Below are positions 1 through 64,000 of a stretch of 64,000 nucleotides of DNA, in pieces. The stretch's first letter is position 1. Every line of letters starts with the position of its first letter. The stretch is from Chlorella sorokiniana (lineage: Eukaryota > Chlorophyta > Trebouxiophyceae > Chlorellales > Chlorellaceae), in NCBI GenBank assembly GCA_025917655.1, contig CP084614.1, positions 2,480,001 to 2,544,000 of the forward strand. The letters are read 5' to 3'. The position numbers and the translations under genes are program-made. The notes under the pieces are model-generated. The model was given only the letters and a program-made list of their open reading frames with translations. It did no database searches and was not told the origin of the DNA.

Positions 1-69
1 CCCCCTACTCTCCCTCCACTGCAACGTCGTCTCACTCCTTCCGTTTGCCTCCCCCACTTCCCCCCGCAG

Positions 70-1428
70 GGCTACGACATCTATCTCCATGCCGACGCCA
101 TCCCCGGCCGCGACGCCGACCCCCAGCCCATCATCTTCGCCTACATCTCGCTCAACCTGCAGACGCTCAGCCAGTCGGGCGTGATTGCCACCCCGGCAGG
201 CAGCAGCAACGGGCACGCCCGCAGCGCCGCCGCCACCCCCTCGGCCGCCTCGCGCTCCCAGCCTCGTCGGAAGCCGGCGAGGTGCCGCCGGGCGGCGGCG
301 GGCAGCCGGCGGCGGCGGCGGCGGCGGCAGCGGCTGCGCTGAGCGAGGGTCAGAAGGCGCAGCTGAAGGGGCGGCTGAAGGACGTGATGAGCCGGCTGAT
401 GCAGCGCGACCAGAGCGCGGCCGCCATGCAGGAGCTGTACGTCATGCGCAAGTGAGCCCCTGCTCCCTCCTTGTTCCTTTTTATTTGAGAGTGTGTGGTG
501 ATGTTTGTGTGTGTGTGTGTGTGTGTGAAAAGGGGGGCCGTGCGCAGATCAGGCGCATTGCTTTGAGCAGGCGATGTGCGTGTGTGAGGCTGGTGCTCGT
601 CTGGTAGACATCATCGGAGATGTGCCCCCTCGGGAGCCTACGCCCGCCCCTTCTCGCTGCGTGGCTCCCGAGCGGGGGAAGCCGTGGCTGACGCGCCTCC
701 CACCCTGCCGCCGTCGCCGCCCCGCAGGCAGCACCCCGCCTTCGTGGAGCGATACGTGGCCACCACCTCCGACATGTTCCGCAACTTCATCGACGGCGGC
801 CTGGCGGCGCTGGTGGCGGCGGAGCAGGGCGGCGGCGGCAGCGCGCAGCCCGCGCCGCAGCCCCAGCAGCAGCAGCAGCAGCAGCCAGAGGCGGCGGCGC
901 CGCCGCCCGCGCCGCCCGGCGGCCGTGCCGCCGCTGGAGCTGCAGCGGCCTCCGCTGTCGCCGCCGGGGCTGATCCGCGGGCGGGCGTGGCGATGCACAG
1001 CCCCGGCGCCCCCACACCCACCGGGGCGCAGTCCCCTGGCGGTCTGGGGCGGGCGGCGCCGCCCGCATGGCCTCGCTGCGCGACCGCATGAACCTCATGC
1101 GCCTGAGTGGCGGCGGTGGCGGCGGCGAGGGCAGCCTGCCCGCCAGCGGCCGCTCCTCCTCAGGCGCCAACTTGGCAGATATGGGCAACAGCTTGGAGGT
1201 GAACCGGCGCTGGGGGGAGGGGACTGGTGCTGTTGAGGTGGCCCCCTGGGGGTGCATTGCTCAGACACCCCCTGCATTGTACTTGTTGATGGGGGATTGC
1301 CGTGCACCTGGCCTGCGCTTCTGTTTGAGCTCACAATCGGCACCCTGCTGCGCCCCCGCTCTTGCCAGCTGCAGAGCTTGCAGCAGCGGCTGGCCAACCT
1401 GCAAAGCCGGCGCACGTCGCAGATGTGA
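70..1428 (+). CDS. MOR1: C-terminal end of MOR1/XMAP215-family microtubule polymerase (5' part outside window)
   Basis: Only the C-terminal exons are in the window. Exon 70-451 opens with GYDIYLHADAI and ends in LMQRDQSAAAMQELYVMRK; exon 728-1198 holds HPAFVERYVATTSDMFRNFI, a Gln run, and RMASLRDRMNLMRL; the last exon, 1369-1428, reads LQSLQQRLANLQSRRTSQM then stop. Plant MOR1 proteins end in the same order: an ELYxMRK helix, a FRxYIxDGL helix, an LRERMKSMQL block and a final LQARMERL block. The family uses TOG domains (upstream, not seen) to add tubulin at microtubule plus ends. Two frame changes interrupt otherwise good coding sequence, near 255-275 and near 1045. Both are in GC-rich runs and are probably sequence errors. 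A copy of this 3' end lies at 5427-6440. Confidence 0.72.
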
Positions 1429-1957
1429 TGGCCAGCCCTGCCCCTCTTGTCAGCTGGCGGCCGGAAAGCAGCCAGCGCAAGGCGGCACTGCGCAGCGACG
1501 CAGCGCTGCTCATTCTGCCTCCTTGCCCTTGCTGTGCCCATGTTTTCTCTTGTTGCTACATCCAGGATCAGAGATCAATTCAGTATGTCTCAAGTTAGGG
1601 CAGCAGTCTTCTCTCTCTGGGGGCTGGCCAGGAACGGCGGCCCGCCGCATGTAAATTACACGGCAGAGGAGGGCGCAACAGAGATTGAAGTCTGAAAATT
1701 TGTTGCGGCAGTTCAGGCAGGGGAAGGTACAAATATCAAGACCCGGGAGTGGCGCTGCACGGAGGCAGCCGCCATCACGAGGTTCAAGACTTCTGCAGCT
1801 GCTGCCCGGCATGAGCTGCATGCGCACAAGCCATGGCGCCCACCGCTCCCTGCCCCGTGGGCCGATGGGATCAGTGGCGGTGGTGGTTGTGCGGGAAGCA
1901 GATGCGGCAGCGCCACTGCAAGGAGACGGCACTGGAAGCACAGGCCTGGTCAGCACT
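942..1957 (+). repeat. Source copy of the MOR1 3'-end segmental duplication
   Basis: This block covers the last two MOR1 exons, the last intron, the stop and about 530 bp of downstream DNA. It recurs in the same orientation at 5427-6440. Similarity runs through exon, intron and downstream sequence, for example around 1565-1625 versus 6045-6105 and 1790-1920 versus 6265-6400. It is therefore a DNA-level duplication, not a retrocopy. It fades at about 1957/6440. Confidence 0.75.
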
Positions 1958-2715
1958 GGGTCTGGCTGCAGGTTGCCCAGCGCAGCGGTAGAAAAAAAAA
2001 GCAAAGGTCAAGGTGCTGTTGGAGGGACGTCAGGTAGAAAAGGTGCGACCGGCGGGGCCAGGCCCAAGAGGATGACAGCAGGCCCAAGGACAGAACTGCG
2101 GCAAAGGGGGCAATCACGTAGAAAGCCAGGAAGATGGCAGGATACAAACAAACAGGCAGGATACATAACCTCTAAAAGAAGGAGCTGAGAGGCGCTCACA
2201 AGTGATGCAGATGTCAGCCGCCAGCCAGCTCCGGGGACCATCGGCAGCAACTCCGCCCATGGCCACGCAAACTTAATGGAAAGCTTGAGAGTGCGAAACG
2301 TTGCTGCCTTAGCTGCTGCGTCGTCGCCCTGCAGGCAGACAAAAGGCCATGGATGACTCCATGCAGATGGAGCAGAACCATATGGATCGTGCGGGCCAGC
2401 AGCGCGGTCGGGCACAAGCTGCTGGGCGGCGGAAGGCCCGTCTGCAGCCAAGGAGCACCTTATGACGCATGAAGTCACACATCGCATGTGCCAGCTCGCC
2501 TGGGCGTTGACCTTGATCCTAACCTCTGTTCATACGTTAGCTGGCTTGCTATTTTTTATGCCCACTTCTTGTTTTTAGTGATTCGGTGCAGCACAAGGGC
2601 AGCAATGCATGGGTGAAGCGATCGACAACGGAAAGAGAACAAAACGGTCAGCCACAAAGCCGCCCAGCACCCTCTGGCTGCACGGGCGACGTGGCAATGC
2701 CGCCGGCGGCACTGC
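1429..2715. other. MOR1 3' UTR and intergenic DNA
   Basis: No convincing gene. The first part is MOR1 3' untranslated sequence with a TGTAA signal at 1650-1654. The rest, to the first ATPase exon, has only short open frames without recognisable motifs. Confidence 0.45.
1650..1654 (+). terminator. TGTAA poly(A) signal of MOR1
   Basis: TGTAA lies about 220 bp after the MOR1 stop. TGTAA is the usual chlorophyte polyadenylation signal. The motif is kept in the duplicated copy at 6129-6133. Confidence 0.4.
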
Positions 2716-5009
2716 ATGTTGCCGTACCGGCGGCCGCCGATGCTTTCCCACCGCACTCTCTGGCCCTGTGCCATTGGCGTCGAACTAGCACATCTGCTTC
2801 TTCAGGCCTCACGCCTGGTGACTTGCTTCGGGTTGCCTGCTGCGCAGATGTCGGCCTTCGAGGCGCGCTGCATCGTTTTCCGGCCCTCGGCGTCTTTAAA
2901 ATTGAGGAATGTGCGAGGCGTCAGCATTGCCACGCCCCCAGTGCTGGTGAGTGAGAGAGCGACCACCTGCGGCTGTCCCTCACCTTGTTGCTGAACCCTC
3001 AAGTCGGGAGCAACCTTTGAATGCGAGTATTGGATCCTCGAGCGCCTTCAGGCCACACTGCTATGTTGCTCACTGCCCTCTGCGCCTCTGGCGGACCGAC
3101 ACATGTGCGTCGCTCCTGCAGATGCTGAAGAGAGAGGGAGCGAGTGAACTGCAGCCCACCCACGCACAGTGGAGGACATGCAGCATGCAGCAGCTGTCAG
3201 GCGGCAGCATGGAGCCTGGTTCTGATCTGTTCAACAGGGTTGCAGAGCTGGAATGGGCTGAAGAGCAGCTTTGCAGAGTCAAGCCGCGGAGCATCCAAGT
3301 GATTGTGGGCCCTCGCAGCAGTGGCAAGACTGCCGTGCTGCAGGCATTTCAGGCCAGCAATCCGAAGGTTGTGTACGTCGATTGTCGTGAATACGACATT
3401 AGCAGCCCCAGCAAGTTCATTGCAGCGGTGCTGGACCGAGCCTTGCGGTGTGCCCCCGGCAGCCTTCAGGATCTGTTGGTGCAGAGGCTCGTGAGGTTTG
3501 GGCCCAATGCAGAGCAGCTGGCCAGCAAGATCCAGGCAGCAGCAACAATTGCAGATGTTCCAAAGTTCCAGCTCAGCATCACCGACCTGGGAGGCCTGTT
3601 CAAAAGCCTGGTGATGAGCCCGGAGCGGGAAGGGGCGGCTGACGCCTTGTACCGTGAGATCAGGTGCGCTTTGGTAGCAGTGTTGCATGGACTTGTTGCC
3701 GGAAGCAGGACACCCTTGGTTCCCCAGGCTCAGAAGCTCAGAAGCTGGGCACCTGCAGGACGCTTGTGGACGACTGGCAGCCGAAGACCGCGGAAGACCC
3801 TTGGCCGGTGATCATCGTGGATGAGGCCAACGAGTTGATGAGCTGGCAAGATGCTCATCCAACGGACCTCAAAAACCTGCTGAGCTTCTTTGTCAGCGTG
3901 AGCAAGCAGTCGGGACAGTGCCACGTGGTGCTGGCCACATCCGAGTACGGCTTCTTGGACTGGCTTTCTCAAGGCAGGTCAAGGGACAGGGTAGTCTGCC
4001 GGACTGCATGCTCTGTGTTATTGGTCGGCTGCGTGGTGCTTGGTGTTTTTTGGTGGTGCTTGTTTGCGGGTGGGTGGGTGGATGGGGCCCGGGGCAGGCC
4101 CCTGCCGTGCACTTGTAGAAGGCAGCAGAAAAGCGCAAGACCGGTGGAGCTGACTCCAGCTGTTGCGTTGCATCCCCTTGGCTTGCAGGTATTGGCCCAG
4201 GGTTCTGGGATCCGGCAGTCATCGGTGACTTTACGGAAGCCCATGCACGCGAGTTCCTGCATTGGAAGCTGCAGAAGAACAGAAAAGACATCACGTTGGA
4301 TGATGCTGCATGGGCAAAGGTGTACCAGGTGAGGCTGATGTTGAGGCTGTCTGATGTCCGCCCCACAAAGGAGCTACTTCTCGTTGAGTGCGACGAATTG
4401 CTCACTGCCAGGCTGTTGTGCTTGTGTGGTAGGTGTGCGGCGGGAACGCCGGCGACTTGTCAAGGCTTGCGACTCAGCTCAAGTTCCCTCCCAGCACAGA
4501 AGATCTGGAAGAAGGTGAGCATCTGCAACTGACGCGCCAGCCAAATCATAAGCTTCCTCCTAGCCTGCTTGCGTAACCAGCAGCTGTTTCCCGTTGCTGT
4601 TGCAGCACTGGCGTTCGTTTCCCAAGAGGAAATCTTTCGAGTCAAGAGGCAGGCAAAGGGCGGCAACGGCTGGACGGGCGTGCAGTTTGCCGCCGCTGCC
4701 CTGCGGCTGCTGGACTCCCCGCACCACGTGGTGCCCCAGGACGACATGGAGGAGCTGCTAGGGCAGTACGCAGACCCTGCGGACTCTGATGCTGAGAGGC
4801 AGGCGGTGGCGGGCGAGGATGCGCTGCGCAGCATGGTTGCAGGCAATGCGCTGGCGGTGCGGCCCTACTCAAAGCTGGCGCAGGACATACCCAAGGAGGC
4901 GCATATGGTGGAGGGCCGGCCTGGGCGCGTGGTGACTGCCCCCACGGCCATGAGTCTGTACTGCATGGGGACCCTGCGCAAGCAGCTGCAGGACAAGCTG
5001 GACCGGTAG
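2716..5009 (+). CDS. Archaeal-type P-loop ATPase (STAND/AAA-like)
   Basis: Six exons fit well: 2716-2946, 3122-3663, 3759-3973, 4189-4328, 4433-4514 and 4606-5009. Exon 2 carries the Walker A motif GPRSSGKTAVL. Exon 3 carries a Walker B, PVIIVDEANELM, and a sensor-1-like VLATSEYGFLDW. Exons 4-5 carry GPGFWDPAVIGDFTEAHAR and VCGGNAGDL, the helical region seen in the archaeal ATPase family (PF01637-like), where CGGNPGDL-type motifs are common. The C-terminal exon, with ALAFVSQEEIFRVKRQ, is a helical tail. The cellular role is not known; such proteins are NTP-driven switches. The 3973/4189 intron needs a GC donor to keep the frame. The first exon is the least certain part. The nearest plus-strand gene upstream is MOR1. 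Confidence 0.68.
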
Positions 5010-5251
5010 ACGGTCACCCAGAGTCTGTAGAGGCAGCAGGTAGGCGTACCAGCACTGTGCCTGCCCGCGTCACTGCTTGCAGCGTCCCATGCACATCCTC
5101 CTTGCGCAGCAGATGCTTCTGTCATTTTCTCAGTATCCTTCCCGCCCTGGCATGCACTGCAGGGGAAGCGGTTCCAGCGCAAGCGATCCACCCAATGAAT
5201 AGTGCATGCTGTTTGGGGTATCCACATTCTAACGCACCACAAGAGTTTGGC

Positions 5252-5256
5252 TGTAA
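5252..5256 (+). terminator. TGTAA poly(A) signal of the ATPase gene
   Basis: TGTAA lies about 245 bp after the stop codon and before the start of the MOR1 duplication. Nothing else is evident in 5010-5426. Confidence 0.4.
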
Positions 5257-5426
5257 GTTTGACTGTTCACATTTTCGGTAGTATAGAACTCATCTGCAGC
5301 GCACACAAGAGCGAGCACAGCAGGTCAGCGTAGACAGAGCTACAAAGCCATGCAGCAGAGGAGAGGGTACATGACAAAGTCGGCACCGCAGCAGCTGACA
5401 GCGTGAGAATGGCATGGCGCGCCCGC

Positions 5427-5903
5427 AGCTGCAGCGCCCGCCGCTGTCGCCGCCGGGGCTGATCTGCGGACGGGCATGGCGTTGCACAAGCTGGGGCCTC
5501 GACATCCTCCGGGGTGCAGTCCCTTGGCGGCTTGGGGGCGAGAGGCGGCGCCTGCATGAACTTCATGCGCCTGAGCGGCGGCGGTCGCGGCGGCGGCGGC
5601 GGCGGCATGGGCAGCCTGCCTGCTAGCGGCCGAACCTCCTTGGCGGAAACGGGCAACAGCCTGGAGGTGAAGGGGTGCTGGGAGGGAGCCTGGTCCTGTT
5701 GAGGTGGCCCCGGCGGGGTAGAGCATTGCTCGCACGCTGCCCTTACAGTATGCTGGTAGATGTTTGAACGGTGTGTGGGCCGTGGGCCTGGCCTGCGCAT
5801 TGAGCTCACAATCGGCACCCTGCTGCGCCCCCGCTCTTGCCAGCTGCAGAGCTTGAAGCAGCGGCTGGCCAACCTACAAAGCCGGCGTACGTCGCAGACA
5901 TGA
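5427..5903 (+). pseudogene. Truncated MOR1 3'-end copy
   Basis: This repeats the MOR1 C-terminal blocks: ACMNFMRLSGGGRGGGG, LAETGNSLE, a GT intron, then LQSLKQRLANLQSRRTSQT and stop at 5901-5903. No upstream exons or TOG domains precede it, so it cannot make a MOR1 protein. It differs from the source by scattered substitutions and length changes in the Gly runs, so it is not very recent. An independent short transcript cannot be excluded. Confidence 0.7.
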
Positions 5904-6440
5904 TGGCCCGTCCTGCCCCGCCCCGCTGCCAGCTGTCAGTCGGCAAGCAGCCATCGCAAGGCAGCACTGTGCAGCGAGGCAGTGCTGCTCCTTCTGCCTC
6001 CTTGACCTTGCTGTGCCCGTGCTCTTTCATGTTGCTACATCCAGGATCAGAGATCAGTTCAGTATGTCTCAAGTTAGGGCAGCAGTCTTCTCTCTCTGGA
6101 GGGTGGACAAGAACGGCGGCCCGCCGCATGTAAAGTACACGGCAGAGGAGGGGCGCAACAGAAGATTGGGGTCTGAAAATTCGTTGCGGCAGTTCAGGCA
6201 CAGAAGAAGGTACAAGTATCAAGGCTCGGGAGTGGCGCTGCACGGAGGCAGCCGCCATCACGAGGTTCAAGACTCCTGCAGCTGCTGCCTGGCATGAGCT
6301 GCATGCGCACAAGCCATGGCGCCCACCGCTCCCTGGCCCGTGGGCCAATGGGATCAGTGGCGGTGGTGGTTGTGCGGGAAGCAGATGCGGCAGCGCCACT
6401 GCAGGAAAATGGCGAGGGGAGCACAGTCCCGGTCAGCACA
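5427..6440 (+). repeat. Duplicated copy of the MOR1 3' end and flank
   Basis: Direct repeat of 942-1957, including the intron, stop and a TGTAA signal at 6129-6133. It inserts between the ATPase gene and the 3' side of a minus-strand coiled-coil gene. That gene shows no exon beyond 6587, so the duplication may mark the breakpoint that removed its end. Confidence 0.75.
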
Positions 6441-6586
6441 CCAGCATGGCACGCGCAGCCCGCCAGCAAGCCAAGCTGCCGGTCGCGCAGCGACCTGCAG
6501 CAAACTGCCACGGCACGCACGCAGCTTGCTGCTCCTCCCAAAACATTGTTGATAATCTTCATGTTGCTGCAGCCCCCCTGCTCACC

Positions 6587-7521
6587 ACGCCGTGCTCGCA
6601 CATCTGGCCGTTGGCCCGGTGCTCCTCCCGGTGGGCCAGGCGCCGCTGGTCGGCGGCGGCGCGCTTGGTGTCGTGCAGCATGCGCTCCTCCTTTAGCAGG
6701 CTGCGCTTGAGTGGATGTGCGGGTGGGGACAGCAGCGTTGGGCAAAAAAGCAGCGGATGCATTCAGGCAGCTGTGTGGTGGTGGGAGCTGCTGGTGGTGT
6801 GGTGGTGGCAGCTGGGGCACAGGCGTGGAGGCTAGGAAGGGGTGGCCAAGGTGCCGAGGCGGGTGGGCGCGCAACCGGATGGATGGATGGATGGGAGCGC
6901 AGAGGGCAAGGCTGTTTTGCTGCACCTGATGCAGGCAAGGGCAAGCGAGCGGCGGTGGGTGCATAGCTCACGCTTTGGCTGCCTCCTTCTCCTTCTTCGC
7001 CTCCTCCTTCTTGGTGCGCTGCAGCCATGGGAAACAGCAGGCTTCATCAGCAGGCAACAGGGACTGCAGGGGCTTCACACCGCAATGGCCAGGGCAGACG
7101 GGGCACCGGCCAGCTGAGGCCTTCCCTGCCCGCCCCGACAGCCCGCACCTGGGCCTGCTTCAGCGCATCGTGCAGCTCACGCTCGTACTGCTTCTTGGAG
7201 GCAAGCTTGTCTGCAGCATGGATGTGTGTGTGCGGGTGCGGGTGGATGTCGAGGGGCAAGGGAAGGGGGGCCAGGCGTTCCGGCCGGGTGCAAGGACGCG
7301 CGAGGCAGCGGTCGGCACGAGGGCGGCGGCACCCAGGAGAGCCTTCGTATCGGAGGACGCGTCGGAAGCTTTGAAGAGTCTGATTTGGTGGCCACTGGTG
7401 TTGAACCAGCAAACACGGGGCAGGGTTTCACGCGCAGGGTTTTCACCCCGAGGCAGGCCTTGCCTTTGTGTTCGGCAGCGGGCTTCGTGCCAGAGAAGAG
7501 CGTCTTGACAGCCTCGGCCAT
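6587..7521 (-). CDS. Coiled-coil protein of unknown function, 3' end not found
   Basis: Minus-strand exons with good splice sites can be read. A start exon from 7521 begins MAEAVKTLFSGTKPAAEHKG. Next is an exon near 7205-7150 with DKLASKKQYERELHDALKQAQ. Then one near 7012-6971 reads RTKKEEAKKEKEAAK and ends at GC|GTGAGC. Then one near 6710-6587 reads SLLKEERMLHDTKRAAADQR and EEHRANGQMCEHGV and ends at a GTGAGC donor. The protein is charged, helical and Lys/Glu-rich. I do not recognise the family. No following exon is visible because the MOR1 duplication begins about 150 bp further on. The gene may be truncated, or its last exons lie unseen. Confidence 0.5.
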
Positions 7522-8019
7522 TGATAAATGGGAAACCTGCAAACATGGGTATGGTTGGTTCCGGGCCTCGATCTTGCTTTCATCGCGACTACTTGTCTCA
7601 CCTGAGTATGTAGTAGCGAGTGTAGAGTGCGATCACAGTGGCCCAGTGCCTGTATGGCGTGAACTGCGACTGGGTCACCGTGTGCGTCACTACGCGCAAT
7701 ACACCACCCCACTGACCGGCTCACACAAGCACCCTACTGCACATTCTCGAGTCCTTGATAGTGTATGGCTATGTCGAAGGGAGACCCCTCAATCAACCGG
7801 TTCCTGAAGATCACATGTGGTTGAACCCTCCACTGTGGAGCACCCGTTGCTAGCCGTGTGAGCTTACGGCAGTCACAGCTGCCCTGCGCAGGCGAGGTGT
7901 GAAAGGAAAGGCAGCCCAAGTGGGGCCGCAGACACAGAGGCAGATGTGGCGAGACAGGCGGGGTTACAGGGTTGTGGGTCGAGGTTCGTTGAGCACTTGG
8001 AGTGAGTGGCGGCAAACAC
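7522..8019. other. Intergenic between coiled-coil gene and SR45
   Basis: Upstream region of the coiled-coil gene and 3' flank of SR45. TTACA at 7964-7968 (TGTAA on the minus strand) could be the SR45 poly(A) signal. No coding potential seen. Confidence 0.4.
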
Positions 8020-9408
8020 TCAACAGGGCAATGTGGGACACGTGGGAGGCAAATGGACTGAGGAGCAGCCAATAAGGAGGTGAATGCTAAGCATGGACAG
8101 GCCCAGCCGGGGTTCTGCCGTGGGCAGGCCGGCAAGAGCTGGGGTGTTGAGCGCTGGCACGCGCAGCGAGCCACAGCGCATTGAGCAGCGCTCCAATGAA
8201 GGCTGCGCTGTGCCGCGCTGTGGGCCCACGCTGGGCGTGCTGCGCTCACCGCCCCGGCTCCTGCTGCGGGAAGAGGAGGAGTAGCTGCTGGACCGCCTCC
8301 TGCCCCGGCTGCGGCTGCTGCTGCTGCTCGGGCTGCTGCTGCGCCCGCGGCGGCGGGGCGGCGACGGCGAGCGGCGGCGGGGCGGGCTGCGGCGGCGCAA
8401 GGGGCTGCGCGGCCGCCCGGAGGCGTGCGCCGCCGCGGGGCGAGCGGCGGTAGGGGCTGCGGCGGCGGGGTGGAGAGCGGGCGCGGGGCGGGCTGCGTGC
8501 GCGGCGCACGGGGCTGTCACGCCGCCGCGGAGACAGGAGCGGCGGCGCGGCGGAGAGCGGCGCGGCGGGCTGCGGCGCCGCGGCGACGGAGCGCGACGGG
8601 CGGGGAGCGCCCGCGGGGTGGCGCTTCGCGCCGTGGGCTGGGCTCCCGCCGCTTGGGCTGCAGCACAAACTGCACCACAATCGTGTTGCCGTCTATCTGG
8701 CCGCCATCCATGTGGTCCCGAGCCTTCTCCGCATCCGCCCGCGCCTCAAACTCCACATATGCGAAGCCCCTGCAGCAGCCAGGCAGCGCAGCAACAATAA
8801 AAGCATGACGCGGCAGGGCCAGCCAGGACACCATGCAGGCGGCGTTCATTCTTGGGAGCATTGTGACGAGGCATGCCGCCACCGCCCCATCCAGCTGCTT
8901 GGTGCAGCAAAGGCCTGCTCCTGCGGCAGCCCAGCACAGCCACCGCCCGGCAAGCAAGCAGCGTTTGCCGCCAGAGTCCCCCGACCCACCCCCACTTCTA
9001 AACAAGGGCGGCGGAGTGGCATGGCTGCGCACCGGGGCAGGTTGACGACTCGATCCATGGCCAGCTCCACGCTCCGAAGGGGACCGAAGGTGGAGAAGAT
9101 TTCACGCACGTGCGCGTCGGTCACATTGCGGGTCAGGTGGCCCACGTGCAGGCGCGTGTTGCCGTCTTCGGGGGCCGCGGGGGGCCTTCTTCTCGTCTGT
9201 GTCCATCGGGCGCGGCTTGTCGCCGCCCGAGGCGGGGGCCGGCCGCTCCTCGCGCCGCGCCCGCGCGGCGCGGCGAGCGGCCGCGCGAGGGCGAGGAGGA
9301 GCCGCTGGAACGGCTGGTGCTGGTGCTGGAGCTTGTGCCGCTGGAGCTGGAGGAGCCGCCGCTCCGCGAGGAGCTGCCACTGCTCGACGAAGACCGCGAG
9401 GCCGGCAT
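8020..9408 (-). CDS. SR45: SR45/RNPS1-type serine/arginine-rich splicing factor
   Basis: The layout is RS1-RRM-RS2, as in plant SR45 and animal RNPS1. The N-terminus starts MPASRSSSSSGSSSRSGG (Ser-rich). The RRM first half reads TRLHVGHLTRNVTDAHVREI and LRSVELAMDRVVNLPR. An intron of about 270 bp follows, then GFAYVEFEARADAEKARDHM (RNP1) and IDGNTIVVQFVLQPKRREP from 8769 down. The C-terminus is RS/RRRSP-rich and ends near 8250-8020. The MDRVVNLPRG core is diagnostic. SR45/RNPS1 acts in the nucleus in splice-site choice and the exon-junction/ASAP complex. The RS1-to-RRM linker changes frame twice in GC-rich sequence (about 9140-9300), probably sequence errors. The 3' end is uncertain because a GTGAGC donor occurs near 8249; a stop at 8020 followed by TGTAA is the simplest model. 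Confidence 0.82.
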
Positions 9409-9884
9409 GGCGCTCGGCTCTTACAGCGGACGCCCTGCAACTAAGCAAATCGTCTGTCAGCGGTGTTTGATGCCAGGGATCAGTGGCCATCGAAGCGAAC
9501 GAAGCAATCGAAGGATGGCTTCACCAAGCGAACGTTCTGCTAGCCAGATGCAGGCTAGATGAATGCCGTCACACACCTTGTAACCGTGCAAGACGTAAGT
9601 CGACCTCTTCGCGTGCTGCAAAGCGTGGATGGAGAGCGCTCAACGCGCTGCACGCTCGATTTGCTTGGCAAGCCGGTTATGATGCTGATCAATAAATGAT
9701 GTGCCTTGGGCAGCAGCGCACATGCCCAGAGGCCCACTCATCATGCATGTCCTTCCACCAGCAAGTTTCTACCTTCCTTGCCGCCAGTAACCGGTGTTTG
9801 TCGTCCATTCTGCTTGTTTTTAGTCCTCAACGTGTTTATGTATTTACAGTAGTCGCACGCTGCTTCATAACCCCGCAAGCTCAC
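9409..9884. other. Divergent promoter region, SR45 (-) / ferredoxin-like (+)
   Basis: About 475 bp between two divergent starts. It is less GC-rich than the genes. No clear element or ORF is seen. Confidence 0.4.
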
Positions 9885-10483
9885 ATGTCTTTGACCTGCT
9901 GTCGGCTTCAGTGCCTTTCTGCGCCAGCAGACCGGCCACAACGACTTTGGCAGCTTCGTGACGGCCGATTAAGCACGCCACCTCGTACGCAGCGGCGGCT
10001 GCCGCCGGCTGCCTCCTCTCCTCCAGCGGCGGCGACAGAGCGGCCCTCGGTGCCCATCACCTTCAGCCTTGGTGGCTTGGAGGTCACCTTGGATGCTCAG
10101 CCTGGGCAGAACCTGTGGGAGGCGGCCAAGGAGGCCGGGGCAGACATCACGCTGGGGTGCTCACAAGGCTCCTGCGGCGTCTGCGAGGCGAGAGGCTGGC
10201 CGGGCGGCAGCAGCGCTGCGCTGGGAGTGCCTGCGCGCAACCTTTGAGCCGCCTCTGCAGCGTGGGAGTACGGCCATGCTGCTGCAGCGCCCGCAGGGCC
10301 AGAATCGTTGATGCAAACATGCACTAACAGGCGCACCCCTCTCCTGCGGCAGGTGGAGGTTTACAAATATGGAGTTGAGGGCAGGCCGCCCTCGGTGGGC
10401 GTGGTGCGGCGTGCATCGCGGGCGTACCGCCCGGGTACCGCCGCCTGGAGGTGCGGGAGGTGCCGCTGGACGACATATGGTGA
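9885..10483 (+). CDS. Plastid 2Fe-2S ferredoxin-like protein
   Basis: Exon 1 (9885-10187) starts MSLTCCRLQCLSAP, an Arg/Ser/Pro-rich leader that fits a transit peptide. It continues VPITFSLGGLEVTLDAQPG, then ADITLGCSQGSCGVCE, the plant-type cluster loop C-x4-C-x2-C. Exon 2 starts at 10353 with VEVYKYGVEGRPPSVG. The fourth ligand comes from ACIAGVPPGYRRLEV, one frame away, so one base seems to be missing at 10401-10412. The protein would carry a [2Fe-2S] cluster for electron transfer, probably in the chloroplast. It is not close to standard photosynthetic ferredoxin PetF and is better called ferredoxin-like. The intron requires a GC donor at 10188. The final TGG TGA (10478-10483) also resembles a GTGAGG donor, so another exon is possible. 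Confidence 0.68.
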
Positions 10484-10972
10484 GGCGGGGTGGGGGAGGG
10501 GGCCAGGGGAGTGTGGAGATGCTGGGAAGGTGCTGCCGCATACCAGCAGTGGAGCGTTCTTGCCGGAGGCCGCGCGCGGGAAACCAGGAGGCAAGCGGTT
10601 CGGAAGGTCAAAGCACGAGCGCTTCATGCCTTTCATGCTTACGCCACATGCACTGGTCGCAGGGGCGTGGACGGCTTCGACACATGACTGCCTCAGGCTG
10701 GCACCTTGCCGGATTCTGTGACACCATGCAGAATGCTCCTCGTGGCACGAATTTTGTTCCACTCGCACTGCTCCCTGGTTTTATTTCATGCCGGCCTACG
10801 CACTGACCTTACCACCATCAGCTCTCTTCAATCAAGCTCAACAGACCGCACCCTTGTGTACAGCATGGCTCGGGATGCACCTCAGCAGGGACATGAGCAG
10901 CAATGATTCAAGCCTAAAATACAGGGCAATAGCAGCGTTCGCTTGCTGTGTTCTCTCGCTCCTCCCCGCCGC
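10484..10972. other. Convergent 3' region
   Basis: Lies between the ferredoxin-like gene (+) and the unrecognised minus-strand gene. No supported coding sequence. Confidence 0.35.
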
Positions 10973-12953
10973 TCATGCGCCGCACTGCGCCAGCAGCTGT
11001 CCGCTCGGCGTGCCGCACCGCTGCCGGCCGTGCGTGTCCCACCAGCGGCCGGAGAGGCTTGCCACATGGCTGCTGAGCTGCGACAGCCCAGCCTTGCCGC
11101 GCGGCCTGCCACCGCCGCCGCTTCCGCTCACGCCTGCCGGCGCACGGCCGCCCCGTCCCCCTTCCAACATCTCGGGCTGGCCCACCGCCACCGCCGCGCC
11201 GCCCATGTCCCCTTCCAACATCTCAGGATTCCCCACCGCCACTGCTGCGCCGCCCATGCCCCCTTCCAGCATCTCGGGGTGGCCCACCGCCACCGCCGCG
11301 CCGCGCTGCCCCCTTCCAACATGTCAGGATGGCCCACCGCCACCGCCGCGCCGCGCTTGCCCCCTTCCAGCATCTCGGGATGGCCCGCCGCCACCGCCGC
11401 TGCCCGTGCCGCCGCCGCCTCTGCCTCCGCCGCGCCAGGCTGGCAGCTGCACGCCGAGTCGGGCCGGCCGCGGGGCCAGCACACCAGCTCCACCCGCGGG
11501 ATGGTCAGGTGGGCGTAGCCCATGTCCGTACGCACCTCCTGCGCCATCCGCTGCTGCGCCCGGAGCCCAAAGACCTGCCGGGGGGGCAGTAGGGCGGTGT
11601 CAAAAGATCGCACGCACCACCACGTGGCAGCACTGCTGGCTCCTGCACCGCCTTCCATTGTTGTGGACAGAAGAAGGAAGAGGGGGTGCAGACGGTGTGT
11701 GGCCCAGCGCAACTGGCAGGGCCAAGCAGGCGCGGAGAGGCGGCGGCTGGGTGGCGGCGGCGGCGGCGCTCACCCCTCCACCGCGGGCAGGGAGTAAGCG
11801 ATGGACCAGTGCAGGCGTGCCTCGGTCTGGGGCGACACCTGGTACAGCCGCTTGTTGCGGTACTCGCCGCGCGGCAGGTCCCACTTGGTGGCCAGCCTGG
11901 CAGGGGGACGGCGGCGCCACGTCAGCAGGCGCAGCAGGCAACATGCCGGGAGGCGCGGGGGCGGCAAGCGCCACAGACCGCGCGGCAGCCCAGCGCGCGG
12001 GCTGCGCAGGCTTGGCAGGCACGGCGGCTGCGGGCCGCTGAGGGCCCTGCGGCTTGCAACCGCACTGCGGCGGCGAGCCGTGTCGCCACCGCTCGGACGG
12101 CAGTCAGGCCGCGGATCTGGAGGCCACAGCCCGCCGCAGGTCCCCACCCTGCTCCGCCCCCTTTGAGCGGCCACAGCTGCCACTTTCTTCCCCACCCAGC
12201 AAGCCCACCGATAGGAGAAGTCGAACGTTTTCGTGAAGGGGTTTGCGTGGCCCGAGGCGTCCAGCGTGAAGAACCAGAAGCGCAGCTTGCGCGACCGCAG
12301 GGTGACCATGCCGCTGCTGTCGATGCGCAGCCGGCGCCACACCTGGCTCTGGTTGGTGGGCTTGATCTGGGGGGCAAGGGTAAGGGAGCACCTCGGCGAA
12401 AGCAGCATGGCGGCTGCCCAGCGTGGCGCGGGGCGGGACGGCTGGACGGGAGGTGGCAGAAGCTGGGCTGTGTGCCAGGCAGCAGCTCTGTTCTCACCAC
12501 CAGTGCTGCAACGTTGCGCCCGACAGCAGTGATGCGCGTGAGGTCTGCACCTGTGATAACCGGGCCAGCTCTGCGGGCAGCAGGGGAGCGACAGCGTTGC
12601 GGTGGTGGCGGGCCCGGCGCAGGCACCAAGCGATGACCATCCGTGCGCATGCTCGGCTGAACTTGCAGCGGTATTGCAGATTGAGGCCAATTGGCCGACT
12701 GTGCTCACTTGAAGCGAAGCTTGAACGTGCATTCTGGCTGGTGCTCAATCGTGAAGCGCTCCAGGATTTCTGCTAGAGTGGATCGATCCGAAACCTCAGA
12801 GCCATAGTCCGAGTGATCCGAAAACTCGCTGCCCTCCGAGCCGCTCCGCAACTCCATCTTGCGGGCCACAACCACCGCCTCAAGGTGCCAAGCTTGATCA
12901 GATTCGCTCAGCGGAAGTTTCAGCAGCTGTACACGCAACGGCTGCCCGGGCAA
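10973..12953 (-). CDS. Unrecognised gene with conserved-looking core and 17-residue C-terminal repeats
   Basis: The start exon (from 12953) reads MPGQPLRVQLLKLPLSESDQ, then an acidic Ser stretch EFSDHSDYGSEVSDRS and TLAEILERFTIEHQPECTF. Later exons include IKPTNQSQVWRRLRIDSSG, LRFWFFTLDASGHANPFTKT, FDFSYR (about 12368-12213), then LATKWDLPRGEYRNKRLYQV and EARLHWSIAYSLPAVEG (about 11897-11770), then RTDMGYAHLTIPRVELVCWP (about 11530). The splice sites are good. The C-terminus enters a Pro/Gly-rich array of VGHPEMLEGG units. I do not recognise the family. The aromatic core looks like folded, conserved protein, not noise. One frame slip occurs inside the repeat array. Confidence 0.5.
11156..11400. 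repeat. 51-bp minisatellite, about five units, in coding DNA
   Basis: Five imperfect copies of a 51-bp unit. Read on the minus strand, each encodes a 17-residue unit built on VGHPEMLEGGMGG. Variants include VGNPEMLEGD and VGQPEMLEGG. Unit length is a multiple of three, as expected for a repeat tolerated in a protein. Confidence 0.75.
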
Positions 12954-13771
12954 TGAAGCGATGGAGAGCAGGCAGACACAGCACGCAGCGCGAGGCTGCC
13001 GCCGTCATCCACCACCTCCAGTTCGCCACAAGGTCTCCATAGATTCTGACAGACATCAATATCCATCTGCAAGAATCAAAACCATTGTGTTAGCGAGTGC
13101 TGCTGAACATAATCGCAGCGCCACGGTGGCATGCGGAGGAACACGAGCCACACACAGCCCATGTGTAGCCCAAACTGAAGCAGCACAGAGATTGCGCGAG
13201 CGATTCTACCAGCGCTCCGTACATCTGAGCGAAAGCGTGCAAGAAGCCTGTTCCATTACGAGCACTTTGCCTGAACATCTGGCTGGGCAGGCCTGTTAGA
13301 GGCGGGCGCTTTGCGCGGAACCAGTCAACAAGCCCTCAAGAGCAGACGTCATGTAGCAGGGAGCACTATATCAAACTTTGTCTGCTTCTTGCAACATGTA
13401 AGCAGGCTGCTACACAGGCTTGCCCCCAACTGGCACACCACTCGACGTTGTGCCCGTCCAGCGGAGGGCGGGAGGCGACATGCCAGTTTATGGCCTGATA
13501 TGGCCCGGTCGGTCGCGTATACAACTTCGAAGTAGTTTACAAGGATCTTGCAGGGCTACAGACACCCACTGCCCCTGCAAGGGCCTGGCCGTCGTCCAGC
13601 TGGAGGAGAGAGGAATGACGAGAGTGGCGGCCCTGCCAAGAAGGCCCCCGTTGGGAGCGTTCAATCATGCCCATATCCTACTTTCGATAAAATACGCACA
13701 GGGTGAACCAGAGCGTTGGGCTGTTCCTGGGGAGGCAGACGTAGTGGCGCCAGCCGCTGGAGGGGCTCGCC
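12954..13771. other. Divergent intergenic region
   Basis: About 820 bp between a minus-strand and a plus-strand start, with lower GC than the genes. It presumably holds both promoters. I see no gene or clear element. Confidence 0.4.
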
Positions 13772-16102
13772 ATGGAGGATGACGAGCTCCCTGCGGCTCT
13801 AGAAGAGACTGCTGAGCCGCAGACGGTTTCCCAGGCTGTGGCTGCAACGGCGGGTGAGGCCTACGTGCGGGCGGGTGATTGGCAGTGGCAAAGCCGCTTG
13901 CGGTGGCAGCGACCTGCTGTGCGACGCGATTCCTCACTTCATGATGCAGCCGTCGCTCAGAATCCGCGGGCTCCCCGCCGTTGGCCTGGCCGTGCACCCC
14001 AACTTCGTCGGGGCCGCCAGTTGCTGCGTAGCCGACCGAGCCTGTCCCGTGTGGCTTCTTTCCCTGCTCCTCTCCTCCTTGCTCTCCCTTCTTGCGGGGT
14101 GTACAACAGCACCAGGCAAATGTGCATATTTCTCCAAGGCTGGCGCGATGCTCCTGCAGGCAACTCGTCGGGCAAGCGCAAGCCCGGGCGCCCGGCCTTG
14201 CACCATGGCTGCCAGGTCTGTGGCGGGGCCCTCGACCACTTGAAGCTCTTCCATCAGGTGAGATCCCCCGCCCACACACGCTTGTTTGAGCCGCACCCCT
14301 TGCCTGGTGCAGCAGCCGACAGGTGGCCGCCGTGTCGGGCGCCCCCGTCCGGCACACGGCTTTCCCCCGGCCAGGGCTGCCCCTTGCAGGCGGCTGCCTG
14401 TTGTGGCCCCCACCCCACCCCACCCACCTCTCAAACACGCGCCCTGTGTCGCAGCGGTACCACATCTGCATGGATTGCATGGCTCTGGAGAAGATTGTGG
14501 TGAAGGGTGTGGACTCCAGGTTCTGCCAGCAGGTGCGCGGCTGTGTCCAATTGCTGTGTCCAATTGCAATCGCAGCCAAATGGCTGCCAGCCAGCAGGGC
14601 TTTACGCCAAGCTCAGCCTGCCCTCCCGCCTCGCCCAGGCTCCCCCTGCCCAGCCTCCAGCCCTTTCCCCAGTTGTTACGCTACCCGCCGGCGCAGTGCG
14701 GTCGCTTCCACGAGCTGGAAGCGTTTGCCGCGGGCATGCGGTCGTGCCGAAGGCAGCTGGCAAAGCACGCTGAGCGGCGGCGCCGAGCGCGGGAGCTGGC
14801 AGCGATGGCGGCAGGGAAGGACGCGCGGCGGCGCCACGTGCAGGCACAGGGCAGCGGGGGCGCAGGGCATGCTGCGGCCGAGGCCTCCCAAGGTGGGGGG
14901 CTGGCGCTGCGCCGGCACGCTGGAACCTGTGCTGCTCCAGCTGCCCCCGCGGGTGTCGCCTCCTTTCACCCCCAGCCCACCTGCTGCCTGGAGGCTCATC
15001 AGAGGCAGGCGCTTGACCCTGTGTCTGCAGACGCGCTTGCCGGCGCCGCGGTGGAGTTGCAGCCCGAGGCCAAGCGCAGCCGTGGGCAGGAGGAAGGGAT
15101 GGGGAGGCGCCGCAGCCACGGGTGTCCTTGGACACACTGCTGGGCCACAGCCACCTGCCGCCCCTGCCCTGGCGCCTGCCCGATGCCGGCAGCGGCAGCG
15201 CCGGCAGCACCGCCCACCTCGCCCACGCCAGCGGGGACACCGGCGGCTTGCAGGCTTTGGTGGCGGCGGCGGAGGAGGAACACGAGGGCAGCGAGGCGGC
15301 GCGCGGCCATCCCAAGCTGCTGCCAGCGGCGGCAAGCAGCGCGCTCCCGCCGCTGCAGCTGCCGCAGGCCGGCGCCCACGCCTCCTTGCGCTTGGGGGCG
15401 GCGGCCGCCTGGCGGCCAGCCTGCCACCGCCAGCTTCAACTGGCGGCCTGCACGGTGCTGGGCTGCCGGCAGAGCCCCCACCCCCGCCTGGACCCGCACA
15501 GCCGCTGCTGGTGCGATCCCACAACGTCGTCCCGCAGCACAGCACTCAAATCCCCTACACGTCGCCACCTGGGCCGTCGCCACCGCAGCAGCAGCAGCAG
15601 CAGCCGTGGCCTGTGGGCGAGCAGAAGCTGGTGGACTTGGCAGGGGTGCTGTCGGCTCTCGGCGGCATGCCGGCAGGGGGTCAGGCCGTACAAGGCACCG
15701 CAACGCAGCAGGCCGTGCCCCAGGGGTCGCAGCAGCTTGCTGCGCTTGCGGCTGCCCTGTCGCAGGCAGCGAGCGAACACCAGCGGCGGCAGCAGGCCGA
15801 GCAGCAGCAGCAGCAGCAGCAGCAGTTGATGGCGGCGCTGGCAGCGCTCGTGCCGGCGCCCGCCCCCGCCGCCCCCAGCAGCAGCAGCCCTGCAACAGCT
15901 TTTGCAGCGGCTGGGGCAGCCTAGTGCCCCAACCGGGCCAGCACCCTCGGCGCCTCCCCTCGGGCAGCCATTGGCGGCGGCTCTCCCCACTCTTGCTGTG
16001 CCCACGCAGCAAGCACAGGGCAGTGCTGACCTGACAGCAGCGCTGTTCCAGTCGGCTGTGGGGGAGCTGCTGCTCAGCATCCTCGACAACCAGCAGCGCT
16101 GA
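13772..16102 (+). CDS. SBP-box (squamosa promoter-binding) transcription factor
   Basis: MEDDELPAALEETAEPQTVS begins exon 1. The SBP domain is split over three exons: RPALHHGCQVCGGALDHLKL (from 14159), RYHICMDCMALEKIVVKGVD with RFCQQ (from 14456), and CGRFHELEAFAAGM followed by RSCRRQLAKHAERRRR (from 14698). The second zinc site (CQQC, FH, SCR) and the basic nuclear signal are standard. The first site is unusual: C-x2-C replaces C-x4-C, and the later ligand is C-x2-C, as in SPL7, in place of C-x2-H. SBP factors bind GTAC cores in the nucleus; algal CRR1 and plant SPL7 control copper response. No ankyrin repeats are seen here. The long C-terminus is Gln/Ala/Pro-rich and low complexity. It passes through several frames in GC-rich runs and ends near 16102 with ADLTAALFQSAVGELLLSIL. 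Confidence 0.8.
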
Positions 16103-16603
16103 TGCCGCTGTTCATAGCTGTGCGCAACACCAGCCCTTCTGCAGTGGTCGGCCTGCCTCCCAGCGAACGGGACCAGGCTCGCCCGTCGCTCTGCCCGTCG
16201 CATCCCACAACTCGCCTTGCTTTGCACTGATACATCCTTGAGCGCTGCTTCTTGCGCGCCGAATTCCTTCCATCGATTTTTTTGACTGACTGCCATTGTT
16301 GGCGCCAACAATCAAGGGCCGATGCTTGTGGGAGCCCCGACCAGCAGAGCATGTGACGCCCGCCCTGGACGATCTTCTTGTCCACAAACTCGATACCATG
16401 AACATTCATGCGTGTAATCAGCTCAGGCAACCAGAGCTGGATCTCCTTGTCTTGCTTGGTGCCGCCGGCGGGCGGTCACTGCAGGGTGACCCTATGGCAG
16501 GGCTGCCTACGAAGCGCCCGCCTGCTGCCTGCCAGAGAAAGCTTCAACGCGGCATATTCCCCCGAACTGAAGGATTCATAGGGGGCTGGCGTCATATAGC
16601 GTT
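16103..16603. other. Intergenic between SBP gene and glucan phosphatase
   Basis: No coding evidence. A TGTAA occurs near 16407 but is about 300 bp from the SBP stop. Confidence 0.35.
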
Positions 16604-17845
16604 ATGGCCGGCCCTAGCCAACGCCCTCTCTGCGAGCTGCCTGGCATACCCACGCATTCTATTCAAGTGTGCAGTAGTGTAATAGGCGATGCGCGCCTGC
16701 CTCCGAGCTGCTCCCGCTGCACGTGTGCTGGCGACTCGCGCTCTGCCCCCGCACGCCCCTCAGCAGCCCGTCTCAAGGTCATGGCAGCCACTGGTGAGCC
16801 ACAGTGGGGCAATGGCAGATCGCAACATGGGTCGTAGTTGTCCTGCTGCGTGATGCAAGCTGCCGCCACATGCTGCAGGTGCCAGCACGGAAGCCACGAT
16901 CAACTTTGACCGCGTGACGCCGAGAGTGATCGTGGGCAGCTGCCTTCGCAATGCAGCAGACGCAGAAAAGTGCGCAATGGTCACCGCCATGCTGCCGCAG
17001 CATGGCTGCGTGCCGGTGCAGTTTGTCGTCGGCGCTGCGTTCTGCTGCTGCTGCCCCGCGCCCCCCCCGCCCCCTCCCTGCATGTGCGGCTGCGTGAGCC
17101 GCTCTCTGCCCAAAACCGCCACTCCACCCGCTGACACTGCAACCATGGTACTGCTGCCCTTCCTCAGGGCGAAGGAAGGCGGCGCGGCAGCCGTCTTCTC
17201 CCTTCAGGATTCCACCGACCTGGCTGCTCAGAAGATTGACGCCGACGCCGTGTCGGCCGCGTGCGGCGCTGCGGGCGTGAAGCACGTGCGCTTCCCCACC
17301 AGCGACGCAGGTGGGGCGAGGCCGCGCTGCAGCGTGTTCTGTAGGCGGGGGCAGCTGGCAGTCCTGCAGGGGCCCTGCAGTGCTTTGCCCGAGGGGACAG
17401 GAGCGATGCCCACCCTGCTGAAAGCGGTTTGCTGGTTGAAGGCTTGCACACACACGCACACACGCGGCCTGGGAGATTGTCCACTCTCTTCCTCACACCC
17501 TGCGCTGCTCCCTGCAGACGAGTCCGAGCTGCGGCAGCGCCTGCCCGCCGCGGTGGCCGCCTTTGCCGCCGAGGTGGAGGCCGCGGCGCCCGGCGGCGCG
17601 GTGTATGTGCACTGCAACGGCGGCCGCGGACGCGCGCCCACCATCGCCGTCGCATACCTCTTCTGGCTGGGGGGCTGGCGCTGGAGGAGGCGGTTGCGGC
17701 GATGACCGCCGCCCGTAAATCTCAGCCCAAGCTGGGCGTCATCGCCGGCGCAACGGCAGACCTGCTGGGCGTGCCCGGAGAGCGGCAAGAGCTGAGCGGG
17801 GAGGAGCGGGAGGCGGTCGCGGCTGCGCTGCGCAGCCTGGCGTGA
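16604..17845 (+). CDS. Plastid dual-specificity (glucan) phosphatase, LSF2/SEX4-like
   Basis: Four exons can be read. The first runs from an ATG at 16604 (or 16780) with a transit-like leader to MAATG. The next reads ASTEATINFDRVTPRVIVGS and CLRNAADAEK. The third reads AKEGGAAAVFSLQDSTDLAA and GVKHVRFPTSDA. The last holds the catalytic loop VYVHCNGGRGRAPTIAVAY, with signature HC-x5-R. The nucleophile is the Cys and the phosphate-binding residue is the Arg. The tail LGVIAGATADLLG matches the RGATYDL region of LSF2. These enzymes dephosphorylate starch glucan during breakdown. No carbohydrate-binding module is present, so LSF2 is closer than SEX4. The frame slips once at a run of six G (about 17669-17675); seven would restore LGGLALEEAV. 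The stop is at 17843-17845. Confidence 0.78.
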
Positions 17846-18104
17846 CCCGCGCCGTGTGGCACATACCATGTCCTGCCGCTTGCAAGCATCAGCGGTACCG
17901 CTTGCGGCCGTGCCTTGTGATGCCTCTGTTACAGGCAGCTGTTGAGCTGATGCCAACATGAGTGTTTTGCATTGACTCGCACTTGGTCAGTAGTAACAAA
18001 GGCAGGGCAGGCGCAGAGGGTCGTTTCAAGCAGCGCCATGCAGCCTGCGTGGCGCTTGGCGCTGCTGGCCTAGGCCTCTGCCGCGCACGCGCCGCACCGC
18101 CACT

Positions 18105-21100
18105 TCACGCCACCTGGGTGGCGTTGGCGCGCGGCGGCCGCATGGCGATGACCTTGACGAACCCGTCGGGAAGCTGCAGGCCCTGCTGCTGGCAGGCCTG
18201 CTGCGCATCCTCCACAGCAGAAATGTCCTGCAGGGCGCAACCGGGGTGGGCCAGAAGTGGGTGGCTGTGCCGTGACCAAGGCACCAGACTGTCGTCGAGC
18301 AGCCACCGCACAACGCATGAGGCACGCGCTGCGCTTGGCCAGCGGCCCAGCAGCCCAGAAGCAGCCGGCCTGCAGGCACCGCTGGCCCCGCTCTGCCGCT
18401 GGCTGCTTCTGCGGGCGTGAGCGGGCCCCAGCGCGGCTCGCCTGTGGAGTGAGGAAGATGAACTGCAGCTCCGCGTTCTCCCGCGCAAAGGCAAACAGGT
18501 TCTGCATGGCCACCCGCCGGTTGATGGCATCCATGAACTGCGAGCGCGGGAGGGGGATGAATCGGGGATTTCAGCAAACAACTCGGGGTGGGGTGGATTG
18601 CCACACACAATGCGAGAGGGGGCAGCTCGGGGTGGAATGCATGTGGGGTGTGGTGTGGCAATGGGCGGAAAGCGGGCTTTGTTATCCACTCTTTTTACCA
18701 CCCTTTCAACCACCCATACCCACAACCTCCTCACAACCTCTCAACTGCTCAGTGACCCATTCACCCCCACACCCACACACACACACACCCACACACCCAC
18801 ACACCCACACACACACCACCCACCACGTCGAACTCGTCCATGGCGCGAAAGGGCATCTCAGTGTGGCCCCCAGCGCCAGCGTGAAGGCCACGGTGGTGTA
18901 GGAGCGCTCGCCGCCAGAAAGCTGCGTGCGGGGGCGCGGGGCGGCGGTGGTGGTGGTGCGCATGCATGAGCGAGGGCTTTGAAACCAAAGGTCAGCATGG
19001 AAAGAGGTGCGCGGAGACTGTCTGGTGCAAAGGAGCACAGAAGGGCGAGCCGGGCCCCGGGGGCCCTGGCGGCGGACGCCCAGCCATGGAGGTTTGCAGC
19101 GGCTGCACGGAGGCAGGCAGGCAGCCGGTGGCAGCAGCACCAAGGGGCTTGCCTGCTTGAGGTCCTTGACGGCGCCGCCCTCCCTGCTGCCCTTGCTGCC
19201 AATCTGCACCTTCAGCTGCAGCGACTTTGCCCTGCGGTCCAGCTTGATGACGCCCTGCCGGGCGAGGAGTGTGAATAAGTATGTGTGTGTGTCTTGAGTG
19301 GTGTGTGTGTGTGTGTCTTGCAGTGCATGTGTGTTTTTGTGTCTTGGAGGGTGGTGGTGGTGTGTGGTGGTTTGTGTGGTGCGGGGGGGGCGCGCCAGGT
19401 AGGCGCGAAGCCACGCAGCCTGCAGGGCTCACCGAGTGGCCCTTCTTCCACATGTAGCTGCGGAACTTGGTGTTCACGAGCTGCTCCAGCCGGTGGTCCA
19501 GCTGTGGGTGGTGGGTTGGGCGGGTGGGGGTGGGTGGAAAGGGTGGGGAGGGGAAGGGAGGGGGTGGAAAGGGTGGGTGGACAGGGTTGGTATGGGTGGT
19601 GTGGTGTGGGGTGGGGCGAGGGAGGGGGTACATGCTGCAGACATGTGCCTTCAGGTTACGCAGCACAGCATACAAGGGTGATTGAAGCTGAAGAGGTTGC
19701 AAGGCGGCAGCGGCTGATACAAGCAGCCTCACCTCTGACAGCTTGCTGATGCGCAGGCTCAGTGCATCGTCTATGGCCTACGAGGTGATGGGGATGTGAA
19801 GTTGCGAGGTGTGGGATGCGTGCATGCACCTTGATGGGTGCGTGCTGGCGCAGGAGGCGCAGTCTGCGGCGGCACCAGTGTTGGCGGCACCGAGCAGTTG
19901 GCTGCATCCCCGCCTTGCGCCCAGCAAAGAAACGCAGCAAAGAGTACCCCCCAGCGCCCACCCCACCCCCACCCCACCCTATCCATGTCAGTCACAAAAC
20001 GCCTGTCATCATTCCCAGCACGAACACGCACCTCGAAGATGCCGATGGCCTCGCGCGCGCGGCGCCCGTCCCGCGCCATGCGCGCTGTGCTGGCCGCGTG
20101 CCGCTCCTGCAGCTCGGCCAGCGACCCGCCGGCGGCGCGCTCGTGCTCCCCGATCTTCTTCTCCAGGGCCCGCACCTTCTTCAGCAGCATCTGCAAGGGG
20201 TGGGTGGGGGTGGGGGTGGGGTGATGGGCTGCAGGGGAGTGCTGTTATTTGCAGCAGTGGAGGTGGAGGTGGGCATGGGACAAGCGCGGGAGGCACGTCA
20301 CCGTGCCTTAGGAGAGACCAGCTGCTTTCAGCCCCGCATCCGGGCAGCACGGCACCCCGACACACCAAAAGAACAGACAGGCAGTGGTCGCTGGCCAGTT
20401 TATTTACTACGTAAATTGAGAAATGGAGAAACTGCATTCCCCGATTGCATCCTACCTCAGCCGACAGCAGCAGCGCCAGCTCATCGTCACGCATCTGCCG
20501 CTTGGCTAGCAGCCGCGCCTCCACCGCCGCGCGCGCCTCCGCCGCCACCTCGCGCGAACACAGCTGCAGGGCGGCAGCATCGCACGGCTCAAGCAATCGA
20601 AGCGCAGCCGCTGTGTGTGTGTGTGTGTGTGTGTGTTTGGGCTTGACCTTTGGCACCGGTTGTGCCTGAAGCCGGGCCCCCTTCCCGCGCCCCAGCCCAC
20701 AGCGGCGGCCGCCAGAGGATGTTCCATCCTCCATCATCATGAAGGTCCCTGGCTGGCTGCAGTGCCGCACAGCACAGGCCCATCCCCCACCTGCTCCGCC
20801 CCTTCCTCCATCTCCGCCAGCTCATCGCACAGCTGCCCAGCAGTCGCCGCCAGCTGCCCCCGCTTGCCGCGCTGCTCCTCCGCAAATTCGACCGCCCGGC
20901 GCAGCCGCTCCTCCGCCGCCGCCAGCTGCTGCAGCTCCTCATGGTATGTGGCCAGGAAGGCGCTGTTCTCCTCGTTCAAGCGCCGGATCGCCCCGCTGCG
21001 CAGCCAACACGCAGGGGAGCAGGGGGCGCGAGGGTTACATGCAGGGATGAGGGAGCGCAGGCGGGGCGGGGTTCCTGCACATACACGCACGTGCATGGCC

Positions 21101-24100
21101 TGCCATAAATGGTGAGCAGTGATGGACCCCCTGCTGGCTGGCACGCAATGCGCCTGCAGTTTCCTGAAGCCACAGCCACCCGGAAAAGGCGCTGGTGGGC
21201 AGGCGACGCAACGCGGGGCAGCCGACTTTGCCGGGGCAGCAGCTGCCTCCCCAGCGCCCCCACGCACAGCTTCTCATGCAGCGCTGTCCCCGCCGCCGCC
21301 TTGGTTTCCGCGGCCGCCACGGCCGCCGCCTGCCTGTCGCGCAGCTGCTGCTCCAAGTCCAAGCACGCCTGAGTTGCCTGTGGGCAGTGAGGGAGGGGAT
21401 GAGGAGATGAATGAAAACACAAGAACAAACAAGAATCAGGAAGAGCTACAGCAGGAGAAGGGGCCCGCAGGCAAGAAATAACGCTGCTCTGTGGAGGGCG
21501 GAAGCTGCAGCCGGCGGCCAACAGTGCGTGATGCAAGATGGGAGCCGGGCAGCGGCCTGCCGCCCCACCTGCCAAATATCTGCCTGCGAGCCATCCTCGC
21601 CCCCGCCTGCGTGCCCGCAAGCAGCTCCGGCGGCGGCGCCTGCGTCAGCTGCGTCAGCGCCGCGCGCATCTCCCACTGCCGCCGCTTGCCCGCTGCTGCC
21701 GCCTGCCGCGCCTGCCGCTCCCGCGCATCGGCATGCTCCACCACCGCCGCCGCCTCTGCAAGCTGCTGCTCCAGCGCGGCCAGCTCTTGCCGTGCCCGCT
21801 GCGCTTCCGCCTCCAGCCCAGAAGTCTGCGATGGAGCACCACGATCTATCAGCACCCATAACCGACAGCGACGGCACGGGCAGCACCAGGCACCAGCAAG
21901 ACGTCCCGGTCAGGTCAGCAGCACCAACTCCCCCTCTCCAGAAGCTGTTGCCGCAGAGGCACGGCTGGCGACAGGTGGGAGGACACTATTCTGTCCGCCC
22001 ACACCTGGGGCCCCCCCCCATCCCCCGCCAAGCCCCCCCCCCCCCCCCACCTGCTGTGCGCAGCTGACGCCCAGGCTGGCATACTTCAGGTAGTACGGCG
22101 GCGGGATGGAGGTCTGGGTGGAGCCACGGCGGTAGAACTTGGAGCCATCGGGCGCATAGGCAGCCGCCACTCCGTGCGTCTGCCACGCCGCCATCTTGCA
22201 CTCCTCGGGCGTGGCGCCCAGCACCAGCCGTTCTGCGACAACGGCGGCAGCAGTCGGGGCTCAGCAATTGCGGCGACAGCGGCAACCGCTGCGGCAGCAT
22301 TTGCTTTGGCCGGAAGGGCTGGCAGGGAAGCCGTGCTGGGGAGCATGCCATGCCAGACTCTGCCCAGAGGTGCAGTGCACTCTGGAAATCAGTCAATCAG
22401 TCACTCCCGCGGAAGGGCTACGGTGCGGCGCCCCACCGATGTGTGCCTGGTCCACCAAGTTGTTCATGATGGGGCCCGCCACGCGGCGGTCGCCGCAGCG
22501 CAGCACCCGATACACGGTGGGCAGCTCGTAGGGGGGTGGCTGCCGGGCGGGATGGTGTGCTGCAGGGAGAGGCGGAGGAAAGGAGCGAGCTGCGCGGGCG
22601 TTGATAAGGCGTCGGTGAGGCGTGAGGAGCGGGCTTGCAGCCTGTTTGCTGACAATGCAGCTTCTGGAACGAGAGCGCAGGCAGCCTTGGCCCCCTCCTG
22701 CTTCTGCTCAAGCATCACCAACTGCTGTGCGCAAGCGCCACCTGTCGCACACGCGCCCTGCGCCCACACCCGCTCCCCGCCCACACCGACCCACCCACCC
22801 ACACCCACCCACCCGCCCCCACCTGCGGCGTGTCAAAGTTGACAACGTAGACCGCTGGCCTGATGCCTTGCCACCTGTGGCGGTTGATCATGCCACGCAG
22901 GAGCTGCGCGTCGCGCATGCTGTGCACCAAGAAAGCCTTGAGCTGCGCCCCAATGGCGGCCTCCACAGCCAGAGCAAACCTGCGGGCGGGTTGGGTGGGC
23001 CGCATGCGGGTGGCTCAGCGGGCTGCTGGTCGTGCGCTCCGCATGGGGGCTAGAAGGGGGTGGCTAGGGGATAAGACGTAATGTGGGAGGGTGGCTGGGG
23101 GTTGAGACGTAATGTGGGAGGGTGGCTAGGGGTCAAGACGTAGTGTGGGAGGGTGGCAAGGGATTGGGGTGGTGTGAAAAGACCGAGGGCAAGGCAAGGC
23201 GGTGCCGGACGCAGCATGCCCGGCAGGCACTTCCTGGCACACACGCCTTCCTGGCAGCTAGCGAGAAGGGCAGGAACATGCCAGGGGCACTTGGCCACTG
23301 AGGCGCAGCAGCAGCCCCCCCCAACCACACACACACACACACACACATTTGCAAACACACACATACACGCACACGCACACGCACACACACACGCACACAC
23401 ACCTGGCATCCTCCAGCGCCAAGTGCTGCCCCACGGGCCCGATGGGCGGCCGGCTGAACTGGCCCTTGGCCCGCGCCACCCCGCAACCAGCTCCACCATC
23501 GGCCTCCCCCAAAGTTGGCCACCTTGCTGCGCCCAGCCGCCCGCAGCTCTTGAACCTCCTGCTGCAGGCGCTTGATGTGGGCGTCGACCGCGGCGCACTG
23601 CTTGCGAAGGCTGTCGGCCTCCTCGTGCGCCCCTTTGGCGGCGTCGGCGGCATCCCGCAGCGCGGACTCCTGCTCCGCCAGCTCGTCGCGCAGCGCGTCG
23701 TCGGCGGCCTTGGCGGCGTCCACCTGGCGGTTGTACTGCTCGCAGGCCGCCTGGGTGGCCTGTACCGCCTCGTCCTTCACCTCCCGCACCGCACTCTCCA
23801 ACGTCTGCGGGCAGGAACACGCGTGTCAGCGCCAAGCGAAGCTGTAATTCAGACCGAGCATGGACGGCGCCGGCCCAGCTGGCCGGGCAGCCTGCAGATA
23901 GAAGCGGGTAAGGGCGGCGGCGGGCCGTGGCGCCGGCTGCTCGCCTCCTTGTGGCCCTGCGCATCGGCCAGCGCTTCCTGCAGCCGCTTGATCTTGGCCT
24001 GGGCCAGGTTCGCCTGCAGCAGAAGGGGGGCGGGAGCCAAGAACAGGGAAAGTCAGGGCAGGGGAGCCGGGCGGCAAGCAGCAGCGGCAGCTGGCGGCGG

Positions 24101-27100
24101 TTTCAGCCGCTCCTGGAGCGCCCAGCGGCTCCCCATTTGCGCGAAAGGTGGCCAAAGAACTCTGGCCACAGCTCGCCTGGCGGTGCGCCTCGCGCAGGTG
24201 CTGCTTCAGGCCTTCCCGCTCCGCCTCCAGGGCCGTGGCGCGCTCGGTGTACGCCGCAAGGAAGTGGCCCTGCAGGGAGGGTGGCAGCAGCGCGGTGCAC
24301 GCAGGCATCACAGGTCATCAAACGCATGCCACAAAATCACTTTCCCAGATCATCTAGTTTCCATCATTTCAAGCGGTAAAACAAAATCCTGATTCTGGGC
24401 ATCTTCCCGGCAGTCAAGCCAGCAGAGCAGCAGGACCTTCGCAGCTGTCCCGGACCCAGGCCCAGCAGCAGCAGCAGCAGCACCCCCACCTTGTCGTCCG
24501 TGGCCTGCCTCAGCGCGGCATGCTCCCGCCGCAGCTCCTCCGCCGCCGCCTCCGCCGCCGCCACGCGCTCCGGCATGGCCTCCAGCAGTTGTTGCGCTGC
24601 GGCAGCCGCCTTCTGGTGCTCCTCCACCATCGCCCAGGTCAGAACCTGCAGCGGGAGGGGGTGTTGCAGCAGCAGCGCAGGCGGCAGCAGTCGTTGCTGG
24701 GGGCTGGGGATGGCAGGGTGGGACGGACCGGCGACACAATTGCCTGGCTGCTCAGCACAGGGGCCCGTGTGACCAGCGGCCCAGCCCTGCGCGTGCAGAC
24801 GGAACACGCACCACTGCGACGGGCACCAGATAGCTGGCTCCCTGTTCCCGTCATCCCGTGCAAGCCTCCACCCAACCAGCCGCCGGCAATCTGCCTCCCA
24901 ACCACCAAGCTCCCCTCCCACTCAGCAGTCAGCTGCCCGCCGCTCTACACACCAACCGGCTTCCCCCTGCTGGCACCCTTGCAGCTGGCCTCCACCTCGC
25001 TTCCCACACACCCACCTGCTCCAGCTGCTCCACCTCGTCCCGCCAGGCCTGGATGCCCTCCAGCGCCGCAATCGACTTCTGCAGCTCAGCGTGCTCAGCG
25101 GCCATGGCGGCATACTCCTCTCGGATCTGCAGCCCAGCAGGAAGGCGGGGAGGCACCGGGCCAGGGAAGAAAGAACACTGTGTGTGCAGCTGATCCTTGA
25201 GGCGCAGCGTTGGCGAAGGAACGGAGAGGGTGGGGGCGCCGCGCTGAGGAAAGGACGGAGAGGATGGGGCGCGCTGCGCAGGGATCACGCCTCTGCACGG
25301 CAGCGCGGCCCCGGCGGCAAGGCTGGCGGACTCGGGCAAGGCCGCCGCCTGCCGCCTGCCTCACCTGCTCCACCTTCTCGTTCATGGCGCGGACTTGCTC
25401 CTTGGACACCTCCAGGCTGTAACTGATCTGTGGTGGGGAGACGGGGGGCATGCGCACACAGGGAGCAGTACAGGTGGGCGGCAGGGAGGCAGCCACACAG
25501 CCCTTCACGCGCCCAAGGCTGCAAAGCCCTGCAGCAGCAGCCGCATAAAGCAGCAGCGCCGGCACCTGCTCCAGGCTGGTGGCCTCCATGTACAGCTGGA
25601 ACTTCTCCTGGTCAGCCTGCGGCCGTGGACAGGACACCGCGGGGAGGAGACGGCAGCTGAGGGCGGAGGCAACCCTGGTGGTATCTACTCATCCTGTTTG
25701 GGGCCAGCGAGCACCCCCAGCACCCCCAAACAAGCCACCGTCAGGCAGCGGCAGCGAGCCTGGCGCACGCCCCCGACAGCACCTTGGTGCTGCTGCCCGC
25801 CAGGAAGTTGCGAGCGGTGTCCTGGGTCATGACACATACCTGCGGCCAGGGCAGCACATGCCAGCGGTCTGCTGCAGCTGCCGGTCCGGGTACGCAGGGA
25901 TCGCTCCGGAGGGAAGGACAACGCAGAGCAGCCTGTCGCAAGCAAGCGGAGAGCAGCAGCGCCAGCGGCACCTTGCCCCACCCACTTCATCCCACCCTGC
26001 AACCCACCGGGTTGGCGGCATTCAGGCCAAGCGTCTGCAGCATGGCATCGAGATCCTCACGCTTGCGGCCCTGGATCCTGCAGGACGCACAGGTGGGGCA
26101 GGGCGGAGCGCAGCGCGCGGCTCAGGCCCGATGCGGGGCCCACGATCTGCATGCATGCACCTGTGCGCTTGAACCAAGTCGGGAAGCGAGCCGGGCAAGG
26201 GTGAGCTGTCCGTGCTGCTGCCTGCGCCATGCATCGGTGCAAACCATGCGCTGGTGCATGTTGTGCAAGTGAGGAAAAGAGGCTCGCGTTGCCCCGTCGC
26301 AGCCGGCGCGCCTGCCGTGCTGGTCCTTCAGCAGGTAGGCTGAGGACTGGCCGATGCGCGAGATGTGGCGCTCCACGGTGATGGTGTCGCCAAACACGGC
26401 GTGGCGGAACCCGTCAAAGCCCTTGTACGGCTTGTTGTACACTGCAGGGTGCGCGGGCCAATGCATGTGTGTGTGAGCGGGGGAGGGGGTGGTGTGCGGA
26501 GTGTGTGTGGGGGCGGTCGGAGGGGAGGGGCACACGTTGCGAATGGAAGGGTGGCAGCCGGGCAGGAGTGGCAGAGGGGATGCACAGGCTGGCAGGGCAG
26601 CAAGCAAAGCACAGTGGCTCGGCAGGCTGAACGGACGTGGTGCAGGCCATTCAAGCGTACCTGTGACGCGGATCACCGCTTCATCTGCCCCAGTGCGGAT
26701 GAGCTGCACAGGCAGGGGGAGAAGGGGGAGGCAGCATTAACGGTGCACAGCAGCGGCACCACTGCACACGGCAGCCGAAAGAACAGAGCTTCCAGCGCCC
26801 ACGATGCATGGCCACAGCATGGCAGGCCGAGGCGGGCGCAGCTGCAGCCCGGCTTCCGCCCAGCTGCCGCGCACCTTCTGGAAGGACTTGGCGCGCCCGG
26901 TGGCGTTGGCACGCACGCCTAGGCAGCACTGCAGCGCCTGCAGCACCGCGCTCTTGCCGCTGCCGTTGGTGCCGCTGACAAAGGTCACGTGCTGCAGGGG
27001 TGGGGGCAGGTGCGCGTTGCAGACTGTGAGGCCTGCAGGAGGCGCTGGCAGGGCTGCCGCTGACCCTCCCCTGCCCAATCGCATGTAGTCGCCGCCTAGC

Positions 27101-27602
27101 AGGCTCACTGCCGCTGCTTAGACTGCCCAGCTCGATTTCAAAGCAGCTAAGCTGCCCCACCTGGCCAAAGTCCATAGAAAAGTTCTCGTGGCACATGAAG
27201 TTGATGATCTCGATGCTTTTCAGGTGGCCGGGCAGGCCGGTAGCGCGCATGCCGCCCTGCCCAAGCGGAACCGCTTCCTGCAGCTGGGGGGGAGGGGGCA
27301 GCGCTGGCAGCAAGCTGGGCACTGACGTTTGCCCGCCGCGCAGCCAGACAGCAGGCAACTGGACGCCCGTCCACCGCGCTGCAGCGCAGCCGCAGCAAGC
27401 GAGGCGGCGGGCGACGGGCAGCGGCTTGCCACCTGGCTTTCCGACGACATGCTGGCGGCGGCAGACGTAGCTCGCGGGTCTGCAGTGCGAATACCGAATC
27501 GCGCGCGGATGGCGGCGCCGTCTGCCCCCACCGCACCGCGCTTGGCGGCCCTCTGGCCCTCATACTCAAAGTCTGCATCCACGCGCCGCTTGCCCTCGCG
27601 CC
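18105..27602 (-). CDS. SMC6: SMC6, ATPase subunit of the SMC5/6 complex
   Basis: About 28 small exons give a full SMC protein. N-terminal head: LKSIEIINFMCHENFSMDFG, Walker A FVSGTNGSGKSAVLQAL (about 26990-26880), IRTGADEAVIRVT, VERHISRIGQSSAYLLKDQ, and Q-loop region NPV then CVMTQDTARNFLAGSS. Two coiled-coil arms follow (for example ELQKSIAALEGIQAWRDEVE). The hinge lies around 23500-22100, with FSRPPIGPVGQHLALEDAR, KAFLVHSMRDAQLLRGMIN and YYLKYASLG. C-terminal head: LVNTKFRSYMWKKGH, signature LSGGERSYTTVAFTLALG (about 18925), Walker B region MPFRAMDEFDV, FMDAINRRVAMQNLFAF, and a C-terminus ending RANATQVA with stop at 18105-18107. The FMCHE and DEFDV motifs separate SMC6 from RAD50 and other SMCs. 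It works in nuclear DNA repair and replication stress. Frame slips at G runs occur in the hinge and between LALG and HTEM. If not fused upstream, the start could be an in-frame ATG near 27451 (MSSESQ). Confidence 0.9.
18755..18830. repeat. CA-rich microsatellite in SMC6 intron
   Basis: Runs of (CA)n broken by CCC triplets lie between the DEFDV exon and the FMDAINRR exon. Confidence 0.7.
19280..19640. repeat. GT/GGGT-rich low-complexity tract in SMC6 introns
   Basis: GT microsatellites at about 19280-19380 and a G-tract-rich stretch at about 19500-19625 flank the short exon FRSYMWKKGHS. On the transcribed (minus) sense they are C-rich. Confidence 0.65.
23045..23165. repeat. 31-bp minisatellite in SMC6 intron
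   Basis: Three to four copies of a 31-bp unit containing GACGTAATGTGGGAGGGTGG, with small variants. It is intronic, next to the hinge-coding exons. Confidence 0.7.
23315..23403. repeat. AC-repeat microsatellite in SMC6 intron
   Basis: About 85 bp of (AC)n with scattered changes, ending at the exon that encodes the hinge stretch PPIGPVGQHLALEDAR. Confidence 0.7.
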
Positions 27603-27781
27603 TGCATGGCTTGCGGCGGGAAGGGGAGTGAGGAGGACGGCAGCAGCAGTGGTTTCATGGAGGCGGGAGTGCCCGTGGCACCTGCAGTATATTTATGGTA
27701 CCCCGGTACAGGCACGCAGCAGCATCGCAGAGATTTGCGCGGCACCGCTTCCGTTTGTTTGAAGTGAGGCACCAGCGGCGC

Positions 27782-28365
27782 TCACTTGCTGCGCCGCTCC
27801 TGGCTAGGCAGCGCCACGTTGCGGCTGCGCTCCGTGGCCTCGCCCAGCACGGCCGCCACAGGCCGGCGCTCGGGTTCTCTGCTGCTGCAGGCTGGGCCGC
27901 CGGCGTTCTCGTCGTTCTCGCCGCGGGCGCCTGCTGCCGCCGCGTCCGCTGCAAGCGCCTCCAGGAGGTCGCGGCGGCGCCGCTGCACGCCCTCCTTATC
28001 GACCAGGATCTCCTCCAGCTCTTCCGGGGTTATATCTTCTCCGTCACCATCCTCATACCTGTCCCGAAATGGGCCGAACACACCATGCTGCCGATGAACA
28101 TGACGGATGAAGGCAGACAGCTGAGAGCAGCCGTAATGCAACGTCGGTGTAGGCCGCCAGCCCGGCCCGCTCACCTGATGTGGAACAGCAGGGGCCACAC
28201 CACGCCCGCTCCATCCTTCACATTTGCAGTGACGCGCTGCACCACGCCCTTATAAGTCCCTCCAGGCTCGCTCAGGTCCGGGTTAGGGCTGAAGAACTTG
28301 CTGACCTCGGCTCCCAAGTACACGGCCCTTGCCTGTTTGACCGTGATCATAGCGAATGCAGACAA
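27782..28365 (-). CDS. Tudor/Agenet-like domain unit, possibly the true N-terminus of SMC6
   Basis: Exon 1 (28365-28173) reads MSAFAMITVKQARAVYLGAE, VSKFFSPNPDLSEPGGTYKG and VWPLLFHIR up to CAG|GTGAGC. Exon 2 (from about 28057) reads YEDGDGEDITPEELEEILVD, then a charged tail ending PSQERRSK. The pattern of an altered-by-G/TYKGVV strand followed by (H/V)xYEDGDxEDIxxEEL is typical of Tudor/Agenet-like chromatin-reader folds in plant and algal proteins. The apparent stop sits inside a perfect donor, AA|GTGAGC. Splicing to the acceptor at 27602 keeps the frame and gives SKREGKRRVDADFEYEG, leading into SMC6. So this may be a separate protein of about 160 residues or the N-terminal domain of SMC6. 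It faces the Rieske gene across about 250 bp. Confidence 0.55.
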
Positions 28366-28614
28366 GCAGGGGTTTACGGGCCAAGGTGCGCCGCACTGGG
28401 GAGTTCCAATTCAAGCACTTGAACCACCCCTAACAACATACAGACCGCGAGCCCTGCAATCGCATGAATGGGTCCGGATGAGATGTCAGCCATTGGCCGA
28501 GGCTGACATCGACCCCCGTCAACCATAGGCAGGGTCCCTTTCTTCTGCTGCCAATCTCCATTCAGCAACGCCCATTACCGCAGTCAGTCTATTGTTAACG
28601 TCGATAACATCCAT
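28366..28614. promoter_or_regulatory. Short bidirectional promoter region
   Basis: Only about 250 bp separate the minus-strand Tudor/SMC6 start from the plus-strand Rieske start, so the two genes probably share a promoter. I see no clear TATA box or named element. Confidence 0.5.
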
Positions 28615-29820
28615 ATGAACTCATCCATCATGGTGGCCACTGCTTTTGCTGTCCGCCCCGCTGTGGCGACCCGCCCCACCGCTCGCCGCTCCTCCCTGCG
28701 CGTTCAGGTGAGCACATTCATGCGGATGACAATGGGTACTGGTCGACAGCCCGTCAGTCGATGGCTTGGCGACGGGCTCAGCCGAGGGCTAGGAGGGTTC
28801 TGGGAACTGCAGCGCCCAGTCTTTTGGCTGCACAGCAACATTGCGTGCACGATGTGGCGGGTGGTTGTGCTGAGATCCGGTGCTAGGGACGATGGCGGTC
28901 CTGCCCCACTGGAACATGCACGGTGGCAGCGCCGCCGCCGCATTCCAGTCTTCCCTCAGCTGGTCCCTTCGAGCAAGTCCTTCGCTCACAGTGTTGGCAC
29001 TCTTGTTCTTGAATCATTTGTTGTTAAAATCCTGCTGCAGGCGGCATGGACCAGCACCGGCGTGAAGGACTTTGAGCTGGGCAGCGCTGGCGGCAAGAAG
29101 GTGGGCATTCCCTTGCGGCTGCAGGCCTGTGTTCCTGTGCTGCCCGGAACACTTTAGCTTGCTGTCTGAAGTTGCGTGTCTGCTGCTGGTGCGGTTTGCT
29201 CACTTTAGACGGCTCCCTTGTATTGCGCCCTGTGCACAGGTGGTGGAGATTGACGGCCAGCGCGTCCTGCTGGCGGCAGTGGGCGAGGAGGTGCGGGCAG
29301 TGAGCAACAAATGCTCCCATCTGGGCTTGCCGCTCGTGGGCAAGACGGCGCTGCTGCAAGGCGAGGTCGCCAACGGGTGAGGCCTCGCTGTCGGGAGGAC
29401 GGAACCGCCTTGGTTGTGGTTGCTGCTTGGCTTGCAAGCGCTGGAGAGCCCCGCCACCCTGCCCGACAGCTCTCTGCCTCACGCATGCCCTGCGCCATGC
29501 AGGTGTGTCACCTGCCCCGCCCACGGCACCAAGTTCGACCTGACCACCGGACAGCCAGTGGGCGAGTGGTGCCCCAAGATGCCTTCCCTGCCTTTTGTGC
29601 GTCGCTGCTCGCACTGTGGCCATACTAAGGCTACATGGCCCTCCGTTTCCACCGCCCGTGCCCTTGCGGGGTGCCCTTACAGGACGCCCTTCCAGGATGA
29701 TGTCTGCGTGGAACAACTGCCTCCTCCGCGCAGGTCGGCAAGATTGGTGACACGCCCAAGCCGCTTCCCACCTTTGAGGCACGCATCGCGGAGAGCGGCG
29801 AGATCGAGGTCAACGTCTGA
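28615..29820 (+). CDS. Plastid Rieske-type [2Fe-2S] protein
   Basis: Five exons. Exon 1 (28615-28708) gives MNSSIMVATAFAVRPAVATR and a basic Ser/Arg stretch, a good chloroplast transit peptide. Then WTSTGVKDFELGSAGGKK (29041-29100), VVEIDGQRVLLAAVGEEVRA with SNKCSHLGLPLVGKTALLQG (from 29240), CVTCPAHGTKFDLTTGQPVG (from 29503), and VGKIGDTPKPLPTFEARIAE to the stop at 29818-29820. Cluster ligands C-x-H and C-x2-H are intact. All splice sites are GT-AG and all exons join in frame, making this one of the few error-free genes here. The mature protein of about 120 residues has no membrane segment, so it is a soluble Rieske ferredoxin, not the cytochrome b6f Rieske subunit. The plant/algal protein PSB33/TEF5 is a possible relative. 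Confidence 0.85.
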
Positions 29821-30532
29821 GTGCCTGCTCCGGCGCTCAACTGTCGGTGGCGATGCCCAGCTTGCCCGCCTGTCGTGGATGGCTGCCGAGCGCCTCTGGC
29901 CGAGCGCCGCTACCTCTGGCCGAGACAACTCTGATGCGCCCGCCTGTGGATTTTTGAACCTTGCTGTTTTCCATTGTCTGCCTCTGCACCACGAGAAGAA
30001 AACTTTCGACTGTGCCATCTCCTTAACCTTTCTGCTGACACCAGCAGCCGACAATACAAGGGTGTGCAGCCAAGGTTGTGCGGCGGTACTCCCGCGCGTC
30101 TGAGGTGTGCCTATTTGCGAGCGCTGCGACTGCCTAGGAGGTCCGCATTCTCTCTCTGCAGTCTGGAAACTTCAAGATGGATGCCAAGTGACAAGAAGCT
30201 TTGACTGGCCCCGATCGCATCGCTGGTGAGCAGCGCTGCAGGCACGCGGCTCCATCATGCATACCATTGGCATGGCCGTGAGACATCGCTATCCCCGCTG
30301 GCCGCCTGCCGTCCTGCCTGCTGCCTTGGGCGGCTTATGCCACTTCTGCGGGGGCGTGGGGAACCTCGTCAGATCAGTAACGGGTTATGTGCGCCTTTAC
30401 AATGCTGTGGGCCATCGCTTAACTGAGAGGGCCCCTCCACCACTGCCCGCCGTGCCCCCTCGCGTACTCTGTGGCGCTGCTCACTCGCTGCGCATCCTTT
30501 GCTGCAGGGGCTAGGGCTAGGAGCGGGGCGCC
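29821..30532. other. Intergenic between Rieske gene and E3 ligase gene
   Basis: 3' flank of the Rieske gene and upstream region of the E3 gene. Short open frames only; an additional 5' exon of the E3 gene could hide here. Confidence 0.35.
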
Positions 30533-33500
30533 ATGCCGCCGCTTGCCCTGGCTGGAAAGCAGGTCATCGAAGATGTGGCTGGCTCAGACTCGGACGACGA
30601 CGCCCCAGAGAAGGTCACCGAAGAGGACGGTGCGGCCAGGGCCGGCGAGGCAGACGAAATCTCCCAGTCGCCGCTCGTGACAGACGACGGCGGCGGTGAG
30701 GAAGACGTGCAGCAGCCAGGCGGGGCGCAGGGACGGCAGGGGCCATTGCAGCTGGTGGATGAGCTGTCGGGGCACGTCGGTGAGCTGGCATGCGGCGCGG
30801 TCGGCTGCCACCGCCGCCGTGATGCCCTGCACGCCGCCAGAAGCTCGTCTCTGACCTCGGGGCCTGGGTTGGACATGATCCAAGAACTCACTCAACCCCT
30901 GATTGGCTGTGCTGCGCTGCTCCAGAGACTTCCTTGGAGGAGGAACTCGTGGCAGAGAATAATAGGAGTGGCAGCGACACGGGTGGGGCCTGCTGACCGC
31001 CAGCTGTCCGCCCCGACGAGCAGCTGCATGCAGCGCAGGGCGTGCGAGCCGCGATTGTGCAATGCCTGGCGATGCGCGAGCCTCATTCCCGAAGAAGAAG
31101 CGCAGCTGTTCTCTTCTCGCAAATGCTGCACGCCCGCTGTCGCCGCCCGCCGCAGGGGGCCGCATGGGACGGACTCGCCGCCGCTAGGGGATGACGATGT
31201 TCCCGACCTCGTTTCTGACGCATCGGACATCTCTTCGGTTTCAGAAGATGACGAGCCTGACGACATGCCTGAACCCGAGCCTGTGCAATCTGCCGCCCCT
31301 GTATTGGGCGCCGGCGGCGCGTCGGAGCCCCAAGGAGGTGCGGCCGCCACACCGCCCCTCTGCTCGCGTTCTTAACCTGTCGCCTGCCGCTGGCGGCTGC
31401 CCCGATGTCTGCTGGAGGCTGGCGGCGCTCCTTCCCATTTGCCTCGTTTGGTCGCCAAGATGGCCACCTGCTGCCACCTACAACCACAGGCGTCTTCAGC
31501 GACCCACCTAGCTCAGCCGACCCCCTCAGCGCTCGACACCCTACTCCGCCTCTGGTCAGCTGCGCAGCGCGCCTGTTTCATTTGCTGCGCTGCCCGCTTA
31601 CCCACGCTGCTGGAAGCTGTCCGCAAGCTCCGTCTGACTTTCTCCCCTCACCACCCCTGGTTCACCCACCCATCCCTGGGTGCCAGGCGTCGGGCAGCGT
31701 GACGACCTGCGCGCCCCGCAGGCGCCCCCAACATGCAGCCGCCCCCGCAGCGCAGCCGCCCCCGCAGCGCAGCCGCCCCCGCCGCCCCACAGCCGCCCCC
31801 ACATGCAGCCGCCCCCGCAGCGCAGCCGCCCCCAGCGCAGCTGCCCCCGCGGCGCAGCCACGGCCGCCCAGCGTTCAGCCCCAGCCGCAGCCGCAGCCCA
31901 CACCGGGGCGCAGTTTGCGCAGCACCAGCGGCAGCGGCAGCAGCAGCGGCAGCGTCACGCGAAGCCGGCCAGGGTGAAACGAGTGGTGGCCCAGGTGGTC
32001 AACGATGAGAGGCTGCGGGAGGCGCTTCGCCTGGAGGAAGAGTGGGTGCCGGGTTGGTGTTGCTGGCTGTGCATCTCCGCCCGCATCCCGGGAAGCCGCA
32101 TGGCAGCTGCGACTCGCCGCCCACCTGCGCAGCACTGCTGGCAGTCCCGTATCTGATGTCATTTGTCGGGCGCCTTGCCACTCCGCTTCCCCGTGCGGAT
32201 CTATGAGCACGCTCCAATCTCCTCCCGCTTGCCACGTGCTTGGCCCTCACCTCACCTCTTGCCTGCGCTGCGCTGCGCTGTCGCTGCAGGCAGCGCAAGG
32301 CGCTGCGCAAGCAGCTGGGGTTGGGCGAGGACGAGGATCGGGTGGAAGCCGAAGACCCAGGTGACCCGCTGCCTGCCTGCCTGCGAATCGTGCGCTGCCC
32401 GCTCGGCTGCCCCGTTGCGTGAGGCTGGCGGAGCTGATTGCATGCCCCGCTGCAGTGCTGGGCGGCTGCGCGCTGCTGAAGGGGTGCAAGGACAAGGGGG
32501 CGTCGTGCGAGGTGCGCCCTGTTCTGCCCGCCATGGCCCCTCCCAGCTGAATCTCCATCCAATACTTCATCTTGGCAGCACAGGGCACGTGTTTCATGTG
32601 GCCTTGTTGCCCCATACTAGCATGTGCCCTGTCGCCTGCCTCCTTTCCACCCACCATTCAGCTCCCTGCTTTGGTGCTGCGGTATGTTCCACGCCTGCTT
32701 CTGCCGCCCATGCAGCCTCCCACGCCTGCTTCCTGCCTGCCCCTGCAGGCTCCCAAACCGACCGCTACGAGCTGCTGCTCCGCCGGCCATCACCTGTTCT
32801 TCCACAAGGATTGCTGGCGCAAGGAGCACCCGCGTGAGGGGGCGGCCGCTGCTGCTGCTGAGGGGCCCGCTGCTGCGACCCGCGCATGCAAGGGCTTTCA
32901 TTCAGAACCCTGTCCCGGCCCCCTTGCATGCTGGGCGTTGCCCGCGAGCTGTCCACTTGGTTGCCCTGGCTGGCTGCCGTCCTCGGTCGGCTGCTTCGAT
33001 TGCCCCTCGCTGGACTGGGCTGCCTGATGCATTGAGCTGGCCCCTGGTCCCCCTCCCCCTGGCCCCCAACGGTCCCGCGCAGTGCGCATGGTGGATGCCA
33101 AGGGGCACGAGGAGGAGGTGTCAGGCAAGGACTTCAAGTTTGGGCCCTACACCAGACAGGTGGGTACCTCTCCCCTCTTTTTGCCTTTCCTTCCTTCGCT
33201 TTGCCTTGAAGGAACCTTCCAGGCAGCCTCCAGCAGCGACCACCGCCTGCAGCGCTCTGCATCATGCGCGGTGCGACGCTGTGCGCCACCCCCGCCGCTC
33301 AGAGCTCTTCCCCACACAGGGCGTCGCTGCGCCCACCGCGTGTGCTGCTGCAGTCGGACCGCAAGCCATGTGTGCGGCCGGGCTGCCCGGGGATCATGTT
33401 GTTTATCGAGGGCCCCAACAAGTACCCAATCTGCAATCTTGAGGTGGAGAGCAGGGTGCGTGGATGGTGGCGGTGGGGTGGGGCATGCTTGTGAGGGGTG

Positions 33501-36500
33501 GGCGGAAAGGGGCGGAGGTGGCGCTAGTGGTGGAGGTGAGGGGTGGGGACGGGGAAGGGGCTTTTTGTTTGGCCTCTGCATGGGGTGGGGGCATCTGGTC
33601 TGTGCACCCCTTAAGCTGCCCGTCTTGACGTCGCAACACGGCCTGCCCTGCTGGCATTGCTCGCTGCGCTGGCTGCGCTTGGCTGCCTGCCAGGTGGACA
33701 GCTGTCTGCCACACATCTGCAGTCACCTGCATCACGAAAGCAGTGCTGGCAGTAACCTGAAGAGCCGTGGTGTGGGCCGTGGCATGCTGCTGCAGACTGA
33801 GGAGGCGGCGGCGGCGAAGGAAGGAGGAGGGAGGAGGAGGAGGAGGAGGAAGGGGAGGAGCCGGAATGGGTGCGCTACCAGCAGCAGCCGGGCAAGAAGC
33901 AACGGTTCCGCTTCAAGAAGGGCAAGGCCAGGAAGGCGGCTGGGGAGCAGGAAGAAGAGGTGCGCTGGCGGGGTGACGCCATCGCAGCTGCTCTTGATGC
34001 TGTGCCTTACTGCCTACACGTGTTCCCACCGACGGCGGCGCTTTGGCAGGAATCGGCAGCTACACAGCTGCATGCTTCACACTGATCATGCAGGAGGGCG
34101 CGCTGGGAAGCGGACGAAACGGGCACGCACCACAGCAGGCACAGCACGCACAGCAGCAGCAGCAGGAGGACAGCGAGCAGGACGCCGCGTCCGCCTCCCA
34201 GCTTTGCTTGCTCGATGCGGGCAGCGCAGCGGCGGCGGCGGCGGGGCAGGAGGAGGAGGCAGAGCCGGCGGCACCCACGCCAGCGCTGCCGGACGACAAG
34301 CTGCTGCGGGTGCGACGCAGCCCCCTGTCGCCTGCTGCAGCAGTGTGGCGCTCTGCGTTTTTTCCTCAGCCGCGGCCCGAGCTCCCGCTTTGTGGCTGCC
34401 CTGCGCACAGACCCTCGCTCGCGTGCTGCATCTCTTGCAGTTGTCGTAGCTTAGGACACCGCCCGCCTTTGCTCACCTTCAAACGCTCGGTGTTCGTAAT
34501 TCTCTCCATCCTTCTTTCTTTCATGTTTCCTTCTGCGCAGGCCATCTCGCGGCACAGCAGCGACGAGGAGCTGCTGGGGTCGGCGCGCGGCGCAGCAGGG
34601 CGCGGGGCAAGGGCAAGGCGGCGGCGAAGGACGCCACGGGCATTGAAGACGAGGACAGCAAGGTTGCCGAGCTGCCGACGCAGCGGCTGCCGGCTGGGGC
34701 ACGCCTGTGGCTTGCAGTTGCAACCTGCAGCGAGATGGGGCCGCTGCCAGGAAACAGTCGGACGCCCTGCCGGCCCTGCTTTGCCACAGGCAGATCTGTT
34801 GCCAGGACCCCTGCTGTTTCGCTGCACCTCCCAGCACCCCCTTGCAAACCCTCTGCTGACGTGTGCATGCCCCCCTCCCCCTATCTCCCCCCTCCCCCCT
34901 CTCGCGCACATGCACTTATGTAGCCCGCCCGCCGCAAGAAGAAGGGCGTGCGGCTGGTGCTGGATGCGGGGCTGTCCATCGCGGAGCAGCGGCGGCGCCA
35001 GGCGCTGGGCCTCGACGACGGAGACGCGTACAGCGATGAGGGAGAGGCTGCGGCGACGTGGCAGGAGGCGCAGCCGCAAGCTCCCGCTCAGGTGCGGTGA
35101 TGCCTGCTTCTTTCTGTCTCTCAAGCTGCCTGCATCGGCATTGGAGGAAGCTGCCCGCCTGTGGCGGGAGGGTGGTAGCAGTGTGTGCCTGTATCACTTT
35201 CTGAATGCTGGCCCTTTGTGGCCGCTGCCCAGCAATGCCCGCCAGCTCATCTGTACCGCTGAATGTGCCACTGACTGTAGGAAGTGGGCGCGGGCGTCAG
35301 CCTGCTCGACTTTCCAGATCTGGAGGAGGCGGCGCAGATGGAGGAGGGCCAGGTGAGGCAGGCCGCCCTCGGTACACCGGCGCTGCTTGGGCTTGCCTGC
35401 TGCTGCCTCTCGGCTCGGAACCAGCTCATGCTTGGACTGCTGCAGCCTGCATGGCTGAGATTGCTTATGTTGGTTGATGGCAGAGAGGCAGGCTCTACCA
35501 TGCCTCCCTGACTCCTCGCCCGCTCCCCGCAGAAGCGCGGCGGCGATGACGGTTCGAGCGGTTGCGGGCGCCTGCACGGGCGCCCTGTTTGCTGAGGAGC
35601 TGCCCCGAAGCCGCGCCTCGTCCCGTTCCGCCACGATCTCCATACCAGGCAGCGGCGGCGGCCCTGCCAGCGGCCCGGCCAGCACGAACAACAGCCTGAA
35701 GGCGTCGGCTCCAGAGTTTGTGCCCGGCAGCGCTGGTTTTGGCGGGCGAGCGGCGCCGCTGCACGGGCCTGGCCCGCTTAGTGGTGCCAGCAACACCAGT
35801 GCCAGCTCAGTGGCAGAGGCCCTCAGCACCAGCACAGGCTTTGACATACAGGCCGAACAGGCTGTAGACGCTGCAACCCAAGTGAGCGGCGTCCCTTCAA
35901 ACGGCGGCGTGCTGCGCCCTTGGCCGCGGAGTTCAAGCCCCAAGACAGCAGCGGGGCAGGTGCAGCAGCGGCTGCCCCGGATCCGCTCGTGGCAAAGTTC
36001 TTGTCTGGACAGCTCATAGAAACCAACGCAGAGGTGAGGACTGCCATGTGAAGCTTGGAGGCCGCTGCCAGCACCAGCCGCAGTCTCTGCCTAGATGTGG
36101 CGGCAGCCGCACGCCAGCTGAGGGCGCACTCCCAGTCTGACCGCCGCCGTCTGTGCCTTCCAAACCCACACACGCTCCTTTGGCCGCCGGCATCAGAGTG
36201 CCGCCTGTGCCGCGCCACCGAGCTTGTTTGTACTGTTGTACTGCAGAGTTACCGTGTGTACCTCTCCTATGGCGACGAGCAGTTTGGGCTGCCGCTGTTC
36301 CAGCTGGACCGCGCCGGCCTCATCACAAAGGGTGGGCGGCCTGCATGCCTGTGCCGGCCGCCGGGCGGCTGGCTGTCCCTCCCCCTCCCCCCCCACCCCC
36401 GCCAAGCTCTGCCATTGCTCCAGGCCCGGCCGTTGTTCGCCAGTGGTACTGCCGATTTGTACTGCCCAGTACTTCTCCGCTCAGGGGCCCCGCCCGCTGC

Positions 36501-39182
36501 GCGCTGCCGCGCCCCCAACCCGCCGCCTTGCAGACAGCATCGCCCTGCTTATGTGCGATCGGAGCGAGGCTGTGGTGTACGGCGTGTGGGCAGCGCAGGC
36601 CAAGGTGGGGCTCCGCGCTGAGCTGCTGCAGCGCTGGTGCTGCATCGGCTTGAGCCCTGCGTAGAGGGCGCCTCCTCTGTGGCGCCACATGCTTGCACAC
36701 AGACCTCTGCCAGCGCTTGCGAAGGTTCCGCCAGCCGCCTTGCTTTCTCCCTAGCTGCCATGCACTTCAAGCCGATGCCTCCCGCTCTGCAAGATTTGTA
36801 CTCATCGCCCGACCGTGTGGCCGCCCTCCCGCTGCTGTCTCCGCCGCAGGCAGTCCTGGAGGGGTGGGTGAGGTGGCCAGCTTCCAGCGGGAGCGGCAGC
36901 TGCCTCCGCTGCCGCTGTCGCACGTGTCTGGCCTGCTGCAGTGGGGCCCCGACAACCGCGTGAAGCTGCCCCAGAAGCTGCCCGCCGCCTGCGTGAGCCC
37001 CGCCATCTTGCCGTGCGTGTGCTGCTCATGCCTGGAGACCAACGGCGGCCACTCGGCGCTCACTGTGCTCTGCTGTGCTGTGCTCTGCTGTGGGCATCCA
37101 GGCTTGGCGGCGCCGGAGCAGCCGCACCCCGCCGCTCAACTCTGCCCCGGCCTTTTGTTCAGACGCGTGCCGCCTGTATCATTCTTCTGCAGATCCAGTC
37201 AGTGCTGCAAGCCATGCTAGAGAATGAGGAAGGGCTGCGGCATCGCGCGTCGCCGCCACCCGCCACCCGCAGCACGGTTGCGGGCTCCCCAGCCGCCGGC
37301 GCCGAGGGGAGGGCGGCAGCAGCGGCCCCCTCGCAGCAGCCACGGCAGCAGGAAAGGGGCAGGAGGCGAAGCAGGGTCCGCCCAGCAGCCTGAGCGCGGA
37401 GATGTGGGAGATGGAGCGGCGGCGGTGCGCACAGTCCTCCGCCGCCGCCGCCGCATGTGCATTGCGCTGCACACACCCTTCAGGCCTGCACCCCCTGCGC
37501 TGCTTGCCCCGCGCATCCGAGGCTGCCTGCTCTGCATCTTTGTCTTGCCTCCCAGAGCCGGCCTGGCGTTGCAGCAGGGGCCGGGGTCTGCTTGTGCTGC
37601 GCAGCAACCCCTGACGCCACGGCTTGCATCCATACCGTGGTTTCTTTTCTTTTCGCCATCTCCCTTCAACCGTTTTCACTCTCCGTTTGCAGGCGTGAGC
37701 AGGAGGAGCGGGACGCTGAGCTGGCGCGGCAGGTGCAGGAGCAGCTGATTGCTGAGGCGCGGCTGGAGGAGGCGCGCGGGCAGAGGAGGACGCCCGCCTG
37801 GCGGCGGCGCTTCAGCGCAGCGCGGCAGCGGCTGCGCCGCCGCCGCCCGCTGCCCCAGCTGCGGCCGTCGCTGCCGCTGCCGCCGCCGCGCGGCGCGGCG
37901 GCGGCGCCGCCCGGCGGCCTTCTCGCCAGCTTCTCCTCCTTTTTCCGGGAAGAAGTCGCCGGGCGCTGCAAGCCCCGCTCATGTTGCACCCGAGGCGGCC
38001 GCGACTGTGCCTGCGCCGGCTGCAGCCCTGCCTGCTGCCTCCGAGCAGGCTGCCCTGCCGGCTGCGGCCTCGCCCTCAGGCGAAGCTGCCAGCTCGGCTG
38101 CTGCGGCCCACGCAGCGCCAGCGCTGGCGGTTGCTGCAGCGCCAGCTCAGGAGCAGGCCCCGGCATGCCTCACACCTGCCTTCAAAGCAGAGGCACAGGG
38201 GCAAGGCGCTGCTGCGCCCTCCATGCCTGCCGCGCCGGTGGCCCCAGCTGCCGCAGTGCACGCTCCGTCCCCGATGGCCCCGGCTGCACGACCGTACCGC
38301 CCTGCTCTGGGAGCGCACCGGCCCCCTTGGGGGCCATCCCAGGCGCCGCGGCTGCGCGGCCGCGCCCGCCGGTACCCGCCCCTTCAGCCGCCGCTGCCGC
38401 GGCCCCAGCCTCAGCTGCCCCTTTGTCAACAGCAGCCCAAGCCATCGCTCCCCCAGCAGCTGTCCCAGCAGCTGCCCCAGCAGCAGCAGCACCAGCAGCG
38501 GCGGCGCCAGCAGCGGCGGCGCCAGCAGCGGCGGCACCAGCAGCGGCGGCGCCAGCAGCGGCTGCCCCAGCAGCGGCGGCACCAGCAGCGGCTGACCCAG
38601 CAGCGGCTGCACCAGCAGCGGCGTCCCCAGCGGCGGGGGCGCCAGCAGCGGCTGCGCCAGCGGCGCCGGCCCTGCTGGGTTCCCGCTGTGTGCAATGTGG
38701 CGCGGCGCAGGCCGTCAACATCTGGATCCCCTGCGGACACAGCGGACACTGCTCTGGTGGGTTGCTGCTGGCCTGCTGGGCTGCTGTCGCAGGACAGAGA
38801 CCCACCCACCGCCGCCAGCAGGCCACGCCGCCGGTCTCCGCAGTCTGCTGCGCCTGCCGCCTCGTTGCCGCTGCCTGGGCGCCCGTGGGTTGTCTCATTC
38901 GATTGTCTGTGCACCAAAACTGCATTGACCTCAACCGACCCGTAAGGAAAACACGAGAAGTCCTTGAGCCACCAAACTCAATCCGCCACCACCACAACCC
39001 TCACACAAAGGAGGGCTTGGGCCCCCAGTACACCCATCCTTCCACCCTATCCACCACCCTTCCACCCACCCGCTCGCAGACTGCCTGGCGGACAGCGTGC
39101 CGCTGCCACAGAAGGTGGAGCGCTTCCCGCTTGCCTGCGCTGCGGCGCCAAGGCGGACCACTACATCCGCATGTGGGATTGA
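30533..39182 (+). CDS. Large RING-type E3 ubiquitin ligase, TTC3/DZIP3-like (tentative)
   Basis: A long intron-rich gene. N-terminal acidic blocks are VIEDVAGSDSDDDAPEKVTE and VPDLVSDASDISSVSEDDEP (about 30533-31375). A basic helix KPARVKRVVAQVVNDERLRE follows (about 31960). A middle zinc-binding module has ALLKGCKDKGAS, AGHHLFFHKDCWRKEHP (about 32780), FKFGPYTRQ and CVRPGCPGIMLFIEGPNKYP (about 33370). Later blocks are GKKQRFRFKKGKARKAAGEQ, KKKGVRLVLDAGLSIAEQRR (about 34930) and YRVYLSYGDEQFGLPLFQLD (about 36250). A Glu/Arg-rich helix EQEERDAELARQVQEQLIAE (about 37690) and an Ala/Pro array precede a C-terminal RING-like finger: CVQCGAAQAVNIWIPCGHSG, then ACLRCGAKADHYIRMWD with stop at 39180-39182. 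TTC3/DZIP3 ligases combine a similar HxxCW module with a C-terminal RING. Several frame slips occur. The 5' start and exon borders are approximate. Confidence 0.55.
38455..38675 (+). repeat. 15-bp repeat encoding Ala/Pro array
   Basis: About 14 copies of a 15-bp unit built on GCAGCGGCGGCGCCA-like sequence, encoding APAAA units in the frame that leads into the RING finger. The array is a flexible spacer before the catalytic end of the E3. Confidence 0.75.
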
Positions 39183-40437
39183 TGCGGTACAGGAAGGAGG
39201 AGTGCGCGCCCGCAGGCTGCCGCCCCTCGCTGCACTCCCTTCCTCCCTGGAGCCCCGCAGCCGTCAGGCTGCTGCTGCCGCCTCGGAGCCACCAGTTTTT
39301 CCTGCACAACGTTTCGATCCCTCATCCTCCTGCACATGCCTGCTTTCTGCGTGATTCTGCCGCCAGCTACCGGCCTGCCTGCCTGCCAGAGGTCACATGC
39401 TTGCTGGTCCCGTCCAGCGCTTGCGGCGTCTCGCGCCCCTGTGTCGTGCTCTCTTATGTTGTATGGCTCGCTTTCCCCGTCTCGCTGACACGATGCTGTT
39501 ACGAGGTACTTAAAAGAAATGGCACAAGCATAAGGTGTCAACCGCAGAAGATGGCAGTGATGCTTTCTTGGCGACAGGGTTGGTTCAGAGTGTTCAGGGG
39601 CGGGCTCTGAATGTTTATCAGTGCGATGGGCCAGCTGGCCAAGGAATGGCAGCCATCTGCAGGATGGACAGCAAAACTTCGGTGGGGAAGAAAGGTAATG
39701 CCAAAGACGGCAAATGAGAGAGCTGCAGCGGCAGGCGAGGTGCATGCAGCTGTTCTTCATGGAAAGAGGAGGCAATGCTGGTGCGGCTTGCGCATGCGCG
39801 GACCATGAGAGGGAGGGCAGGGGCAGCAATGCCCGCTGCTCTGAGCGTAGTGTCGGCGGCAGCCACACACGCGGAAGTAGCGGCGGGAGGTCTTTGGAGC
39901 GTTTTTTTGGAGCGGGTTGCCAGGCGTTGGAAGGGTGGGGAAAAGAGGCGCGAGGGACAGCCCTCCTGGTCAGCATTGCAGCCTGGGTGGGCGGTGAAGG
40001 GTGGGCGCTGGGCGGGGGGAGGGTGATAGGGGCATAGAACATGTGCTGGGGAGGCAGGGCACCACAATGCATGCATTAAAGAGCATCAGTTGTGGACTAT
40101 GGCACATGCCCAGACCCGCAAGGGCAAGATCAGGGTGTTGGCTGTGAAAACACAGCAAAGTTGTGAGTGGTGTATCGGTGCGGTAGTGGGGCGGGAGGGG
40201 GCAGCGAGCATGCGACCCAGCAGTGGCGTAGGTGAGTGAGGGTGTGACGTGTAGGCTGCATACGGTGTCAAGGGTTTGATTTTGTCTGCAATCATTATTG
40301 TTGGGTGGGCGCCGGCCAGGCCTGCACCCAGCCCACGGTGCGTTGCACGTTTTGCGTCGGAACGATTGAATCGCCGGATGGGAATCAAAGGGAGAGGGAG
40401 GGGGAGAGGGAAAGGGACGTGCTGCGGTTGCGGCGCG
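39183..40437. other. Convergent 3' region without supported gene
   Basis: About 1.25 kb between the E3 gene (+) and SECIS-binding protein 2 (-). A 303-codon minus-strand open frame crosses it, but it has no motif and reads as low-complexity Pro/Ser/His sequence. Confidence 0.4.
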
Positions 40438-42831
40438 TCAGAACAGCTGGGTAGCGCTGGCGCGCGCCAACAGAGCGTAGCGCGCGCGCGCCTGCGCCGC
40501 CAGCTGCAGCACGCGTGCCAGAGGCGCTTCCATGCCCGCCACGTTTGTCAGCGCCACGGCTGCGGAGAGAGGGGGGGAGGCTGGTTGTGGTGGCAGCAGG
40601 CAGGCTTGATGCAGGTTGCAGACTGGCACGACGAGCTGGATAAAAGAATGCGCGCCTGGCTTCCTGCGGCATGACACCCTGCCACTCCTGGCCACTCCTG
40701 GCTGGCTACATGCAGTTCCACTTGAAACCTACCAATCACAGCCAGCCCCCCTCACCACACACACACACACACACACACACACCCTCTCATAACCTCAACC
40801 CCGTCTCATAAGAGCAGCGCCGCCCACCTGACATGCGCTTGTTGGCGCCAAAAATGGAGCCCAGCCCCACCCGCGTCAGCGCGAAGACGACGGGGATGTT
40901 GTGGGCAGCCGCGAGAGCGCAGATCTCGGCGATTTCGGCGCCCGGCTGGGTGGCCAGGCGGGCGCAGGGGTTGGTGTGCTGGATGTCGACGGCGGCGGCG
41001 ACGGCGGCGGCGGTGCCGCTCTTCACCGCCTTGCGCACCTTTGGTGGGAAGGGTGTGTGTGCGTGTGTGTGTCAGTGAGCGGGCGACTGGGTGAGGTGTG
41101 GGGGTGAGGGCGTGCATGCAGGAGAGGGGGAGAGGGCGCAGGGGGATTCTCCTGGTGGCAGCAGTCAAGATGCGAAGGCCGAAGGCTGCGGCCCCAACCA
41201 GGGGACCCACCTCCCGCAGCCCGCCCACGATGCGTCGGAGCGGGCGCAGCGCGCCCAGCGCGGAGCCGCCGCCGCCGCGCGCCCGCCGCGTTCCAGCGCG
41301 TCCAGCTGGCGCATCTGCTTCAGCAGGCTGTGGCACAGAACATCCAGCTGAGGGTCGATGGCCTGGAGGGGGGCTGGGGGCGTGTGGGTGTGTAAGCAGC
41401 GTTAAGGTGGGGCGAGGTTGGTCGGGGAAGCAGGAGGGCGTCGGTTGATGCTGGGCGGCAGAAGGCGGGGAGGCACACGGCGTGCGCGGTGGCGGGTGTG
41501 GGGGCAGGCATTGCGGCGCACAGCCGCAGCCCATACAACGCATGCGGTGTTGGTATCGCGGGTGGGGGTGAGGTGAAGGGGGTGGGCCGCCCGGGTAGCA
41601 CCAGCCACAGAGCAGCACAGCCAGGCGGGTGCAGGCCAGAAGAAGCTGTGCCGGCCTCCAGGGAAGCGGCCAGCACACACTGTGCTCCCCACTGTCACCT
41701 GATTGAGGCATGAGGTGAGGGTGGGGCAGGCGGCGGCAGCGCCGTGGGGCAGCTGGCTGGGAAGGCTGCCTGCCCAAGCGGCGCCCTGAGCAGGCACAGG
41801 GGCGTGGCCCGCCGCAGCCGCTGCCACTGGCGCAGAGTGCTGACGCAGCAGGCTGGCAGGCGGGGCTGCCACCGCGCCCGGCGGGGGCCATGAGGGCTGG
41901 GGGGCAGGGCAAGGGTGGCGCCGGCTGCAGGCAGGGCGGGGCTGTGGGTTCTGGCCAGGCCTGCGTAGGAGAATCACACATGAGAGGCTGAGAGCGCAGC
42001 TGCCTCCTGGTGGGAGTGTGCAAGCAGGCCGGGAAGCCGCCGCTCCATGCATGCCTGGGGGCCTCCGGCAGCACCCACCCGAGACGCGGGCTGCCGCGCT
42101 GGGCACGCTGAGCGCCATGCCGCCGCTCAGCACGGCCAGCGTGTGCTCCAGCGAGGCGCAGTGTGAGTGGTAGGCCTCGGCGTCGGCAAAGGCGGAGGAG
42201 CAGACAGCGCAGGCAAAGGCGGGCCTGGCGGCGGCGGCGGCGGCGGCTGCAGCCTGCCGCTCCTGCTGCTGCTGCGCCAGCGAGGCGCACAGCGCAGCCA
42301 GCAGCGCTTCTGGGGCGGGGCCTGTGCCTGCGGCGGCGCGTGGCGCGGCTCCTGCTGCCGCCCCGCCGCTCAAGGGTGGGGGTGCAGCCCGTCAAAGGCC
42401 GAGTAACTGCAAAGCAGCTGCTTGGCGCCGTTTGCGACAGCGGCGCGGTGGGGGGCCGGCGCGGCAAGGCTGCCCTGCGGCAGTGCGGCCGCCTGCAGTG
42501 GCAGCGCAGAGGCCGCGCCGCTGGCGCTGCCGTTGCTGGCGCCGCTGCTGCTGCGGCTCAGCGTCGCGCCCAGCTGAAGGCTCAGGCAGCTGCCGCCGCT
42601 GACGCTTGCGGTGCTGCTGCCGGCGCAGGGCGCAAAAGCGGAATGCAGGTTGTTTCTACGCAGGGCAGCAGCCTGCAAATGGATGGGGAGGGCAGCTCCA
42701 GCAGGTTCACGTAAATCCTGCTGTGAGAGCGGCGGCGGCGGACAGGAGGGTGCACTCACCAGGTGCCCTGCACCGCCTCCCATGGCGTCCATCCAGTCCG
42801 TAGCGAAGTCGTCGGAAATCAAAGCGGCCAT
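40438..42831 (-). CDS. SECISBP2: SECIS-binding protein 2 (L7Ae-type RNA-binding, selenoprotein synthesis)
   Basis: The start at 42831 gives MAALISDDFATDWMDAMGGG, then an intron. A Ser/Ala-rich region includes NNLHSAFAPCAGSSTASVSG, followed by a zinc-finger-like FACAVCSSAFADAEAYHSHC with LEHT (about 42200-42130). Later exons read AIDPQLDVLCHSLLKQMRQL, ALGALRPLRRIVGGLREV (about 41270-41215), VRKAVKSGTAAAVAAAVDIQ, ICALAAAHNIPVVFALTRVG and GSIFGANKRMS (about 41040-40830), then VALTNVAGMEAPLARVLQLA to a stop at 40438-40440. The GLREV block and the IPVVFAL/GANK segment match the L7Ae RNA-binding domain of SBP2. SBP2 binds the SECIS element of selenoprotein mRNAs and recruits EFSec. Frame slips occur near 42370 and 41265 in GC runs. 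The zinc-finger-like part is not a feature I know from animal SBP2. Confidence 0.8.
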
Positions 42832-43636
42832 GCGCTCCCTGCAGCGGCAGCGTGCGGGGTTTTGGCGCCCATCGGGAGAAGGCCAAGAGGTCGCGTGGAC
42901 TTCTGCTGTATGTCGCGGCCCCCGTGTTGCTGCGCAGGTCTCGCCTGAAGGACGATGATGAGCGTGGAGCGGCAGCGAGGCGAGTCCAAAGCGGGCAGCC
43001 GCGGTCAGAGGGGGAGTGACCGTCGCCAAACCTACCTAAGAGCAGCAATCGGTGTCGTAAGACACCAAGCAGAGTGTCAAAAATAGGCTGGAGACTGTCA
43101 CAGGCTCGAAGGAGTTCGGCCAAAGTTTGGTCTCTCACCGTGATTCAGGAACAATTCACATCGGTTATGCAGCTCCTTTTGGGCATGCAGTGATTGAAAA
43201 TAACCTTTTGCGACGGTTACAACGTTATTGCAGCGTCCAGTCACCCTGAATGCTTGAAAGTTGGCAAGGAGCGGCCGTGGTAGCAAGCGATGTCCGGTCC
43301 TCTCCCAGGCCTCTGCGCAATCAAAGGGAGGCTGATACAAAACAATTTGGGCCCACTTAGCGCAAATATGCAGGAAATCGATCCCAGTTTCCTTCATAAG
43401 GCGTGTTGACCCCCTCCCTGCAAGTGGCGGCAACACTTGCCGCCAGGCTGGCAGCGGCCGGCCGGCACCGGCATCAGACCCACCACCACTGGGTTAGAGG
43501 ACGGCGCCATCGTGCTCGGAAATTATCCGGGCTATTATTGTGATCTCTCAGGTGTATTTCAGCCACCACAGCTGGCACTCCCCGTAACTTGACCAGCCGC
43601 AGTCGCCCAGCGCCACTGGTGGCATTTCAGATCGCC
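42832..43636. other. Divergent promoter region, SECISBP2 (-) / CLD1-like (+)
   Basis: About 800 bp with lower GC and no supported coding sequence. Confidence 0.4.
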
Positions 43637-46042
43637 ATGGCAGCTACATACACATGTCACAACCGCTCGGTGTGGCGGCAAGTCGAAGAGGGAGCTTCAC
43701 AGCGGCGGGCTCACCGCTTCGCCTGGACTCCCTGCAGCGTGCGGGCCTGCGCTAGCAGCCACAGCCGCTCCAGCAGCAGGGGCAGCAGCTCAGTCGGTTC
43801 CAGCAGCGGCAGCGCGGCCAGTGTGGTGGCGCCGCCTGCCGCCGCTGCCGCTGCGGGCGAGCGCGAGGTGTGGCCTGGCGTGTGGGAGGGCTACTGGCAG
43901 TGGGACTGCGACGGCCGCTCCTACCGCATCCGCTACCAGCGCTCAGGCAGCAGCGGCCCTGCTGTGCTGTGCATCCATGGGTGAGGTGGCGGCCCTGCTC
44001 CGCCTGCCCCCTGCCGCCGCTCGCGCTGCTGCTGGGGCCGCTGCTTGCTTCACTCCCCCGCTGCTCACCACAGCAGTGCTAGTGTGGTTGAGCGTCAAGA
44101 GCTGGGGTTGAACCCCGCTGCCGAGCCGCTGCGCTGCCGGCGTCTCGCATGCAGCCGAGCCGCCCGCCTCACGCCCCACGCCTGCCTGCCTGCCCCCGCC
44201 CGCAGCTTTGGCGCGTCGTCAGACCACTGGCGCAAGAACCTGCCAGTGCTGGGGCAGGGCTGCCGGGCGTTCGCCATCGATTTGTTGGGTTACGGCTACT
44301 CGGACAAGGTATGGGCGGCGCCTGAGGCGGTACAGCCGGGGCAGGGCCGAGCGGGAGGGATCGCTACACACCGCTCGCCGAGGCCGTGGCTCCCCCGCCG
44401 CCCCTGCTCACCCACCCTTTCCTTTCCTTCTCCCCCCCGGCTGCAGCCTGACCCCGGCAGCTTCCCCCAGCTCCCTCTACAACTTCCCCACGTGGTCCCG
44501 CCAGCTGCGCGCCTTCATCGCCGACGTCGTCCGCGAGCCCGCCGCCCTCGTGTGCAACTCCGTGGGCGGGCTGGTGGGGCTGCAGGTGACCCGCTGCTGC
44601 CGTCTGCTTCGCTGCTCCCCTGCTCCGATGCAACCTCGCTCGCCTGCCGCGATCACTGCGCGTGAAGTAGCTGCGGCGACTGCGACGGCAGCACGCCGGG
44701 TCTAACCCTTGCTCTCGCTTGGGTGCGGCCTTACCCTCTGTGCCTGCCACCCCTGCCTGCTTGCCCTGCGCAAGCCATCCTTCCGATCGCTCTCCCAGCC
44801 TCAGCACAATTGCTTCGTTCGATGCCTGGCTCTGGTTGTGCAGGCGGCGCTGGACGACCCCTCCCTGGTGCGGGGCGTGCAGGTCATGAACATATCGCTG
44901 CGCATGCTGGTGAGGCCCGCTGCTGTGCGGCGGCTCAGCCCGACTGAGCCCCTGGGCTGCTGCCGGGGCTGCTGCCTGGGCGTGTGGCGGTGCCAGGACT
45001 GTCTGGGGCAGCTGCCAACCATACACGAGCCGGGGCCGGGAAGCTTACTGTGGGTGGTGCATGCACATTGGCATCATCAGCCCTCACCTTCCTCCCCATC
45101 ACTCCCACCTTGCCCCCGCCTGCCGCCGTGCAGCACATCAGCAAGCAGCCTGAATGGCAGCGGCCGCTGGTCAAAGCGCTGCAGGACACGCTGCGCACCA
45201 CCCCCTGGGAGCCTGGTTCTTTGCCCAGATCGCCAATCGTCAGGTGCGGCGGGGGGGGCTGTTGGGCACTGGCCGCGCCTGCGGGGGCCATAGGCATAGG
45301 GCAGCTCATCGAGTGGCTGCAGCAGCAAGATTCAGCGCTGCCGGCTGTGCACTGCAGCCAGTACACAGCTCAGGCTGGCAGTAGGCGTGCTTGTCAGGAG
45401 GGAGCTTTTCCACCACAACCGGGAGGCAGCAACAGCTTGCCCAGCCCCCCTGAGCCGGCAGCCGGGTGTGCCCGTCCGCCCTTGCCTCGCAGGGCGTGCG
45501 CAGCGTGCTGCGCCAGTGCTATGGCGACCCGTCTGCCGTGACGGACGAGCTGGTGGATGTGATTCTGAAGCCGGGGCTGGAGCGGGGGCGGTGAACGTCT
45601 TCCTCGACTTCATCTCCTACTCATCCGGTCCGCTGCCCGAGCAGCTGCTGGCGGAGGCGCCGGTGCCGGTCAGCGTGGTGTGGGGGAGGAAGACCCGTGG
45701 GAGAAGATAGAGTGGGGCCGCGAGTTTGCAAAGTACGACACCGTGCAGGTGGGCTGCCGCTGTGAGGGGGTCGGGAGGGGGGTGTTGGCGCGGCTGCTGG
45801 GCGGGGGTTGGGAGGGGGCGTTGGCGTCGCTAGCCGTCGGTTGCGGTGTTTGCTTCTTCTTCAGCTGCCCTGCCGCTGCCGCTGCTGCTGCCACTGCTTG
45901 CCAAGCACCCGTTGGGGACACCCTGCCTCCCTATTGGCAGGAGTTCATTTCGCTGCCGGGCGTGGGCCATTGCCCGCACGACGAGGCGCCCCAACTCGTC
46001 AACCCGCTGATCCAAAAGTTTGTGCAGCGCGTGTGCGCGTGA
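43637..46042 (+). CDS. CLD1: Plastid alpha/beta hydrolase, chlorophyll dephytylase CLD1-like
   Basis: The transit-like leader is MAATYTCHNRSVWRQVEEGA, then Ser-rich. Domain order: SYRIRYQRSGSSGPAVLCIH, FGASSDHWRKNLPVLGQGC with FAIDLLGYGYSDK, SLYNFPTWSRQLRAFIADVV, then the nucleophile elbow CNSVGGLVGLQ (Ser nucleophile, Asn where many hydrolases have Gly). Next are VQVMNISLRML, HISKQPEWQRPLVKALQDTL, VRSVLRQCYGDPSAVTDELV, FLDFISYSSGPLPEQLL, the acid region VVWGEEDPWEKIEWGREFAK, and the catalytic His in LPGVGHCPHDEAPQLVNPLI. Stop at 46040-46042. This order closely follows Arabidopsis CLD1 (At5g38520), which removes phytol from chlorophyll a during photosystem II turnover. Three frame slips are evident: a C run near 44465, and runs of five G near 45587 and 45685 where one more G restores the frame. 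Confidence 0.85.
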
Positions 46043-47132
46043 CTCGGGTCTCCAGCACACAACCCTCAGCCGACTATTGTTGTTGCCCTCGGCAACCTGC
46101 CACTTCAGCGGCCACAGCTGCAGTTCACAGATGGGGCCTGTACAAGTTGTGTTCACACCCGAGCCCGCTTTGCAACGCTGTGGCCTCACCAACATCCATT
46201 TTATGTTGATTTGATTGGTCTGTATTCTTTCATCTCTCTGCCGAGGTAGCTGAGGCTGCCCAACTGGGGCGCTCAACCCTGAGCAGGCCTGCACTGCTGT
46301 TCACATGCGGGCGGCGCCATCAAACGCCCTGCCCACGAACATGTAGTGTGTCGCAAGGCACGGGCCAACCCATGATATTTTCCAGTCACAATGCTGATCA
46401 AAGCTGCTGCAACAACAACAACTAAGAAGTGCGCGAGAGGTAGCAGGGAGACAAAGCTATCCAGTTGTGGCGGTGGTACTGCTTGCCACGGCAGCTGGCG
46501 GCCGCACAGCGGAGACCCTTGCGGGGGCTGCACAGGCTGGTACAACGTCTGGCAGCAGCTGGAGGGCTGCTGCGCCGCAGGGCACACGTGGCTGCTCAGC
46601 TTCCTCTGGGGAAGCCAGTCAAGATGCGCCAACATCGGTCGCGCTTGTTGAGAGTCTACTGCTGGCGCTGCTTAAAGGGCATAGCCAGCAGCAAGCAGGA
46701 GCCAGCAGTTGAACAGACAGTGTTGGGTTCTTCCCACCGCCGAACTTGACCACCACAACCACCTGCCAGGCTACAGAACCTTGTTGCCCGTCTGTGTCCG
46801 CTCTGTTAATCATCAAGAAACTTCAGGGCTTGCAAGCCAGCCAGCACGACTGGCGTCACGTGAAGGGCATGTTGCTGCACGCCTCCTGGCGGCGGGCAAG
46901 CCACTTAGCAGTGGGAGTGTGAAATGCTGGGATGTAGGGCGACAGGTACAGTTTGTGGACGGATTGTGCATGTGGACGTCAGGAACGGCGGAGTAGTGAT
47001 AGTGGTGTGCGTGCGCGCGGTAACAGCGGACGGAAGGGGAGTGAGGGAAGGCCATGCATTCAACCGGGACAGGCCAGTCCCGGCCCTTTATTGTCAACCA
47101 CAGTCGTTTCTCCAGAGTGCTCGGCTGCCGCC
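46043..47132. other. Convergent 3' region
   Basis: About 1.1 kb between CLD1-like (+) and TRAPPC3 (-), with modest GC. No supported gene, RNA or repeat. Confidence 0.4.
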
Positions 47133-48330
<1,198 letters not shown>

Positions 48331-49463
48331 CTTGCAAGTCGTCAATAGCTAGCTAGGTGGGGGCGGATTGATCGTGCGCTCTGAGAACAGCCGCTGTGGA
48401 AATGTAAGGTGTCAGAGGATTGGATGTATGCCCACAGGCAAGGAAACTAGGCATGCGACGGGATTTGCTGCATCTCTGAAAAAGAAGGCCAGCACCGCCG
48501 CCACCTGTACAACTCACTTCGTCACTTCACTCTCTTCAAGGACGGAAGATACTGTGCGTTTTACAGTAGGTTCATGCAGGTTTGATGGAATTTATCTTTC
48601 AAGCCAGGGAGGCATGGAGGGATCAAGGCGGCGCACAAGGCGCGGCGGCCATTTCGCGTGCGTCAAAAAGGAGCATGCAGGAGTCAGCTCCAGCTCATGC
48701 GTCCACGGGGCAGGCTAAGCACCCGGGGAAAAAGGGTCCAAAATAGGATACTCATTCGTAGGGGTGGGTAGAGCGCTCACGCACGATGCAAAATTCGGGG
48801 GCTCGCAGCCCAGCGCTCACGCAAGGGGGGAGAGAGAGCCAGGGCTCCACGGCACAGCGCCGGGTGGCGAACGGGGCGCATCGGTTTGGTAGTATAGACG
48901 TGGGGCATGAGCATACGCAGAGCGGGGCATTGGAAGGCAGGGGGTGTGACACACGCGCGGGCAAAAACAGCAGCATCATTTGTTGAGAACATTGGATTGG
49001 GTTCAGAGGGTGCAACAAAATGTTGGTGCTCTGGAAGGGGCGGCAAACAATTCGGGGCATCGAATTGGCTGGCAGGATTCGCTTAGACAGCTCGGAGGAG
49101 CAGGGCCGTAGAGGGCACGCGTCAAGCAGGATAAGGGGCGGCGTATCTCCGCAACAGGGTGGCAGCAGCGCTGCGCGACGTCCTCAGTCGCGCCTGCTCA
49201 AAAAACGCGCTGCCGGCACAGGCATGCGCACAGAGGCGCATGGAACGTAGTAGATGTAAGCGCGGGGCAAAAAGGGTCAAGCCGGTTGCAGCCGGCCGCA
49301 CGTGCGCTCGTTGCTGACTGATTCTCGGTTATGGCTGGCGCACTGGGGAGGGAGGGCGCTGCGAGGCGCCAGAAAAGAAAGAATGGGGTGGGCGGGTCCC
49401 GCCCGCGCTCTGCACGGCGCGGGCGGGGTGCTGAGGCCCCGCTGGGCTGGCGGTGCCAGCCCC
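48331..49463. other. Intergenic, no gene seen
   Basis: About 1.1 kb upstream of TRAPPC3 and downstream of the DMT transporter. Contains a 116-codon plus-strand frame from 48368 without motifs. If the transporter uses the alternative frame its end extends to 49198. Confidence 0.4.
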
Positions 49464-51523
49464 CTACTCCTCGGCGTCGGCGGCGGCTGCCGCCCTCGGC
49501 GCCCCCGCCGCCCAGCACCTGCGTGGCCAGGCTGGAGGCGAGGATGATGGCGGCGCCCGCCAGCCCCTTGGCCCCCAGCCGCTCCCCCAGCATGGCCCAG
49601 GCGAGGCCGGCGCCCAGCACGGGCTCCAGAGTGTAGATGATGGCGGCGTCGACGGAGGAGACGTCTTGCAGGGCAAACACCTCCATCATGAGAGCGAGGT
49701 CGGTGGTGAGCAGGCCGGGTGTACAGCACCTGCGGGGGGCGGTACGGTGCGGTACAGCAGGCGGGTGGGTGGCTGGGTGGCTGGGTGGCTGGAGCCCATC
49801 TGAGGGGGTGGCAGGCGCCGTGGCGGCCGTGTGCAGGGCGGCAGCCGCCGCCGCAGCAAGACGGCCATGCAGAGGGCGGTTGCTGCGCGCTGGAGGGAGG
49901 GCAGGCGGGCGCACCTGCTGCCAAGGGAAGGAGTCTGCGGTGAAGAGGGCCTGCAGCCCCAGAGGGTTGCGCACCGCCTCCACCACCGCCTCCGGGTGCG
50001 CCAGCCCCGCCGCCAGTGCGGAGAAGGTCATCGTGGTGGTCAGCACTGCTGGGGGGGAGGGGGGAGAGTGGGCGAGGGCTGGCTAGCAGGGAGGGGATGG
50101 GGGAGGCCGGAGTGGCGGCCAGAGCAGGAGAAGGGCGCGGCATCGGGTGGAGGGGCCGGCCAAGAACGGGCGGGCGGCCGGGGGAAGGTTGTAGGCGACC
50201 ACCCCGTGTTTGGAGCATCAAAGTTCGTCCCTGGAAGCGAGCTCTCCCGCCTCCCCACCCTACCCAAAAAGAGAAAAATAATACAAACAAAAACATGGCA
50301 GAGAGGCGCTCACCCACAGACATGAGGGGCAGGCTGGCGCCGCTGCCCAGCGTGCGGGCGTGCTGCTCGGTGCGGAACACCTGCACCCCAAAGGCCACCG
50401 CGGAGAGGAAGCTCCAGACGTCGCCGGCGCCGGGGGCGCGCCGCCCTGCTCCAGCAGCCCCACGCCGACCAGGGCGGCCAGGCAGGAGGCCCAGGTGACT
50501 GCCGATACGCCGCGGCCGGAGAGGCCCGCCAGGAAGGGCACGACCAGCACGGTGAAGGTGGAGAGGAAGGAGGCGCGGGAGGCGTCGGTGGTGAGGAGGC
50601 CCGCCGACTGCGTGATGTAGCCGGCCGCCGTCCACACCCCGATCTCCACGCCCGCGCGCAGCACGCGCTTGTCACGCGCGGCCACGGCCGTGAAGGGCGC
50701 AAAGGCGGCGGCGGCCACGGCGAAGCGCAGGAAAGCGAAGCCAAAGGGGTCGAAGGAGGCGCCCACGTCCTTCACTACCACCTGCGGCAAGGATAGAAGC
50801 AGGCACAGGTTCAGCCAGGAGACCAGAAGAACAGGCCGCAAAACAGCGCAGACTCCTTCCCGGCACACAGGGAGGGAGGGACAGGGCGGACGGAAGTCAA
50901 CGCCCCAGGCCCCACAATGCCAGAGCTTCCGCAGGCGCAGGCCGGTCCAGCTGGCGCTGCCGTCTGACGTCACCACCGCATCCCCCATTCTCCCGCCAGG
51001 GCTCCTCCGCCCAACTCACCCAATTGGTTGCCACCAGCAGGACGAGCACGTTGAGCATGAGGATGCCGCGAGTGCGACGGCTGATGGGGAGCAGGTCCAG
51101 CAGGCGGCCAATGGGGCCAGAAGGCGCCGGCGGCTCCGCCGCCGCCTCCACCTCGCCGTCAGCGTCCACAGTGTGCTCCATACACTGGCCCACGGATTGC
51201 CGCCCACACTCATTCTCCACATGTGTGCCATGCTCGTGCTGCTGGGGCTCGCAGGCCGGCTGGTGCTGGGAGTGCGCCGTCGGCCGTGGCGCCAAGCCAT
51301 CGCTATTGGCAGCCAGGTAAAGCTGCTCCAGCGCCTGACGCGCGTGGACCGGCTCCTCAACGCCGGCATCAATGCTGCTGCTGCTGCCGCGATGTGCTTG
51401 GGTGGGCACCGCGCGACGGGCTGTTGTGCGAGCAACTCGGATGAGTTGGGGTGCGGAGCCGCGGATGCTGCAAACGAGCCCTCGCGACTGTCTGAGAGCG
51501 GGGAGGCGTATGGCAGAAGCCAT
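49464..51523 (-). CDS. Plastid EamA/drug-metabolite transporter family protein
   Basis: MASAIRLPALRQSRGLVCSI starts at 51523 and leads a long Arg/Ser- and acid-rich leader typical of plastid proteins. A first membrane helix follows, RGILMLNVLVLLVATNW (about 51060), then after an intron VVVKDVGASFDPFGFAFLRF and AVAAAAFAPFTAVAARDKRV. EamA repeat 1 continues GYITQSAGLLTTDASRASFL and FTVLVVPFLAGLSGR. Repeat 2 follows: VWSFLSAVAFGVQVFRTEQH, MTFSALAAGLAHPEAVVEAV, then TDLALMMEVFALQDVSSVDA, IIYTLEPVLGAGLAWAMLGE and GLAGAAIILASSLATQVLG. The TLEPV...GE(R/L)G motif is typical of EamA. The substrate is unknown. A slip in a G-rich run near 49500 puts the end at 49464 (AAAAADAEE) or 49198; 49464 reads more naturally. 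Confidence 0.78.
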
Positions 51524-51857
51524 CGTGCTGGACGCGGCTACGCCTACAAAACGTGAGTTCAGGGAGGGTGCGATAAAGCTCGACAGACCCTCGCAACAAT
51601 CTCTCGAAGGAAACGATGAACCAAAAGTATAGGTGTGCAATCTGCAAGCCGCCGCCCCTCAAGATCCTGCTCAGCTCGCTCCTGTCACAGCAGGCAGCAC
51701 ATGACCAGCCCGGTCTGTCAATTGAACCATTCGGAATCACTCAATTGCGCTGTGGTTGCTGATAGCAGTCGGGGAGAACCGAGTACACAACGCAACTGCG
51801 CCATCGCCAGCTGTGAGTCCCGCGCGTCCTTGTATGCAGCAGGCTGTGGTGAAAAGG
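51524..51857. promoter_or_regulatory. Divergent promoter region, DMT transporter (-) / PPOX-like (+)
   Basis: About 330 bp between divergent starts. No specific element recognised. Confidence 0.4.
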
Positions 51858-52968
51858 ATGGCCACGGCAGCCCCCTGGAAAGAACCGCTGCAGCGGGCGC
51901 TCAAGAAGAACGCGGGGTCACGTGACAGCCGCTACGTGCAGCTAGCGACGGTGCGGCCCGACGGCCGCCCCGCCAACCGCACCGTTGTGTACCGCGGGTT
52001 CTTGGCCGACAGCAACGTCCTCACCTTTGTCACAGACACTAGGTGGGAGGCTCTCAGCGGGGGCAGCTGGCTCCTGCCATGGGTGCGCTTCTGCCGCTGC
52101 CGCCACGGCCCCTCCCTCGCATGTGCGTCACTCCCAGACGCAAGTCAACCGCATGCTCGGCGCTCCCCCGCTGCTCACAGGAGCCGCAAGATTGGCGAAA
52201 TCGCGCACAACCCCTGGGCGGAGGTTGCCTGGTACTTTCCAAACACACGGGAGCAGTTTCGCGTGCTGGGCAAGCTGACCATTGTGGACAGCCAGACCGA
52301 CGACGCCGCGCTTCAAAAGGTGCGGAGCCGCACCATGGCTGCCCGCGCTGCTGCCGCGTGGCTGTTGGAGCGCTGCACCGCACGTGGGTGCTCCTAGCCA
52401 GACCCCTTTTTGGCGCCAAACAATGTCTTGCATGACTTCCTCTTTACCACTCTTGCTGACTCCACACTTGCTTACTCATGATGCTACGCAGGGTCGCTTG
52501 GTGGCCTGGAAGAACATGTCGGACCCTGGTCGGCAGCAGTTCCTGTGGCCGCACCCGGGGAGCCTCGCGGCGAGGACAGCAGCGTCTTCAAGCCGGGTGA
52601 GCAGCTGACCGCCGCCTTCATTTTGAAGCACCCATGGAGGCGCCGCCTGCCGCTGGTGACGGCCGATTGGCTGGCTTCCGCTGCTTGCACCTGAAGTGGC
52701 TTGCTGGCCGGCAGCCACAGGCTTGCTGTTGTGTGGGGGAGCAGCTTCATGGCGTCCAGGTTGGAGGGCCGCCTCTCTTTCTCCTCCTGCAGAGCCGCCC
52801 TCTGCCCAAGACCCGGTGCTGGACACCTTCTGCCTGGTGTGCATGGCGGTGGAGGAGGTGGACCACCTGGTGCTGCCCAAGAACACGCGGCAGCTGTACA
52901 CGCGGCTAGCGACAGGCGGCCAGCCCGAGAGCGCAGAGGAGTGGGCCACACACGACGTCAACCCCTGA
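51858..52968 (+). CDS. Pyridoxamine 5'-phosphate oxidase-like FMN-binding protein (Alr4036 type)
   Basis: Four exons. 51858-52042: MATAAPWKEPLQRALKKNAG, SRYVQLATVRPDGRPANRTV and FLADSNVLTFVTDT. 52181-52319: RSRKIGEIAHNPWAEVAWYF, PNTREQFRVLGKLTIVDSQT. From 52493: GRLVAWKNMSDPGRQQFLWP. From 52792: VLDTFCLVCMAVEEVDHLVL to EEWATHDVNP and stop at 52966-52968. The order VQLATV..GRP.NRTVV..F, RSRKI, WYF..T.EQFR, and a VDHL..P end matches the plant and cyanobacterial PPOX-related family (Alr4036, At2g46580). These bind FMN; a vitamin B6 salvage role is inferred by homology only. In exon 3 a C/G run at about 52556 is one base short for GEPRGED. A TGTAA at 53040-53044 follows the stop. Confidence 0.82.
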
Positions 52969-53039
52969 GCCGCACAGCCGCCTCGACCCCTGATTCCTGA
53001 TACTGCATTTCATTGCTTTTACCCCTCTATGATTCAATT

Positions 53040-53044
53040 TGTAA
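53040..53044 (+). terminator. TGTAA poly(A) signal of PPOX-like gene
   Basis: TGTAA about 70 bp after the PPOX-like stop. The same motif follows the duplicated copy at 55330-55334. Confidence 0.5.
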
Positions 53045-53207
53045 ATTCTTGAGCCTGCCTAACTGTAGGCTTCTTGCTTGAGCAAACTTCCCTGATGGCG
53101 GTACCTGGCTGACGCGTCATGACGACACGCCAGCAGTGCGAAGGAAGGCATTGCAGTTGCCTCGGCGCGAGGGGTGCATCCATCTCATTACTGTATCGAC
53201 GATCACG

Positions 53208-54137
53208 ATGCCACTGCCTGGCCTGCCTTACAGCGACGAGCAGCTGTTCCAGAGCCTCAATGGCTGCCTCCTGGGTTGGGCCTTGTTGGTGCTCTTCCCG
53301 CGCTGGCGCCTCACGGTGCCCATCGTGACATTGATGTGCTGTGTCTACTCCGCGCTGTATGTAGGCTGTGTGGCCTACATAATGTTGCAAGGTGCGACGT
53401 TTTGTCTGCTTAAGAGGCGATGACCAGCTGCAATCAGCACATTCAGCCATAGTGTGCGATCACCACGGCCATCACCCGCTTTGATAGCGGCACTGGTGCT
53501 TGCCGCCGTCACTGCCGCCCGCCGCTAAACTCACGTGCACAGGTTCTCCACCTGCCTCGGCATGCAGGGCCGCAGGAAGAGTCCATCGATATGTTCAGCT
53601 ACAGTGGCGTGGCCAGGCTGCTGGCCACCCGCAGCTGGGTGCTGCCTGCCTGGTACACCGCTGCCGCCGGGCACCTTCTCTCTGCATCCCTGTCAGCTTG
53701 CTCCCAATGCACCAACAGTGTCACGTTTGGCTGCACGCTTATTGGACCCGCTGCCCCTGCTGCTACCATGCAGGACCCACTACGTGGTGTTTGACCTGTG
53801 GACGGGCCGCTGGGAGGTGTTGGACGCCGCCAAGCGGGCGTGCCCCAGGCGAGATGGGGAGCGGCGGCAAGCCCTGTGCCTCTCAGGCTGCACAGTCTTG
53901 CGCAGGTCGCGGCCACGCAGCCTGCAGGGCCCACGCGGTGCAGCGGCCTTTCCTGGCACCTCTGAAAGCCTGCCCACGCCGCCGACGGCCTGCCCTGCGC
54001 GCGCCCCCCAGGTGCTGATGGTGCTCCCCGTAGCGCTGACGTGCCTGCTGGGACCCTCCGGCCTGCTGCTCTACCTCCTGGCCATCCGCCCCTTCTTCAG
54101 GCCCAAGCCCGCTGCAGCAGGGGCCAAGCGTGAATGA
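53208..54137 (+). CDS. ABA4-like (DUF4281) membrane protein, copy 1
   Basis: Four exons. MPLPGLPYSDEQLFQSLNGC, LLGWALLVLFPRWRLTVPIV and CCVYSALYVGCVAYIMLQG end at CAAG|GTGCGA. Then PQEESIDMFSYSGVARLLAT with RSWVLPAW (from 53573). Then THYVVFDLWTGRWEVLDAAK (from 53772). Then VLMVLPVALTCLLGPSGLLL with YLLAIRPFF (from 54012) and stop at 54135-54137. The WxHYVVFDLxxGRWE motif and the closing LTxLLGPxGLLLYLL helix define the DUF4281/ABA4 family. Plant ABA4 is a plastid membrane protein needed for neoxanthin formation; whether this member does that is unknown. Four membrane helices are expected. The start is placed at the ATG conserved in both copies. It is followed by a copy of the FUSC gene tail. 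Confidence 0.78.
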
Positions 54138-54457
54138 GGGGAGTGGCGGGGAGCGCGCCGCGGCCGCTGCGCTGTCAGAAGCGGAAGCTGGCCAGGCGCC
54201 TGGCACCGGCAGCGTTGTGCCCAGCTCCGCTGCAGGGCCGCACACGTAGCAGCGCAACAAGACGCAATTGGCACCACACTGTTGCAAGCACAGCGCCGCA
54301 TGTCTATGTGGAACAGTCAGCCGCACCCTGCTGTCTTCTTGCCAGAAAGTAGCGACGACCAAACGCAGTGTGCAACCACATGTCTCGCACCAAGCCGGCG
54401 CAAGGGGCATGTGATCGCCAAAAGACGCAGCAACCAAGGCGGCCGCTGCTTGCAGAT

Positions 54458-54521
54458 CAGGCTGGCGTGTGCCGCTGGCCCCGCCACGCACGCAGCCAGC
54501 CAGCAGCACGTCGCGGTCCTG
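54458..54521 (-). pseudogene. Orphan tail of the FUSC last exon
   Basis: Nearly identical to 56705-56770, the end of the FUSC gene (DRDVLL then stop on the minus strand). It is cut off where unit 2 begins, so it is a breakpoint leftover with no gene upstream of it. Confidence 0.75.
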
Positions 54522-55258
54522 GTACTTTCCAAACACACGGGAGCAGTTTCGCGTGCTGGGCAAGCTGACCCTTGTGGACAGCCAGACCGATGACGCCGCG
54601 CTTCAAATGGTGCGGAGCCGCACCATGGCTGCCCGCGCTGCTGCCGCGTGGCTGTTAAAGCGCTGCACCGCACGTGGGTGCTCCTAGCCAGACCCCTTTT
54701 TGGCGCCAAACAATGTCTTGCATGACTTCCTCTTTACCACTCTTGCTGACTCCACACTTGCTTACTCATGATGCTACGCAGGGTCGCTTGGTGGCCTGGA
54801 AGAACATGTCGGACCCTGGTCGGCAGCAGTTCCTGTGGCCGCACCGGGGGAGCCTCGCGGCGAGGACAGCAGCGTCTTCAAGCCGGGTGAGCAGCTGACC
54901 GCCGCCTTCATTTTGAAGCACCCATGGAGGCGCCGCCTGCCGCTGGTGACGGCCGATTGGCTGGCTTCCGCTGCTTGCACCTGAAGTGGCTTGCTGGCCG
55001 GCAGCCACAGGCTTGCTGTTGTGTGGGGGAGCAGCTTCATGGCGTCCAGGTTGGAGGGCCGCCTCTCTTTCTCCTCCTGCAGAGCCGCCCTCTGCCCAAG
55101 ACGCGGTGCTGGACACCTTCTGCCTGGTGTGCATGGCGGTGGAGGAGGTGGACCACCTGGTGCTGCCCAAGAACACGCGGCAGCTGTACACGCGGCTAGC
55201 GGCAGGCGGCCAGCCCGAGAGCGCAGAGGAGTGGGCCACACACGACGTCAACCCCTGA
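54521..55258 (+). pseudogene. 5'-truncated PPOX-like gene copy
   Basis: Repeats the 3' half of exon 2 and exons 3-4 of the PPOX-like gene (YFPNTREQFRVLGKLTLVDS, LVAWKNMSDPGRQQFLWP, VLDTFCLVCMAVEEVDHLVL, stop at 55256-55258), with introns and splice sites kept. It lacks the promoter, start and the N-terminal FMN-binding half. It is about 98-99% identical to 52231-52990 by eye, including introns. The same C/G run near 54845 is also one base short, but by loss of a C where copy 1 lacks a G. Confidence 0.8.
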
Positions 55259-55329
55259 GCCGCACAGCCGCCTCGACCCCTGATTCCTGGTACTGCATTT
55301 CATTGCTTTTACCCCTCATTGATTTCATT

Positions 55330-55334
55330 TGTAA
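55330..55334 (+). terminator. TGTAA motif after the truncated PPOX-like copy
   Basis: Duplicate of the signal at 53040-53044. Confidence 0.4.
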
Positions 55335-55488
55335 ATTCTTGAGCCTTCCTGGCTGTAGGCTTCTTGCTTGAGCAAACTTCTCCCCGCTGTGAACAAACCG
55401 GTGACGACCCGCCAGCAGTGCAGGAATGTTGCAATGTCTTGGGCGCGAGGGGTGCAACCATCCGAATGTTGTATCAATCGCGGTCACG

Positions 55489-56414
55489 ATGCCACTGCCT
55501 GGCTTGCCTTACAGCGACGAGCAGCTGTTCCAGAGCCTCAATGGCTGCCTCCTGGGTTGGGCCTTGTTGGTGCTCCTCCCGCGCTGGCGCCTCACGGTGC
55601 CCATCGTGACATTGATGTGCTGTGTCTACTCCGCGCTGTATGTAGGCTGTATGGCCTACACAATATTGCAAGGTGCGACGTTTTGTCCGCTTGGGAGGCT
55701 TTGACCAACTGCAATGAGCACTTTCAGCCGTATTATGTCATCGTGACGGCCATCACCCGCCCCGACAGCGGCACCTTGCTTTCCGCCGCCGCTGCCGCCC
55801 GCCGCTATCTCAACCCGGCATCGTGCACTGGTTCTCCACCTGCCTTGGCGCATGCCTTGGCGCATGCAGGGCCGCAAGAAGAGCCCATCGATATGTTCAG
55901 CTACGATGGCGTGGCCAGGCTGCTGGAGACCCGTAGCTCGGTGCTGCCTGCCTGGTGCGCCCCTGCTGCCAGGCACTTTCTCAAATGTCGCTGTCAGCAT
56001 GCCCAATGGCTGCACGCTCAATGGCCCCGCGGCCCCTGCTGCTGCCATGCAGGACCCACTACGTGGTGTTTGACCTGTGGACCGGCCGCTGGGAAGTGCT
56101 GGACGCCACCAAGCGGGCGTGCCCCAGGCAAGGAGGCGGAGCGGCGGCGTGCTCTCTGCCCTGCAGCCTGCGCAGTCTTGCTTGGGCCGAGGCCGCGCAG
56201 CCCGCAGGGACATTGCGGTGCAGCGGCCTTTCCTGGCACCTCTGAAAGCCTGACCACGCCGCCGACGGCCTGCCCTGCGCCCCCGAAGGTGCTGATGGTG
56301 CTCCCCATAGCGCTGACGTGCCTGCTGGGACCCACCGGCCTGCTGCTCTACCTCCTGGCCATCCGCCCCTTCTTCAGGCTCAAGCCCGCCGCAGCAGGGG
56401 CCAAGCGTGAGTGA
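55489..56414 (+). CDS. ABA4-like (DUF4281) membrane protein, copy 2
   Basis: Same four-exon layout as copy 1. MPLPGLPYSDEQLFQSLNGC, LLGWALLVLLPRWRLTVPIV; then PQEEPIDMFSYDGVARLLET with RSSVLPAW (from about 55871); then THYVVFDLWTGRWEVLDATK (from about 56053); then VLMVLPIALTCLLGPTGLLL and YLLAIRPFFRLKPAAAG, stop at 56412-56414. All family motifs are kept and the frame is intact across inferred exons. The last acceptor changed from CCCAG to CGAAG but still ends in AG. Differences are mostly conservative, which suggests a working gene. Its promoter would be new, since it lies behind the truncated PPOX-like copy. Confidence 0.75.
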
Positions 56415-56704
56415 GGGGAGTGGCGGGAGGCGCCGCGGCCGCTGCGCTTTGAGAAGCGGATGGCAGCGGTGTGCTAAGCTCCGCTGCAGGGCCCACACTA
56501 GCAGCAAAACACGCCGCAGCTGGCGCCGCACTGTAGCTCGCACAGCACCGCATGTCTATGTGGAAATGCCGCCTCACTACTGCTTGCTGGCAGAAAGCAG
56601 CAACGACAAGGAGCACTCTGCAACCACATCTTTTAGCACAGCCGTGGCAAAGGGCTCAAACATGCCAAAAGTTGCAGAAACCTTGGGCGGCCGCTGCTTG
56701 CAGA
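56415..56704. other. Convergent 3' region, source of duplicated flank
   Basis: Between ABA4-like copy 2 (+) and FUSC (-). A diverged copy of this stretch lies at 54138-54457. Nothing else seen. Confidence 0.4.
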
Positions 56705-59700
56705 TCAGGCTGGCGCGTGCCGCTGGCCCCGCCACGCACGCAGCCAGCCCAGCAGCACGTCGCGGTCCTGCGCCGCATCTTGCAGCAGCAGGCGGGCAGC
56801 CACCATCATCTGCATCGGGAACGGCCAGAGCCAAGGATTGTGGGAAAACGCATGCCGAGCACCCACACAGGCGCGGTTGATGCGATGCGTGGCAAGTCCT
56901 GCTGGCTGCAATCGCGCAGCTCCGCAGCCCGCCCCCAGCGCTTGCCTCGTCGGTGCATCGCAGCACGGCATGCAGCCAGGCCTGGCAGGCAAAGTCGCCG
57001 GCGCAGTGCCCCCTGCAGCCTGCAGCACGGCGGGCTGCGCCTGCAGGTAGGCCTGGTGCAGGCGCAGGCGCTCCGCGGCGGCGGCGTCGCAGGCTGCAGC
57101 CACTGCCGCACGCAGCGGGGCCAGCTGCCCGCCCGCCAGCCCCGCTGCCATGTTGTTGCAGCAGGCCTGCACCAGGACCTCCAGGCTGGCCATCTGCTGC
57201 TGGATCTGCGGCTGCAGCCGCGGCAGGAGGGCGCGGAAGGCGGGGCCAGGCACCACCGCCCGCCCGCCGCCCAGATCCCCAGAAAACGCGTCCTGCGTCC
57301 AGCCAGGCCAGAACGGGAGCCCTGAGGCATGAGGTGGTGTCTCTGCTGAACTGGAACAGCCACATTCAAGGCTCCCAAAGCAGCGCTGAAGCATTGCAAA
57401 GCGGCTTCCCATGGCTGCTGCCAGCCTCCCGGCACTCAGACCCCCAAAACTACGCGCGCTCGAGGCCGCCCTCGATGCATCCCGACAGCTGCTCACACCC
57501 CACACGGCATGCCCTCCAGAGGCAAACGGCCCGCACCTGCCCCAGAAGCAGCGCCGCCGAGGCGAGGCGGTCGCGCAGCGCGCCCAGCGTCGCCTGCTCC
57601 AGCCGCACGGCGGCGGGCTCGGGCAGCAGGTGCCAGGTCAGCGGCATCTGCCGCCGGTCCAGGCTGTTCAGCTCCAGGTCAGCGGCAACCAGGGCCAGCG
57701 GGGCCTGCACGCAGGGGGATCGCCTGTTGGACGGGGGGCCTGCTGCGGCCAGCAAGTCAATAGCTTCCTTACTTTGCGAACGAAACGTTCGGATTCTTGC
57801 CAGGACCACACGCGGGGTGCCTCTATGGCAGGGCCCCACCTGGATGTCGTCCTCAATCGCCGGCAGCCAGCCCGCAGCGCGCACGCCGCGCGTTTCCGCA
57901 GCCGCCGCCGCCACCTCGACGTGCATGTCGTGCAGCAGGCGCAGCGTGGCGCGCAGCGCGCCAGCCTGGCGGCGCAGCATGCGGGACGAGCCGTACTGCG
58001 GCAGCACCAGCCAGCCCGCAACAATGGCCACCGTGCTGCCAATCACAGTGCTCACGACCTGCGGCAGGGAGGGGCTGGGCTGCGTCATCACTGCATGCCA
58101 GCCTGCATCGCACTCTTGAACGGGACCCCCAGCCCGCCCCCCGCCCGCGCCCCCTACCCCCCACCCACCCACCCCCTGCGCCCCCAAGCAGGGCCCACCA
58201 TTCGTCCGTCCACCCACCCGCCCACACCCACCACCAGCCCACGGCAGCACACACGCCGCACATTCCAAGTTGCACATTGCCACTGCCCCTGGCCCTTGCC
58301 CCCGCCGCCCCCTGCTCCCCACCTTGCCGGCAAACACTTTGGGGTCGCCCGCCACGTCGCAGCAGCCGATATACTGGCAAAGCACGACGGCGTTGAAGGT
58401 GAACACCGCCAGGAAGAGGGAGTAGCTGCAAGGAAGGTGCCAGGAACGAGGAGGGGGATGCGCCAAGCATGGGTTCAGAGGGGCAGAAAGCCGATGGGGG
58501 TGGTAATCGGGCGCAGGGCTTGGGTAGGGGCGGCAGCAGTGGCACCAGCAATCGACCGCAATGCAGAGGATTGCGGGGGGGCGGGGCGCGGGGGCGCGCG
58601 CGCCAATCAGCGGGACAGCTGCCGAGCAGGTGGCGCTGAACCCGCCCACGCGCTGCACTCCAGGGTAGCACCCTCCCTTTCCACCACCCTTGTTTATGCA
58701 CCGTGAAAATGCGTGGCTTGGCCGGCTTACCGCAGGGAGCGGTCGGGAGCCAGCAGCCCCCCAGCCCGCTGCCGGCCGCCGCCCAGGCGAGCAGCCAGTA
58801 GGGGTTGTTGGCCAGGGCGCCGTTGAGCATGACCAGGTATCCCAGCGTACCGCCCAGTACCGTCATGGTGGAGCGCAGCACGCCACGAATGACCGAGCCC
58901 TCGACCTGCGACGGCGGCGGCAGCGGCAGCGGCTCGGCAGCTCGGCGGCGACAGCCATGCGGGAACCGGGCCATGCGGGGGAGGGTGCCTCCATGAAGGC
59001 TGAGTGTGTGGCTGCAAGGGCTGGCGCTGACGCCGCTGCCATGAAGCTGTCCCTGACTTGCAAGCAACCATCAAGACAAGCAGCAAAGGACGCCCATCCA
59101 AGACAGGAATATTGCTGATTTCCGTTGTGGCGGTCGCACCGTGTCCTGCAGGCAGATGGCCACCGTGATGGATGCGTAGATGGGCTGCCAGACTACGAAG
59201 AAGTCGGCCTGCTGGAAAGCGTCCTGCAGGGGACCGGGACCGTCTGGTACCGCCTGCAAGGAGGCAGCAGGAACATTGGATGGAGGCCACGCTGGGGCCC
59301 CACACTTCAGGACACTGGGCGGCATGCTGGCAGCTGCTCGTGGACAGCGCGCGCAGGGACCGGTGCAGGGAAGCCGAGGCGTGCAAGCGGGCGGTGCGCC
59401 GCATGGCAGCTTTCCAGCACCTTCCACATAATCGCGATGATGACCAGCACGGTACCGCTCATGGCCAGCCAGTACTTGGCCGCATACTGGACAAGCGGGT
59501 CCCTGACAGCTGCGGTGGACGGGCAAAGGGGGCCAGGGATGGTGAGCAATGAGGGCAGCCATCCCCGCCCACGACTGCAGCCGGCTGGGAGGGTGGCAGC
59601 TGCTGCGCCAACTGCCGCTCTTTGATCGCTAGGGGATGGGGAGGGCGGGCTGGTTGGGACTCGTGTTTTTTCCCGCCAAAGAAGCAGCACAGGGGCAATA

Positions 59701-62700
59701 TTCGAAACCTATTCCATGAAAAACGGGGCCCACCTGTGCGCCACGACATGCGGCCGCTGAGCAGGCGCGGCAGCGAGCGTGCCACCCCAGCACGCCTCCA
59801 GCACCAGCTTCACCGCCGGCAGCGGGCTGGCCAGCACCAGCAGGACCGCCAGGCTGGCGACGTACGGGTTGGCGGCCAGGGCGGCCAGCCGGCCGCGCAG
59901 GGCCGAGGGCCCGGGAGCGGCGGGAGGGCTGCCCGCGGCGGCGCCCTCCTCGCCTGCCTTGCTGGCGGCTGTGCCATCGTCTGCCCCAGGCGCCGCCTCC
60001 AGGTCTTTGCTGTCGGCCTCACCAGCGGCGGCAGCCTCTGCACCGCCCAGCTTGCCTTCAGCGGGCGGCGCAGCGACTGCTGCTGGCACGGCCAGTGCGG
60101 CGGCGGCTGCTGCCTCAGCAGCCTGCGCAGCCGCCAGCAGCTCCAGCGAAGCAGCCAGGGAGTAGAGCAAAGCGCGATGCTGCAGGAGATGGAAACAAAA
60201 CAAAGCAGTGAAAACTGCAGCTGGGGGCCAACTGTGGCGGTTCAATCAGATGCAGGAGAGCCGGGTTTGAAGGCAGCTCACCTCCGTTACGCTCAGGGAC
60301 AGCGCAAAATGCAGGCCCTCCCGCCTGTACAGCTGCCCATAGCTTTCCGCCAGCTGCGCGCCCGCCGCCTGCAGCTCCGAACGTGCGCCCTGCCACGAGG
60401 CGGCCGGCAGCGGCCGCCACGCGAGGGAGGGGCCCGAGCAGGGCGCCAGCGGCGGCATGCGCGCCAGCGCCTCTGCCGCGCCGCCGCAGGCCGCGGCGGC
60501 CAGGGCGGCGCAGCGGGCCAGGGCGCCTTGCAAGCTGGCGGCAGCGGCGCCTGCGGCGCCGCCGGCCGCGCCTTGCAGGGCAGCCAGCGCCCGGCCTGGC
60601 CTCGGGCCAGCACGGCTACGGCGGCCTGCAGGCGGGCCAGCTGGCGCTCCAGGGCCGCAAACAGCGCCACGTCGGCGCCCGGCTGGGAGCACAGCTGGGG
60701 CAGGGGCGGCTCCAGTCGAGCCTGCGGCAGGGGGCAAACAGCAGCAATTGGGGAGGGAAACGAGAGAAGCACAAAAATCTCCCTTTGCCTACCTGGGCCA
60801 AGATGTCCATATTCTAGAAGGCAGGCTAGGAATGGTGCGCACCGTTTGCCCCAGCAGCTCACCGTTTTGAGGCTGACCTCCAGGTCAGCGTGGAGCAGCT
60901 GCACCGCCGCCTCGCTGGCGCGGGCAGGCAGCGCTGGCAGGCCCGCCGCCGCCGCGCCTGCTTCGCGCGATGCCCAGGCGACGCCCGCGCCGCCCTCGCC
61001 GCCCTCAGCCCCGGCAAGCCTGGCAGCCCCGCCAGGCGGCAGCACTCGTCAACCCGGCGGCGCACGTAGCCCTCTATCTCTGCGCGATACTTTTCCTCAG
61101 CCACAGCGGGCTGTTCCGGCTGCACCGAGCCCGCTGCTGCCGCGGCGCCCTCGGCCTCCGTGTCCCCATCGTTGCCGCCGCGGCCGGCGCCGGCGCCGGG
61201 AGCAGCGGCAGCAGCCGACGCCGCGGTGCCCAGGCGGGAGATGCGGGTGCCGCAGGCCAGCATCAGCGCTGCGCAGCCGCGCCGGAGGTCGTCATGCGCG
61301 GAGCGGACGCACAGCAGCAGCCCGGCGACGGCGTTGGCGGCGGCGGCCACCAGGGCCACCTTGAAGTACCCAAACACCACCTGCAGGCACCCACGCAGCA
61401 GCAGGTCTGGTGCAAACAACGCAAGACACAATAACCAATCACCAGGCTGTAGCCCGATGGCTCCTAGTTTTCCCACCTCAGCCGGGAGGCAAGGTTGTGG
61501 GCAGGCCGCGGGAGCTCTCATGAGCCCGCAGCTGCAGCAGACGCGCTGCTGCCCCCACCCACCCACCGTGTCCCAGAACAGCGTGGGGCCCAGCACCGGC
61601 ATGAGGCTGCCAAACACCAGCATGGAGGAGAGGAAGACGACGAAAATGGCGACGATGACGCCCTGCACCGGCAACCCCAGGACATAAAGTGGGCGGGCAA
61701 AGCGGCGGCGGGACGCTGTGGGGAGCGGGGCCGCCGTCGCAGCAGCACCTGTCCAACCGAGGCAAGTCGCCTGCCAGGGGCCACAACGGCCGGCATGCTG
61801 GCGCCCACGCTGGCGCCGCATCCTCGCCCCTGAAGCCCCCAGCCGCGCGCGCCCCCCCCCCGCCCCCCTCCCCCTCCTTCCCCGCCTTGCCTTGCCGAAG
61901 TCGGGCTGCGCTCGCGCGGCGGCAGCCGGGAGCAGCGACAGCGCGCTGAGCGCCATCAGCAGGCCCCAGTAGCTGGGCGACACCGCCGGCAGCAGCTCCC
62001 CAGCAACGCAGACAGGTCTGCCACTATTTGGTCCAGCTGTCGGCGGCACGGGGGGTGGGGCAAAAGGAAGGCGGCGGCGGCGGTTTGTGCAGACACGTGC
62101 ACAGTGTGAGGGGGAAGACAGAGCGGCGGCGAAAGGCAGGCGGGGCGCCACCGCCGCCGCTTTGCGCGCAGCGCAGCCTGAGTGCAGGCAGCCCTGTGCC
62201 CGCCAGGAGCGGCACCGAGGCCGCCGACAGCGCACTCCTGCCAGCAGCAGGTGCTAGCAGCCCGTCTTCGACTGTCCAGCCCGCGGATGCGAGGCCACGG
62301 CGGCACGCAACCCTCCCCCATCTCCCAGCTCTCCCAGCCCTCCCTGATGTGTGCCCCCCCCACCCACCAGCTCCTTGAGCAGCGGCGGCAGCGGCACCGA
62401 CGTCAGCTGCGCAAAGGCGTCCTGCCAGCGCTGGATGGTGGTCAGCGGCGGCACCGCCTGCAGGTCTGGGGGAGGTACTGCACAAGCGCCCGGCCGTCGC
62501 CGCGTGCCACCCACGCCAGGGCAACCAGGCCGCCGCCTGCATGAATCATGATGAGGGGCAGGCGCGGCGGCACAGCTGTTGCACCGAATAGAGCGTTGCG
62601 CGCCTGCAGGGCCGCCAGCAGCCGCACACCGCCCAGCCTGCAGGCCTCCGAGCCAGCCATGCAGCAGGCAGCCGCAGCTGCGGGGTGGAGCAGTGGGGCA

Positions 62701-63494
62701 GCAGCCGCCCAGCGGCTGGCGCATGCAGCGCACCCAGGCCGGCGCCCGACAGCACTGTGCCAATGAAGATGATGCCGCCGAACAGACGGCCCCGATCGAG
62801 CGGTCCAACGACAGCACCAGAGAGGAAGCGCTGCACAGGAGGCAGGGCACCGCTGCGCAGCGCCTTCAGGTGGCATTGCCTGGAGGACACAGACAGCGCG
62901 GCTGGGGGCAAGAGGGCCCCGGAAGCGTGGGTGTGCAGCGTGCGGGTGGCGGCTGCCAGCGCGGCGTGGCTTGCCTGTAGAGCACGCCGCACAGGCATGC
63001 CAGCGTGAACTGCAGGTCCAGAACGACGCAGAAGAGCGCTACAGGTGTGTGGGGTGGGAGGGTGGGGAGGTGTGTGGGGTTGGGGTTTGTTTGGCAGCAT
63101 AAGAGGCAGCCTGAAAGATTTGTTGAAGGTGTGCGCACACCAGGCAGCAACCCTCATAACTGTTGGCAGCGCTGGCAGCTCATGCGCGCGGCGAGGCGCA
63201 GGCCGTGCCTGCAAACAGCGCCCAACGGCGTTCTGGAGCGCCCACTGCACGGGGAGGGAGGCGCGGGGGGCCCCAGGTCAGCGACACCTCGCAAGGCAGG
63301 TGCTGTAACAAGGCACATCCTGCCCAGGGGCTGCCGCGGCTTCCGGCCAGCAGGCAGGTGTTCAATGAGCGGCGAATGTGGGCTCCTCGGCAGCTCACCG
63401 CCGCCCGCTCCGAGTGCACCAGCGCATGCAGGCAGCGTCGCCATCTGGAGCCGTGCCCGCGCTCGGGATGTCCCAGAACGGTACCAGCTGACAT
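56705..63494 (-). CDS. FUSC-type (fusaric-acid-resistance-like) membrane protein, two membrane halves
   Basis: Minus-strand exons alternate membrane helices and soluble stretches. First half: FCVVLDLQFTLACLCGVLYR (about 63030), RLFGGIIFIGTVLSGAGLGA (about 62780), PSYWGLLMALSALSLLPAAA (about 61970), GLPVQGVIVAIFVVFLSSML with VFGSLMPVLGPTLFWDTVGG (about 61650) and CLQVVFGYFKVALVAAAANA (about 61370). A long cytosolic Ala-rich section follows, then LAALAANPYVASLAVLLVLA (about 59860). Second half: YAAKYWLAMSGTVLVIIAIM (about 59470), ADFFVVWQPIYASITVAICL (about 59210), VIRGVLRSTMTVLGGTLGYL (about 58880), YSLFLAVFTFNAVVLCQYIG (about 58400), VVSTVIGSTVAIVAGWLVLP (about 58050). The end is MMVAARLLLQDAAQDRDVLL with stop at 56705. 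The VLRSTMTVLGGTLGY strand is typical of FUSC; ALMT-type channels are related. Substrate unknown. The 5' end beyond about 63000 is uncertain, and two adjacent genes cannot be fully excluded. Confidence 0.62.
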
Positions 63495-64000
63495 GCCTCA
63501 GCGTCTGCAGTGGCAAAAGCAAGTTGCAAGCTTGGTCATCAACGTGCAAATCCAAAGGCTTGTGCGGGCGGGGAGGGGAAGGCGGGGGCGGAGCGGGCAG
63601 GCAACTTTTAGACCATCCACTGGGTTCCATCCCCATTTGCACGCTACATTCACTCAAGCCATGATCTTGGCAACGAAAGCGAAAGAGGTGGACACACCTC
63701 TAACTAAAACAGCACGTAAACAAACTCGCGCGCCGCTGCCTGTGTCCGCTCAAGACGCCTCTGTCAGATGCAATAAATTGTATCGTAGTTGAGATGATTG
63801 CCGATGTCACTGGTGAGAGCGTCCTCCGGTGTCCGCCGCTGCGCACCTATCCGCGCGCTGAAGGCATACGAAGCACTCACCACACGAAATTAACAACTGC
63901 AGTCACACACAAGCAAGGGTCGTGGGCTCTCCTTACCATTAATAAAACTTCCACGGCTCGCGCTACGTTGCCGCAGTGCGCTGCGCCCGCCCATGGGCCA
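63495..64000. other. Upstream region of the FUSC gene
   Basis: Lower-GC sequence at the window edge with no supported ORF. It may contain the FUSC promoter or first exon. Confidence 0.35.

Follow-up and report, generated by a model that had tools for sequence, protein, structure and literature searches.

A probable fusion of a Tudor domain to SMC6 in the green alga Chlorella sorokiniana, with a second SMC6-like gene elsewhere in the genome

We analyzed a window of 64,000 nucleotides from Chlorella sorokiniana (GenBank assembly GCA_025917655.1, contig CP084614.1, positions 2,480,001 to 2,544,000 of the forward strand), which lies on the contig referred to here as C6 and has a GC content of about 0.66; for genome-wide searches, 38.8 Mb in 15 contigs were covered. 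On the minus strand of the window, a unit with similarity to Tudor domains precedes an SMC6 gene, and the initial annotation had suggested that the two are joined. The features of the locus, in window coordinates, are as follows.

28630..30191, plus strand: divergent neighbor with a putative Rieske-like sequence (gene-finder parse and translation)
28175..28350, minus strand: exon 1 of the predicted Tudor-SMC6 gene, MITVKQARAVYLGAEVSKFF...PLLFHI, carrying the N-terminal half of the Tudor domain (direct reading)
28059..28174, minus strand: intron within the Tudor domain, AG/GTGAGC ... ACAG/G (direct reading)
27786..28058, minus strand: predicted exon 2, YEDGDGEDITPEELEEILV, completing the Tudor domain and continuing as a charged linker to ...SQERRS(K)
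27602..27785, minus strand: putative junction intron, 184 bp, AA/GTGAGC ... ATGCAG/G
27688..27696, minus strand: AT-rich motif ATAAATATA, put forward earlier as a possible TATA box if SMC6 is a gene of its own
27433..27601, minus strand: predicted exon 3, REGKRRVDADFEYEGQRAAKRGAV...MSSESQ, charged linker with basic clusters
27433..27450, minus strand: rival SMC6 start MSSESQ, with its ATG at 27450 (start context)
26875..27277, minus strand: SMC6 head, GHLKSIEIINFMCH and Walker A motif GTNGSGKSAV, in exons 27277-27161 and 26991-26875 (phmmer against solved structures)
18105..27277, minus strand: SMC6 body with coiled coils, hinge and C-terminal head (LSGGERS, DEFD) (tblastn, gene-finder parse and alignment)

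Read on the minus strand, segments 28350-28175 and 28058-27786 give MITVKQARAVYLGAEVSKFFSPNPDLSEPGGTYKGVVQRVTANVKDGAGVVWPLLFHIR/YEDGDGEDITPEELEEILVDKEG..., and exon 3 opens at 27601 in the right phase with REGKRRVDADFEYEGQRAAKRG...MSSESQ; the reading frame across the junction between the Tudor unit and exon 3 is SKREGKRRVDADFEYEG...MSSESQ. The in-frame TGA at 27784-27782, described previously as lying within a splice donor, does fall by direct reading inside the junction donor AA/GTGAGC, which begins at 27785, and the intervening intron, estimated at about 180 bp, measures 184 bp. The acceptor that was proposed to follow the Tudor unit is in the right phase, with the correction that the exon starts at 27601 rather than 27602. 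A second in-phase intron, from 27432, connects exon 3 to the SMC6 head, where two tandem acceptors lie 6 bases apart; one gives the entry at LQEAVPLG (27283) that had been annotated, and the other gives EAVPLG (27277). Neither junction splice site stands out among those used in this genome (the donor scores 5.9, at the 65th percentile, and the acceptor 5.8, at the 47th), and the intron within the Tudor domain pairs a donor at the 100th percentile (7.43) with an acceptor at the 12th (2.97). The SMC6 body runs to a predicted gene end at about 18105, the last exons being approximate, and the plus-strand neighbor at 28630..30191 sets the upstream limit of the gene. The Tudor-SMC6 and Rieske-like genes diverge from a short gap of 279 bases (28351-28629), which might act as a shared promoter. 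Elsewhere in the window, 13772-16102 on the plus strand encodes a predicted protein that presumably resembles an SBP-box transcription factor.

Comparison of the window head with solved structures by phmmer gave matches to SMC6 at E values of 9.9e-29 to 2.5e-28, the best SMC5 match being at 9.2e-6, and on this evidence the window protein is an SMC6, with SMC5 and the remaining SMC proteins more distant from it. The Walker A motif GTNGSGKSAV, LSGGERSYTTVAF (signature LSGGERS) and FRAMDEFDVFMD (Walker B/D-loop DEFD) align with approximate human and Arabidopsis SMC6 sequences, the human one also serving as the tblastn query; exon ends around DEFD were hand-edited for this alignment, and the same letters are present in the tblastn matches. 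Like the SMC6 proteins of human, yeast and Arabidopsis, the window protein has a head, a hinge, LSGGERS and DEFD, and they are its best match among solved structures. It differs from them in that its model carries a Tudor domain and has about 222 residues ahead of GHLKSI of the head, compared, by alignment positions in the structure search, with 45 in human and 79 in yeast SMC6. To our knowledge, no known SMC6 contains a Tudor domain.

The upstream module had been described as Tudor-like, and this assignment is upheld. As an isolated 82-residue sequence, it matched the Pfam family PF21743 (PTM_DIR17_Tudor) with 29.1 bits (E 8.8e-7), which passes the Pfam cutoff of 27.2; inside a 247-residue fusion the score was 26.2 bits, just below that cutoff, and exon 2 alone scored 24.9 bits in the genome-wide search. 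The alignment covers only profile positions 26 to 48 of 48, at residues 55 to 77. The Pfam search listed no Agenet match to the unit, and a search of solved structures with the unit gave no match of any kind up to an E value of 10. The sequence retains a YEDGDGED core and several aromatic residues. It resembles the PTM/DIR17-like Tudor proteins of plants in exceeding the family cutoff as an isolated domain and departs from them in being probably joined to SMC6 and in matching only the second part of the profile.

A Tudor paralog on contig C4 is interrupted by an intron at the corresponding position; there too the donor is GTGAGC and contains a TGA that would end the frame if left unspliced. 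When spliced by eye, the paralog matches the whole PF21743 profile with 50.6 bits. Exon 1 of the window gene resembles this paralog by eye; BLASTP aligned residues 55 to 82 only (57% identity, E 5e-4). The profile match and the shared intron position make the Tudor unit and its intron credible. They are also our reason for accepting exon 1, whose coding score is near zero (+0.3 nats) and whose start context at 28350 is weak (5th percentile); exon 2 scores +22.0 nats under a gene-finder model with the locus left out. The genome-wide PF21743 search returned 10 matches, one of them above the cutoff, and because such domains are split by introns, this count is a lower bound. Among other Tudor-like sequences, several matches cluster in long open frames at C3:2366558-2368568 (plus strand), possibly a multi-Tudor protein. 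In the gene-finder model of the C4 paralog (about 1823226-1821840, minus strand), the Tudor sequence is followed by a match to endoribonuclease L-PSP of the RidA type (PF01042; 26.6 bits, narrowly short of the cutoff of 27.3); the model is either another Tudor fusion or an erroneous join.

Whether the Tudor unit and SMC6 belong to one gene turns largely on exon 3. Its first 151 bases, 27601-27451, ahead of MSSESQ, score +15.1 nats as coding sequence when read in the SMC6 frame, against −11.2 and −25.7 nats for the two remaining frames. Among 4,000 random 151-base segments not called coding, 1,678 were open in the chosen frame and a single one reached +15.1 nats, a score that none of 92 stretches upstream of called starts attained; both controls are partly circular, as the finder itself defines what is noncoding. 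The linker exon is not of low complexity by eye. Exon 3 contains no in-frame ATG ahead of 27450, and the upstream stop ends at 27655. Since these 151 bases are coding-like and lack an in-frame start codon, SMC6 must begin further upstream, and on the sequence the Tudor unit is the best candidate for its upstream exon or exons. Speaking against the fused model, similarity of the linker to the N termini of other SMC6 proteins was undetectable, with 204 of 500 shuffles scoring as well against the N terminus of the SMC6 on contig C9 (see below) and 190 of 500 against that of human SMC6.

The gene finder used here is a simple hidden Markov model trained on 264 kb around the locus; it was seeded by five short segments of the same SMC6 gene and had no fusion prior. 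Its unprompted best parse splices 27786 to 27601. A two-gene parse was worse by 21.1 to 21.9 nats under the full model and by 16.6 nats when the locus was left out of the last training (retraining without 4 of 92 genes around it), and forcing the junction intron to be intergenic cost 21.9 nats under the full model. Among 24 further SMC6 introns that were tested, 11 are less well supported than this, as are 40% of 180 other introns sampled from 347 eligible ones, so that the support is typical of introns in this genome. The preference for fusion comes mainly from the coding-like 151 bases before MSSESQ. At the 5' end, a point against the model is that the finder gives a slight edge, 1.4 to 1.9 nats, to a start at 28101 or 28086, either of which would leave out Tudor exon 1.

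The reliability of the finder was checked on 10 other predicted proteins, the second to eleventh largest (the largest, of 1,818 residues, was excluded), and wrong fusions, judged by sequence reading, are apparent in 3 of them: putative phosphate carrier/LURP-one-like, fasciclin-like/ankyrin and thioredoxin-like/RAD17-like joins. The joints of the first two are weakly supported (−2.3 and −3.7 nats), and that of the third stands at −21 nats within a low-complexity, very GC-rich stretch. As the thioredoxin-like/RAD17-like joint is strongly supported and yet apparently wrong, a high score alone does not prove a fusion. For the fusion put forward in the initial annotation, the favored gene model (16.6 to 21.9 nats) and the coding linker count in favor, and the false joins made by the same finder count against.

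The principal alternative is that the locus holds separate genes, one for a small Tudor protein that terminates with the TGA at 27784-27782 and one for an SMC6 starting at MSSESQ (27450) with its own promoter near the AT-rich motif. The context of the ATG at 27450 is good (score 7.0, at the 89th percentile for called starts) and better than that at 28350, although this context is already counted within the two-gene score. The 331-base gap between the two units would not be odd, since 18 of 40 tandem gene pairs in the parse are no further apart, and the false fusions just described also speak for separate genes. The AT-rich motif at 27696-27688 leans slightly towards a promoter: of 605 called introns, 13 contain a run of at least nine A/T bases, and of 92 stretches of 400 bases preceding called starts, 7 do, or 0.10 and 0.19 per kb, a roughly twofold difference by which the suggested TATA box is promoter-like only weakly. 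The absence of TGTAA between the Tudor unit and SMC6 is uninformative, because within 350 bases of called stops TGTAA was not enriched (13 of 64 on the sense strand and 12 of 64 on the antisense strand). Against these points, a separate SMC6 gene would have to treat as 5' untranslated sequence 151 bases that are open, in phase and coding-like and have no start codon of their own; the stop of the Tudor frame falls within a good donor whose phase is precisely the one that the next exon requires; and the parse falls 16.6 to 21.9 nats below the fused one. We therefore regard two genes, the alternative that had been offered from the outset, as unlikely.

The coding-like linker exon, which requires an upstream start, could also be served by a first exon unrelated to the Tudor unit, for instance a mini-exon at 27725-27702 or an exon spliced past the Tudor unit, the Tudor protein then being another gene. 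When the linker is kept coding and 27780-27728 is required to be free of genes, the best parse splices 27725-27702 to 27609 and scores 23.5 nats less than the fused parse, and we consider this arrangement very improbable. The fused gene model is in our assessment the better reading of the sequence than separate genes, and we conclude that the Tudor domain and SMC6 are probably encoded in one gene.

A second SMC6-like gene was identified on contig C9, on the minus strand from about 1485194 to beyond 1477103, its C-terminal end lying outside the region read. Its head matches SMC6 best (E 4.9e-23), and its model opens with MTKYRAQHGYDSDVSD and has a long charged N terminus. The first 302 residues of this model gave SMC/AAA matches and no Tudor match in Pfam up to an E value of 1, and none of the 10 genome-wide PF21743 matches lies on C9, where the sequence was read to about 300 bases upstream of the modeled start; a Tudor exon still further upstream would lie outside this model. 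A third SMC6 was not found among the genome search matches. In a four-sequence test, the two algal copies group together against human and Arabidopsis SMC6 (12 sites versus 8 and 5), a maximum likelihood tree agrees, and the branch of the C9 copy is the longer of the two; the human and Arabidopsis sequences were approximate, and four sequences cannot date the duplication.

We hypothesize that a single minus-strand gene, from 28350 to about 18105, encodes a Tudor-SMC6 protein in which a Tudor domain at residues 10 to 78 or so would be followed by a linker of about 145 residues with basic clusters, by the SMC6 head from about residue 223 and by the remainder of a complete SMC6 ATPase. The linker is charged and probably flexible. 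Tethered in this way to the SMC6 head, the Tudor domain would most likely serve to keep SMC6 on nucleosomes that bear a particular methyl mark. Its ligand might be the methylated tail of a histone or some other methylated protein, and binding would lengthen the stay of this form of SMC5/6 on marked chromatin, with the Tudor domain of plant MSH6 as the nearest precedent. Two forms of SMC6 with different targeting may then divide the work, as do MSH6, which has a Tudor domain, and its Tudor-less counterpart MSH7 in plants.

The reading of methyl or histone marks by the window domain is argued from the behavior of other Tudor domains, and the compound proposal, a fusion whose Tudor domain also reads methylation, stands in our view at about an even chance. 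A smaller but appreciable possibility is that the fusion is real and its Tudor domain binds DNA or a protein partner, or only positions the SMC6 N terminus. Only half of the Tudor profile is aligned, and the several basic clusters in the linker could bind DNA or serve as nuclear signals, both of which would suit such a role; the conserved YEDGDGED core and aromatic residues point the other way, as does the reported recruitment of MSH6 and PDS5C to H3K4me1 through their Tudor domains (PMC13361950, PMC12292046).

In MSH6, the Tudor domain is N-terminal. PDS5C is a cohesin-associated factor rather than, like SMC6, an SMC ATPase. The plant MSH6 Tudor domain is reported to bind H3K4me1 and to bring mismatch repair to gene bodies (PMC12292046, PMC13361950), MSH7 is described as an ancient MSH6 duplicate without a Tudor domain (PMC12292046), and PDS5C is presented as a Tudor-mediated link of H3K4me1 to repair (PMC13361950). 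The likeness to PDS5C thus lies in this link, and that to MSH6 in the pairing of a Tudor-bearing DNA repair ATPase with a Tudor-less duplicate (PMC12292046); MSH6 belongs to another repair machine, and the window domain is by Pfam of the PTM/DIR17 type, which may or may not be close to the MSH6 Tudor domain. Elsewhere on C6, a weak MSH6-type Tudor match (1060863-1060958, plus strand; E 0.0076, with an approximate query) precedes MutS_V matches (1067790-1068885, plus strand) by about 7 kb, and this pair may represent a Tudor-bearing MSH6 with the same arrangement as in plants.

An SMC6-Tudor fusion was not found among the open-licence papers listed, judging by titles and abstract openings. Relatives were likewise absent from viral_contigs (viral sequences), and genome_contigs (bacterial and archaeal sequences) yielded one ordinary bacterial SMC; algae are not expected in either collection. 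Pending transcript evidence, SMC6-Tudor would constitute a new domain arrangement of a known machine.

How SMC5/6 locates its sites on chromatin is still debated. We tentatively suggest that this alga may have two SMC5/6 machines: the SMC6 of the first would be plain, and that of the second would contain a built-in histone methylation reader, steering it to marked, perhaps transcribed, chromatin; this could be a split like that of MSH6 and MSH7, arisen independently in another repair system, a parallel that we hold with the same reserve. If true, the coexistence of an SMC6 that has its own reader and a paralog that lacks it would offer a natural experiment on SMC5/6 steering: exchange or removal of the Tudor domain would reveal directly whether the complex can be steered by a chromatin mark. 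It would also suggest that Tudor domains were gained more than once by repair proteins of the green lineage (MSH6 and SMC6), and, if RNA confirms the join, a new way of guiding SMC5/6 along chromosomes.
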